Below, piece after piece: positions 1 through 38,754 of a DNA stretch of 38,754 nt. Every line of letters starts with the position of its first letter. Positions within the stretch are counted from its first letter, which is position 1. The position numbers were made by a program, and so were the translations under genes. The notes under the pieces are model-generated. The model was given only the letters and a program-made list of their open reading frames with translations. It did not search any database and was not told where the DNA came from. The DNA is from Nitrosomonas sp. (GTDB taxonomy: Bacteria > Pseudomonadota > Gammaproteobacteria > Burkholderiales > Nitrosomonadaceae): the NCBI GenBank assembly GCA_017994575.1, contig JAGOKN010000019.1:1-38754 (forward strand), given 5' to 3'.

Positions 1-126
1 GCCATTCAGGAAATTACCGAATATATCGAAATATTCTATAACCGACAGCGCAAGCAAGAAAAATTAGGTTATTTATCGCCTGCACAATTTTCGCAGCAGT
101 ACTATGCAAATCTACTCGCTGCTTAA
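1..126 (+). CDS. IS3-family transposase, C-terminal fragment
   Basis: The window opens inside a plus-strand reading frame whose last 41 codons end in TAA at 124-126. The residues include YIEIFYNRQRKQ, LGYLSPAQF and a final YY-containing helix, which is the usual C-terminus of the rve (DDE integrase) domain in IS3-family OrfB transposases: YIxxFYNxxRxHxxLGYxSPxxF. The upstream part lies outside the window, so it cannot be said whether the gene is complete. The IS element lies just outside element 1 and is probably a separate insertion. Family assignment is confident; the exact IS subgroup is not known. Confidence 0.8.
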   Translation, partial: AIQEITEYIEIFYNRQRKQEKLGYLSPAQFSQQYYANLLAA

Positions 127-262
127 ATACATGGACTCCATTTTTGACAGCACACCTCATGTCAGTGCCGTCGCAACTTTATTGTGCGAATACTTTCATT
201 AATGCAAAAGGTAGCAATACTACGTCTATATTTATTGATTATTTGTGTAACTAATTGATTTA
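127..262. other. Non-coding flank; probable right end of the IS3-like element
   Basis: This AT-rich stretch lies between the transposase stop and the att repeat and has no credible gene. The terminal inverted repeat of the IS probably falls in the first 30 bases, since IS3 elements end shortly after the transposase stop. The matching left end is outside the window, so the border cannot be set. Confidence 0.4.
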
Positions 263-314
263 ATTGGTGGCGAATCAGGGATTTGAACCCCGGACCAACG
301 GATTATGATTCCGC
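263..314 (-). repeat. Distal att repeat of element 1 (tRNA-Met 3' fragment)
   Basis: These 52 bases are identical to 5189-5240. They cover the tRNA-Met 3' end (CCA, acceptor 3' strand, T arm, variable loop and the anticodon loop with CAT) and then diverge. The D arm and 5' acceptor strand are missing, so this is an attachment-site duplicate and not a functional tRNA. Confidence 0.9.
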
Positions 315-415
315 ATCACTAAATAAATAATATTCAAAAAACAACTACTTGAAATGCTTGCCGCACTCAAAATCAGTCACAATCAACTCTGGTTTGTATC
401 AATTATTTTAATCAA

Positions 416-433
416 TGACACAAATTTGTCACA
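416..433. repeat. 18-bp end repeat, copy 1
   Basis: TGACACAAATTTGTCACA contains the palindrome ACAAATTTGT. Near-identical copies are at 691-708 and 5126-5143, and a related one is at 37686-37703. All lie close to att sites of related integrases, so they are candidate arm-type integrase or excisionase sites. Confidence 0.6.
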
Positions 434-540
434 GCTAATTATATTTAATTGCCAGGGGAGAGCAGGTCAAGAATCTCTTTTATGGTAACCAAGAAAAGAA
501 AAAATACTTAGTATTATTAATCTTTAAGTATTATATCTTC

Positions 541-584
541 TGGTGGATAGATTGGGCTCCAGCCAGCGACCAAAGGATTATGAG
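541..584 (-). repeat. Decayed tRNA 3' fragment (att relic), tRNA-Ile2-like
   Basis: Read on the minus strand, this 44-nt stretch starts with CTCATAATCC, continues TTTGGTCGCTGG and ends in CCACCA. It aligns with the tRNA-Ile2 gene at 30264-30340 from the anticodon loop to CCA, with one deleted base and several substitutions. It matches tRNA-Ile2 better than the tRNA-Met copies that bound the element. The T stem no longer pairs properly, so it is not a working tRNA. Confidence 0.65.
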
Positions 585-690
585 ACACAATTACTAAATT
601 AACTATTTATATATAACAATCACTTACATTGCTTGCCAAGACATGAATCACTGCCACAAAGCTTAAATCACTGCGATCTGCGTCATAATC

Positions 691-708
691 TGGCACAAAT
701 TTGTCACA
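691..708. repeat. 18-bp end repeat, copy 2
   Basis: TGGCACAAATTTGTCACA differs by one base from 416-433. It lies 150 bp from the decayed att relic at 541, the same spacing that copy 1 has from the att repeat at 263. Confidence 0.6.
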
Positions 709-771
709 GTAATCCAATCCTTAAATTCACCATAAATGTTGGAGCATCTAACTCGCAGTATTACATCTCAC

Positions 772-1371
772 TTAGATATCTTTCAAAACTGCCATGCGTG
801 CATTAGAAAGGTACTGTTCAACATAAAACCGAGGAATTTTATATTGTTCAGCAATAGCCTCATAATTTGGAGGCATTCCCGCAAAACTGTCAAGCTTAGA
901 TCTTCTTTCATTGTATGGAAATAAATACTCCATCGCGGCTATTTCAGCCAATAATTCAACTTGCATTGGTGGTTTTGGCATTTTGCTGTTTTCATAAGAA
1001 TGAAGCCCTATAGTAGTCTCATCTATTAAAGCTCCAATATCCTTATTCTGATATTCCTCATCATCAAGGAAAATATGAAAAAGCTCCTTGCAAAGTACCA
1101 GTCTTTTCCAACAGTAATTCTGACCGCCGAGTAGCACTATATGATATGAATCATCAAATGCTAGAAAAAACCCTCTCATTGGTTGCCCTGTATAGTGTAA
1201 TTTGTGTTCAAAGAGCTTAACGTTCTTATTTAAATATTTTTGACACAAATCTACCAGATCATCAAGTGATCTTTCAGAACTTTTAGTATCCAGATAATAC
1301 AGATTATGTTGCTCGGTAATTTCACGAGCTTTAGCAATGGAACTTTTTAATTTATCAAGTTGAATTAGCAT
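772..1371 (-). CDS. IrrE/ImmA-like protein with a degenerate HExxH motif
   Basis: The 199-aa protein looks like the DUF955/ImmA-IrrE metallopeptidase family, which cleaves or relieves repressors in phages and integrative elements. Support comes from a strand plus helix reading KRLVLCKELFHIFL (residues 89-102), aligning with the usual RxxLAHELGHxLL. Downstream, an Ala/Glu-rich helix and an LFP motif match the ExxAxxFAxxLLMP region. The first zinc-binding His is Lys95, while Glu96 and His99 remain, so zinc binding is doubtful. The ATG at 1371 is the only early start. It lies directly after the U-tract of a terminator-like hairpin whose 3' arm contains the only GGAG. The gene probably works with the 65-aa protein upstream in control of element 1. 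Family confidence is moderate. Confidence 0.6.
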   Translation of the reverse strand: MLIQLDKLKSSIAKAREITEQHNLYYLDTKSSERSLDDLVDLCQKYLNKNVKLFEHKLHYTGQPMRGFFLAFDDSYHIVLLGGQNYCWKRLVLCKELFHIFLDDEEYQNKDIGALIDETTIGLHSYENSKMPKPPMQVELLAEIAAMEYLFPYNERRSKLDSFAGMPPNYEAIAEQYKIPRFYVEQYLSNARMAVLKDI

Positions 1372-1399
1372 AAAAAATTAGGCTCCGGTAAGGAGCCTA
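1372..1399 (-). terminator. Terminator-like hairpin directly before the IrrE-like start codon
   Basis: On the minus strand TAGGCTCC (1399-1392) pairs with GGAGCCTA (1386-1379) around a 5-nt loop, giving an 8-bp stem followed by A and six T at 1377-1372. The ATG of the next gene follows at once. It fits a Rho-independent terminator of the 65-aa gene. The GGAG in its 3' arm is also the only Shine-Dalgarno-like sequence for the IrrE-like gene. Confidence 0.7.
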
Positions 1400-1431
1400 T
1401 TTGTAGTTTATTTTTCTGAAGTGTACACATA

Positions 1432-1629
1432 TTACATACGAGGTTTAAGATCTCCGAATGGCTCCAATGTAACACTATCCCCACGTAAATGTGTACTTAA
1501 CACATATGCAACTTCATCTCTTACAGCGCTATTTAGTTTTGAATTTAATTCAGTAAAGAAAAATTTAACATCACGCAAACCAAGTCTATCTAGCTCAACT
1601 TGAACCGTTTCTAGGTCATTGGTATTCAT
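1432..1629 (-). CDS. Small protein of element 1, unknown function
   Basis: The 65-aa product is rich in charged residues and predicted helices, including ETVQVELDRLGLRDVKFFF near the N-terminus. It has no signal peptide or membrane segment. I do not recognise the family. Its stop lies 60 bp before the IrrE-like gene on the same strand, and a terminator-like hairpin separates the two. By position, opposite in strand to the replication gene, it takes the place of a repressor in many small phages and elements, but no clear helix-turn-helix is visible. A GGAG (minus strand) lies just upstream of the ATG, which supports translation. Confidence 0.5.
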   Translation of the reverse strand: MNTNDLETVQVELDRLGLRDVKFFFTELNSKLNSAVRDEVAYVLSTHLRGDSVTLEPFGDLKPRM

Positions 1630-2172
1630 AGCTCCCTCCGCACATACATAAACATAACATACATAAATAACTTACCGCCACTTGCAATAACTACTGCTAC
1701 TGCAAATAGATTACAAGCAATCAATTAATTTCAACAGATTTAACAAGCATCTAACCGAATAATTTATCTTAACATCAAATATCTTGATACTGCAAATTTT
1801 TCAATAATAACGGTATTATATTGATTAACTTTATTAACCTTCATTGCTCATTAAATTTACAATATAAACATTAGTAAATTTTAGTAGGACATAGTTCACA
1901 GCTGCTATGATTTCATATATACGCAAGTCAGTAATACATTGAAAAGAAGCTGTCACTTGGGTGCGCCGGACGACCCGGCGCAAGGCCATGCCCGGCTTAA
2001 TGGGCATGCTGGCCGATCCCATTCCACTACCGTGTTTCAACTATCTGCGCCATCCTGCAAAACGCTTTTGACTTTTCTTTCTTTTCTGCCTTCTCTAGCA
2101 TGTGACCAAAAGAGGTTGTCTATTACCCCTTAATCCATTATGCTTAATATATTGACCGAGGAAAATTAAACA
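1630..2172. other. Intergenic control region of element 1 with GC-rich palindromes
   Basis: This 540-bp region lies between the minus-strand and plus-strand genes. The first 300 bases are very AT-rich and probably hold promoters for both directions. From about 1960 a sharp GC-rich block begins, with two hairpins. TGCGCCGG (1962-1969) pairs with CCGGCGCA (1975-1982), and CATGCCC (1987-1993) pairs with GGGCATG (2002-2008). Short frames crossing it look like chance. Confidence 0.5.
1962..2014. repeat. Pair of GC-rich hairpins, candidate single-strand origin or packaging signal
   Basis: There are two adjacent strong inverted repeats: an 8-bp stem with a 5-nt loop, and a 7-bp stem with an 8-nt loop plus flanking GGC/GCC that could extend it past a bulge. 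They stand out from AT-rich surroundings, about 160 bp before the first gene of the replication module. Rolling-circle plasmids and filamentous phages keep hairpin origins in such places. The function is inferred from context. Confidence 0.45.
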
Positions 2173-2538
2173 ATGTCTGATCTTGAAAAACAACCCATTC
2201 CTCCCTTATCTCCTGAAGAAGCCCTGCAATATGTTGCGATTATCGACAAGGCAACTGAGAATTTTCGCGGGCAAGCTGATGAACTTCAGACCGCTATCGG
2301 CATGCTTATGACTGGCCGACTATTAGGATGGAAAGTATTACTCATTATTCATAACAAACGCACTATACGTAAATATGAGGAAATCCTCGATATCAATGTT
2401 CGTGAAATGTTTCCTGAGGAAGGCCCTTTAGCTTATAAATCCCTTGGCTACAAACTAGCCCGCACGGTTAGTAACTTCTGGAAAGCTGTTAGTGGCGATA
2501 TAAAAATAGAGCGTCGTCGTGAATTAGATGCAGATTAA
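2173..2538 (+). CDS. Conserved-looking 121-aa protein before the Rep gene
   Basis: The soluble protein of 121 aa has a proline-rich start (QPIPPLSPEEALQY), a long helical middle and a basic stretch (IHNKRTIRKYEEIL, about residues 59-72). It ends in a charged tail, IERRRELDAD. It has no signal peptide or cysteines. I do not recognise it. A GAGGAAA sequence 7-13 bases before the ATG is a good ribosome binding site. It is the first gene of the plus-strand module and stands about 50 bp before the rolling-circle initiator, so a role in replication control or single-strand DNA handling is possible but not shown. A 9-bp-arm palindrome follows its stop codon. Confidence 0.6.
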   Translation: MSDLEKQPIPPLSPEEALQYVAIIDKATENFRGQADELQTAIGMLMTGRLLGWKVLLIIHNKRTIRKYEEILDINVREMFPEEGPLAYKSLGYKLARTVSNFWKAVSGDIKIERRRELDAD

Positions 2539-2757
2539 AGGATATTAAATATCCTTGACAGGATAATGCATACCCCTTATATTAAGGGGTATGGAAAAAC
2601 CTTTTTCAAAACTGATTGATCAAACTTACGCCAGGGACAATGCGCGGTTGGGAGCGCCAGCGACCAACACAGCGCATTTCACTGGCGCAACATCGGATAG
2701 GGTTCAGCTATCTGATTCGGTTCATACTACCAATAACCCCCGTACGGTAATACGGGG
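2538..2757. repeat. Cluster of four inverted repeats around the rep start (candidate origin)
   Basis: Four hairpins occur in 220 bp. AAGGATATT/AATATCCTT lies at 2538-2556. CATACCCCTTA (2569-2579) pairs with TAAGGGGTATG (2583-2593) and includes the rep start codon. GCGCCAG (2654-2660) pairs with CTGGCGC (2682-2688). CCCCGTA pairs with TACGGGG at about 2737-2756. pT181-type replicons carry the double-strand origin inside the 5' part of the initiator gene, and this cluster sits in the poorly conserved first 60 codons. It is therefore a good candidate origin. Confidence 0.55.
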
Positions 2758-3670
2758 GGAAAGTCCCTCCGAAGAAAGAAAAAAATCACAGGCAGCTTTA
2801 ACCGATTGGTTGAATGTTTCCTTTCCTTTTCATCCTGAAAATAATAATCCTTTAAAGTTCTTCAAATCCTTTAGTGAAGTAACTAACTTTAGATTTGGCG
2901 GCATGACCGATCAAGAGCGTGGACTCCAAGGCTGGAAAAATTCTTATCGCTTTGATCATGGTTGTGTCATGTTTGCCTATGGTGGTCAAAATGAAACTGC
3001 GTTTTTATCGCTACCTGGTGAGGGTTGTTCATTCATATCTGATTGGCAAACATTTGCTGCATTTCTAAGAGATGACCTTCTAAGCAAAATTACTCGATGG
3101 GATGGCGCTGTTGATGATTTTAAAGGCCTTCATTCAGTAGACCACGCCGTTGAACTTTATAAAAGTGGAGGTTTCAAGCAGGGCGGCAGAAATCCAAACC
3201 CCAAACAGCATGGTAACTGGATCACACACGATGATCTTGGCCGTACATTTGAAGTAGGTAAGCGCAAAAACGGCAAGCTCATCAGGATTTACGAAAAAGG
3301 AAAGCAGTTAGGTGACCCTTCAAGTCCATGGGTTCGTTGGGAAGTAGAACTTCATGCAAAAGACCGCATTATCCCATGGGATGTTTTGCTGCATCCTGGT
3401 GAATATGTTGCAGGTGCTTATCCTTGTATGTCATGGGTATCTGAACGCGCCCTTCGTATTCATACTATCAAAGAACAAGATCGCATTAGCTATGAACGTT
3501 TAAAACAAGTTGCTTCAACTGCATATGGCGCTCTCTTTAACGTCATGCTGCAACGAGAAGGTAGTGCTGAACGTGTTGTGGAACTCCTGAAGAAACAAGC
3601 TATACCGAAACGCCTTGCATTCTCAGATCATTATTTACGTACTCAAGGTGAATCTTCCAATGAACTTTGA
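2591..3670 (+). CDS. Rolling-circle replication initiator, Rep_trans family (RstA-like)
   Basis: The 359-aa protein matches the replication initiation factor family (Rep_trans), which includes pT181 RepC, Tn916 Orf20 and CTX-phage RstA (itself about 360 aa). These proteins nick the double-strand origin through a tyrosine and prime rolling-circle replication. The first 65 residues are low-complexity. The core begins at DWLNVSFPF (72-80). RWDGAVDD (169-176) resembles the metal-binding acidic motif, and IRIYEKGKQLG (231-241) holds the candidate nicking Tyr234. RWEVEL (249-254) is also typical. The ATG at 2591 is the only start before the domain. The Shine-Dalgarno region (AAGGGG) abuts it and is part of a hairpin, so translation may be controlled. 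The stop overlaps the next gene. Family call is firm; replication versus transfer role is open. Confidence 0.85.
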   Translation: MEKPFSKLIDQTYARDNARLGAPATNTAHFTGATSDRVQLSDSVHTTNNPRTVIRGESPSEERKKSQAALTDWLNVSFPFHPENNNPLKFFKSFSEVTNFRFGGMTDQERGLQGWKNSYRFDHGCVMFAYGGQNETAFLSLPGEGCSFISDWQTFAAFLRDDLLSKITRWDGAVDDFKGLHSVDHAVELYKSGGFKQGGRNPNPKQHGNWITHDDLGRTFEVGKRKNGKLIRIYEKGKQLGDPSSPWVRWEVELHAKDRIIPWDVLLHPGEYVAGAYPCMSWVSERALRIHTIKEQDRISYERLKQVASTAYGALFNVMLQREGSAERVVELLKKQAIPKRLAFSDHYLRTQGESSNEL

Positions 3671-3953
3671 AATGGATGATCTCGACTGGGCTATGGGTGA
3701 GCTTGCAAATCTTTTTGCACAAGCAAATCGTGAAGGCAAATTTCCGCATGAGCTTGATCGAGAATTATTCTATGGAGCATGGACTGTACTGTGCTTTCAA
3801 CCGCTGGAAGTCTCAACTCGTTGTCGCCAGACACTAATCTCAATGCTTACCGTCCCCTTATGGCAAGTTTCTAGGGAAGGCTATATCAAGAAAAGTTTTG
3901 CTTTTAATGATTCCGACAAACCTATGCGTTATGAAAACACTTTCACTCATTGA
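3660..3953 (+). CDS. 97-aa protein downstream of Rep, unknown function
   Basis: The frame is open upstream, but the ATG at 3660 has AAGGTGA about 8 bases before it and overlaps the rep stop codon (3668-3670), so it is the best start. The product is acidic at the N-terminus (MDDLDWAMGELANLF) and has predicted helices. It contains LFYGAWTVLCFQPLE and no signal peptide. The family is not recognised. It occupies the place of rstB after rstA in CTX-type satellites, but I see no sequence reason to call it RstB. Its last codons overlap the start of the HTH gene at 3931, suggesting translational coupling through the whole module. Confidence 0.6.
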   Translation: MNFEMDDLDWAMGELANLFAQANREGKFPHELDRELFYGAWTVLCFQPLEVSTRCRQTLISMLTVPLWQVSREGYIKKSFAFNDSDKPMRYENTFTH

Positions 3954-4263
3954 AGCAGCCAATTTTCTCAAGATGCATGCAGAAGAAGTGCGACGACGTG
4001 CTAAATCTGGACGATTGCCAGGTGCTAAACTTGGTAAACGATGGGTATTTATTCTTGATGATCTTGTTGAATACATCAGGTCGCAGTATTCTATCCCTCG
4101 GCAAGCATTGAGAGTGGTTTCACAAAAGGAGGTAAACATATGCCACTCTACAAGCGCGGTAATACGTGGTGGATCACGTTCACTACACCAGCAGGAGAGC
4201 GTATTAGATGCTCTGCTGGCACAGCCGACAAAACCCAGGCGCAAGAATTCCATGACAAGTTAA
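3931..4263 (+). CDS. Excisionase-like HTH protein with a long tail overlapping int
   Basis: The 110-aa protein starts at ATG 3931, chosen because the winged-helix DNA-binding domain begins there: LSLIEAANFLKMHAEEV, then RRRAKSGRLPGAKLGKRWVF and DDLVEYI. This is the MerR/HTH_17 type found in excisionases and control proteins of integrative elements. An in-frame ATG at 3898 is possible. The domain is complete by about residue 50. A basic tail then runs 124 nt into the integrase gene in another frame, to the TGA at 4261-4263. The same overlap with a similar tail ending (KPRRKNS) is found in element B at 38566-38754. The probable role is directing excision and controlling int. Confidence is good for the HTH part and moderate for the tail. 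Confidence 0.7.
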   Translation: MKTLSLIEAANFLKMHAEEVRRRAKSGRLPGAKLGKRWVFILDDLVEYIRSQYSIPRQALRVVSQKEVNICHSTSAVIRGGSRSLHQQESVLDALLAQPTKPRRKNSMTS

Positions 4264-5165
4264 AATCTGACTCATGGCGTGTTTTGCATTTGGGAGCAAA
4301 GCCGAAATATACATGGGATGAAGCAGCTTGTAAGTTTTTACTTGAATCACAGTATAAAGCTACACATAAAGAGGACAAAGAAAAACTGCGATGGTTACAG
4401 CAATTTTTGCGAAACAAGCTATTAAATGAGATTGATCGAAAGTTGATAGATCATATCGCACATATTAAGGCCACAGAAGCAAGTCCTTCCACTGCTAACC
4501 GATATTTAGCTTTGGTACGGACAATTCTTAGAAAAGCTTGTCATGATTGGGAATTGCTCGACAAAGTACCAAAGATTAGGCTATTGCCAGAACCTAAGCG
4601 TCGTATACGTTGGTTAACACCTGAACAGGTAAAGCGGCTTCTTAGTGAACTGCCAATCCATCAGCAGGAAATGGTGATATTTGCGCTATCCACTGGATTA
4701 AGGCAATCAAATGTTCTTAATTTGGAATGGAGTCAGATTGATCTGGACAGAAAGGCTGCATGGATACATCCTGATCAGGCCAAGGCAAGAAAAGCAATTC
4801 ATGTTCCGCTTAATTCCGTGGCTATTTCAGTTTTATTTCGGCAAATCGGCAAACATACAAGCAGAGTTTTTACTTATCTAGGTAATCCGATTGCTTGGGC
4901 TAACACTCGTGCATGGAAAAAAGCATTAAAACGAGCAGAAATAGAAAATTTTCGGTGGCATGATCTGCGCCATACTTGGGCAAGTTGGCTGGCTCAACAA
5001 GGAACTCCTATGAATGTATTGCAAGAACTTGGAGGTTGGGAGTCTGAAGAAATGGTAAGTCGATATGCACACCTATCGAAACCACAACTTATGCAACATG
5101 CCGAGTTGATTTCAAATTTCCTTGATGACACAATTTTGTCACATCAGAAAGAAAGAAGATGCTAG
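4140..5165 (+). CDS. Tyrosine integrase of element 1
   Basis: The 341-aa site-specific recombinase has an N-terminal AP2-like arm-binding part (KRGNTWWITFTTPAGERI), a SAM-like core-binding domain (about 60-140) and a catalytic domain. Catalytic residues visible are Arg188 (STGLRQSN), Lys215 or 218, His274 and Arg277 (WHDLRH), Trp300 in the GGW that replaces the usual GH, and Tyr309 (SRYAHLS). AAAGGAGG lies 7 bases before the ATG. The stop is 25 bp from the tRNA-Met CCA end, so the enzyme almost surely recombines at that tRNA. It is about four-fifths identical by eye to the integrase at 37652-38689, which sits at a different tRNA. Confidence 0.92.
   Translation: MPLYKRGNTWWITFTTPAGERIRCSAGTADKTQAQEFHDKLKSDSWRVLHLGAKPKYTWDEAACKFLLESQYKATHKEDKEKLRWLQQFLRNKLLNEIDRKLIDHIAHIKATEASPSTANRYLALVRTILRKACHDWELLDKVPKIRLLPEPKRRIRWLTPEQVKRLLSELPIHQQEMVIFALSTGLRQSNVLNLEWSQIDLDRKAAWIHPDQAKARKAIHVPLNSVAISVLFRQIGKHTSRVFTYLGNPIAWANTRAWKKALKRAEIENFRWHDLRHTWASWLAQQGTPMNVLQELGGWESEEMVSRYAHLSKPQLMQHAELISNFLDDTILSHQKERRC
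5126..5143. repeat. 18-bp end repeat, copy 3
   Basis: TGACACAATTTTGTCACA lies inside the last codons of int and about 50 bp from the att repeat. It differs by one base from 416-433. The element B integrase has a related 18-mer at the same place (37686-37703). Confidence 0.6.
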
Positions 5166-5188
5166 AAATTAATCTAACCCATTGTTTT

Positions 5189-5240
5189 ATTGGTGGCGAA
5201 TCAGGGATTTGAACCCCGGACCAACGGATTATGATTCCGC
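5189..5240 (-). repeat. tRNA-proximal att repeat of element 1
   Basis: This is the 52-bp copy inside the intact tRNA-Met gene, identical to 263-314. It runs from two bases beyond CCA to just past the anticodon loop. Strand exchange lies somewhere within it. Confidence 0.9.
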
Positions 5241-5266
5241 TGCTCTAACCACTGAGCTAATTCGCC
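5191..5266 (-). tRNA. tRNA-Met (CAU), elongator type
   Basis: A complete 76-nt cloverleaf reads on the minus strand. It has acceptor GGCGAAT/ATTCGCC, D stem GCTC/GAGC and anticodon stem GCGGA/TCCGT with loop ATCATAA (anticodon CAT). The T arm contains GGTTCAAAT, the discriminator is A, and CCA is encoded. The words AGCGGAATCATAATCCG are typical of betaproteobacterial elongator tRNA-Met. It lacks the initiator-type three G-C pairs in the anticodon stem. The 3' half is the attachment site of element 1, and integration kept the gene intact. Confidence 0.88.
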
Positions 5267-5290
5267 ACGCGCTTTGACACGAGAGGCAGC

Positions 5291-5319
5291 ATTTTGCCCT
5301 TGAGGGGATGGCTTGTCAA
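5291..5319 (-). promoter_or_regulatory. Promoter for tRNA-Met
   Basis: On the minus strand, TTGACA (5319-5314) stands 17 bp before CAAAAT (5296-5291), about 25 bp upstream of the mature tRNA 5' end. The -35 is perfect and the -10 has four matches to TATAAT. The -35 lies in one arm of an inverted repeat, CTTGTCAAG/CTTGACAAG (5312-5342). Confidence 0.55.
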
Positions 5320-5506
5320 GATCAATAATCTGACTTGACAAGGGTTTATGCGTGTTTTCATAAGATTGGAATATATGTGGATTTGCACTCTCAGCCAAAA
5401 GCGATTTAATATGCGTGTGAAATTCCGGTAATGAATCGAACTTTGTAACTGTCAGCGGTACTGTTTGTGTACCTTTTTAATGCAAAGCGGTTGTATAATC
5501 AAAATT

Positions 5507-6676
5507 ATGAATTTCGATATTATAGTCATCGGTGGCGGACTCGTTGGTGCAAGCTTGGTGGTTGCTCTGAAAGATAGTGGCTTGAAAATTGCGCTGATAG
5601 AACCGCATGTATCAGTCCCATTACCCAGAGATGCGAGTTGGGATAGTAGGGTCTATGCGATTAGTCCGGGAAGTGCCTTGTTCCTGCAAGGGTTGGGGAT
5701 ATGGCAGCTATTGGACGTTGATCGTTTGGCTCCAGTCTATGAAATGGCTGTATTTGGTGATGATAATAGTGCGCATATAAATTTTAGTGCATATGAAATT
5801 GGCTTGTCGGAACTGGCATTTATTGCAGAAAATCGTCAATTGCAGACCGCCGTTTGGGATGCGCTCAAATCTTCAGACGAAAATACATATATATATTGTC
5901 CCGCAAAATGCACATCGATTGTATGGGAAGAGTCGCATGTTGAGGTGCAACTGGAAGACGGCAGTCGGCTTCAAGCAGCACTAGTGGTGGGGGCGGACGG
6001 CGTAAATTCCTGGGTGCGCAAGCAGGCGGATATCGATGTTTCACGTCATTCGTATAATCAAGTAGGCGTGGTCGCCAATTTTAGTGCGGAGCTTTCACAT
6101 CGTCAGATTGCTCACCAGTGGTTTAGGCGGGACGGTGTGCTGGCATTATTGCCGTTACCAGACAAACGTGTATCCATGGTTTGGTCTACTCATGAAGAGC
6201 AGGCTGATCTGCTACGGAATTTGCCCGCAGAAGAACTCTGTCATCGTGTTGAAGAAGCCTCTTCGCATACTTTGGGTGCATTGCAATTGATTACTCCTGC
6301 GGTGGGCTTTCCATTAAATTTTGTGCATGTGAATAAGCTGGCTAAGCTGCGTTTGGTGTTGATCGGAGATGCTGCGCACGGTATTCACCCATTGGCTGGG
6401 CAAGGTGTCAATTTGGGGTTGCGTGATGCGCGTGAGCTTGCAAAAGTATTAAATGGGCGTGGTATGCAGACGGATTGTGGAGATTACATGTTGCTGCGAC
6501 GTTATGAGCTGGCACGCAAAGAGGATGTTCTTGCTTTGGAGTTAGTGACGGATGGTTTGCAAAAGTTATTCAACAATACTAATCCGACGCTGGCTCGCTT
6601 AAGAAACTTGGGGCTAGAGATCACCAATCATTTCCCCCTGGTCAAAAACCGATTGATGCAACACGCTTTGAATTAA
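5507..6676 (+). CDS. FAD-dependent UbiH/UbiI/VisC-family hydroxylase, ubiquinone biosynthesis
   Basis: The 389-aa flavoprotein monooxygenase is of the class that hydroxylates the ring of ubiquinone precursors at the inner membrane. It has the N-terminal FAD-binding GGGLVG (9-14), the DG motif VVGADGVNSW, and the second FAD motif with GDAAHGIHPLAGQG (287-300). I start it at ATG 5507 because the FAD fold begins immediately (MNFDIIVIGGG); the longer in-frame start at 5465 would add 14 odd residues. A TATAAT at 5494-5499 places the expected transcription start close to the ATG. Which ring carbon it acts on (C5, C6 or C1) cannot be told from sequence alone. It lies 25 bp before dsbC on the same strand. 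Confidence 0.88.
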   Translation: MNFDIIVIGGGLVGASLVVALKDSGLKIALIEPHVSVPLPRDASWDSRVYAISPGSALFLQGLGIWQLLDVDRLAPVYEMAVFGDDNSAHINFSAYEIGLSELAFIAENRQLQTAVWDALKSSDENTYIYCPAKCTSIVWEESHVEVQLEDGSRLQAALVVGADGVNSWVRKQADIDVSRHSYNQVGVVANFSAELSHRQIAHQWFRRDGVLALLPLPDKRVSMVWSTHEEQADLLRNLPAEELCHRVEEASSHTLGALQLITPAVGFPLNFVHVNKLAKLRLVLIGDAAHGIHPLAGQGVNLGLRDARELAKVLNGRGMQTDCGDYMLLRRYELARKEDVLALELVTDGLQKLFNNTNPTLARLRNLGLEITNHFPLVKNRLMQHALN

Positions 6677-6701
6677 ATTTCATTTTAAAACTGGAGTTGT
6701 C

Positions 6702-7436
6702 ATGACGATACGCTGGAAGTTTTTCATTTCAATCTTGGCATTAAGTTTCTTTTCTGGAAACGTCTGGGCAAATGAAGAAGCTGTCAAAAAAGCTGTCGAG
6801 CCGCACTTTGCCGGCAATAAAATTGAGAGTTTGAAAAAAACACCTTATTTGGGATTGTACGAGGTGGTGGTCGGTGATGAAGTGTTTTATACCGATGAAA
6901 AGGCGAATTATTTCTTCTTTGGTCATGTGATTGATACTAAAACCAGGGCGAGCATGACCAATGAGCGTATACAGGAAGTCAAAGCTGCGCGTCGTGTGCC
7001 TCTTGATTCCTTGCCTTTGAAATCGGCTATCAAAATTGTTAAAGGTGATGGCAAGCGTCAATTAGCTGTGTTTACAGATCCCAATTGCCCTTACTGCAAG
7101 CAATTGGAGAAAGAGTTGGCGAATGTGACGAATGTGACGATCTACACCTTGCTGTATCCGGTGCTCAATGGATCGATGGAGCTTTCTAAAAAGATTTGGT
7201 GCTCGGCTAATCAAATTAAAGCTTGGGATGATTTTATGCTGAAGGGGATTGCGCCAGCGGGAAAAGATTGCGACACACCGCTGGAAACACTGGTGCAGTC
7301 AGGGCGTGAGAATAAGGTATCGGGCACGCCAACGTTGATTTTCGCAGATGGTTCGATTGTGGGTGGTATGATTCCCGTGGCTGTAATTGAAGAAAAATTA
7401 AATGCCGCCAGTGAAGCGGCAGTTAAAAGCAAATAA
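6702..7436 (+). CDS. dsbC: Periplasmic disulfide isomerase DsbC
   Basis: The 244-aa precursor has a signal peptide ending in VWA (residue 23). An N-terminal dimerisation domain is followed by a thioredoxin fold with active site CPYC (129-132, within TDPNCPYC). The structural cysteine pair is Cys167 and Cys190, and the cis-proline is in SGTP (207-210). These features and the length match DsbC, which reshuffles wrong disulfides in the periplasm and is kept reduced by DsbD. CTGGAG before the ATG is a good ribosome binding site. It follows the UbiH-type gene closely and ends at a strong bidirectional terminator. Confidence 0.92.
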   Translation: MTIRWKFFISILALSFFSGNVWANEEAVKKAVEPHFAGNKIESLKKTPYLGLYEVVVGDEVFYTDEKANYFFFGHVIDTKTRASMTNERIQEVKAARRVPLDSLPLKSAIKIVKGDGKRQLAVFTDPNCPYCKQLEKELANVTNVTIYTLLYPVLNGSMELSKKIWCSANQIKAWDDFMLKGIAPAGKDCDTPLETLVQSGRENKVSGTPTLIFADGSIVGGMIPVAVIEEKLNAASEAAVKSK

Positions 7437-7448
7437 AACTTAAGCCGG

Positions 7449-7489
7449 AATAAAAGAGCTTGCGGAATTATCCTGCAAGCTCTTTTATT
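7449..7489. terminator. Bidirectional terminator between dsbC and mltA
   Basis: AATAAAAGAGCTTGC (7449-7463) pairs perfectly with GCAAGCTCTTTTATT (7475-7489) around an 11-nt loop. The arms supply a T-tract in both directions, so it serves dsbC on plus and mltA on minus. The mltA stop codon lies within it. Confidence 0.9.
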
Positions 7490-8684
7490 GTCTTGTTAGT
7501 GCAGGAATTGTATAGTCGCGAGGCATCAATACCCACATTTTCCCAGTTTGTTTCATTTTTCCCGCTTGACTGCCAGCTTCATGACCAAATCCCCAGAAAA
7601 AGTCAGCGCGTATTCCTCCTTTTATTGCACTGCCGACATCTTGTGCCACCATTAATCGATTGAGTGGCTTATTTGTGTTGGGCCAAGTGGTCGCGAGGAA
7701 TACCGGCGCTCCTTGGGGTATTGAGAGTGGATCAATGGCAATGCTCCTGCCGGCAGTAAGAGGTACGCCAAGTGCACCGATAGGGCCTGATAAATCAGCA
7801 GCTAATTCACGAAAAAATACATAGCGCGCATTTTGCTGCAGCAACTCAGGTAGTTTTCTGGGGTTTTTCTGTCCCCATTGCTTGATTCCCTGCATGGAAG
7901 CATTTTCCAGAGTGAGTTCGCCACGCTGTACCAATAGCTTGCCAATAGAATTGTAAGGATGACCGTTTTGATCGGCGAACCCAATTTTTATCATTTCACC
8001 ATTATCAAATACGATTCGACCGGATCCTTGAATGTGTAGAAAGAACAATTCAACCTCATCTTCTACCCATAGCAATTCTTTGTTATTCAGTAGCTTAGGA
8101 TTGCTCATTATTTCAGCACGACTGTAATAGGGAACCACTTTGCGTCCATCCAGTCGGCCTTTTAAGCGAAGATCCTTAAGCTCAGGGTATGAGGCCCCTA
8201 AATCAATCGTCAGGAGATCGTCAGGAGCAGCGTGAATCGGGTGACGATAACGTTTTGAAGGGGCGCGACTACCTTTGAGCAGAGGTTCATAATAGCCGGT
8301 AATGAGTCCTTCTTCACTGCTATCAGTGTTGATGATCTGATAGGGAATGAAATAGGTTTCAAAAAAATGTCTCAATGCTTTGTTGTTCGGTTTGTGGAGT
8401 GCAGTCGCTGCCTTGCAAGATTCTTTCCAGAGCGATTGCTTACTTAATACTGTACAGCTATTTAGAAAGGCCTGCCATGCAGGCAACAGATCATCGTTGG
8501 TCCAGCCTGTTAATGTAGACCAATGAGCACGTTTATGTATAGATTTGGTTGATGGTTTTTCGGGCGGTGGTGGTGTAACCGATTCCGCCGGCTGACTGGG
8601 TGTTGGGGGAGGGCTGATTGTTCCGGTGGAACAGGCATTCAGTAACAATGTGATCAATAAAATAAAACTTAATTGGTTTTTCAT
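7485..8684 (-). CDS. mltA: Membrane-bound lytic murein transglycosylase A
   Basis: The 399-aa outer-membrane lipoprotein cleaves the MurNAc-GlcNAc bond of peptidoglycan, forming 1,6-anhydro ends. A signal peptide ends in the lipobox LNAC with Cys18, followed by a Pro/Ser linker. The MltA domain contains GYYEP and FFLHIQGSG. The C-terminal 3D domain has AQDVGSAIKG, whose Asp (about residue 349) is the expected catalytic acid, then RADFFWG. Length and layout fit the family. It is transcribed toward dsbC and shares a terminator with it. A small membrane protein gene diverges upstream. Confidence 0.93.
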   Translation of the reverse strand: MKNQLSFILLITLLLNACSTGTISPPPTPSQPAESVTPPPPEKPSTKSIHKRAHWSTLTGWTNDDLLPAWQAFLNSCTVLSKQSLWKESCKAATALHKPNNKALRHFFETYFIPYQIINTDSSEEGLITGYYEPLLKGSRAPSKRYRHPIHAAPDDLLTIDLGASYPELKDLRLKGRLDGRKVVPYYSRAEIMSNPKLLNNKELLWVEDEVELFFLHIQGSGRIVFDNGEMIKIGFADQNGHPYNSIGKLLVQRGELTLENASMQGIKQWGQKNPRKLPELLQQNARYVFFRELAADLSGPIGALGVPLTAGRSIAIDPLSIPQGAPVFLATTWPNTNKPLNRLMVAQDVGSAIKGGIRADFFWGFGHEAGSQAGKMKQTGKMWVLMPRDYTIPALTRQ

Positions 8685-8738
8685 TGGATATTGGTTAAAG
8701 TAATAGCTTATTTTTTAACTTTACAGCAACCTTAAATT

Positions 8739-8849
8739 ATGTGGGTAGTCGCAATCGAAGCAGCTTTGGCGTTAGGTTTATTTCTTTTCCTGATATGGTG
8801 GACCATGTTTTCAGGTAAAAAGAAGAAGGATGATGAAAACAAAGACTGA
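8739..8849 (+). CDS. 36-aa single-span membrane protein
   Basis: The short frame from ATG 8739 to TGA 8849 encodes one hydrophobic helix (VAIEAALALGLFLFLIWWTMF) and a charged tail, GKKKKDDENKD. This layout, with a WWTMFS-type boundary and a basic then acidic tail, is typical of genuine small membrane proteins and unlikely by chance. I recall similar short proteins in other betaproteobacteria, unverified. No clear Shine-Dalgarno sequence is visible. It lies between the divergent mltA and the convergent Nif3-family gene. Function is unknown. Confidence 0.6.
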   Translation: MWVVAIEAALALGLFLFLIWWTMFSGKKKKDDENKD

Positions 8850-8913
8850 TCAATAACACGAATTGAGTCCATCATTATATATTTTGTGATGCAAACATGG
8901 TTAATAATTCCCA

Positions 8914-9660
8914 TCACACTGGATTTTCAATATCAATAAACTGATGCTGAATGTTGAACTGTTGCGCAATGTGATCACCCAGAGCTTGCACGCCATAGCG
9001 CTCGGTCGCATGGTGTCCTGCTGCAATGAATGCGACACCTGATTCGCGTGCTATGTGTACAGTCTGTTCTGATATTTCGCCGGTAATGAACGCATCGACG
9101 CCTTGCTGGATAGCTGCTTCAAAATAGCTTTGGGCGGCACCGGTGCACCATGCAATTCTCTGTATGGATTTGTCAAGATCGCCGATCAGCATGGGTTTGC
9201 GCAACAGAGTGCGTGAAATTTTTTCACTGAGTGTGCTTAATGTCACGGCTTGCGGTAGCTTTCCATGTGCAGCAACATCCTGATCACCAAAACGACCGAT
9301 TTCTATAAATCCCAGTTTTTTCCCCAAGCAGGCATTGTTGCCAAATACTGGATGAATATCCAGCGGTAGATGATAGGCAAATAGATTGATGTCGTGTTTC
9401 ATTAGTAAAGCAATGCGACGACTTTTTAGGCCAGTTATGCGCGTGTCTTCTCCACGCCAGAAATAGCCGTGATGAACGAGAATGGCATCGGCTTTAGCCG
9501 CCACCGCCGCTTCCAGAAGATTTAACGAAGCGGTTACACCACTAATCACAGTGTGAATGTGATCGCGCCCTTCCACTTGCAGCCCATTTGGGCAATAATC
9601 ATGGAAACGGGATATGTCTAGTAATTGATTCAGGTGGTTCTCAAGTTCATCTCGATGCAT
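8914..9660 (-). CDS. Nif3-like dinuclear metal centre protein (YbgI/DUF34 family)
   Basis: The 248-aa protein belongs to the Nif3 family, which forms hexameric rings with a two-metal site. Metal-binding motifs are LVHHGYFWRGE near residue 65, LPLDIHP near residue 100, and GVAFIAAGHHATERYG near residue 220. The start MHRDELENHLNQLLDI and the phrase CPNGLQVEG are characteristic. E. coli YbgI belongs here. The biochemical role is unsettled, with GTP cyclohydrolase-like or metal-insertion roles proposed. It diverges from the HtrA-type protease gene over about 80 bp, an arrangement I believe is common in betaproteobacteria. Confidence 0.9.
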   Translation of the reverse strand: MHRDELENHLNQLLDISRFHDYCPNGLQVEGRDHIHTVISGVTASLNLLEAAVAAKADAILVHHGYFWRGEDTRITGLKSRRIALLMKHDINLFAYHLPLDIHPVFGNNACLGKKLGFIEIGRFGDQDVAAHGKLPQAVTLSTLSEKISRTLLRKPMLIGDLDKSIQRIAWCTGAAQSYFEAAIQQGVDAFITGEISEQTVHIARESGVAFIAAGHHATERYGVQALGDHIAQQFNIQHQFIDIENPV

Positions 9661-9738
9661 TGATTTTCCTTTTAGCTCATACTCGCGGCTAACTGCGATA
9701 TTGCCGCAGCTACTTTATTTTTGGAGTAACACATTTTC

Positions 9739-10878
9739 ATGTACAGACTCTGGTTGATTTTTACACAAACCGCAACAGTGTTGCTGGCTATTTTTTTTGT
9801 TGTTTCAACATTGAGGCCTGAATTGCTACCTTGGAAGCCTCGGGGAGAAATCGTGACGGTCAAGGAGGCTGTGCCAGCAATTGATACGGTTAGGCAAGAC
9901 AGCTATGCCAAAGCGGCTGAGATAGCCATGCCGTCAGTGGTCAATATTTTTACCAGCAAGGAAATCAATGAGCCGCATCATCCGTTCATGAATGATCCTA
10001 TCTTTGAGAGATTCTTCGGCGAACAATTTGAATCCAGGCCTCAGCGCACATCTAGCCTGGGTTCGGGCGTGATTGTTAGCTCCAATGGTTATATCTTGAC
10101 GAATCATCATGTCGTGGAGGCAGCCGATGAAGTCGAGGTGGCATTGGTCGATGGCAGAAAAACCAAGGCAAGTATCATCGGTTCAGATCCGGAAACTGAT
10201 TTGGCAGTTTTGAAGGTGAAGCTCGAGGATTTGCCGGCCATTACCTTTGGTCAGTCACAGCAAGTCAAAGTGGGCGATGTCGTGCTAGCAGTCGGCAATC
10301 CTTTTGGTGTCGGACAAAGCGTCACTATGGGCATTGTCGGTGCATTGAGTCGGAGTCAGGTCGGTATTAATACTTTTGAAGATTTTATTCAGACGGATGC
10401 AGCGATCAATCCGGGTAATTCCGGCGGTGCATTGACCGATACGAGCGGTAATTTGATTGGCATTAATACAGCAATCTATTCCCGCACCGGTGGTTCATTA
10501 GGCATTGGCTTTGCTATTCCCATTCATGCTGCCAAGCAGATCATGGAGCAGATTATCCAGTCCGGGGGAGTTGTCCGTGGCTGGCTGGGTGTTAGCATGC
10601 AGGATATGACAGAGGAGTTGGCGGAATCATTTAATCTGGATCATTCCGTTGGCACTTTAATCGCCAGTGTGCTGAGAGAAGGTCCGGCGGATAAAGCGGG
10701 CATTAAGCCGGGAGATATTCTCATTGCAGTGAATGGTAAGTCGGTTAAGAATTCTTCGGAAATGCTCAATCTGGTTGCGGCTCTTCCTCCCGGTGAGACG
10801 GTGACCGTTACCGTGATACGTAATAAGCAGGAAAAATCAATTCCGGTGAAAGTAGGTGTGCGTCCTCAGCAAAAATAG
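9739..10878 (+). CDS. Membrane-anchored HtrA-family serine protease with one PDZ domain (DegS/AlgW-like)
   Basis: The 379-aa protein has an N-terminal membrane segment (about residues 5-24) with no clear cleavage site. A trypsin-like domain carries the triad His124 (TNHHVV), Asp154 (DPETDLAV) and Ser228 (PGNSGGA). A single PDZ domain covers about 265-375, with GPADKAGIKPGDIL. One PDZ plus an N-terminal anchor fits DegS/AlgW, which cleaves anti-sigma factors in the envelope stress response; DegP and DegQ have two PDZ domains. No rseA-like substrate gene is in the window, so the pathway is inferred. A weak AG-rich stretch precedes the ATG. Confidence 0.88.
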   Translation: MYRLWLIFTQTATVLLAIFFVVSTLRPELLPWKPRGEIVTVKEAVPAIDTVRQDSYAKAAEIAMPSVVNIFTSKEINEPHHPFMNDPIFERFFGEQFESRPQRTSSLGSGVIVSSNGYILTNHHVVEAADEVEVALVDGRKTKASIIGSDPETDLAVLKVKLEDLPAITFGQSQQVKVGDVVLAVGNPFGVGQSVTMGIVGALSRSQVGINTFEDFIQTDAAINPGNSGGALTDTSGNLIGINTAIYSRTGGSLGIGFAIPIHAAKQIMEQIIQSGGVVRGWLGVSMQDMTEELAESFNLDHSVGTLIASVLREGPADKAGIKPGDILIAVNGKSVKNSSEMLNLVAALPPGETVTVTVIRNKQEKSIPVKVGVRPQQK

Positions 10879-10960
10879 CCAGTCCGGGCGAAGATTAGCT
10901 ATGTATTGATGTTTAGGGTCAGCGTGAAAGCTTTATTGGGAATATCATCTAATTGAATTT

Positions 10961-12613
10961 ATGAAGAATCTACTACCATCCAATGGATTTGTATCGGTTA
11001 TAGCGCATTGGTTTAGCGCTAATATTCTTGCGTTAGGGCGTGAGATGCGCTTGTCGTATCTGCCGCCTCTGATGGTTTACGTGGCAGCCGGTATTTCAGG
11101 TCTGACAGGCATTGTGGGTACTTTCTATGTGAAGGAGAAGCTGGGGCTATCCGCCGAGTTTCTGGCCATGCTCGGGTTTTGGATGATGTTGCCATGGGCG
11201 CTAAAAATGCCGCTGGGGCATTTGGTCGATCTGGTATGGCGCTGGAAGGGACTGTTGGTGTATTTGGGAGCAAGTCTGATCATGGTGAGCTTGCTCATTA
11301 TGATTGGATTATTGGGACATACCGAAGCGATGGCTGCCATGGCTTCTGTTGAGACCTGGTATGTGTTGTCTGCTTTACTGGCGCCGATTGGTTATGTGCT
11401 ACAGGATGTGGTGGCGGATGCCATGACCGTCGAAGCAGTGCCGCGCGTGGATGAGAAGGGTACAAAACTGGATCCCGAGAAGCGAAAGTTAATGCATGTG
11501 ACCATGCAGACCTTGGGGCGTGTGGCTATTATCGGTGGTGGAGTGCTGGTATCGGTAGCCAATGTATTTTTATTGCGCGATGCAGGAGTACTGCCGGAGA
11601 CTGAAAAAGAAGCGGTATATTTACTGGTTTATGAATTAGCTTTAATCATTCCGGTAGTGTCCATTTTTGGCGTGGTATTTGCCTCCTGGCTTCGGCGGCG
11701 CGAAATGAAACATTTGCTTGCACAAGGCCACAGCCGACAGGAGGTAAGCATGCTGCTGGGCATTTATACAGAACCACCCTCAATCAATTGGTGGATTCTG
11801 GGTGGTGGATTGATTTTTACCTTATTGTCATTAGGTGTCGGTTTGAGTCGTGTGCCAGGTGGAGAGGAAATCGTATTTGTAATTTCCATGGTGATTATTG
11901 TATTTCTGATGTGGCGATTGACTGCGGAACTGGAGCCTGATGCGCGAAACACATTGGTGGGGACGGCCATCCTGATATTTGTGTTTCGTGCGATTCCCGG
12001 GCCAGGTGCGGGCTCTACCTGGTGGATGATAGATGAACTGGCATTTGATCAGCAGTTTCTTGCTGTACTGTCCATGATCGGCGCTATTCTAACGTTATTC
12101 GGCATGTTTATTTTTCGCCGTTTCATGGCAGAACGTTCGATTGCTTACATCATTGGCTTTCTAACCATCGTCGGCAGCTTCTTGTCGATGCCTATTATTG
12201 GCATGTATTTTGGCTTGCACGAATGGACGGCATCGTTAACCGGTGGTGTCGTTGATGCCCGCTTTATTGTATTGATTGATACGGCGTTGGAATCACCCTT
12301 GGGTCAGATTGCCATGATTCCGATGCTGGCCTGGATTGCAAATTCTGCGCCTGAAAAACTCAAAGCCACTTTTTTTGCGGTGATGGCATCGTTTACCAAT
12401 CTGGCTTTGTCTGCGTCTCAACTGGGAACGAAATATCTCAATCAGATTTATGAGGTTAAGCGCGAAGTTAAAGACGTTGCTTCCGGTCAGGTGACTGTCC
12501 CAGCCGATTACAGCGAGCTGGGGCAATTGCTGATTACTGTCACGATCATTGGTTTTGTATTGCCACTGATTACCATTCTGTTGGTCAAGCATTCACGTTT
12601 TCGGAATGCTTAG
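10961..12613 (+). CDS. Multi-pass transporter, MFS/BT1 (folate-biopterin transporter-like)
   Basis: The 550-aa integral membrane protein has about 12 hydrophobic spans. The pattern VAAGISGLTGIVGTFYVKEK, then LGFWMMLPWALKMPLGHLVD, resembles the first helices of the BT1/FBT branch of the major facilitator superfamily, as does LQDVVADAMTVEA in the fourth or fifth span. Members move folates or pterins, but many bacterial relatives have no known substrate. The central loop is charged (LRRREMKHLL). It stands alone, 80 bp after the protease gene. Family call is moderate and the substrate is unknown. Confidence 0.65.
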   Translation: MKNLLPSNGFVSVIAHWFSANILALGREMRLSYLPPLMVYVAAGISGLTGIVGTFYVKEKLGLSAEFLAMLGFWMMLPWALKMPLGHLVDLVWRWKGLLVYLGASLIMVSLLIMIGLLGHTEAMAAMASVETWYVLSALLAPIGYVLQDVVADAMTVEAVPRVDEKGTKLDPEKRKLMHVTMQTLGRVAIIGGGVLVSVANVFLLRDAGVLPETEKEAVYLLVYELALIIPVVSIFGVVFASWLRRREMKHLLAQGHSRQEVSMLLGIYTEPPSINWWILGGGLIFTLLSLGVGLSRVPGGEEIVFVISMVIIVFLMWRLTAELEPDARNTLVGTAILIFVFRAIPGPGAGSTWWMIDELAFDQQFLAVLSMIGAILTLFGMFIFRRFMAERSIAYIIGFLTIVGSFLSMPIIGMYFGLHEWTASLTGGVVDARFIVLIDTALESPLGQIAMIPMLAWIANSAPEKLKATFFAVMASFTNLALSASQLGTKYLNQIYEVKREVKDVASGQVTVPADYSELGQLLITVTIIGFVLPLITILLVKHSRFRNA

Positions 12614-12713
12614 CTACAAAATTATTATCCGATTTCCTGGTTGTTTGTTGTGTGATGGTTTGTAAGCTAATGAGTCAATTCAATTAACTTTTTCAGCATC
12701 CGATATGAGATTT

Positions 12714-12747
12714 AACCGTATCCCTGAACTGCTCTCAGGATACGGTT
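12714..12747 (+). terminator. Hairpin between the transporter gene and comEA
   Basis: AACCGTATCC (12714-12723) pairs with GGATACGGTT (12738-12747), and TGA/TCA inside extends the stem past one bulged base. Only a broken T-tract follows, so it may be a terminator of the transporter gene or a leader structure of comEA, whose ATG is 41 bases on. Confidence 0.55.
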
Positions 12748-12788
12748 GTTGTTTATCGATGTTTGTCTTCTTTATTATAGGAGGTTAT

Positions 12789-13076
12789 ATGAAAAAAGTG
12801 TTGTTAACTATGATTCTATTATTCGCGTTGACTAGCGCTGCATTTGCAGCAGTTAATATTAATACGGCTTCGCAAGCTGAACTTGAATCTCTCCAAGGTA
12901 TTGGGCCTGCCAAAGCAAAAGCGATCATTGAATATCGTGAAACTGTTGGGCCCTTTTTGTCTGTTGAGGATTTGGGGAAAGTGAATGGTATTGGTTCTGC
13001 AACTATCGAACAACTTCGAGATGTGATTGCTGTTGAAGCCGAAAAGAGTGTGAAAGCTCCCACCAAATCGAAGTAA
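12789..13076 (+). CDS. comEA: ComEA-like helix-hairpin-helix DNA-binding protein
   Basis: The 95-aa precursor has a signal peptide of about 20 residues (KKVLLTMILLFALTSAAFA), then NINTASQAELESLQGIG and a second hairpin, NGIGSATIEQL. This is the short ComEA form of Gram-negative bacteria, which binds incoming DNA in the periplasm during competence. I take ATG 12789 because AGGAGG lies 5 bases before it and the signal peptide begins there. The longer frame from 12705 crosses a hairpin. Members of this family are also annotated only as HhH-domain proteins, so natural competence is not proven. Confidence 0.85.
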   Translation: MKKVLLTMILLFALTSAAFAAVNINTASQAELESLQGIGPAKAKAIIEYRETVGPFLSVEDLGKVNGIGSATIEQLRDVIAVEAEKSVKAPTKSK

Positions 13077-13098
13077 TGTGCTAATAGAATAATTTTCT

Positions 13099-13142
13099 AA
13101 ATAGAGTTCCTTTTGAGAGAATAATTCAAAGGGGCTCTATTT
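13099..13142 (+). terminator. Long hairpin after comEA
   Basis: AAATAGAG (13099-13106) pairs with CTCTATTT (13135-13142), and the inner CCTTTTGA/TTCAAAGG pairs with one bulge, giving a long stem. The T-tract is short, so the terminator call is moderate. Confidence 0.6.
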
Positions 13143-13214
13143 GAATGATTACAGGACTTCAATACGGATAGCATGTGTGATAATGTCAAATTGTTTGCTA
13201 TGAAGCCCGCATTT

Positions 13215-14102
13215 ATGTTTAAGACGATAGAAAATTTTGTAGGTAATACACCTCTCGTAAGACTCAAGCATCTCCCTGGGAAAACATCCAATGTGATACT
13301 GGCTAAGCTTGAGGGAAACAATCCGGCCGGGTCAGTGAAAGATCGCCCTGCATTGTCCATGATTTCGCATGCGCAACAGCGTGGGGAAATTAAGCCGGGT
13401 GATACGCTCATTGAAGCAACCAGTGGTAATACGGGTATTGCATTGGCAATGGCTGCAGCCATAATGGGCTATCACATGATACTGATCATGCCGGAGAATC
13501 TCAGCATAGAACGACGCCAATCCATGACTGCATACGGTGCAAAAATTATCCTGACACCGAAAGCGGGGGGGATGGAGCAAGCACGAGATCTGGCAGAGAA
13601 GATGCGTGAGGAAGGGCAGGGTTTCATCTTGAATCAGTTTGCCAATCCAGATAATCCTTTGGCCCATTATGAAAGTACAGCGCCAGAAATATGGCGTGAT
13701 ACCGATGGAAAAATTACTCATTTCGTCAGCAGCATGGGAACCACTGGAACAATTATGGGGTGCTCAAGATTTTTTAAGGAACAACAGCCAACGATTAGAA
13801 TCGTTGGCGTTCAACCCGAAGAGGGGGCGCAAATTCCAGGTATCCGCAAATGGTCTCCGGCGTATCTTCCCAAAATCTACGATACCAATCAGGTGGATGA
13901 GTTGCTGTATGTTTCTCAGCAAGAAGCTGAAGATCTGACGCGGCGATTGGCAAAAGAAGAAGGTATTTTTGCCGGCATTTCTTCGGGCGGTGCTTTGGCT
14001 GCTGCGTTGAAAATATCCAGTCAAGTTGAAAATGCGGTGATTGTATTTATTGTGTGCGATCGGGGTGACCGCTATTTGTCTACCGGTGTTTTTCCGGCTT
14101 AA
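13215..14102 (+). CDS. cysM: Cysteine synthase B (O-acetylserine sulfhydrylase)
   Basis: The 295-aa PLP enzyme makes cysteine from O-acetylserine and sulfide or thiosulfate. The PLP lysine is Lys42 in NNPAGSVKDRPA. EATSGNTGIALAMAAA binds the substrate, SSMGTTGTIMG holds the phosphate, and the CysM-type C-terminus CDRGDRYLSTGVF ends the protein. CysM, not CysK, is indicated by LEGNNPAGSVKDR and by the RGDRYLSTGVF ending. I choose ATG 13215 because family members begin just before TIEN(F)xGNTPLV. In-frame starts at 13200 and 13173 are possible, and none has a strong ribosome site. Confidence 0.9.
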   Translation: MFKTIENFVGNTPLVRLKHLPGKTSNVILAKLEGNNPAGSVKDRPALSMISHAQQRGEIKPGDTLIEATSGNTGIALAMAAAIMGYHMILIMPENLSIERRQSMTAYGAKIILTPKAGGMEQARDLAEKMREEGQGFILNQFANPDNPLAHYESTAPEIWRDTDGKITHFVSSMGTTGTIMGCSRFFKEQQPTIRIVGVQPEEGAQIPGIRKWSPAYLPKIYDTNQVDELLYVSQQEAEDLTRRLAKEEGIFAGISSGGALAAALKISSQVENAVIVFIVCDRGDRYLSTGVFPA

Positions 14103-14103
14103 G

Positions 14104-14123
14104 GAGCCAGGATTGCCTGGCTC
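14104..14123 (+). terminator. Hairpin after cysM
   Basis: GAGCCAGG pairs with CCTGGCTC around a 4-nt loop directly after the cysM stop. It is very stable, but no T-run follows, so it may act as a weak terminator or an mRNA 3' stabiliser. Confidence 0.5.
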
Positions 14124-14204
14124 AAGTGAGAAATGATTTGACAGCTTCAATTATCTGCAAATTAAAAGCAAAACAATCAATCACAATTTAGGTATTCAAT
14201 CCGC

Positions 14205-14615
14205 ATGATTAGAAATTTTTATTCACTGCCATTGCGTGTCTATTATCAGGATACAGACGCTGGCGGAGTGGTATATCATTCAACCTATCTTAATTTCATG
14301 GAACGAGCACGCTATGAATGGCTGCGTGAATTGGGATTCAATGCCAATGCATTGATTGAAATTCACCAAGTATTATTCATGGTACGCTCGCTTGAGATTG
14401 AATATTTCAAACCAGCGGTACTGGATGATTTGTTGCAGGTGACGGTGGCGGTAACGGATATGGGTAGGAGTCGCATCACACTATCGCAGGAAATTTTACG
14501 CAATCAGATCAAATTAGTGAATGCCACAATTCATGTGGTGTGTGTCGGTACAGAAAGACTCAAGCCAGTCAGTATTCCTGTGCCATTACGTGAGAAAATT
14601 GGGAAACCCGCATGA
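14205..14615 (+). CDS. ybgC: Tol-Pal-linked acyl-CoA thioesterase YbgC
   Basis: The 136-aa hotdog-fold 4-hydroxybenzoyl-CoA thioesterase-type protein carries the active-site signature RVYYQDTDAGGVVYHSTY (Asp16 or Asp18), then NFMERARYEWLRELG. YbgC hydrolyses acyl-CoAs and is tied to phospholipid metabolism at the inner membrane. It is the usual first gene of the tol-pal cluster. Its stop overlaps the tolQ start by four bases, so the two are translationally coupled. Confidence 0.93.
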   Translation: MIRNFYSLPLRVYYQDTDAGGVVYHSTYLNFMERARYEWLRELGFNANALIEIHQVLFMVRSLEIEYFKPAVLDDLLQVTVAVTDMGRSRITLSQEILRNQIKLVNATIHVVCVGTERLKPVSIPVPLREKIGKPA

Positions 14616-15292
14616 GTACAACAGTAACACAAGATATGTCATTTCTGCATTTGATCAGTAGCGCCAGTTTGTTGGTGCAACTGGTGATGTTGATTTTGGT
14701 CATGATTTCACTTTTATCCTGGTGGTTTATTTTTCGCAAATTATTTGTCATTCGTAATGAAATAAAGAAAACCGATGAATTTGAGGATGTTTTTTGGCGT
14801 GGCGTCGATTTGAATGCGCTGTATCAGCGTACAACCAGTTCACGGTATGCGTCAGGCAGTTTGGAACGTATCTTCGCTGCCGGCTTTGGTGAATTTAATA
14901 AGCATCCATCAGGTACCGATCTCGATGCGGTGATGGAAAGTACGCGTAGGGCCATGCGAGCCACTTATCAGCGTGAAATGGATTATCTGGAATCTCATTT
15001 GTCATTTTTGGCTACGGTTGGATCAGTTAGTCCTTATGTCGGTTTATTGGGAACAGTATGGGGAATTATGAATTCTTTTCGCAGCTTATCCAGTATGACT
15101 CAAGCAACCATTGCGCACGTTGCGCCAGGAATTGCAGAAGCTTTGATTGCAACCGCAATGGGTTTGTTTGCGGCGATTCCCGCTGTAGTGGCCTATAACC
15201 GCTATGCCAGCGATACGGATCAATTAGCCACGCGATTTGAAAGCTTCATGGAAGAATTGTCCAATGTGCTGCAACGGCGCGCAGCTGAATAA
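14612..15292 (+). CDS. tolQ: TolQ, Tol-Pal proton channel subunit
   Basis: The 226-aa MotA/TolQ/ExbB-family inner-membrane protein has three spans: about 20-42, 135-155 and 170-195. The family signature is GSVSPYVGLLGTVWGIM in span two, then IAEALIATAMGLFAAIPAV in span three. With TolR it uses the proton motive force to energise TolA, which pulls the outer membrane inward at division. The start codon overlaps ybgC, and tolR follows after 19 bp with AAGAGGA as ribosome site. Confidence 0.95.
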   Translation: MSTTVTQDMSFLHLISSASLLVQLVMLILVMISLLSWWFIFRKLFVIRNEIKKTDEFEDVFWRGVDLNALYQRTTSSRYASGSLERIFAAGFGEFNKHPSGTDLDAVMESTRRAMRATYQREMDYLESHLSFLATVGSVSPYVGLLGTVWGIMNSFRSLSSMTQATIAHVAPGIAEALIATAMGLFAAIPAVVAYNRYASDTDQLATRFESFMEELSNVLQRRAAE

Positions 15293-15311
15293 ACAGAATT
15301 AAGAGGATTTT

Positions 15312-15725
15312 ATGGCTCGCCGTGCTAAGCGTAGACTAATGAATGAAATCAATGTGGTTCCCTATATTGATGTCATGTTGGTGTTGCTGATCATTTTTAT
15401 GATTACAGCGCCCATGATTAATCATGGGCAGATTGAGTTGCCGCAAATCGGAAAATCTTTGGCGACACCAACGGCGCCCTTGGAAGTGATTATCAAAGCA
15501 GATGGCGGTCTTACACTGCGTGATCGCGCTAAATCAAATACCGAACAAAAAGTGGATCGCAAGCAATTGATCGATGCCATTAAACAAAAGCAGGCACAAA
15601 ATGCCGACCAGCCTGTTGTCATTGCCGCTGACAAAAATGTGCGTTATGAAGAGGTCATTAAAGTAATGGATATTCTGCAGCAGAACCAAGTGCAGAAAGT
15701 TGGCTTGTTGGCTCAACAAAAATGA
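15312..15725 (+). CDS. tolR: TolR, Tol-Pal energising subunit
   Basis: The 137-aa ExbD/TolR-family protein has a short cytoplasmic basic N-terminus (ARRAKRRLMNEINVVP). The single span YIDVMLVLLIIFMITAP contains the proton-carrying Asp (Asp20 or so). A periplasmic domain with VIKADGG and VVIAADKNVRYEEVIKVMD follows. Length and motifs are as in the family. It partners TolQ and TolA. The start is supported by a good ribosome site (AAGAGGA). The tolA gene starts 10 bp after its stop. Confidence 0.95.
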   Translation: MARRAKRRLMNEINVVPYIDVMLVLLIIFMITAPMINHGQIELPQIGKSLATPTAPLEVIIKADGGLTLRDRAKSNTEQKVDRKQLIDAIKQKQAQNADQPVVIAADKNVRYEEVIKVMDILQQNQVQKVGLLAQQK

Positions 15726-15735
15726 ACGATTTTTA

Positions 15736-16731
15736 ATGAATGTGAGCGTATTACGCAATTCTTCCCATTCTGAACCAAGATCATTATTGGCGGGTGCGCT
15801 GGCAGTGTTGGTGCACCTTATTTTCGTTGCTATGTTGATTTTTGGTTTGAACTGGAAAGATCATCCTCCTGAAGGCATGGTGGTGGATATATGGGCTGAG
15901 CTTCCTCAGCCAACACGGGAGCCTGTAAAAACTGTAACACCTCCCAAACAAGAATCTAAGGCTGTGCAGGAACCGGTTAAACCTAAACCGGAGCCACCTA
16001 AACCAGAACCACCGCCTGAGCCAGTCAAATCTGAACCCCTCAAGCCGGCGCCTCAGAAAGCGGTGACGACTCCTCTTGTCAAAAAACCGGATATTGCGCT
16101 GAAGCAGAAGCCTGAGCCAATTAAAGAAGATAAACCGGATCTGCAAGAACAAAAGAAAAAAGAACAAGAGAAGGTCAAGGAACAAGAAAAAATAAAGGAA
16201 CTGGAAAAACAAAAAGAGTTGGAGAAAAAGAAAGAATTAGAAAAGCAAAAAGAGCTTGAGAAAAAGAAGGCGCTTGAGAAACAAAAGGAATTAGATAAGC
16301 AGAAGGAACTGGAAAAACAAAAAGAATTGCAAAAACAGAAGGAAAAAGAGCAAGCCATTCAACGACAACGAGAGCAAGAAGCCAAGGCTCAACGAGAAGC
16401 TGAAGCTAAGCGCGCTGCACAGCAGGCTGCGGCCAGGAATCTTGTAACCAATGAAGTGTCGAAATACAAGGCTTTGATTCTGGCTAAAATAAGAAGCCGT
16501 ATCGTGATGCCGCCAGATTTACCAGGTAATCCCGTTGCTGAATTCAATGTGACGCTACTTCCAGGAGGCGATATTTTAGATGTCAGGTTGAGTAAGAGTA
16601 GTGGTCACGCAGCATTTGATAGTGCTGTCGAGCGTGCCATATTTTTATCCAAGCCGTTGCCGTTGCCGCCCGATCCTGCTTTGTTTGGCGAATTTCGTAA
16701 TTTGAATATTAAAGTGCATTATCGCGAATGA
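15736..16731 (+). CDS. tolA: TolA, Tol-Pal spanning protein
   Basis: The 331-aa protein has a short cytoplasmic start, one membrane helix (LLAGALAVLVHLIFVAMLIF, about 16-36) and a proline-rich linker with KPEPPKPEPP repeats. A very long charged helix of near-perfect KELEKQ-type repeats covers about 135-240. The compact C-terminal TonB/TolA-like domain (about 250-331) contains PGNPVAEFNVTLLPGGDILDVRLSKSSG. It reaches across the periplasm to Pal and TolB. ATG 15736 is chosen because the membrane helix then stands at the normal distance; a TTG in the same frame at 15700 would add 12 residues. No strong ribosome site is visible, and coupling to tolR is likely. Confidence 0.92.
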   Translation: MNVSVLRNSSHSEPRSLLAGALAVLVHLIFVAMLIFGLNWKDHPPEGMVVDIWAELPQPTREPVKTVTPPKQESKAVQEPVKPKPEPPKPEPPPEPVKSEPLKPAPQKAVTTPLVKKPDIALKQKPEPIKEDKPDLQEQKKKEQEKVKEQEKIKELEKQKELEKKKELEKQKELEKKKALEKQKELDKQKELEKQKELQKQKEKEQAIQRQREQEAKAQREAEAKRAAQQAAARNLVTNEVSKYKALILAKIRSRIVMPPDLPGNPVAEFNVTLLPGGDILDVRLSKSSGHAAFDSAVERAIFLSKPLPLPPDPALFGEFRNLNIKVHYRE

Positions 16732-16776
16732 TTGCTATAATCAGCGTGAATTTTTTGGTTCCTAACATTTAAACTT

Positions 16777-18075
16777 ATGTCAATTCATTGGTATCCCTAT
16801 ATTCGTAGTGCATTGATTGTTTTCTTGGGATTGATGAGTGTGTGTGCTCATGCCCAACTGAATATCGAAATTTTTGGTGGCGGAGCATCGCGTATTCCGA
16901 TAGCGATTGTTCCATTTGCCGAAGAAAATAAGTTGCAGCAAAGCCTTACTCCAGTCATCGGCGCTGATCTGCAGAGAACCGGTTTATTTAAATTGGTTGA
17001 TCCTGCCGGGCTGTCGCCGCATGCGCCTGTGGAAGTGGTTTATTCTGACTGGATGAATCGCGGGGTTAATGCATTGGTAATTGGGCGTATCGTCAGTTTG
17101 CCGGGCAATCAAGTGGAAATTCAATTTCGTTTGATGGACGTGGCAAAGAAATCGCAACTAACAGGTTTAGCCATTACTGTGCCTGTTACTCAATTACGTG
17201 CTGCAGCACATCGAATCGCTGATGTTATCTATGAAGCATTGACGGGGGATGTAGGCGTATTCAGCACGCGCATCGCTTATGTGATCAAACGAGGCAATAA
17301 GTATGCATTGCAAGTTGCCGATGCTGATGGGTATAACGCGCAGTCGATTATTGAATATACCGAACCAATCATTTCTCCCGCTTGGTCACCGGATGGCAAT
17401 CAATTAGCTTACGTTTCATTTGAAAATAAAAAACCGATAGTTTATGTACAGACATTATCCACGCGTGAACGCAGGGCGGTTGCCAGCTTCAAAGGCAGCA
17501 ACAGTGCGCCGGCCTGGTCTCCTGATGGTAAAAAGCTGGCTGTTGTATTGACTGGACAAGGTGGCTCGCAAATATTCCTGATCAATGCGGATGGGAGTGG
17601 TTTGCAAAGGTTGAGTAAAAGTTCCGGCATTGATACCGAACCTAACTTTTCTCCTGATGGGCGATTCATTATATTTACTTCCGATCGCGGAGGCAGTCCT
17701 CAAATTTATCGTATGCCCATTACCAGTACCGAAAGCAGTAATGCTGAGCGCCTGACTTTTGAAGGCAGTTACAACGTTAGCCCCGACTTTAGTCAAGATG
17801 GTAAAAGCTTTACTTTTATCCATCGCAATAATAGTCAGTTTAATGTGGCGGTACAGGAGATTGGTTCGCGGCAGATGCAGATATTGACTAACTCAAAATT
17901 CGATGAATCCCCTAGCTTTGCACCTAACGGTAAGATGATCTTATACGCAACTGAGGTGAATGGGCATGGTATATTATCTGCTGTTTCCCGGGATGGGCAA
18001 ACCAGACAGCATCTTTCTGTGCAGACAGGTGATATCAGAGAGCCGGCGTGGGGGCCTTTGCCTAAATGGAAGTAA
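16777..18075 (+). CDS. tolB: TolB, periplasmic beta-propeller of Tol-Pal
   Basis: The 432-aa precursor has a signal peptide ending near CAHA (about residue 26). The mature N-terminus QLNIEIFGGGASRIPIAIVPF is the TolA-binding region. An alpha/beta N-domain is followed by a six-blade propeller of WSPDGxxLAYVS-type repeats, seen five or six times: PAWSPDGNQLAYVS, PAWSPDGKKLAVV and NFSPDGRFIIFTS. TolB binds Pal and is released by TolA. A TATAAT at 16736-16741 could give it an extra promoter, but no good -35 is visible. Pal follows after 33 bp. Confidence 0.95.
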   Translation: MSIHWYPYIRSALIVFLGLMSVCAHAQLNIEIFGGGASRIPIAIVPFAEENKLQQSLTPVIGADLQRTGLFKLVDPAGLSPHAPVEVVYSDWMNRGVNALVIGRIVSLPGNQVEIQFRLMDVAKKSQLTGLAITVPVTQLRAAAHRIADVIYEALTGDVGVFSTRIAYVIKRGNKYALQVADADGYNAQSIIEYTEPIISPAWSPDGNQLAYVSFENKKPIVYVQTLSTRERRAVASFKGSNSAPAWSPDGKKLAVVLTGQGGSQIFLINADGSGLQRLSKSSGIDTEPNFSPDGRFIIFTSDRGGSPQIYRMPITSTESSNAERLTFEGSYNVSPDFSQDGKSFTFIHRNNSQFNVAVQEIGSRQMQILTNSKFDESPSFAPNGKMILYATEVNGHGILSAVSRDGQTRQHLSVQTGDIREPAWGPLPKWK

Positions 18076-18108
18076 CGCTTTAGATTTTTAAATAAGAGGA
18101 GTGAATAG

Positions 18109-18633
18109 ATGAGAAAGTTACTAGGTGTTTCGTTGATTGTTTTGTTATCAGCCTGCGCCAGCCAAACAACGCAACCCGAAGTTGAAGATCTGGCAGGTGG
18201 TGCGGGCACAGGTAGTGGTTTAGGAGGAAGTGATTTGATGGGTTCCGGTTCTGGTAGTCCCGGCTATTTCAGTCAATTGCAGGATCCCAATAGTATTCTG
18301 TCTCAGCGTAGCGTTTTCTATGACTATGATAGTTATACGGTAAAAGGTGAGTACAGAGAGTTGGTGCTGTCTCATGCTAAATTCTTACGTGATCATGCTG
18401 ATGCCAGCGTGATTCTACAAGGAAATACCGATGATCGCGGCAGTCGTGAATACAATCTTGCTTTGGGTCAGCGTCGCGCAGATAGTGTAAAAAATATGAT
18501 GACTTTGTCCGGTGCCAGAGATGGTCAAATTGAGTCTGTCAGCTTGGGTGAAGAAAAACCTCGTGACTTGGGGCAAGGTGAATCAACATGGAGTCAAAAT
18601 CGTCGTACAGATATTATTTATCGAGGTGAATAA
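18109..18633 (+). CDS. pal: Pal, peptidoglycan-associated lipoprotein
   Basis: The 174-aa outer-membrane lipoprotein has the lipobox LLSAC with Cys16, a Gly/Ser-rich linker, then an OmpA-like domain. SVFYDYDSYTV opens the domain. GNTDDRGSREYNLALGQRRAD holds the peptidoglycan-binding Asp and Arg, and the C-terminus is QNRRTDIIY. It links the outer membrane to the wall and is the endpoint of the Tol system. AGAGGAG lies 7 bases before the ATG. cpoB starts 2 bp after the stop. Confidence 0.95.
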   Translation: MRKLLGVSLIVLLSACASQTTQPEVEDLAGGAGTGSGLGGSDLMGSGSGSPGYFSQLQDPNSILSQRSVFYDYDSYTVKGEYRELVLSHAKFLRDHADASVILQGNTDDRGSREYNLALGQRRADSVKNMMTLSGARDGQIESVSLGEEKPRDLGQGESTWSQNRRTDIIYRGE

Positions 18634-18635
18634 AT

Positions 18636-19526
18636 ATGCTGCTACGCGCTTTCTGTCTAGTGTTGTTAATGAGCAGTAATGTTAGCTATGCAGCATTGTT
18701 TGGCGATGAGGAAGCCCGCGAACAGATTAAAGCATTACGTAAGCAAGTGAGTGAAATGGAAGCGCGTATTGCCAAGATGGAAGAGGCACTTAATAATCAA
18801 GCATTACTCGAACTGTATACAAAAGTTGAAACGCTTGGGCTTGATCTGGGAAAATTGAATGGTCAAATAGAAATGCTGGGTAACGAAAATACTTTGTTAC
18901 AAAAGCGGCAAAAGGATTTCTATATTGACCTGGATAACAGGCTGCGTCTGCTCGAACAGCCTGATAAACAAGTGCCTTCTTCAATAGAATCGAAAAAATC
19001 TTCTAGCGGCTTGGCAACACCGCAATCCAAACAAACGGCTATCGCTCCTTCGGCTAATACGGCTTCTGAACCTGTATCAACTGGGGAAGCGGTGGCTTCA
19101 ATGCAGTTTGATTCCGGGGCATCATCTGCTACTGAATTGACGCCAGCGAGTCCAGTGGAAAATAATGCTTATCAGGAGGCTTATGCTTTGTTCAAAAATG
19201 GTGATTATGCTAGTGCTATAGGGCAGTTTGAAAGTTTTCTAGAAAACTATCCACAATCTAACCTGGCGCCGGGCGCCGCTTATTGGATTGGAAATGCACG
19301 TTACGCACTGCGAGATTATCAGTTGGCAATCGATGCGCAAAAAAGACTGATTAATAAATATCCGAATAGTCAGAAAGCACCAGATGCATTTCTGAATATC
19401 GCCAGCAGCCAGTATGAAATGGGTGATAGTAAGGCAAGCAAACAAACTTTAGAAAATCTGGTGGCAAAATATCCGCATAGTGAGGCTGCTAAGAAGGCCA
19501 AACAACGTTTAGCCAATATCAAATAA
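18636..19526 (+). CDS. cpoB: CpoB (YbgF), division coordinator with TPR repeats
   Basis: The 296-aa periplasmic protein has a signal peptide ending near YAA (about residue 20). A trimerising coiled coil covers 25-100 (EQIKALRKQVSEMEARIAKM), followed by a Ser/Thr/Ala-rich linker. Three TPR-like repeats begin at AYQEAYALFKNGDYASAIGQF (the YbgF domain, about 178-296). CpoB links the Tol system to the peptidoglycan synthase PBP1B in E. coli. It is the last tol-pal gene; queE follows after 90 bp. Confidence 0.93.
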   Translation: MLLRAFCLVLLMSSNVSYAALFGDEEAREQIKALRKQVSEMEARIAKMEEALNNQALLELYTKVETLGLDLGKLNGQIEMLGNENTLLQKRQKDFYIDLDNRLRLLEQPDKQVPSSIESKKSSSGLATPQSKQTAIAPSANTASEPVSTGEAVASMQFDSGASSATELTPASPVENNAYQEAYALFKNGDYASAIGQFESFLENYPQSNLAPGAAYWIGNARYALRDYQLAIDAQKRLINKYPNSQKAPDAFLNIASSQYEMGDSKASKQTLENLVAKYPHSEAAKKAKQRLANIK

Positions 19527-19616
19527 ATTCTGACCAAATAAATAGCAGCTAACTATTTGTTGCATTAACCAAAAAGTAATGTAGTTGAATCTCTTTCCTC
19601 TAGGTGATCAAATATT

Positions 19617-20273
19617 GTGCAAGCGTTAGAAACGACAACCTTGCGTGTCAGTGAAATTTTCTTTTCTTTACAGGGTGAAACAAGTCGCGTTGGATTGCCA
19701 ACGGTGTTTGTGCGTTTGACGGGCTGTCCACTACGTTGCGGTTACTGTGATACGGCTTATGCTTTTACCGGAGGAGAGTCTATATCCATAAGCATGATTC
19801 TGGAGCAGGTCGCTCAACATCAAGCCAGTTATGTCACGGTGACAGGCGGTGAGCCATTGGCACAGAAATCCTGTTTGGTTCTACTGAAAGCACTTTGTGA
19901 TACAGGTTACTCAGTATCACTTGAAACCAGTGGTGCACTGGATCTATCCAAAGTGGACGCGCGTGTGTGTAAAGTCATGGATATCAAGACGCCTGGTTCA
20001 GGTGAGATGGATAAGAATCTTTGGTCTAATTTGAATTATCTGGCGCGACAAGATGAGATTAAGTTTGTATTGAACGATGAAGTCGATTATCAGTGGGCAT
20101 GTGAAATCATGCACGCCAAGCAATTGCACGTACTCTGTTCAATCTTATTTTCACCGGTGTATGCTAGCTTAGAACCTGCTACATTGGCTGCTTGGATATT
20201 GCGTGACAAGTTGCCGGTAAGAATGCAGATCCAAATGCATAAATTACTGTGGGGGGAGGGACCGGGGCGTTGA
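19617..20273 (+). CDS. queE: 7-carboxy-7-deazaguanine synthase QueE (radical SAM)
   Basis: The 218-aa enzyme rearranges 6-carboxytetrahydropterin to 7-carboxy-7-deazaguanine in queuosine synthesis. The iron-sulfur motif CPLRCGYC (Cys37, Cys41, Cys44) has the CxxxCxxC spacing. FFSLQGETSRVG precedes it, and VTVTGGEPLAQ binds SAM. The start is GTG 19617, with AGGTGA 9 bases before it. queC follows, and the order after cpoB is the same in many beta- and gammaproteobacteria. Confidence 0.93.
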   Translation: MQALETTTLRVSEIFFSLQGETSRVGLPTVFVRLTGCPLRCGYCDTAYAFTGGESISISMILEQVAQHQASYVTVTGGEPLAQKSCLVLLKALCDTGYSVSLETSGALDLSKVDARVCKVMDIKTPGSGEMDKNLWSNLNYLARQDEIKFVLNDEVDYQWACEIMHAKQLHVLCSILFSPVYASLEPATLAAWILRDKLPVRMQIQMHKLLWGEGPGR

Positions 20274-20313
20274 AACATAGAAAATACCGATCCATCACTT
20301 GGTTAATGAGCAA

Positions 20314-21015
20314 GTGAAAAAAGCGGTTGTATTGTTGTCTGGTGGCTTGGATTCCGCTACCGTGTTAGCAATTGCGCGCGACAGGCAGTTTGAATGTTAT
20401 GCATTAAGTGTCGATTATGGGCAGCGGCATCTATCCGAATTGCAAGCTGCAAAGAATGTTGCGCGATCGCTGAATTCCCGGATTCACCACATTATCAGGC
20501 TAGATCTTACCGAATTTGGGGGATCGGCACTAACCGATCGGTCAATTAATATTCCGGTTTCAGGAGAGAGTGTCGAGATTCCGGTGACTTATGTGCCTGC
20601 CAGGAATACCATCATGTTGTCATTGGCTCTGGCGTGGGCTGAAACACTGGATTGCCAGGATATTTTTATCGGTGTCAATGCGGTGGATTATTCCGGCTAC
20701 CCGGATTGTCGTCCGGAATTTATTCAAGCATTCGAGAATATGGCAAACTTGGCAACTAAAGCCGCTATCAAAGGCGGAAAGCTGTCCATTCATGCGCCGC
20801 TTATGTATCTATCCAAGCAAGAAATTATCCAGGAAGGACTTAAATTAGGTGTTGATTACCGCCTCACTGTTTCCTGCTATCAAGCTAATGAGGCGGGACA
20901 GGCTTGTGGTATATGTGATTCTTGTCGTATCCGACGCGCGGGATTTACTGCGGCTGGTGTGATCGATCCTACGCTCTATCTATCTTCCTTGTCTGGAGAA
21001 TATGATGAGAAATAA
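20314..21015 (+). CDS. queC: 7-cyano-7-deazaguanine synthase QueC
   Basis: The 233-aa enzyme converts carboxy-deazaguanine to preQ0 with ATP and ammonia. The PP-loop ATPase motif is [11 protein letters not shown] near the N-terminus, and VDYGQRH and [12 protein letters not shown] follow. The C-terminal zinc site is [18 protein letters not shown] (CxxxxxxxxCxxCxxC). I prefer GTG 20314, which gives the canonical [11 protein letters not shown] start; a TTG at 20299 would add five residues. It forms a unit with queE, and the gap is 40 bp or less. Confidence 0.93.
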
Positions 21016-21052
21016 CGATTAAACCTTTAACCAGTAAAGTGTTGAAAGAATT

Positions 21053-21400
21053 TTATTTTTTTTGAGTATTATTTTTATTGTTTTTCTCGCGCATTTTTTT
21101 ATCCAGCTTATCCATTTGCTCAGGCGTTAGTACTGCTTGCAAACTGGTGCGAGTTTGTTCCTGAATCAGTTGTAATTTTTTTCTTTCTTCATCAAACACA
21201 GCTTCCACTTTTTTTCTTTCAGTATTGAAAATGGCTTCAACTTTGGATTTTTGTGCGTCATTGAGCCCTAATTCTTTACTCATACGATTGAGGACATCTT
21301 TATTGTCCGCGGGGGCAGTGCTTTGTTTTTGTGCCAGAACACTCAGGGGAAATAGAAGAAGAACCAGGATCAATGTTGCGCTAATGAATTGCTTTTGCAT
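21053..21400 (-). CDS. Periplasmic helical protein with LTxxQ-like motif (Spy/CpxP-type)
   Basis: The 115-aa precursor has a signal peptide ending in VLA (about residue 23). The rest is helical and highly charged: MSKELGLNDAQKSKVEAIF, a repeated ERKKVEAVF/ERKKLQLI pattern, and LTPEQMDKLDKKM. The LTPEQ word and helical content resemble the LTxxQ family of periplasmic chaperones and metal sensors such as Spy and CpxP, but similarity is short. AGGTTC before the ATG is a fair ribosome site. It stands alone, convergent with queC. Confidence 0.6.
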   Translation of the reverse strand: MQKQFISATLILVLLLFPLSVLAQKQSTAPADNKDVLNRMSKELGLNDAQKSKVEAIFNTERKKVEAVFDEERKKLQLIQEQTRTSLQAVLTPEQMDKLDKKMREKNNKNNTQKK

Positions 21401-21577
21401 GAGAACCTCTGCCTAAAGTTTCTAAAATGTTGCATTAGCAAACAATTTCCATTTTCTAAAACAACAGGATAATTTCTTGAACAGCTCCGGTTTGATGGAA
21501 TCTTAACAGAAGCTGTGTTTTGAAGTGCATCGCATGTATTTGCTGCTGCTGAATTTCAGCCCCATTTACGCTTCTGT

Positions 21578-22342
21578 TTAGAACAAACCTGAAATGGAGC
21601 GTGCTAACCCATTGGTTAATTCAATGGCAGCTTCTTCATATTGCAAATTGACTTTATTGGCGGTGCTAACAACGCGAGTACGATATTTATTCATTTCACT
21701 GACTTTGGTGGAAGATTGTCTTCTTGCTCCTCCTACGCCTTGTTTAGCATCTTGTTGCCTGTCTTCACGAACAATTACGCCGTCTTCGGCCCGTTCTGCT
21801 ATTTCAACATCGGTAATGGCCATAAATGTCACATCCTTGACGGCAGCGCTGGCAATGGTATCAGCAATGCCGAAGGCCGCTGCGCCCGCCAATCCGCCAA
21901 TCCCTGCGCCACTCCAGCCGTCTATTGCAGCACCAGTAGCTGTTCCGACGGCGGCGCCGAGTGCAACGCCACCGTAACCGGATCTCAGCGCTGCTTCTGC
22001 GGCAGTGGGACTGGCTTTATCGACGCTTAAAATATTGACCTGCAGCCAATAATGCGCTTCCTTGGGATTGTTGGTAATACGGTAACCTCTTCCTTCGAGT
22101 GCCCTGGCCACGGTGCCCGTGATGTCAAAATTGGTTTTGTCAGAGGTATTGCGAATATTCAGATAAACAGTCTTTTGACTGGGCTCAACAGGATCCAGAA
22201 ATATGGAATCACTCATTTTAGTCTGAACATCCAGATCTTTTTTAGCAATCGATGTATGAACCGCCGCACATCCGCTTAAAATCAAAGAAAGTATCATAAT
22301 TCCTGTAAGAATCCAGGTGTTCTTTTTAATGAGATACCCCAT
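21578..22342 (-). CDS. TraT-like outer-membrane lipoprotein
   Basis: The 254-aa lipoprotein has a lipobox LSGCAA (Cys near residue 25). It follows the F-plasmid TraT pattern along its length. AVHTSIAKKDLDVQTKMSDSIFLDP opens it, then NIRNTSDK, GYRITNNPKEAHYWLQVNIL, a Gly/Ala-rich central region (about 125-165), AITDVEIAERA and KYRTRVVSTANKVNLQYEEA. TraT causes surface exclusion in conjugation and serum resistance. No tra gene is nearby, so here it is a chromosomal homologue with unknown role. The gene stands alone on the minus strand. Confidence 0.85.
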   Translation of the reverse strand: MGYLIKKNTWILTGIMILSLILSGCAAVHTSIAKKDLDVQTKMSDSIFLDPVEPSQKTVYLNIRNTSDKTNFDITGTVARALEGRGYRITNNPKEAHYWLQVNILSVDKASPTAAEAALRSGYGGVALGAAVGTATGAAIDGWSGAGIGGLAGAAAFGIADTIASAAVKDVTFMAITDVEIAERAEDGVIVREDRQQDAKQGVGGARRQSSTKVSEMNKYRTRVVSTANKVNLQYEEAAIELTNGLARSISGLF

Positions 22343-22464
22343 TTCATCTCCCTTTTAAATGTATTAGTGGGTAAGTAAAAAGTATTAAAAATCAAAATAA
22401 CTGATTGAGTTATTGAAAATTAATTGTTTTTTGATAGATTCTTCAATCAAGTTTCTTTGAACAA

Positions 22465-22818
22465 TTACCAGCCATAATAATAAGGATTATAGGCATTCAC
22501 GCCATAAAATCCCCCATAATACGGACGTGCGTAGCCTCCAAAATAACTGCCATAGCCAAAATTTTGTCCTGTAATACATCCGAGACCCATACATCCAGCG
22601 GTATAGCCTCGTGTCTTGGTTGGTGTTCCTCTTTGCGTAGCCTCTTTTAACGCTGCTGTTAACGAAGCATCATCAGGAACGCTGAAAGGTTTGGTAACTG
22701 TTTCTGCATTGAATTGTCTCTGAATTTCACTATTGTCCTGTCCGGCCCACGCATTGCTATGTATGATACACAACAATAAAGTGCTGATAAACGTAGGATT
22801 GAGATGAGTCTGAGTCAT
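22465..22818 (-). CDS. Secreted protein with Gly/Tyr-rich C-terminus
   Basis: The 117-aa product has a probable signal peptide ending in NAWA (about residue 25). A short polar middle follows, then a Gly/Tyr/Phe-rich end (YGSYFGGYARPYYGGFYG). Two Cys flank MGLG (CMGLGC). No family is recognised; the composition suggests a surface or wall-associated protein. AGGTGTTC before the ATG is a modest ribosome site. It lies on the same strand as the TraT-like gene, 120 bp upstream of it. Confidence 0.6.
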   Translation of the reverse strand: MTQTHLNPTFISTLLLCIIHSNAWAGQDNSEIQRQFNAETVTKPFSVPDDASLTAALKEATQRGTPTKTRGYTAGCMGLGCITGQNFGYGSYFGGYARPYYGGFYGVNAYNPYYYGW

Positions 22819-23022
22819 TGAACACCTCCAAGTATGTGATGAAGAATGTATTTATATTATATGGTTATTTCGATGAGCCAAGAATTTTTAAACGATCATT
22901 TTTTACTCATGATGAGTAAATTTCTGTTTGCCGAATAGCAATAAATTACCGTGCTGATTTTATCAGAACTGAGCGGTAGAATAAGTGTTGTTTAAATAAA
23001 AGTTGCTTTTAATTACAGTGTG
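22819..23022. other. Intergenic, no gene seen
   Basis: These 200 AT-rich bases between the secreted-protein gene and folB show no gene or strong hairpin. The region may hold the promoter of the secreted-protein gene. Confidence 0.4.
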
Positions 23023-23403
23023 CTAGTGATGTTTGGTTGATGGTGTTGCAGTTTTTGATGTGCGCTCAATACATATGCCCAATTTTTTTACTCCACGTAT
23101 AATGCCAAGCTTTGCAACGCTGACCTTGACCCAAGGTGAATGGAATTCCTGGAGAATGGTTTGTGCAATATATTCGGCCAGTGCTTCTAATAACGAAAAG
23201 TGCATGCCTACCAGAATTTCATTGATTCTTCTGATAATCATAGAATAATCCAAGGCGTCTTCAATGCTATCTGATTGACATGCGCGGCTGGTGGGTAATG
23301 CGATTTCCAGGTCTAGCTGAATGGTCTGACGGACTTTGCGCTCCCATGGATAAATTCCAATTAAAGTTTTTGCTTTGAAATCGTGTATAAAAATAATATC
23401 CAT
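23023..23403 (-). CDS. folB: Dihydroneopterin aldolase
   Basis: The 126-aa enzyme of folate synthesis cleaves dihydroneopterin to 6-hydroxymethyl-dihydropterin. The start MDIIFIHDFKAKTLIGIYPWERKVRQTI is the family N-terminus (compare VxxIIGIxxWE). DALDYSMIIRRI and the active-site helix SLLEALAEYIAQTIL follow. KLGIIRGVKKLGICIER is the C-terminal strand pair with the conserved Lys. It is divergent from plsY over 118 bp, as in many proteobacteria. Confidence 0.92.
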   Translation of the reverse strand: MDIIFIHDFKAKTLIGIYPWERKVRQTIQLDLEIALPTSRACQSDSIEDALDYSMIIRRINEILVGMHFSLLEALAEYIAQTILQEFHSPWVKVSVAKLGIIRGVKKLGICIERTSKTATPSTKHH

Positions 23404-23521
23404 GAGTGATTATAGCGATAAAATGAATCGGTTATTTTTGGGTTCGTCATTAAGTGGCTGGGAAATTGTGGATGTGAAGCTGGCGAGATTCTATTCTATT
23501 TTGTTAAGGTGGTGCTAGCTC

Positions 23522-24136
23522 ATGACAATATTGTTATTTGCTTTGTTAGCTTATTTATTGGGCTCTGTTTCCTTTGCAGTGGTGGCGAGTTGGATTTTTA
23601 AATTGCCTGATCCGCGCACCTATGGTTCCAAGAACCCTGGAGCGACCAATGTTTTGCGAAGCGGTAAGAAAGTTGCGGCTATTCTGACTTTATTGGGTGA
23701 TGCCGGCAAAGGTTGGCTTGCGGTGATTCTTGCGCAATACTATGCACCATTCTGGAACTTGGGTGATGAAGGGGTTGCAGTGGTTGCGTTGGCAGTATTT
23801 CTTGGGCATGTTTTTCCAATATTCTTGCGTTTCCAGGGAGGAAAAGGTGTTGCAACTGCTATGGGTGTGTTGCTAGGCCTGAATCCATGGATTGGCCTGA
23901 TGGCTTTAATAACTTGGTTGTTGGTGGCTATGATTTGGCGGATATCTTCTTTGTCAGCTTTGGTGGCGGCCATACTTGCGCCGATTTATGCAGTTATTAT
24001 GCTTGGCTTCGAGGAGAAGACTTTGGCTGTTCTTTTGATGTCACTTGTGCTGGTGTGGCGCCATCAATCCAATATTGTTAACTTGCTGGAAGGTAAAGAA
24101 GGGCGTATTGGTGAGAAGAGTTCTACTAACTTGTGA
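23522..24136 (+). CDS. plsY: Acyl-phosphate glycerol-3-phosphate acyltransferase PlsY
   Basis: The 204-aa inner-membrane enzyme has about five spans and moves an acyl group from acyl phosphate to glycerol-3-phosphate, the first step of phospholipid synthesis. The three family motifs are visible: [27 protein letters not shown] and [21 protein letters not shown] precedes the ATG. Its 3' end overlaps the 3' end of tsaD by 11 bp on the opposite strand. Confidence 0.94.
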
Positions 24137-25175
24137 TGTGTTGATTATAGTCGATTGCTTCCAGCGTTTCTAAATTCCAGCGTGCTTTAACAGTGAAGCT
24201 GCTGGCAGGCTGTAGATTTTTGGGGGGTATGGTTTGCAATCGCATGGCACCGGCAAACGCAATCATGGCTCCGTTGTCAGTGCAGAACTCGAGTTCTGGA
24301 TAGAAAACGGTTGCACCTCTTGTGTTGGCAGCGCTAGTAAGATTCTGGCGCAATTGGCTGTTGGCACCTACGCCACCTGCTACTATCAGTTGAGTTAAGT
24401 CGCTTTGCGATAAAGCAGCCAATGATTTCTCTGTTAATACTTCCACCACTGCTTCTTGAAATGCCAAAGCAATATCTGCCTGAGTTTGTGGCGTCATTTC
24501 GTGTTTGTTAATTAAAGTGAGTACTGCGGTTTTTAGACCACTAAAACTAAAATTGAGATCTCCGCTATGCAGCATGGGGCGAGGAAGTTTAAAGCGTCCT
24601 GATCGACCTTGTAGGGCAAGTTTTGATAATGTAGATCCGCCTGGATATCCTAATCCTAGCAATTTTGCGGTTTTATCAAAAGCTTCGCCGGCAGCATCAT
24701 CAACGGTTTCGCCTAGTAGTTGATATTCGCCGACCGCGTTTACCCGCATTAGCTGCGTATGACCTCCCGATACGAGGAGAGCGATGAATGGAAATTTAGG
24801 TGTCGGCGTAGATAGCAAAGGGGAGAGTAAGTGCCCTTCAAGGTGGTGAATGCCGAGAGCCGGTATTTTTAATGCGAAGCTCAGCGCGGCTCCAATACTG
24901 GTGCCAACCAATAGTGCGCCCGCTAATCCCGGACCTTGTGTATAAGCGATCGCATCAAGATCGTGTAGTTGGCATCTTGCAGTATTTAAAGTTTCCTTAA
25001 TCAGCGGTAGGGCGCGTCGGATATGATCACGTGAGGCGAGTTCTGGCACTACGCCGCCATATTCGCTGTGCATTTGGATTTGTGAATAGAGTGCATGACT
25101 CAACAGACCGTGCTCTGTGTCAAAGAGCGCGATTCCTGTTTCATCGCAAGAAGTTTCGATACCTAAAACAAGCAT
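24126..25175 (-). CDS. tsaD: tRNA threonylcarbamoyladenosine transferase TsaD
   Basis: The 349-aa ASKHA-fold protein (YgjD/Kae1) transfers threonylcarbamoyl to A37 of ANN-decoding tRNAs. [14 protein letters not shown] opens it. [11 protein letters not shown] holds the metal-binding His pair, SGGHTQL binds nucleotide, and [22 protein letters not shown] and [12 protein letters not shown] complete the signature. It faces away from rpsU across about 145 bp, the same layout as in E. coli. Confidence 0.95.
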
Positions 25176-25221
25176 TAAAGTAGTAGAGAGGATTGCTCTT
25201 TTATAACAGAATTCTTGGTGT

Positions 25222-25227
25222 TATAAT
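25222..25227 (+). promoter_or_regulatory. Candidate -10 for rpsU
   Basis: TATAAT lies about 95 bp before the rpsU start, in the tsaD-rpsU divergent gap. No good -35 is seen at 16-18 bp, so this is tentative. Confidence 0.35.
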
Positions 25228-25320
25228 TAAAGGCTTTTGTTGCGTATGATTGGATAAGTTGGCGCTTAACGAAAATTCATTTCTTATTATATATTAACTA
25301 ACCAAGGGTTTTGCACATTT

Positions 25321-25533
25321 ATGACAACTATCAAAGTCAAGGAAAACGAGCCATTTGAAGTAGCTATGCGGCGTTTTAAGCGTTCCATAGAAAAAACAGG
25401 AATACTGACAGAGTTGCGTGCGCGGGAATTTTATGAAAAACCAACTGCGGAACGTAAGCGCAAGCTGGCAGCAGCTGTGAAGCGCAATTACAAGCGGTTG
25501 CGTAGCCAATTACTCCCTCCCAAGCTTTATTAA
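25321..25533 (+). CDS. rpsU: Ribosomal protein bS21
   Basis: The 70-aa basic protein has the S21 pattern: [22 protein letters not shown], then a long Lys/Arg helix ([18 protein letters not shown]). It sits on the 30S platform near the anti-Shine-Dalgarno region of 16S rRNA. As in other proteobacteria it begins the rpsU-dnaG-rpoD macromolecular synthesis cluster, here with yqeY inserted before dnaG. Confidence 0.95.
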
Positions 25534-25612
25534 GCTATTAATATTAAATAAGACTCATGATTGATAATTGATCGTAGTCAAAATTTAAATCGACATTTCA
25601 ATATTTTTCACG

Positions 25613-26059
25613 ATGAGCCTGAAACAGAAAATTACTGAGGATATGAAGGCAGCCATGCGCTCGGGTGATACCAAGCAGCGGGATACCATTCGGCTGTTGC
25701 AGGCCGCTATCAAGCAACGTGAAGTGGATGAGCGCATAGAGCTAGATGATTCTGCGGTGATTGCGGTGATTGAGAAAATGCTCAAGCAACGTAGAGATTC
25801 TATTGCTCAGTATGAAGCAGCGCAGCGGCAAGATTTGGCTAATGTTGAAAAAGATGAAATCTCTGTTTTGAGTGTTTATATGCCGCAAGCGCTGAGTAAA
25901 TCGGAAATAGAGGTTTTGATAGCTGAAGCGATATCAGAAGTGGGAGCAAAAGGCATGCAGGATATGGGTAAAATAATGGCTTTATTAAAACCAAAGCTTG
26001 CGGGGCGTGCTGATATGGCCCAGGTATCCTCGTTGATTAAAGGAAAGATATCAGCCTGA
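25613..26059 (+). CDS. yqeY: GatB/YqeY domain protein
   Basis: The 148-aa helical protein has the GatB/YqeY tail domain, the tRNA-binding part of amidotransferase GatB found as a free protein. Typical words are ITEDMKAAMRSGDTKQRDTIRLLQAAIKQREVDER, VIEKMLKQRRDSIAQYEAA, and near the C-terminus DMGKIMALLKPKLAGRADM. The function of the free form is unknown. A place between rpsU and dnaG is common in betaproteobacteria. Confidence 0.93.
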   Translation: MSLKQKITEDMKAAMRSGDTKQRDTIRLLQAAIKQREVDERIELDDSAVIAVIEKMLKQRRDSIAQYEAAQRQDLANVEKDEISVLSVYMPQALSKSEIEVLIAEAISEVGAKGMQDMGKIMALLKPKLAGRADMAQVSSLIKGKISA

Positions 26060-26159
26060 GATTGCATTTTTTCTGAGATTGTTGTCATCTCAAGAAGATT
26101 TCTAGTTGCTGGAATTTCTTTATACTTGAATGCTAAGTATGATTGAAAGCTCTCGATAA

Positions 26160-27959
26160 ATGATTCCTCAGTCTTTTATTCATGAATTGCTCAATCGAGT
26201 AGATATTGTTGATGCGATTGATCGGTTTGTTCCTCTCAAAAAAGCAGGTGTTAATTTTGTCGCCTGTTGCCCATTCCATAGTGAGAAAACTCCATCATTT
26301 ACAGTTAGTCAGGCAAAACAGTTTTATCACTGTTTTGGTTGTGGCGTACATGGCAATGCAATCAATTTTTTAATTGAATATAGTGGGCTGAGTTTTGTTG
26401 AGGCGGTAAATGATTTGGCGGCGTATGCGGGTGTACAGGTACCAGTGCAGCAAACTGATGCATTTTTTAAGCAAAATGATATCGGTGATGCATCGCAATA
26501 TTCGACTGCAGGACATGACGAGAGTGGTTTGGAGGTGTCGCCGCAAGATTTAATTGGTGCGATAGCGGCCGCCACGAGATTCTATCGAGAGCAGCTCAAG
26601 GTTTCTGAGAAGGCGATTGCATATCTCAAAGAACGCGGATTGTCAGGGAAAACAGCTGCTCGATTTGCAATTGGCTATGCACCGCCCGGTTGGCAAAATC
26701 TCGAATCGGTTTTTGCCAATTATAGATCTGCAGGAACCAGGAAACTGTTGGTTCAAGCAGGGCTAATAATTGTTACTGATGAGGCCAAACAATATGATCG
26801 GTTTAGAGATCGTATCATGTTTCCAATCCTCAATCAGAAAGGTCAAATTATTGGTTTCGGTGGCCGAGTATTGGAGCAGGAAGAACCTAAGTATCTGAAT
26901 TCTCCAGAAACCATACTGTTTGAAAAGGGACGCGAGTTATACAATTTCTTTTCGGCGCGCCGGGCAATTCGAGAAGCAAATTATGTGGTTGTAGTAGAGG
27001 GTTATATGGATGTCATAGCGCTCGCGCAGCATGGGATTGATAACACAGTAGCTGCGCTCGGTACGGCGACCACCGGTATTCATATACAAAAGCTGTTGCG
27101 CCAAACGGATAATATTGTTTTTTGTTTTGACGGTGATAGAGCAGGCAGGAAAGCTGCGTGGCGTGCACTTGAAAACAGTTTGGCTTTGTTGTCTGACGGA
27201 AAACACTTGGGTTTCCTGTTTTTGCCTGAGGGGGAAGATCCTGATAGTTATGTGAATCGATATGGAAAAGAATCTTTCGAAAAACAGCTTAAACAAGCAA
27301 TGCCTTTGTCGGAATTCCTGTTTAAGGAGCTTTGTGCAGGCATAGATCTGCAAACTAGCGAAGGCAGAGCCAAATTAGTAAATGAAGTAAAGCCACTTCT
27401 GCAACAGGTAAAAGCGCCAGCGTTATCATTAATGCTATTAAGGCGTTTGGTGGAACTGAGTGGAATTAGTCAAGCTGAGTTGGAAGAGTTGTTGCAAATA
27501 AAACGCTCATCAAGAATCCGTAGAATAGAAAATGTACCTAGGAAGCAACCAGCCACGCCTTATCGCTGGTTGATTCTGATGTTGCTGCATAGTCCGAGTC
27601 ATGTCACTAAACTGAATAAAAATATGTTTGTCGAATCTACTGAGAATACTGAAGAAATAACTGTATTAAAGACGCTGGTGGATTTTCTTGAAGAGAATTC
27701 TTATTTAACTGAGAGTAATTCGAGGCATTCAGTACTGACTTATTTGCAAGATAATCCACATAGAGCATTATTGGAAAGCATTGAAAGTGAAGCTCTGGAA
27801 TGGGGGGATTCTGTTGATTTAGAAGCAGAATTTATGGGAGCATTAGAATTGCTGCAGCAAAAGCAACGTAAGAAGCGTATGACAGAATTGCAATGCATAT
27901 CCTTGGATAAACTTACTGATGAGGAGAAAAGAGAGCTTCAACGATTGGCTATGTTATGA
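26160..27959 (+). CDS. dnaG: DNA primase DnaG
   Basis: The 599-aa primase has an N-terminal CHC2 zinc ribbon (Cys37, His40, Cys58, Cys61 in CCPFHSEKTPSF and FYHCFGCG). The RNA polymerase basic domain contains RIMFPILNQKGQIIGFGGR. The TOPRIM core has VVVVEGYMDVIAL and FCFDGDRAGRKAAW. A C-terminal helicase-binding domain follows. It makes primers at the fork with DnaB. No strong ribosome site precedes the ATG, and rpoD follows after 87 bp. Confidence 0.95.
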   Translation: MIPQSFIHELLNRVDIVDAIDRFVPLKKAGVNFVACCPFHSEKTPSFTVSQAKQFYHCFGCGVHGNAINFLIEYSGLSFVEAVNDLAAYAGVQVPVQQTDAFFKQNDIGDASQYSTAGHDESGLEVSPQDLIGAIAAATRFYREQLKVSEKAIAYLKERGLSGKTAARFAIGYAPPGWQNLESVFANYRSAGTRKLLVQAGLIIVTDEAKQYDRFRDRIMFPILNQKGQIIGFGGRVLEQEEPKYLNSPETILFEKGRELYNFFSARRAIREANYVVVVEGYMDVIALAQHGIDNTVAALGTATTGIHIQKLLRQTDNIVFCFDGDRAGRKAAWRALENSLALLSDGKHLGFLFLPEGEDPDSYVNRYGKESFEKQLKQAMPLSEFLFKELCAGIDLQTSEGRAKLVNEVKPLLQQVKAPALSLMLLRRLVELSGISQAELEELLQIKRSSRIRRIENVPRKQPATPYRWLILMLLHSPSHVTKLNKNMFVESTENTEEITVLKTLVDFLEENSYLTESNSRHSVLTYLQDNPHRALLESIESEALEWGDSVDLEAEFMGALELLQQKQRKKRMTELQCISLDKLTDEEKRELQRLAML

Positions 27960-27972
27960 AATCAGTTACAGG

Positions 27973-28001
27973 GTGTCAGTAGTATCGAATTTTGATATAA
28001 T
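27973..28001 (+). promoter_or_regulatory. Promoter for rpoD
   Basis: GTGTCA (27973-27978; four of six matches to TTGACA) stands 17 bp before a perfect TATAAT (27996-28001), and the rpoD ATG is 45 bp on. The site lies in the dnaG-rpoD gap, where many species have a separate rpoD promoter. Confidence 0.6.
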
Positions 28002-28046
28002 CTGGCGTTTTCAGCTTTTAATTTATCCATATTATTGGAATCCGAT

Positions 28047-30245
28047 ATGCCAAAAACAAAAGTGGTTAAGTCAAAGGATATTGAAGTCAGCACTAAAGTA
28101 ACAACTAAAAAATTAAAAGATATCGATAAAGAAATGATGGAAAAACAAGAGTCTGATCAATTAATGGCAAAAACTGAAAAGAAAGTGAAAGTATCTTCTG
28201 ATATTAATAATGGTGTGGAAGAATTAACTCAAGCAATGTTAAGCGTCAATGATAGCGAATCCGGTGATGGCAAGAAGGCTCGCGGTAGAACGCCCAAGAA
28301 ATCAAAAGCAGCAACAGATAAAGACCAGTTCGATAATTTAGAGCCTATTTCTATTGGTCAGGGCGGAAATTCATTGCCGCAGGATATTGAGGCGCGTCGG
28401 ATGCGTTTAAAAATGCTCATTGGCTTGGGGAAAGAACGCGGTTATCTGACGTATGCTGAGATCAATGATCATCTGCCTGATGATATGCTGGATGCTGAGC
28501 AGATTGAAGGCATCATTAGTATGATTAATGATATGGGCATATCGGTGCATGATGAAGCGCCGGATGCTGAGACATTACTCATGTCAGATGCAGCCACAAC
28601 CGTAGCTGATGAAGATGTGGCAGAGGAAGCGGAAGCTGCACTTTCCACGGTAGATTCCGAGTTCGGACGTACAACAGATCCTGTGCGTATGTATATGCGT
28701 GAAATGGGATCGGTTGGTTTGTTGACGCGTGAAAGTGAAATTGAGATTGCAAAGCGCATCGAAGGTGGTTTACGTCATATGATTCAAGCGATTTCGGCCT
28801 GCCCACCGATTATCGCGGGAATCGTAGATTTGGCCACTGAAATTGAAAAAGATAATCTTCGTATTGATGAAGTGGTGGATGGATTGTTGGATGCCAATGC
28901 GCAAGACATCATGAATGAAGAATTCTCTGAAGAGTCATTGGAACAAGAATTAGAGTCTGGTGAGCTTGATGAGGAAGATGATGACGAAGATAGTGATAGC
29001 GCAGCGATTGCCAGTGCGAATTTATTGAAACTAAAGGAAGATGCACTGGAGCGTTTTGCGGTGATTCGCGGAATTTATAACGAAATGCAGGTACTCCTCG
29101 AAAAGGAAGGGTCTTATCATTTAGGGTATGTTGAGTTGCAGGACAAGATTTCGTCTGAATTGATGGCTATTCGCTTTTCAGCAAAAATGGTTGAGAAGCT
29201 TTGCGATACTCAACGCGAACTAGTTAGTGATGTTCGTAACTATGAACGTAAAATAATGGATTTATGTGTCTCCAAAGCAAAAATGCCGAGGAATCATTTC
29301 ATCAAGACTTTTCCTGGAAATGAAACCAATCTTGATTGGGTGGCACAAGAAATCCAGTCTGGAAAGGCGTATAGCCAGGCATTAGAGCACCATAAGCCGG
29401 CAATTATGGAAGAACAGCAAAACTTGCTGACACTCAAAAATAAAATTGGTATTTCAATTAAGGACCTTAAAGAAATTAATCGTAAGATGTCGACGGGAGA
29501 GGCGAAAGCGCGTCGCGCAAAACGAGAAATGACCGAAGCGAACTTACGTTTGGTGATTTCCATCGCTAAGAAATACACTAATCGTGGGCTGCAATTTCTG
29601 GATTTAATTCAAGAGGGAAATATTGGTTTAATGAAAGCCGTCGATAAATTTGAATATCGACGTGGTTACAAATTCTCTACTTACGCGACATGGTGGATAC
29701 GGCAAGCGATTACTCGATCAATCGCTGATCAGGCGCGCACCATACGGATTCCAGTACATATGATCGAAACGATCAATAAAATGAACCGTATTTCGCGTCA
29801 GATTTTGCAGGAAACCGGACAAGAGCCTGAGCCAGCAGTTCTGGCCCAGAAAATGGAAATGCCAGAAGAGAAAATTCGTAAAATTCTTAAAATTTCCAAA
29901 GAGCCGATTTCTATGGAAACACCAATTGGTGATGATGAGGATTCTCATCTGGGAGATTTTATTGAGGATGCAGCAACCATGGCACCTGCTGATGCAGCAG
30001 TTTATGCTAGCTTACGTGGCGTCACAAAGGATATACTTGACTCATTGACGCCGCGTGAAGCGAAAGTGTTGCGTATGCGTTTTGGTATTGAAATGAATAC
30101 TGATCATACTCTGGAAGAGGTCGGTAAACAATTCGATGTGACACGCGAACGTATTAGGCAAATAGAAGCAAAAGCTCTTCGAAAATTGCGTCACCCAGCT
30201 CGTTCAGAACGTTTGCGTAGCTTTCTGGATACAGGTAATAGTTAA
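28047..30245 (+). CDS. rpoD: RNA polymerase sigma factor 70 (RpoD)
   Basis: The 732-aa primary sigma factor includes region 1.1 ([17 protein letters not shown]) and region 1.2 ([11 protein letters not shown]). A long non-conserved insert has an acidic run ([12 protein letters not shown]). Region 2 has the -10-binding [16 protein letters not shown], and regions 3 and 4 follow. The -35-binding helix-turn-helix is [25 protein letters not shown] 28047 is chosen over an in-frame TTG at 28035 because GGA lies just before it. A CAU tRNA starts 18 bp after the stop, so both probably share a transcript. Confidence 0.96.
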
Positions 30246-30263
30246 GAAGATAATAACAAAATA

Positions 30264-30347
<84 letters not shown>

Positions 30348-30350
<3 letters not shown>

Positions 30351-30380
30351 CACTTAGAGAAACTTTCTAAGTGCTTTTTT
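30348..30380 (+). terminator. Rho-independent terminator after the tRNA
   Basis: AAGCACTTAGA (30348-30358) pairs with TCTAAGTGCTT (30366-30376) around a 7-nt loop, followed by T at 30377-30380. It ends the rpoD-tRNA transcript. Confidence 0.9.
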
Positions 30381-30387
30381 CTTTTGT

Positions 30388-30404
30388 GGGGCACTGGTGG
30401 GGCA
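30388..30404. repeat. Element A end repeat, left
   Basis: GGGGCACTGGTGGGGCA differs by one base from 37459-37475. Further TGCCCC words lie at 30510-30515 and 30521-30526. These are candidate arm-type integrase sites. Confidence 0.55.
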
Positions 30405-30583
30405 TTTTGCCGCAACAATCCACCAATCCCAGCAACAATAAAATTTCCCGGTCATTTCATCCTGTAATTTAGAAAAAGACATTTTTCTTTAACATATTTT
30501 ATTCTTAACTGCCCCTATATTGCCCCATTAATAATTAATTAATAGTTAATTATATGTATTCAATAAATTATTTATAATTAATA

Positions 30584-30602
30584 AAGGGAATATAATTCCC
30601 TT
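30584..30602 (+). promoter_or_regulatory. Palindrome over a -10 box upstream of the element A integrase
   Basis: AAGGGAAT-ATA-ATTCCCTT is a perfect palindrome, and a TATAAT (30591-30596) lies inside it, 72 bp before the integrase ATG. A protein binding the palindrome would block the promoter. The -35 is weak. Confidence 0.4.
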
Positions 30603-30667
30603 GTTGTTATTTGTTGCGCTTTGTTGTAGCATCCTATCCAGTGTTTAACACTTGAGGGTTAACAATT

Positions 30668-31756
30668 ATGGCAAATATAGAAAAACGTATTTCTAATGAT
30701 GGTAAAACCAGTTATCGGGTAAAGATTCGTTTAAAAGGCTACCCTATTCAATCCGCCACATTTGAGCGCGTTACTGATGCCAAGAAATGGGCGCAGCAAA
30801 CAGAATCGGCAATTCGTGAAGGCCGCCACTTCAAAACGACTGAAGCTAAACGGCATACCATGGCTGAGTTGATAGATCGCTATATCAAGAATGTTTTACC
30901 TACCAAACCTAAGGCGATACGGAAACAAACAGCGCTTCTGCAACGGTGGAGAGCCGAGATTGGCAGTCATGCCTTAGCCGATGTAACCCCCTCTCTGATT
31001 GCTGAATGTCGTGACAAACTGGCTGGTGAGATAACCTTGCGTGACAAGCTTCGGTCTCCAGCTACCGTGAATCGGTATATGGCTGCCCTATCAGTTGCCT
31101 TCACCACAGCTGTAAAAGAGTGGGGTTGGTTAGAAGATAGCCCGATGCGAAAAGTAACCAAACCTAAAGAATCACGGGGACGGGTTCGCTTCCTATCTGA
31201 TGATGAGCGCATGCGCTTACTAAAAGCCTGCAAGGAATCCAGTAATCCTTATTTATATACCGTTGTTGTATTGGCACTTTCGACTGGAATGCGTCAAGGT
31301 GAAATTATGGGCTTGACTTGGGACGTGATAGATTTAAACCAAGGCCGCGCAATATTACATGAAACAAAAAACGGAGAACGCCGCGCCATAGCAATTACTG
31401 GTCACGCTTTGGAGCTATTAAAAGAGCTTTCCAAAGTACGCCGAATTGATAGCAAATTACTTTTTCCAGCTAAGGAAAATGCACCACAAAAGCCACAGAA
31501 GCCACAGAAGCCTATGGATTTACGCTCCCCATGGGAAACAGCCGTAAAAAAAGCAGAACTTCAAGACTTTAAATTTCATGATTTACGCCATAGCGCAGCT
31601 TCCTATCTTGCCATGAATGGTGCAAGCCTTGCTGAAATAGCCGAAGTTTTGGGACATAAAACCTTGCAGATGGTTAAGCGATACGCTCATCTATCGGAAG
31701 GCCATACTGCCAGCGTAGTGGCTTCTATGAATGACAAGATTTTTGGGAACGTGTAA
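30668..31756 (+). CDS. Tyrosine integrase of element A
   Basis: The 362-aa recombinase has an N-terminal arm-binding part (KRISNDGKTSYRVKIRLKG), a core-binding domain (about 65-165) and a catalytic domain. The residues are Arg209 (STGMRQGE), Lys near 234, His304 and Arg307 (HDLRHS), His330 (LGHKT) and Tyr339 (KRYAHLS). QKPQKPQKP (275-283) is a small triplet repeat. GAGGG precedes the ATG by 10 bases. It belongs to a different branch from the integrases of elements 1 and B, having GH where those have GGW. It lies on the tRNA side and acts on the 58-bp att repeats. Confidence 0.92.
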   Translation: MANIEKRISNDGKTSYRVKIRLKGYPIQSATFERVTDAKKWAQQTESAIREGRHFKTTEAKRHTMAELIDRYIKNVLPTKPKAIRKQTALLQRWRAEIGSHALADVTPSLIAECRDKLAGEITLRDKLRSPATVNRYMAALSVAFTTAVKEWGWLEDSPMRKVTKPKESRGRVRFLSDDERMRLLKACKESSNPYLYTVVVLALSTGMRQGEIMGLTWDVIDLNQGRAILHETKNGERRAIAITGHALELLKELSKVRRIDSKLLFPAKENAPQKPQKPQKPMDLRSPWETAVKKAELQDFKFHDLRHSAASYLAMNGASLAEIAEVLGHKTLQMVKRYAHLSEGHTASVVASMNDKIFGNV

Positions 31757-31761
31757 TTGCC

Positions 31762-32331
31762 ATGTCAGAAAATATTACTCAAAGCAATCTCGAACTATGG
31801 GATTTAGACGAAGCAATTAAACAAATAACACATAACGGTCTGCTAGATACTATCGAGGTTATGAAGCAACCTAATTATTTTATTAACCAATTGATTGGCT
31901 CTACTCTGGATAAACATGCGGCTGAATTCAGAATTAAAGGAATGTTTAATATTGCGATAAGGCTAGGTCAAATTAAAGACCCTGACACACCATCCAATTG
32001 GATTGAATGGGCAAAGCGCAAGGGTTTCGATACTGATCATCTTGACCATTTCAAAGATACACAAGAATCGACACCAACAGGCGGTACACCTGAGAAAATC
32101 GGCGAAACAAATACAGAAAAACGTAGAAAAAAGCAGATTGCTGCAATTATTAAGCAAGCAAATGAGCTTGAGTATCCGCTTTTGTCTATCCCGTATGGTG
32201 GCAAGAAAAAAATAAAAGATGCCTGCCTGAAAGATTTAAGGCTATTCACAGATGCCAGTTTCGATCATGCATGGAAAGAAGCCAAGAAAAAAGGTTTAAT
32301 CGAAGTTGACAATATAGATTCTTATCGCTAA
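31762..32331 (+). CDS. 189-aa protein of element A, unknown function
   Basis: The soluble, charged protein has an N-terminal helical half (ELWDLDEAIKQITHN, IEVMKQPNYFINQLIG) with a segment SNWIEWAKRKGFDTDHL. A polar linker rich in Thr/Glu follows, then a basic C-terminal half (EKRRKKQIAAIIKQANELEYP, DASFDHAWKEAKKKGLI) that could bind DNA. I do not recognise it. It starts 6 bp after the integrase stop, so the two are probably one transcript. Proteins with similar SNWIEWA...G words occur beside integrases in other elements as far as I recall, unverified. Confidence 0.6.
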   Translation: MSENITQSNLELWDLDEAIKQITHNGLLDTIEVMKQPNYFINQLIGSTLDKHAAEFRIKGMFNIAIRLGQIKDPDTPSNWIEWAKRKGFDTDHLDHFKDTQESTPTGGTPEKIGETNTEKRRKKQIAAIIKQANELEYPLLSIPYGGKKKIKDACLKDLRLFTDASFDHAWKEAKKKGLIEVDNIDSYR

Positions 32332-32463
32332 TCCCCATAAAACCTTGTGGGCAAAAAAATGCCTACTATGCCTGCTTTGGACTGCCCACTGACAGCTTGT
32401 ATTTAATACTCACCGAACCACAGCAACACCGTGGCATATGCAATAACAAACGGAGAAAATTAA

Positions 32464-32712
32464 ATGCAAGATTCACTCGCGCAACAAACCCCAACTCTGC
32501 TGACAGTTCGTCAATTCGCAGACAAACATTCTGCTTTTTCTCAAGGAGCTTTACGAAACCTAATATTCCTTTCTGAAAACCGCAAAACATCACGAGGCAC
32601 AATTCAAGGTAATGGCTTGAATATTGCTTTAGTCAGAATTGGCCGGAAACTGCTTATTGATGAAGCAAAGTTTTTTTTGTGGATTAACGCACAGCAAGAA
32701 ATCAGCAAATGA
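32464..32712 (+). CDS. AlpA/excisionase-like DNA-binding protein
   Basis: The 82-aa protein has LLTVRQFADKHSAFSQGALRNLIF, a partial helix-turn-helix seen in excisionase-type proteins, then LVRIGRKLLIDEAKFFLWI, the typical wing and C-terminal strand of the AlpA/HTH_17 group. CGGAG precedes the ATG by 8 bases. The stop overlaps the next gene by four bases (ATGA at 32709), so it begins a tight three-gene operon with the primase pieces. It is likely an excisionase or control protein for element A. Confidence 0.7.
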   Translation: MQDSLAQQTPTLLTVRQFADKHSAFSQGALRNLIFLSENRKTSRGTIQGNGLNIALVRIGRKLLIDEAKFFLWINAQQEISK

Positions 32713-33008
32713 AAGCCTTTGTACTGTCATCTCAAAACATTAAGGCATATATTCCACCTGTTGACTTCTATCACGCAGAACTACCAGCAATGCCGCCGCC
32801 TCGTGGCAGCGGATGGCGTGATGGCGGATTATGTCCATTTCATGCTGATAAGCACACAGGAAGCTTTCGAGTGAATCTTGAAACCGGAGCATTTGCTTGC
32901 TTCTCATGCGGAACTAAAGGCGGGGATATTATCGCTTTTATTCAACAAAGGGACGGCTTGCGTTTCCCGGAAGCAGTGCAAAAACTATCTAATGAATGGG
33001 GGCTATGA
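32709..33008 (+). CDS. CHC2 zinc-finger primase fragment
   Basis: The 99-aa protein holds one CHC2 zinc ribbon: Cys42, His45, Cys64 and Cys67 in LCPFHADKHTGSF and ACFSCGTKGGDIIAF, as at the N-terminus of DnaG. In cellular and many phage primases this ribbon is fused to the polymerase core and TOPRIM. Here the next gene carries TOPRIM, and the start and stop codons overlap (ATGA at 33005-33008). It probably recognises the single-stranded template for the element's own primase. Complete by length. Confidence 0.85.
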   Translation: MKAFVLSSQNIKAYIPPVDFYHAELPAMPPPRGSGWRDGGLCPFHADKHTGSFRVNLETGAFACFSCGTKGGDIIAFIQQRDGLRFPEAVQKLSNEWGL

Positions 33009-35158
33009 TGCAGGGCATACCTCAAACATTTAACAGCAAACCGCGCCGCTTTGTGTGGGAATACCGCAGCAATCAAGGTGAATTGCTGGGTTACGTTGCC
33101 CGCTTTGATGATGATGGCAAGAAAAAAGAGATTGTGCCCTATTTTAAAAGAATCAATGGGGATGGCTGGCAGCATGGCAGCGCTACCGAACCGCGCCCAC
33201 TGTTTGGATTGGATGTATTAAGCCAAGCTGATAATAAACGAGCTGCATTCATTGTTGAAGGTGAAAAGGCAGCCGCTGCCCTGCAATCGTTGGGAATAAT
33301 TGCGATTACTTCACAAGGTGGCAGCAATGCAGCACTTAAAACAGACTGGAAGCCATTAAATGGGCGTGAGCGCATTTATTTACTTCCAGATAATGACGAA
33401 TCAGGGGAAGCCTATATAAAGGCCGTGACTACAATCCTGATAAGCCTTGATAGCCCGCCTGCTCTATCGATTGTACGTTTGCCAAACCTTCCGCCCGCTG
33501 GTGATGTTGTCGACTGGATAATATCTAAAATTGATGAGGTTTTACTGGATTGGGATGGTTATGAGCCAATACCAAAAAACGTCATTGATAATGGCACTTT
33601 GCTGAATGATTTTAAAGAAGCAGTAAAACAGCATAACGAACCAGTGCCAGATGAATGGAAAGCTGATTTAGAGCAATCAGACATGAACAACTGGCAAGCA
33701 CCTATCAGCTTAGAATCTGCCAAGCTTCCACCATGGCCGGGTGATGTCTTTCCGGGCAGCATTCAGGATTTTGTAAGCGCTTTGAGTGAATCTACTGAAA
33801 CCTCGCCTGAATTATCTGCAATGATGGTGCTGGCAGCCATCAGCGCCACCGCACAAGGTAAGTATAAAGTACGTGTAAAACAGGATTATTTCGAGCCGGT
33901 AAATATCTGGGCATGTGCAGCACTTCCACCGGGCAGCCGTAAAACAGCCGTACAAATGGCTGCAACCGCACCGTTAGCCAAGTGGGAGAATGTGCAACGT
34001 GAAAAATTAGAGCCAGCAATCAAGAAAGCACAGGCAGATGATGCCACTATACGCGAACGGATTAACTATTTACGCAAAAAAGCAGCTCAGGCTAAAGACA
34101 CTGACTTTGAACAGCTAAAAAAAGAGATTGCCGATACTGAAGCCAATTTACCGGAAATTCCAACAGTGCCACAGATTTGGGCGCAGGATGTAACCCCGGA
34201 AAATCTGGGGACTATCATGGCAAATAATAATGAACGCATGGCTATCTTGAGTGATGAGGCGGGAATATTCGATATATTGGGCGGGCGTTATTCTAGTGGC
34301 ATTCCGAATCTTGATTTATTTCTGCAAGGCCATGCAGGAAGTTCGGTAAAGGTGAATCGTGGCAGCCGCCCGCCTGTATTTATGCAAACACCAGCTCTAA
34401 CCCTTGGCCTATCACCTCAGCCGGATGTATTGCGCGGATTGACAGAAAAGCCCAGCTTTCGAGGCCGTGGATTGTTAGGGCGTTTCCTGTATGTGTTGCC
34501 AGCATCAAATTTAGGTTATCGCACACTTGATGCAAGCCCAATATTTCCAGATTACAAAGCCCGCTATGATGGGATTTTAACAGGCATACTCAATCAGGAA
34601 ATGGCGATCCACAACGAAGGCGAACCATGCCCGCATATCCTGAAAATCACGGATGTTGCTTTGCAAGTGTGGCAAAATTATGCCCTTAAAGTTGAAGCCG
34701 GTATGCGCGAAGGCTGTACCTATGCACACTTGACTGATTGGGCTGGAAAATTACCGGGTGCAGCCATACGTATCGCCGCTTTGCTTCACATTGCACGCCA
34801 TGCATTTGTAAGGCCGTGGGAAAAGGAAATCAGCATTGAAGATATGAGCGCAGCATTACGTATGGCTGATGTGTTAAGCATTCATGCTTTGGCTGTATTT
34901 GATCTGATGGGAGCTGACCCAGCCCTTGACGGTGCCCGCGTGGTATTACGATGGATTGAGCGCGAAGGTAAGCCAGAATTTACTTTTCGAGATTGCCACT
35001 ATGCACACAAGACACGATACAAAAGAACCGCAGATTTAGAGCCAGCTATTGATGTTCTGACAGAACGCTATCTTATACGGCCAAGGGTGGCAAAAGTAGC
35101 ACATAGACCCAGCCGAATATTTGAAGTGAATCCGGTTATTCTGAAAGGTTCGTTATGA
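33005..35158 (+). CDS. TOPRIM plus DUF3987 replication protein
   Basis: The 717-aa protein has an N-terminal TOPRIM-like domain (AFIVEGEKAAAALQSLG near 82-97, IYLLPDNDESGEA near 124-136) and a DUF3987 domain from about 235. An NTPase-like loop LPPGSRKTAVQ lies near 307-317 (Arg in place of the Gly before Lys-Thr). A charged coiled coil follows, and ILSDEAGIFDILGG appears later. DUF3987 proteins are replication helicase-primase-type proteins of phages and islands. Together with the preceding CHC2 protein it forms a split primase-helicase for element A. I start at ATG 33005 for its ATGA overlap; 32996 is also open. The protein looks complete. Confidence 0.8.
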   Translation: MMQGIPQTFNSKPRRFVWEYRSNQGELLGYVARFDDDGKKKEIVPYFKRINGDGWQHGSATEPRPLFGLDVLSQADNKRAAFIVEGEKAAAALQSLGIIAITSQGGSNAALKTDWKPLNGRERIYLLPDNDESGEAYIKAVTTILISLDSPPALSIVRLPNLPPAGDVVDWIISKIDEVLLDWDGYEPIPKNVIDNGTLLNDFKEAVKQHNEPVPDEWKADLEQSDMNNWQAPISLESAKLPPWPGDVFPGSIQDFVSALSESTETSPELSAMMVLAAISATAQGKYKVRVKQDYFEPVNIWACAALPPGSRKTAVQMAATAPLAKWENVQREKLEPAIKKAQADDATIRERINYLRKKAAQAKDTDFEQLKKEIADTEANLPEIPTVPQIWAQDVTPENLGTIMANNNERMAILSDEAGIFDILGGRYSSGIPNLDLFLQGHAGSSVKVNRGSRPPVFMQTPALTLGLSPQPDVLRGLTEKPSFRGRGLLGRFLYVLPASNLGYRTLDASPIFPDYKARYDGILTGILNQEMAIHNEGEPCPHILKITDVALQVWQNYALKVEAGMREGCTYAHLTDWAGKLPGAAIRIAALLHIARHAFVRPWEKEISIEDMSAALRMADVLSIHALAVFDLMGADPALDGARVVLRWIEREGKPEFTFRDCHYAHKTRYKRTADLEPAIDVLTERYLIRPRVAKVAHRPSRIFEVNPVILKGSL

Positions 35159-35164
35159 ATACCC

Positions 35165-35208
35165 TTTTGTGGCTTTTGTGGCCAATTTTCTATGGATAAG
35201 AAAAAATA
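35165..35208. repeat. Near-repeat copy 1 in element A
   Basis: TTTTGTGGCTTTTGT and the following 30 bases resemble 37303-37346 at roughly three of four positions. Each copy lies just after a gene of element A. Confidence 0.5.
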
Positions 35209-35254
35209 TCTTTACTAGCCTTATTCGAAAATAAAGGTACTTCCTGAGGTTTTG

Positions 35255-35286
35255 AATACGCGGGTAATTCGATCCCCGTATTTTTT
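35255..35286 (+). terminator. Terminator after the TOPRIM-DUF3987 gene
   Basis: AATACGCGGG (35255-35264) pairs with CCCCGTATT (35274-35282) with one bulged base. A T-run to 35286 follows. Confidence 0.7.
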
Positions 35287-35390
35287 CTAGCGTAGCAACT
35301 TTATAACTTGGTTTCTTTAACACGGTGCATTCTAGTTTTCTCCACCACACTAAGCAGGGCTAAACAACTACTTTATAAGGTAACAAATTT

Positions 35391-35900
35391 ATGAAAACAA
35401 TTGATTTGGCAGCAAGTTTAAGCATATCGCCACAAATGGTAAACAAGCTAAAGCGGCAAGGTATGCCCTCAAACTCATTAGAAGCGGCTATCGCATGGCG
35501 TAGAAGCAATTTAGAGCCGTTTTGCACAAAGTTTTCAAGAATTGGCGGCAATACAGGCAAAAAATATCAGCCAACACCCGAAGTGGCGACAGCTTACATC
35601 GCTGAAGAAATAAATGGCGTCGAGAAGGCGTTAACGAAGCTAATTCCTGAGATTTGGTTTGGCCAGATTGGTTGGTTAGGTACAGCACTCAGAGAGCAAG
35701 CAGTCACAATTACCGCCGAACAATTGATCGAAGCACAAGCCGTGCTGTTTTTGATTTATATGAGTGTGGTTGATGATCTTCTAAAAACCGATAGCCAGTA
35801 CGTAATGCCGCCAACTTTAGCAACGCGCCACGGCGATGAAGGCTATCCGCAATTGCTAGCACGATTAAATCAAATATTGAGCGAAGAGTCCATGTGCTAG
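35391..35900 (+). CDS. 169-aa protein with N-terminal HTH (Nu1/terminase-small-subunit-like)
   Basis: The protein opens with IDLAASLSISPQMVNKLKRQG, a helix-turn-helix, then LEAAIAWRRSNLEP. This order (HTH, short linker, AxxWR) resembles the N-terminus of phage small terminase subunits and related DNA-binding proteins. The remainder is helical, with WFGQIGWLGTALREQA and a long helix with LIEAQAVLFLIYMSVVDDLL. No large terminase is present, so a packaging role is doubtful; it may be a regulator, or a satellite protein that redirects packaging. AAGG stands about 14 bases before the ATG. Confidence 0.55.
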   Translation: MKTIDLAASLSISPQMVNKLKRQGMPSNSLEAAIAWRRSNLEPFCTKFSRIGGNTGKKYQPTPEVATAYIAEEINGVEKALTKLIPEIWFGQIGWLGTALREQAVTITAEQLIEAQAVLFLIYMSVVDDLLKTDSQYVMPPTLATRHGDEGYPQLLARLNQILSEESMC

Positions 35901-36085
35901 AACTGATGATCCCTAGAACTTAAAGTTTTAGATGATGAAGAGTTGATCGTAACAAAAAGTATTACTACTATTCCTAAAAATTAATGACAATCAATAACGT
36001 TGTTTATTTAAGTGATTGGTGTAATGATGAGTACTTCAGAATCCAAGCATTGGGAAACCAATAATAAACAATAAAAGGCGAATCG

Positions 36086-37156
36086 ATGGACTTAATAGAT
36101 CAAATCAAAGAACTGGCATTACGCATCAGCAAAGTAAAAGATACCATACAAACCGAGGAAGCCACTAAGAATGCGCTGATAATGCCTTTCATACAGATGC
36201 TTGGTTATAACGTATTCGATCCATCAGAAGTGACCCCGGAATTAGTTGCTGATGTAGGTTTAAAGAAAGGTGAGAAAGTTGATTATGCAATCTTAATGAA
36301 CGATAAACCGATCATATTATTCGAGTGCAAGAAAAGCGGAAGCGATCTAAATATCAACCATGCGTCACAATTATTTCGTTATTTTCATGTTACAGAGGCA
36401 CGTTTTGGAGTATTAACTAACGGGATTTCATACCGATTTTTCACCGACTTGGAACAGCCCAACAAGATGGATGAACGACCATTCTTTGAGTTCAATATTC
36501 TTGATTTTAAAGATCAGCATGTTGAAGAGTTAAAAAAATTTTCCAAAGCAGCATTCAATGTAGAGCAGATCTTGAATACAGCCAGCGATTTAAAATATAC
36601 AAGAGCTGTTGGGAATATCTTGGATGAGTGGATAGACAATCCGTCCGAAGATTTTGTTAAGTTGGTATGTGGAGAAGTTTTAAACGGCAAACGCTTTACG
36701 CCAGCAATCAAGGAACAATTTACCCAGATTACCAAGGATGCATTTAGTCAGCTTATCGGTGAAAAAATCACTGAGCGACTAAAGATGGCGATGGATCAAT
36801 CAACAGGATCAAGAAGCTCGCAACAAAGTCAGGAATCCAATGACATAACCACCAGCAATGAAGAAATGGAAGGATTCCAAATAGTGCGTGCAATTTTATG
36901 CGAATTAACTGACCCAAAAAGAGTTGTTATGAGAGATGCAAAAAGTTACTGCGCCATTCTTTTTGATGACAATAACCGCAGGCCTATTTGCCGCTTGAGA
37001 TTTAATAATCCAGCCAAGCTATCTATCGGATTTTTTGACGGAAGTGAGGAAAGTATTATCCAAATTAATGATTTGTCAGATATCTATAAGCATGCTGACA
37101 AATTGAGAAAAACAACTTCTACATATGTGAAAACAGACGAAGTTAAAGCCATTTGA
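36086..37156 (+). CDS. Stand-alone HsdR-N-like PD-(D/E)xK nuclease (COG4748-type)
   Basis: The 356-aa protein starts with the N-terminal nuclease domain of type I restriction R subunits. TEEATKNALIMPFIQMLGYNVFDPSEVTPE is followed by Asp66 (KVDYAI), Glu80 and Lys82 (FECKKSG) and Gln95-Tyr99 (QLFRYF). These are the catalytic and QxxxY residues of the fold. No helicase, HsdM or HsdS gene is present. The C-terminal 110 residues, after a Ser/Gln-rich linker (about 240), form a separate domain with RAILCELTDPKRVVMRDAKSYC that I do not recognise. It is a likely cargo gene, possibly defence. CAAAAGGCG lies before the ATG. Confidence 0.75.
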   Translation: MDLIDQIKELALRISKVKDTIQTEEATKNALIMPFIQMLGYNVFDPSEVTPELVADVGLKKGEKVDYAILMNDKPIILFECKKSGSDLNINHASQLFRYFHVTEARFGVLTNGISYRFFTDLEQPNKMDERPFFEFNILDFKDQHVEELKKFSKAAFNVEQILNTASDLKYTRAVGNILDEWIDNPSEDFVKLVCGEVLNGKRFTPAIKEQFTQITKDAFSQLIGEKITERLKMAMDQSTGSRSSQQSQESNDITTSNEEMEGFQIVRAILCELTDPKRVVMRDAKSYCAILFDDNNRRPICRLRFNNPAKLSIGFFDGSEESIIQINDLSDIYKHADKLRKTTSTYVKTDEVKAI

Positions 37157-37253
37157 GCGATCAATGATGTCTATCGGACTATTATCAGTGTTTGGCTTTG
37201 AAATATTAAGACAGCAGAGTTACCTGCAGAATAATTCTTAAAAAATTAATCAC

Positions 37254-37280
37254 AAACCTGTCCTTGTGGCAGTTTTTTTT
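37254..37280 (+). terminator. Terminator after the nuclease gene
   Basis: AAACCTGTCC and GGCAGTTT pair around TTGT, with two bulged bases, and eight T follow at 37273-37280. It ends the nuclease transcript. Confidence 0.5.
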
Positions 37281-37302
37281 ATTTGTTGTTTTTTTGTATT
37301 CT

Positions 37303-37346
37303 TTTTGTGGCTTTTGTAGTCAAGTTTCTATAGGTTCAAAAAATAC
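37303..37346. repeat. Near-repeat copy 2 in element A
   Basis: It matches 35165-35208: both begin TTTTGTGGCTTTTGT, then CAA-TTTCTAT and an A-run. The function is unknown. Confidence 0.5.
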
Positions 37347-37458
37347 TTCAACAACTGATAATGCAATTCAGACATTGTTAAGAATCTACAATACTCAACA
37401 TAGAAACTGATTGTTCCTTGATTACATTCTGTGGGGCAATTGCTCTATGAATAAGCAC

Positions 37459-37475
37459 GGGGCACTAGTGGGGCA
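37459..37475. repeat. Element A end repeat, right
   Basis: GGGGCACTAGTGGGGCA differs by one base from 30388-30404. Both copies lie near the att repeats in the same orientation. Confidence 0.55.
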
Positions 37476-37590
37476 CTCGCAGATAAAAAACCAGCAGAAA
37501 GTACAACAAGTGGCAATAAGAGAAAAGTATTAACTATTTGATAGAATTGCTTTAGTTTGTTGTTATGTGTTGTAACTTATTGATTATATA

Positions 37591-37648
37591 GGACTCATAA
37601 TCCCTTGGTCGCTGGTTCGAGTCCAGCCAGACCCACCAATAAATCAAG
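37591..37648 (+). repeat. Right att repeat of element A and boundary of element B
   Basis: This 58-bp copy of 30293-30350 lacks the tRNA 5' half. The integrase gene of element B ends four bases beyond it, so this copy serves both elements. Confidence 0.93.
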
Positions 37649-37678
37649 AGGTTAGAGTGTTTCTCTAACCTCTTTTTT
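37646..37678 (+). terminator. Terminator beyond the right att repeat
   Basis: AAGAGGTTAGAG (37646-37657) pairs perfectly with CTCTAACCTCTT (37663-37674) around a 5-nt loop, with T through 37678. It takes the place of the terminator after the intact tRNA at 30348-30380. The element B integrase stop codon (37652-37654) lies in the stem. Confidence 0.75.
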
Positions 37679-38689
37679 CTTGGGGTGTGTCAAATTTGTG
37701 CCAATAAAGATATTTGAGACCAGTTCGGCATGCTGTAAAAGTTGGGGTTTTGATAGGTGAGCATACCGCCTGACCATCTCTTCCGATTCCCAGCCTCCAA
37801 GCTCCTGTAACACATTCATGGGCGCACCTTGTTGGGCTAACCAACTTGCCCATGTATGGCGCAGGTCATGCCATCTGAAATTATCTATTCCGGCCCGTTT
37901 CAAAGCATTTCTCCATGCGCTGGTATTTGCCCAAGAAATTGAGCGACCTTTATAAGTAAATACTCTGCTTGGATGCTTGCCACTTTGCCGAAATAAAACA
38001 GCCAAAGCTATTGAATTTAGCGGAACATGGATTGCCTTTCTGGCTTTTGCCTGATCAGGATGAACCCATGCAGCCTTGCGTTCCAGATCAATCTGGCTCC
38101 ATTCCAAGTTAATTACGTTTGATTGTCTTAATCCAGTTGATAAAGCAAAAATCACCATATCCTGTTGATGAACGGGTAATTCCTTAAGAAGCATTTTCAC
38201 CTGCTCAGGAGTTAACCAACGTACTCGATGTTTAGGTTCCGGAAATAATCTAATTTTCGGAACCTTGTCAGTCCACTCCCAGTCATAGCATGCCTTGCGC
38301 AAAATTGCCCTTATCAGCGCTAAATGCCGATTAGCAGTTGATGGGCTAGTTTCTTTGGCCTTGGTATGTGCAATATGATCTATCAGCATCCGATCAATCT
38401 CATTCAATAGCTTTTTACGTAAAAACTGCTGTAGCCATCGTAATTTCTCCTTGTCACGTTCATGCGTCGCTTTGTGCTGTGTTTCTAACAAAAACTTGCA
38501 TGCCGCCTCATCCCAAGTCCGCTTTGGCTTATTCCCCAGTCTTGCAACTCGCCAGGATTCCGCTTTCAGCTTATCGTGGAATTCTTGCGCCTGGGTTTTA
38601 TCTTCAGTTGCAGCAGAGCATCTAACTCGCTCGCCGCTTGGTGTGGTGAAACTAATCCACCACGTCTTACCACGTTTACAGAGTGACAT
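37652..38689 (-). CDS. Tyrosine integrase of element B
   Basis: The 345-aa enzyme is nearly colinear with the element 1 integrase, about four-fifths identical by eye, with the same catalytic set: Arg in STGLRQSN, His and Arg in WHDLRH, GGW, and Tyr in RRYAHLS. The C-terminal 20 residues differ. GAGGAG lies 9 bases before the ATG. Its 3' end abuts the tRNA-Ile2-derived repeat, whereas its relative sits at tRNA-Met. Near its end, 37686-37703 holds a copy of the 18-bp end repeat seen in element 1. Complete in the window. Confidence 0.92.
   Translation of the reverse strand: MSLCKRGKTWWISFTTPSGERVRCSAATEDKTQAQEFHDKLKAESWRVARLGNKPKRTWDEAACKFLLETQHKATHERDKEKLRWLQQFLRKKLLNEIDRMLIDHIAHTKAKETSPSTANRHLALIRAILRKACYDWEWTDKVPKIRLFPEPKHRVRWLTPEQVKMLLKELPVHQQDMVIFALSTGLRQSNVINLEWSQIDLERKAAWVHPDQAKARKAIHVPLNSIALAVLFRQSGKHPSRVFTYKGRSISWANTSAWRNALKRAGIDNFRWHDLRHTWASWLAQQGAPMNVLQELGGWESEEMVRRYAHLSKPQLLQHAELVSNIFIGTNLTHPKKKEVRETL
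37686..37703. repeat. 18-bp end repeat, element B copy
   Basis: On the minus strand it reads TGGCACAAATTTGACACA, close to the copies at 416, 691 and 5126. It lies inside the integrase 3' end, as in element 1. Confidence 0.5.
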
Positions 38690-38754
38690 AATTGTTTCTC
38701 CTCATGTCCCACTTGCAACGCTTGCCGAGTGCAAGCATATAACGAGCGAATGTG
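38566..38754 (-). CDS. Excisionase-like HTH protein of element B, C-terminal part
   Basis: This 62-codon open tail enters at the window edge and ends in TGA at 38568-38566. It overlaps the integrase start by 124 nt, exactly as the HTH gene of element 1 does. The tail HIRSLYACTRQAL matches the element 1 tail EYIRSQYSIPRQAL, and both end with LDALL and KPRRKNS words. The DNA-binding domain itself lies outside the window. Part of the similarity follows from the conserved integrase codons in the overlap, but the 22 codons before the overlap also match. Confidence 0.6.
   Translation of the reverse strand, partial: HIRSLYACTRQALQVGHEEKQLCHSVNVVRRGGLVSPHQAASELDALLQLKIKPRRKNSTIS

What the first reader, a model, noticed from the sequence alone, without database searches (positions are those of the whole stretch)
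263..5240. Minimal integrative element with a rolling-circle (RstA-type) initiator and its own tyrosine integrase
Seen: 52-bp att repeats, a Rep_trans initiator, an excisionase-like HTH gene, an integrase, an oppositely transcribed control pair, three unknown small proteins, and no structural genes. Known: CTX-phage satellites such as RS1 carry a repressor, RstA and RstB but integrate through host XerCD. Here the initiator is paired with a dedicated tRNA integrase. Inference: an autonomous or helper-dependent satellite, or an integrative rolling-circle plasmid, of a kind I do not recognise.
Basis: partly seen in the sequence, partly recalled or inferred. Interest (0 to 1): 0.7.

Follow-up and report, generated by a model that had tools for sequence, protein, structure and literature searches.

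The report
Tiny integrating rolling-circle element in Nitrosomonas
A 5-kilobase piece of mobile DNA sits in a tRNA gene of an ammonia-oxidising bacterium; it has a copying enzyme and DNA signals like those of filamentous phages but none of their shell genes, and some of its relatives carry genes that defend against phages, so it may belong to a little-known family of phage hitchhikers.

Summary
In detail: a 4.93-kb element lies between perfect 52-bp repeats (263-314, 5189-5240) at the 3' end of tRNA-Met in a Nitrosomonas MAG, with Rep_trans initiator, HTH_17 excisionase, tyrosine integrase and no recognisable virion gene. It belongs to a family: 24 distinct complete elements (3.0-7.7 kb), mostly in beta- and gammaproteobacteria, none with Zot inside, 22 of 24 at the 3' end of a tRNA gene. 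The slot between attL and orf121/rep holds known or candidate anti-phage genes in 8 of 24 (CBASS, PARIS, GmrSD, restriction-modification, others). Two cis-signals were found: a GC hairpin with a [C/G]TAA loop inside rep (double-strand origin type, also in inoviruses), and in Nitrosomonas a covarying double hairpin upstream of orf121-rep that also lies downstream of zot in 9 of 13 Zot loci fetched, one of them in the same genome. Best reading: an inovirus-related, self-integrating rolling-circle hitchhiker, probably packaged by helper inoviruses. Excision, ssDNA and packaging are inferred; the double hairpin also occurs on plasmid or conjugative DNA, and helper co-occurrence is weak. The 'control pair' (orf199/orf65) sits in the cargo slot and is more likely orphan cargo.

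The parts
263..314 (.). attL, 52-bp copy of the 3' part of tRNA-Met
   Evidence: perfect repeat with 5189-5240
415..433 (.). left arm repeat ATGACACAAATTTGTCACA, candidate integrase/excisionase arm site
   Evidence: D3; in 20 of 24 elements the best left/right pair lies +84 to +115 inside attL and -61 to -71 before attR (hand tally); 7 of 24 have at most 2 mismatches in 17, 0 expected by shuffling
541..708 (.). remnant of a second left end (att-like GACCAAAGGATTATGAG plus a second arm repeat 690-708)
   Evidence: 568-637 is 71% identical to 293-362 (D2); 86% over 66 nt to DNA near the candidate left end of L035
772..1371 (-). orf199, orphan cargo, very weak metalloprotease (ImmA-like, my reading) signal
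   Evidence: phrog_87 E=8e-4; match in 1 of 300 order genomes, its own; none in plasmids or phages; structure model unusable, pLDDT 40
1432..1629 (-). orf65, unknown, possibly paired with orf199
   Evidence: no convincing family hit
1950..2031 (+). conserved double hairpin (DH), candidate minus-strand origin and/or packaging signal
   Evidence: near-invariant in 11 aligned elements; covariation in 25 distinct rows including inovirus loci; DNA fold z=-4.0 here, -2.8 in L021
2173..2538 (+). orf121, predicted all-helical protein of unknown function; family shared with inoviruses and other prophage-like elements
   Evidence: model pLDDT 78, no fold match at E<=0.001
2591..3670 (+). Rep_trans rolling-circle initiator (359 aa)
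   Evidence: Pfam Rep_trans 5e-30, phrog_453 7e-72; PDB 4cij 'GST REP' 4e-9
2737..2758 (+). candidate double-strand origin: hairpin CCCCCGTA-CGGTAA-TACGGGGG with GTAA in the loop, inside rep
   Evidence: on its own it does not fold better than shuffles (z=-1.2)
3660..3953 (+). orf97, unknown; overlaps rep and xis
   Evidence: relatives in L021-L023 and other Nitrosomonas elements
3931..4263 (+). excisionase-like HTH_17 protein; the frame overlaps the start of int
   Evidence: Pfam HTH_17 1e-11, phrog_1840 excisionase 9e-7 on the first 69 residues; ORF end
4140..5165 (+). tyrosine integrase (341 aa)
   Evidence: Pfam Phage_integrase 1e-33; 51-86% identical in six of the seven relatives aligned, 30% in the seventh
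5125..5143 (.). right arm repeat ATGACACAATTTTGTCACA
5189..5240 (.). attR, inside tRNA-Met (5191-5266 -)

Best explanation
The element is an inovirus-related, self-integrating rolling-circle hitchhiker. Int, helped by the HTH_17 excisionase and arm sites inside each end, moves it in and out of the tRNA-Met 3' end, and the att repeat restores the tRNA. Once circular, Rep nicks the GTAA loop of the hairpin inside its own gene and peels off a single-stranded circle, as Rep_trans plasmids do. The double hairpin upstream of orf121 is exposed on that displaced strand and acts as the minus-strand origin and/or as the site by which the ssDNA is taken up for packaging. Because the element has no virion genes but shares this signal and the Rep/dso type with inoviruses, it most likely spreads as a satellite packaged by helper inoviruses. 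It pays its way with cargo between attL and orf121, in relatives often anti-phage genes; here the cargo is the orphan pair orf199/orf65. Shown by sequence: element borders, family, gene order, absence of recognisable virion genes, dso-like hairpin, covarying double hairpin shared with inovirus loci, defence cargo in relatives. Inferred: excision, nicking, ssDNA, minus-strand initiation, packaging, and any benefit to the host.
For: Borders and tRNA. 24 complete Zot-less elements at varied tRNAs. Rep matches a phage initiator family (phrog_453) and phage records that are CTX-phi, Vibrio, Stenotrophomonas, Xanthomonas and 'Inovirus' among 135; in a Rep tree Zot-less clades lie among Zot-bearing ones. 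Hairpin with [C/G]TAA loop, stem of at least 7, in 61 of 79 Zot-less and 55 of 96 Zot-bearing loci, 0.60 and 0.75 expected by codon shuffling. Double hairpin in 12 Nitrosomonas elements and in 9 of 13 Zot loci fetched (11 copies, all on the zot strand and downstream of zot), with changes on both sides in 8 of 17 pairs, 62 cells against 23.6 in shuffles. One of these Zot loci is in the window's own genome, G000:C40:3124-3206. Element genomes with the double hairpin elsewhere: 7 of 11, others 19 of 74, p=0.017 one-sided, 0.030 two-sided. Known or candidate defence cargo in 8 of 24; two near-identical backbones in one genome carry different cargo (L021, L022).
Against: No excised circle or helper-packaged particle was seen. 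Among the best 80 of 262 viral contigs relatives of Rep, 74 have Zot and none has orf121. The double hairpin is not inovirus-only: of 62 places in the genus, 12 are the elements and about 17 of the other 50 lie within 5 kb of a Zot hit (hand tally); one is on a contig of the same genome with conjugation-type genes, and another, on plasmid pNRS527-2, is about 520 nt upstream of mobC. The Zot locus in the own genome has a transposase-like gene just upstream of zot and may be incomplete. Zot co-occurrence is weak: 8 of 11 against 30 of 74, p=0.047 one-sided, 0.057 two-sided, 0.13 without a weak hit; relatedness was not corrected for, and the Zot model also rang in 4 of 14 control genomes. No double-hairpin match below E=0.03 was found in the other elements searched, where several show a different structure. 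Some relatives are broken: rep of L023 and int of L253 are split.
Confidence: 0.5

Rival explanations
1. An integrative rolling-circle plasmid or mobilisable element moved by conjugation: Rep acts as a MOBT-like relaxase, or the double hairpin is an oriT/leading-region signal used by co-resident conjugative elements.
For: MOBT relaxases are Rep_trans relatives with the same CT'AA-in-hairpin nic site (PMC9371924 passages). The double hairpin lies about 520 nt upstream of mobC and a relaxase gene on pNRS527-2 (PLSDB types that plasmid as non-mobilizable) and on contig C80 of the same genome, which carries genes I read by eye as VirB5/VirB6/TrbB-like. Rep also has relatives on 27 plasmid records.
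Against: Rep matches a phage initiator family, and its PDB match is named GST REP. Pfam reports no HTH in Rep, whereas most ICE MOBT relaxases have an N-terminal HTH. No coupling protein or T4SS gene was seen by eye in the ORF lists of the elements. The passages retrieved describe MOBT in Firmicutes.
Confidence: 0.2
2. A satellite of tailed phages, like PICMIs: rolling-circle concatemers are packaged headful by a tailed helper.
For: PICMI115 is 6.1 kb; PICMIs have int plus AlpA, reported rolling-circle concatemers and defence genes (PMC10803314 passages). The integrase family is common in viral contigs without Zot in the held flank: 67 of the 80 kept.
Against: The PICMI model requires a DUF3987/DUF5906 primase and fis; neither is matched here. 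Rep, dso and double hairpin are of the inovirus kind. No pac/cos site could be tested.
Confidence: 0.15
3. Decayed inovirus prophages that lost their virion genes and no longer move.
For: Inoviruses with the same integrase family exist: 13 of the 80 viral contigs kept, and L098 and L112 among genome loci. L120 and L127, with Zot, nest among Zot-less Reps. Some relatives have broken rep or int (L023, L253).
Against: Intact overlapping ORFs and perfect att repeats in the window, the same minimal gene order in separate clades, different cargo on near-identical backbones, different tRNA targets and near-invariant signals suggest continued selection and movement.
Confidence: 0.1

Closest known systems
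CTX-phi satellite RS1 (mostly recalled; one passage seen in PMC11389934)
   Same: rolling-circle initiator of the Rep_trans/RstA kind, no virion genes, filamentous-phage relationship
   Different: RS1 integrates by host XerCD and carries rstR/rstB/rstC (recalled); here there is a dedicated tyrosine integrase and excisionase, a tRNA target, and a cargo slot
[quoted passage not shown] 2024; title only, seen in reference lists; text not held)
   Same: a replicon that spreads with an inovirus, judged from the title
   Different: an autonomous plasmid by its title; the present family integrates into tRNA genes
PICMIs (PMC10803314, passages)
   Same: small size, integrase plus AlpA/HTH, rolling-circle behaviour, defence genes, no capsid genes
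   Different: primase-based, at fis, Vibrionaceae, helper is a virulent phage
MOBT/Rep_trans IMEs and ICEs of Firmicutes (PMC5704250, PMC9371924, passages)
   Same: Rep_trans-type protein, GC hairpin with a CT'AA nick loop, tyrosine integrase, some at tRNA genes
   Different: host group, phage-type Rep, no coupling or transfer genes seen, loop mostly GTAA
tRNA- or integrase-associated inovirus prophages (PMC6813254, passages)
   Same: Rep and dso hairpin (as in the Zot-bearing loci here), sometimes the same integrase family
   Different: they carry Zot (pI) and virion genes

Membership tests
Rep_trans rolling-circle replicon | Rep_trans initiator domain | tested here: met
   Pfam 105 bits against cut-off 29.6; PDB 4cij homolog
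Rep_trans rolling-circle replicon | dso: GC hairpin with nick motif in the loop | tested here: met
   2737-2758; 61 of 79 Zot-less loci, 0.60 expected; by sequence only, nicking not tested, and GTAA rather than CTAA
Inovirus satellite | no virion/morphogenesis genes of its own | tested here: met
   0 of 24 complete elements with Zot inside; ORF lists read by eye
Inovirus satellite | replication/packaging cis-signals shared with a helper inovirus | tested here: inconclusive
   double hairpin shared in structure with 9 of 13 Zot loci fetched, incl. the same genome, but also on plasmid or conjugative contigs; packaging role untested
Inovirus satellite | mobilised in helper particles | not testable with these tools
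   needs particle sequencing
Inovirus (Inoviridae prophage) | pI/Zot morphogenesis ATPase within the element | tested here: not met
   none in the window element or in the 23 other complete elements
PICMI | DUF3987/DUF5906 primase and integration at fis | tested here: not met
   no such Pfam match; site is tRNA-Met
MOBT IME | MOBT relaxase with N-terminal HTH and mobilisation by a conjugative element | tested here: inconclusive
   no HTH found by Pfam in Rep; mobilisation untested

The most novel reading that the evidence does not exclude
A widespread, undescribed family of integrative satellites of filamentous phages: 3-8 kb elements that choose their own tRNA site, replicate by rolling circle from an origin inside rep, leave cells as single-stranded circles in a helper inovirus coat through a shared double-hairpin signal, and ferry defence systems against other phages, so a non-lytic phage becomes the vehicle of immunity against lytic ones.
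Probability: 0.4. Interest if true: 0.82.

Novelty: new variant of a known kind. Interest (0 to 1): 0.62.

Why it matters
To my knowledge (recalled) filamentous-phage satellites are known from very few cases. A whole family with its own integrase, several tRNA targets and a defence-cargo slot would mean that non-lytic filamentous phages can spread anti-phage immunity, would give a minimal chassis (about 3 kb) for integrative rolling-circle elements, and would point to unknown defence genes by position (orf199/orf65 and other orphan cargo). The double hairpin is a concrete, testable cis-signal that links element and inovirus.

Tried and rejected
Tried without result: scan of viral contigs with the single Rep; Rfam on the element, only tRNA above its gathering score; fold search with the orf121 model; PHROGs with 15 orf121 relatives, one weak hit; orf199 relatives and model; exact-motif scan of viral contigs for the double hairpin, 4 hits in GC-rich coding DNA that the structure model does not support; tandem repeats, none. 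Left unexamined: viral contig L301, one exact hit for the other clades' structure. Rejected: a MOBP-type nic (CATCCTG, recalled motif) downstream of the double hairpin, because it is not kept in the 11 aligned elements; orf121 as a marker of this family alone. A strict empty site with both window flanks was not found: left flank 1-262 has no match in 30 tRNA-Met/ubiH loci; in several of them (L319, L320, L323, L329, L331) the 140 nt before the tRNA show no integrase end, judged by eye.

Choices that shape counts: the 24 complete elements are the loci with an exact repeat of 38 bp or more (30 of 63 integrase-bearing loci) minus four loci with the same element (L026, L068, L083, L094) and two Zot-bearing loci (L098, L154). 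Zot absence in incomplete loci may come from contig ends. The Zot profile was built here from one seed. The tree was quick, without mixture model; ten loci were skipped as duplicates or fragments and four more rows were too short; it warned of long branches. Structure-model searches used chosen sources: 77, 32; the genus search used filters that lose weak matches. The 13 Zot loci were chosen from the 38 genomes with a Zot hit, partly because orf121 lay beside zot. Defence scans covered 20 chosen cargo proteins plus the window's seven. One search includes a few duplicate loci.
Full report
WHAT IS THERE. The window lies in an assembly G000, contig C89; its nearest Rep relatives are Nitrosomonas records (92% and 88%). 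A perfect 52-bp repeat (263-314, 5189-5240) spans 4,926 bp start to start, and the right copy is the 3' part of tRNA-Met. Inside are, on the minus strand, orf199 and orf65, and on the plus strand orf121, rep, orf97, xis and int, the last four overlapping. The family libraries recognise rep (Rep_trans; phrog_453), xis (HTH_17) and int. No virion gene is recognised. The xis frame is longer than I scanned: it runs to 4263 and overlaps int.

IT IS A FAMILY. Rep hits occur in 17 of 300 sampled genomes of the order and in 12 of 85 Nitrosomonas genomes, own included, 11 of them strong. A profile scan of genome contigs gave 131 relatives, of which the best 80 were kept. Of these 80, 17 have Zot in the held stretch and 63 do not; of the 63, 42 have the integrase starting within 2.6 kb downstream and 26 have orf121 just upstream; of the 17, none has either within those distances, though L098 and L112 carry the integrase farther on, past Zot. 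In viral contigs (262 relatives, best 80 kept) 74 of 80 have Zot and none has orf121. By exact repeats of at least 38 bp I delimited 24 distinct complete elements including the window: 3,030-7,732 bp, median 4,225, none with Zot inside. By record title most are beta- or gammaproteobacterial; L089 is titled Rhizobium. In 22 of 24 attR overlaps a tRNA gene (Met, Asn, Pro, Lys, Thr, Phe, Val, Arg); L021 and L022, two copies in one genome, do not show an intact tRNA there. The order, where parts are recognised, is attL, cargo, (orf121), rep, (orf97), xis, int, attR; orf121 is found in 10 of 24, orf97 in 7 and xis in 19. Some relatives are broken: rep of L023 and int of L253 are split.

ENDS. In 20 of 24 elements the best repeat pair between the two ends lies 84-115 bp inside attL and 61-71 bp before attR (hand tally); 7 of 24 match with at most 2 mismatches in 17, 0 expected by shuffling. 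In the window this is TGACACAAATTTGTCACA at 415, with a second copy at 690 and TGACACAATTTTGTCACA at 5125. I read these as integrase/excisionase arm sites (inference).

DOUBLE-STRAND ORIGIN. Inside rep at 2737-2758 lies CCCCCGTA-CGGTAA-TACGGGGG. Published passages state that the ICEBs1 (MOBT) nic site is a CT'AA in the loop of a GC-rich hairpin, identical to the dso sequence of Rep_trans proteins (PMC9371924, passages). A hairpin with stem of 7 or more and a [C/G]TAA loop occurs near the start of rep in 61 of 79 Zot-less and 55 of 96 Zot-bearing loci, against 0.60 and 0.75 expected with shuffled codons. The loop is mostly GTAA rather than CTAA, and the window's hairpin alone does not fold better than shuffles (z -1.2). 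A 28-nt stretch over it is 96% identical to that of Zot-bearing loci from Massilia and Duganella and six IMG/VR contigs.

DOUBLE HAIRPIN. At 1950-2031, upstream of orf121, the non-coding DNA of 11 Nitrosomonas elements is near-invariant while its surroundings diverge. It folds into two hairpins (z -4.0; -2.8 in L021). A pattern search of 85 genomes found 14 places in 12 genomes, none with the reversed control pattern in the rows shown. A covariance model finds it at E below 1e-4 in 12 elements, on contig C80 of the same genome, on G373:C213, on plasmid pNRS527-2, and at 11 places in 9 of the 13 Zot loci fetched, all on the zot strand, 68-1,972 nt downstream of a zot stop. One is in the window's genome (C40:3124-3206); that Zot locus has a transposase-like gene just upstream of zot and may be incomplete. 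On 25 distinct rows 98.1% of cells pair (80.4% when shuffled), 8 of 17 pairs and 62 cells change on both sides (shuffled 6.1 and 23.6), covariation score 0.411 against 0.129, and slid versions collapse (the alignment was fitted to this structure and many rows are related). On the first 14 rows, mostly elements, covariation was slight: 2 pairs. Over 85 Nitrosomonas genomes it occurs at 62 places in 30 genomes: 12 are the elements, about 17 of the other 50 lie within 5 kb of a Zot hit (hand tally), and of 14 others inspected several sit beside genes also seen near inovirus copies while others do not. Its presence about 520 nt upstream of mobC on a plasmid suggests a role common to single-strand movers, a minus-strand origin; a packaging role is possible but not shown. 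Elements of other clades carry a different long three-way structure near rep.

CARGO. PADLOC models (E up to 0.001) match cargo in 8 of 24 complete elements: L022 CD-NTase plus Cap15 (CBASS), L042 AriA plus AriB (PARIS), L021 GmrSD-like, L029 MT-A70 methylase (with a BglII-type endonuclease by Pfam), L059 dCTP deaminase, L093 NsnA/PD-T4-2 type, L078 GmrSD_N (weak in PADLOC), L076 a candidate Polbeta plus HEPN pair. L025 and L056 have no room for cargo. Scanned cargo of L037, L038, L082 and L089 matched nothing; L104 has a PEP-CTERM motif and L039 an HEPN domain. The window's orf199/orf65 sit in this slot; orf199 has no relatives in 300 order genomes other than itself, nor in plasmids or phages. 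I take them as orphan cargo, possibly defence or toxin-antitoxin, by position only.

ORIGIN AND HELPER. In a Rep tree of 161 rows the window's clade (17 rows, all without Zot) and other Zot-less clades lie among Zot-bearing clades, so virion genes were probably lost or gained more than once; the direction cannot be told, and some 'no Zot' rows end at contig edges. The integrase family also occurs with Zot in 13 of the 80 viral contigs kept, out of at least 550 relatives. Element genomes hold Zot in 8 of 11 against 30 of 74 others (p 0.047 one-sided, 0.057 two-sided; 0.13 one-sided without a weak hit), and the double hairpin outside the element in 7 of 11 against 19 of 74 (p 0.017 one-sided, 0.030 two-sided). 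Relatedness was not corrected for, and the Zot model rang in 4 of 14 control genomes, over its cut-off in 3, so this is suggestive only.

LITERATURE. Searches for filamentous-phage or inovirus satellites, Rep_trans integrative elements, PICMIs and Nitrosomonas islands (listings only) showed no title or abstract start describing this family; most subscription papers are not held. Nearest, all seen as passages: PICMIs, tmRNA islands moved by a jumbo phage (PMC12595487), Vibrio filamentous/tailless prophages with defence loci (PMC11630473), MOBT elements, cryptic inoviruses, hitchers. One inovirus-satellite plasmid paper is known by title only.

VERDICT. The element is real and complete and belongs to a broad family of minimal integrative rolling-circle elements. 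That it is inovirus-related is well supported; that inoviruses package it is the likeliest but unproven step.

Noticed in passing
window 541-708: A second, degenerate left end (att-like sequence of another type plus arm repeat) inside the element, a trace of an earlier element or of recombination between two family members.
   Followed up: partly
L288 12014-12095 (G000:C80), minus strand: A copy of the double hairpin with a compensatory stem change and W-like downstream flank on a contig of the same genome with conjugation-type genes (read by eye as VirB5/VirB6/TrbB-like) and an IS3-like transposase next to it.
   Followed up: partly
L284 8990-9072 (Nitrosospira plasmid pNRS527-2): The double hairpin, with compensatory changes, lies between an IS3 transposase gene and mobC, about 520 nt before mobC.
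   Followed up: partly
L262-L269: orf121 relatives stand directly upstream of a different integrase in other prophage-like elements of Nitrosomonas.
   Followed up: partly
L025, L028, L069, L077, L081, L093 (pattern) and L029, L089, L104 (fold) upstream of rep; L076 and L095 between rep and int: A long three-way-junction structure (outer stem like ATCCAYAGCC...GGCTGTGGAT with two inner hairpins) marks elements of other clades; the clear pattern hits among L021-L194 were all in Zot-less loci. One viral contig (L301) with the exact motif was not examined.
   Followed up: partly
L240, L241, L302 (about 142-aa protein) and L242, L246, L304, L313 (about 75-90-aa protein): Two small conserved proteins recur near the double hairpin and its variable neighbours in Nitrosomonas.
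   Followed up: no
window 1-125: The left flank ends in what looks by eye like the tail of an IS3-type transposase, so the outer left border may have been disturbed.
   Followed up: no
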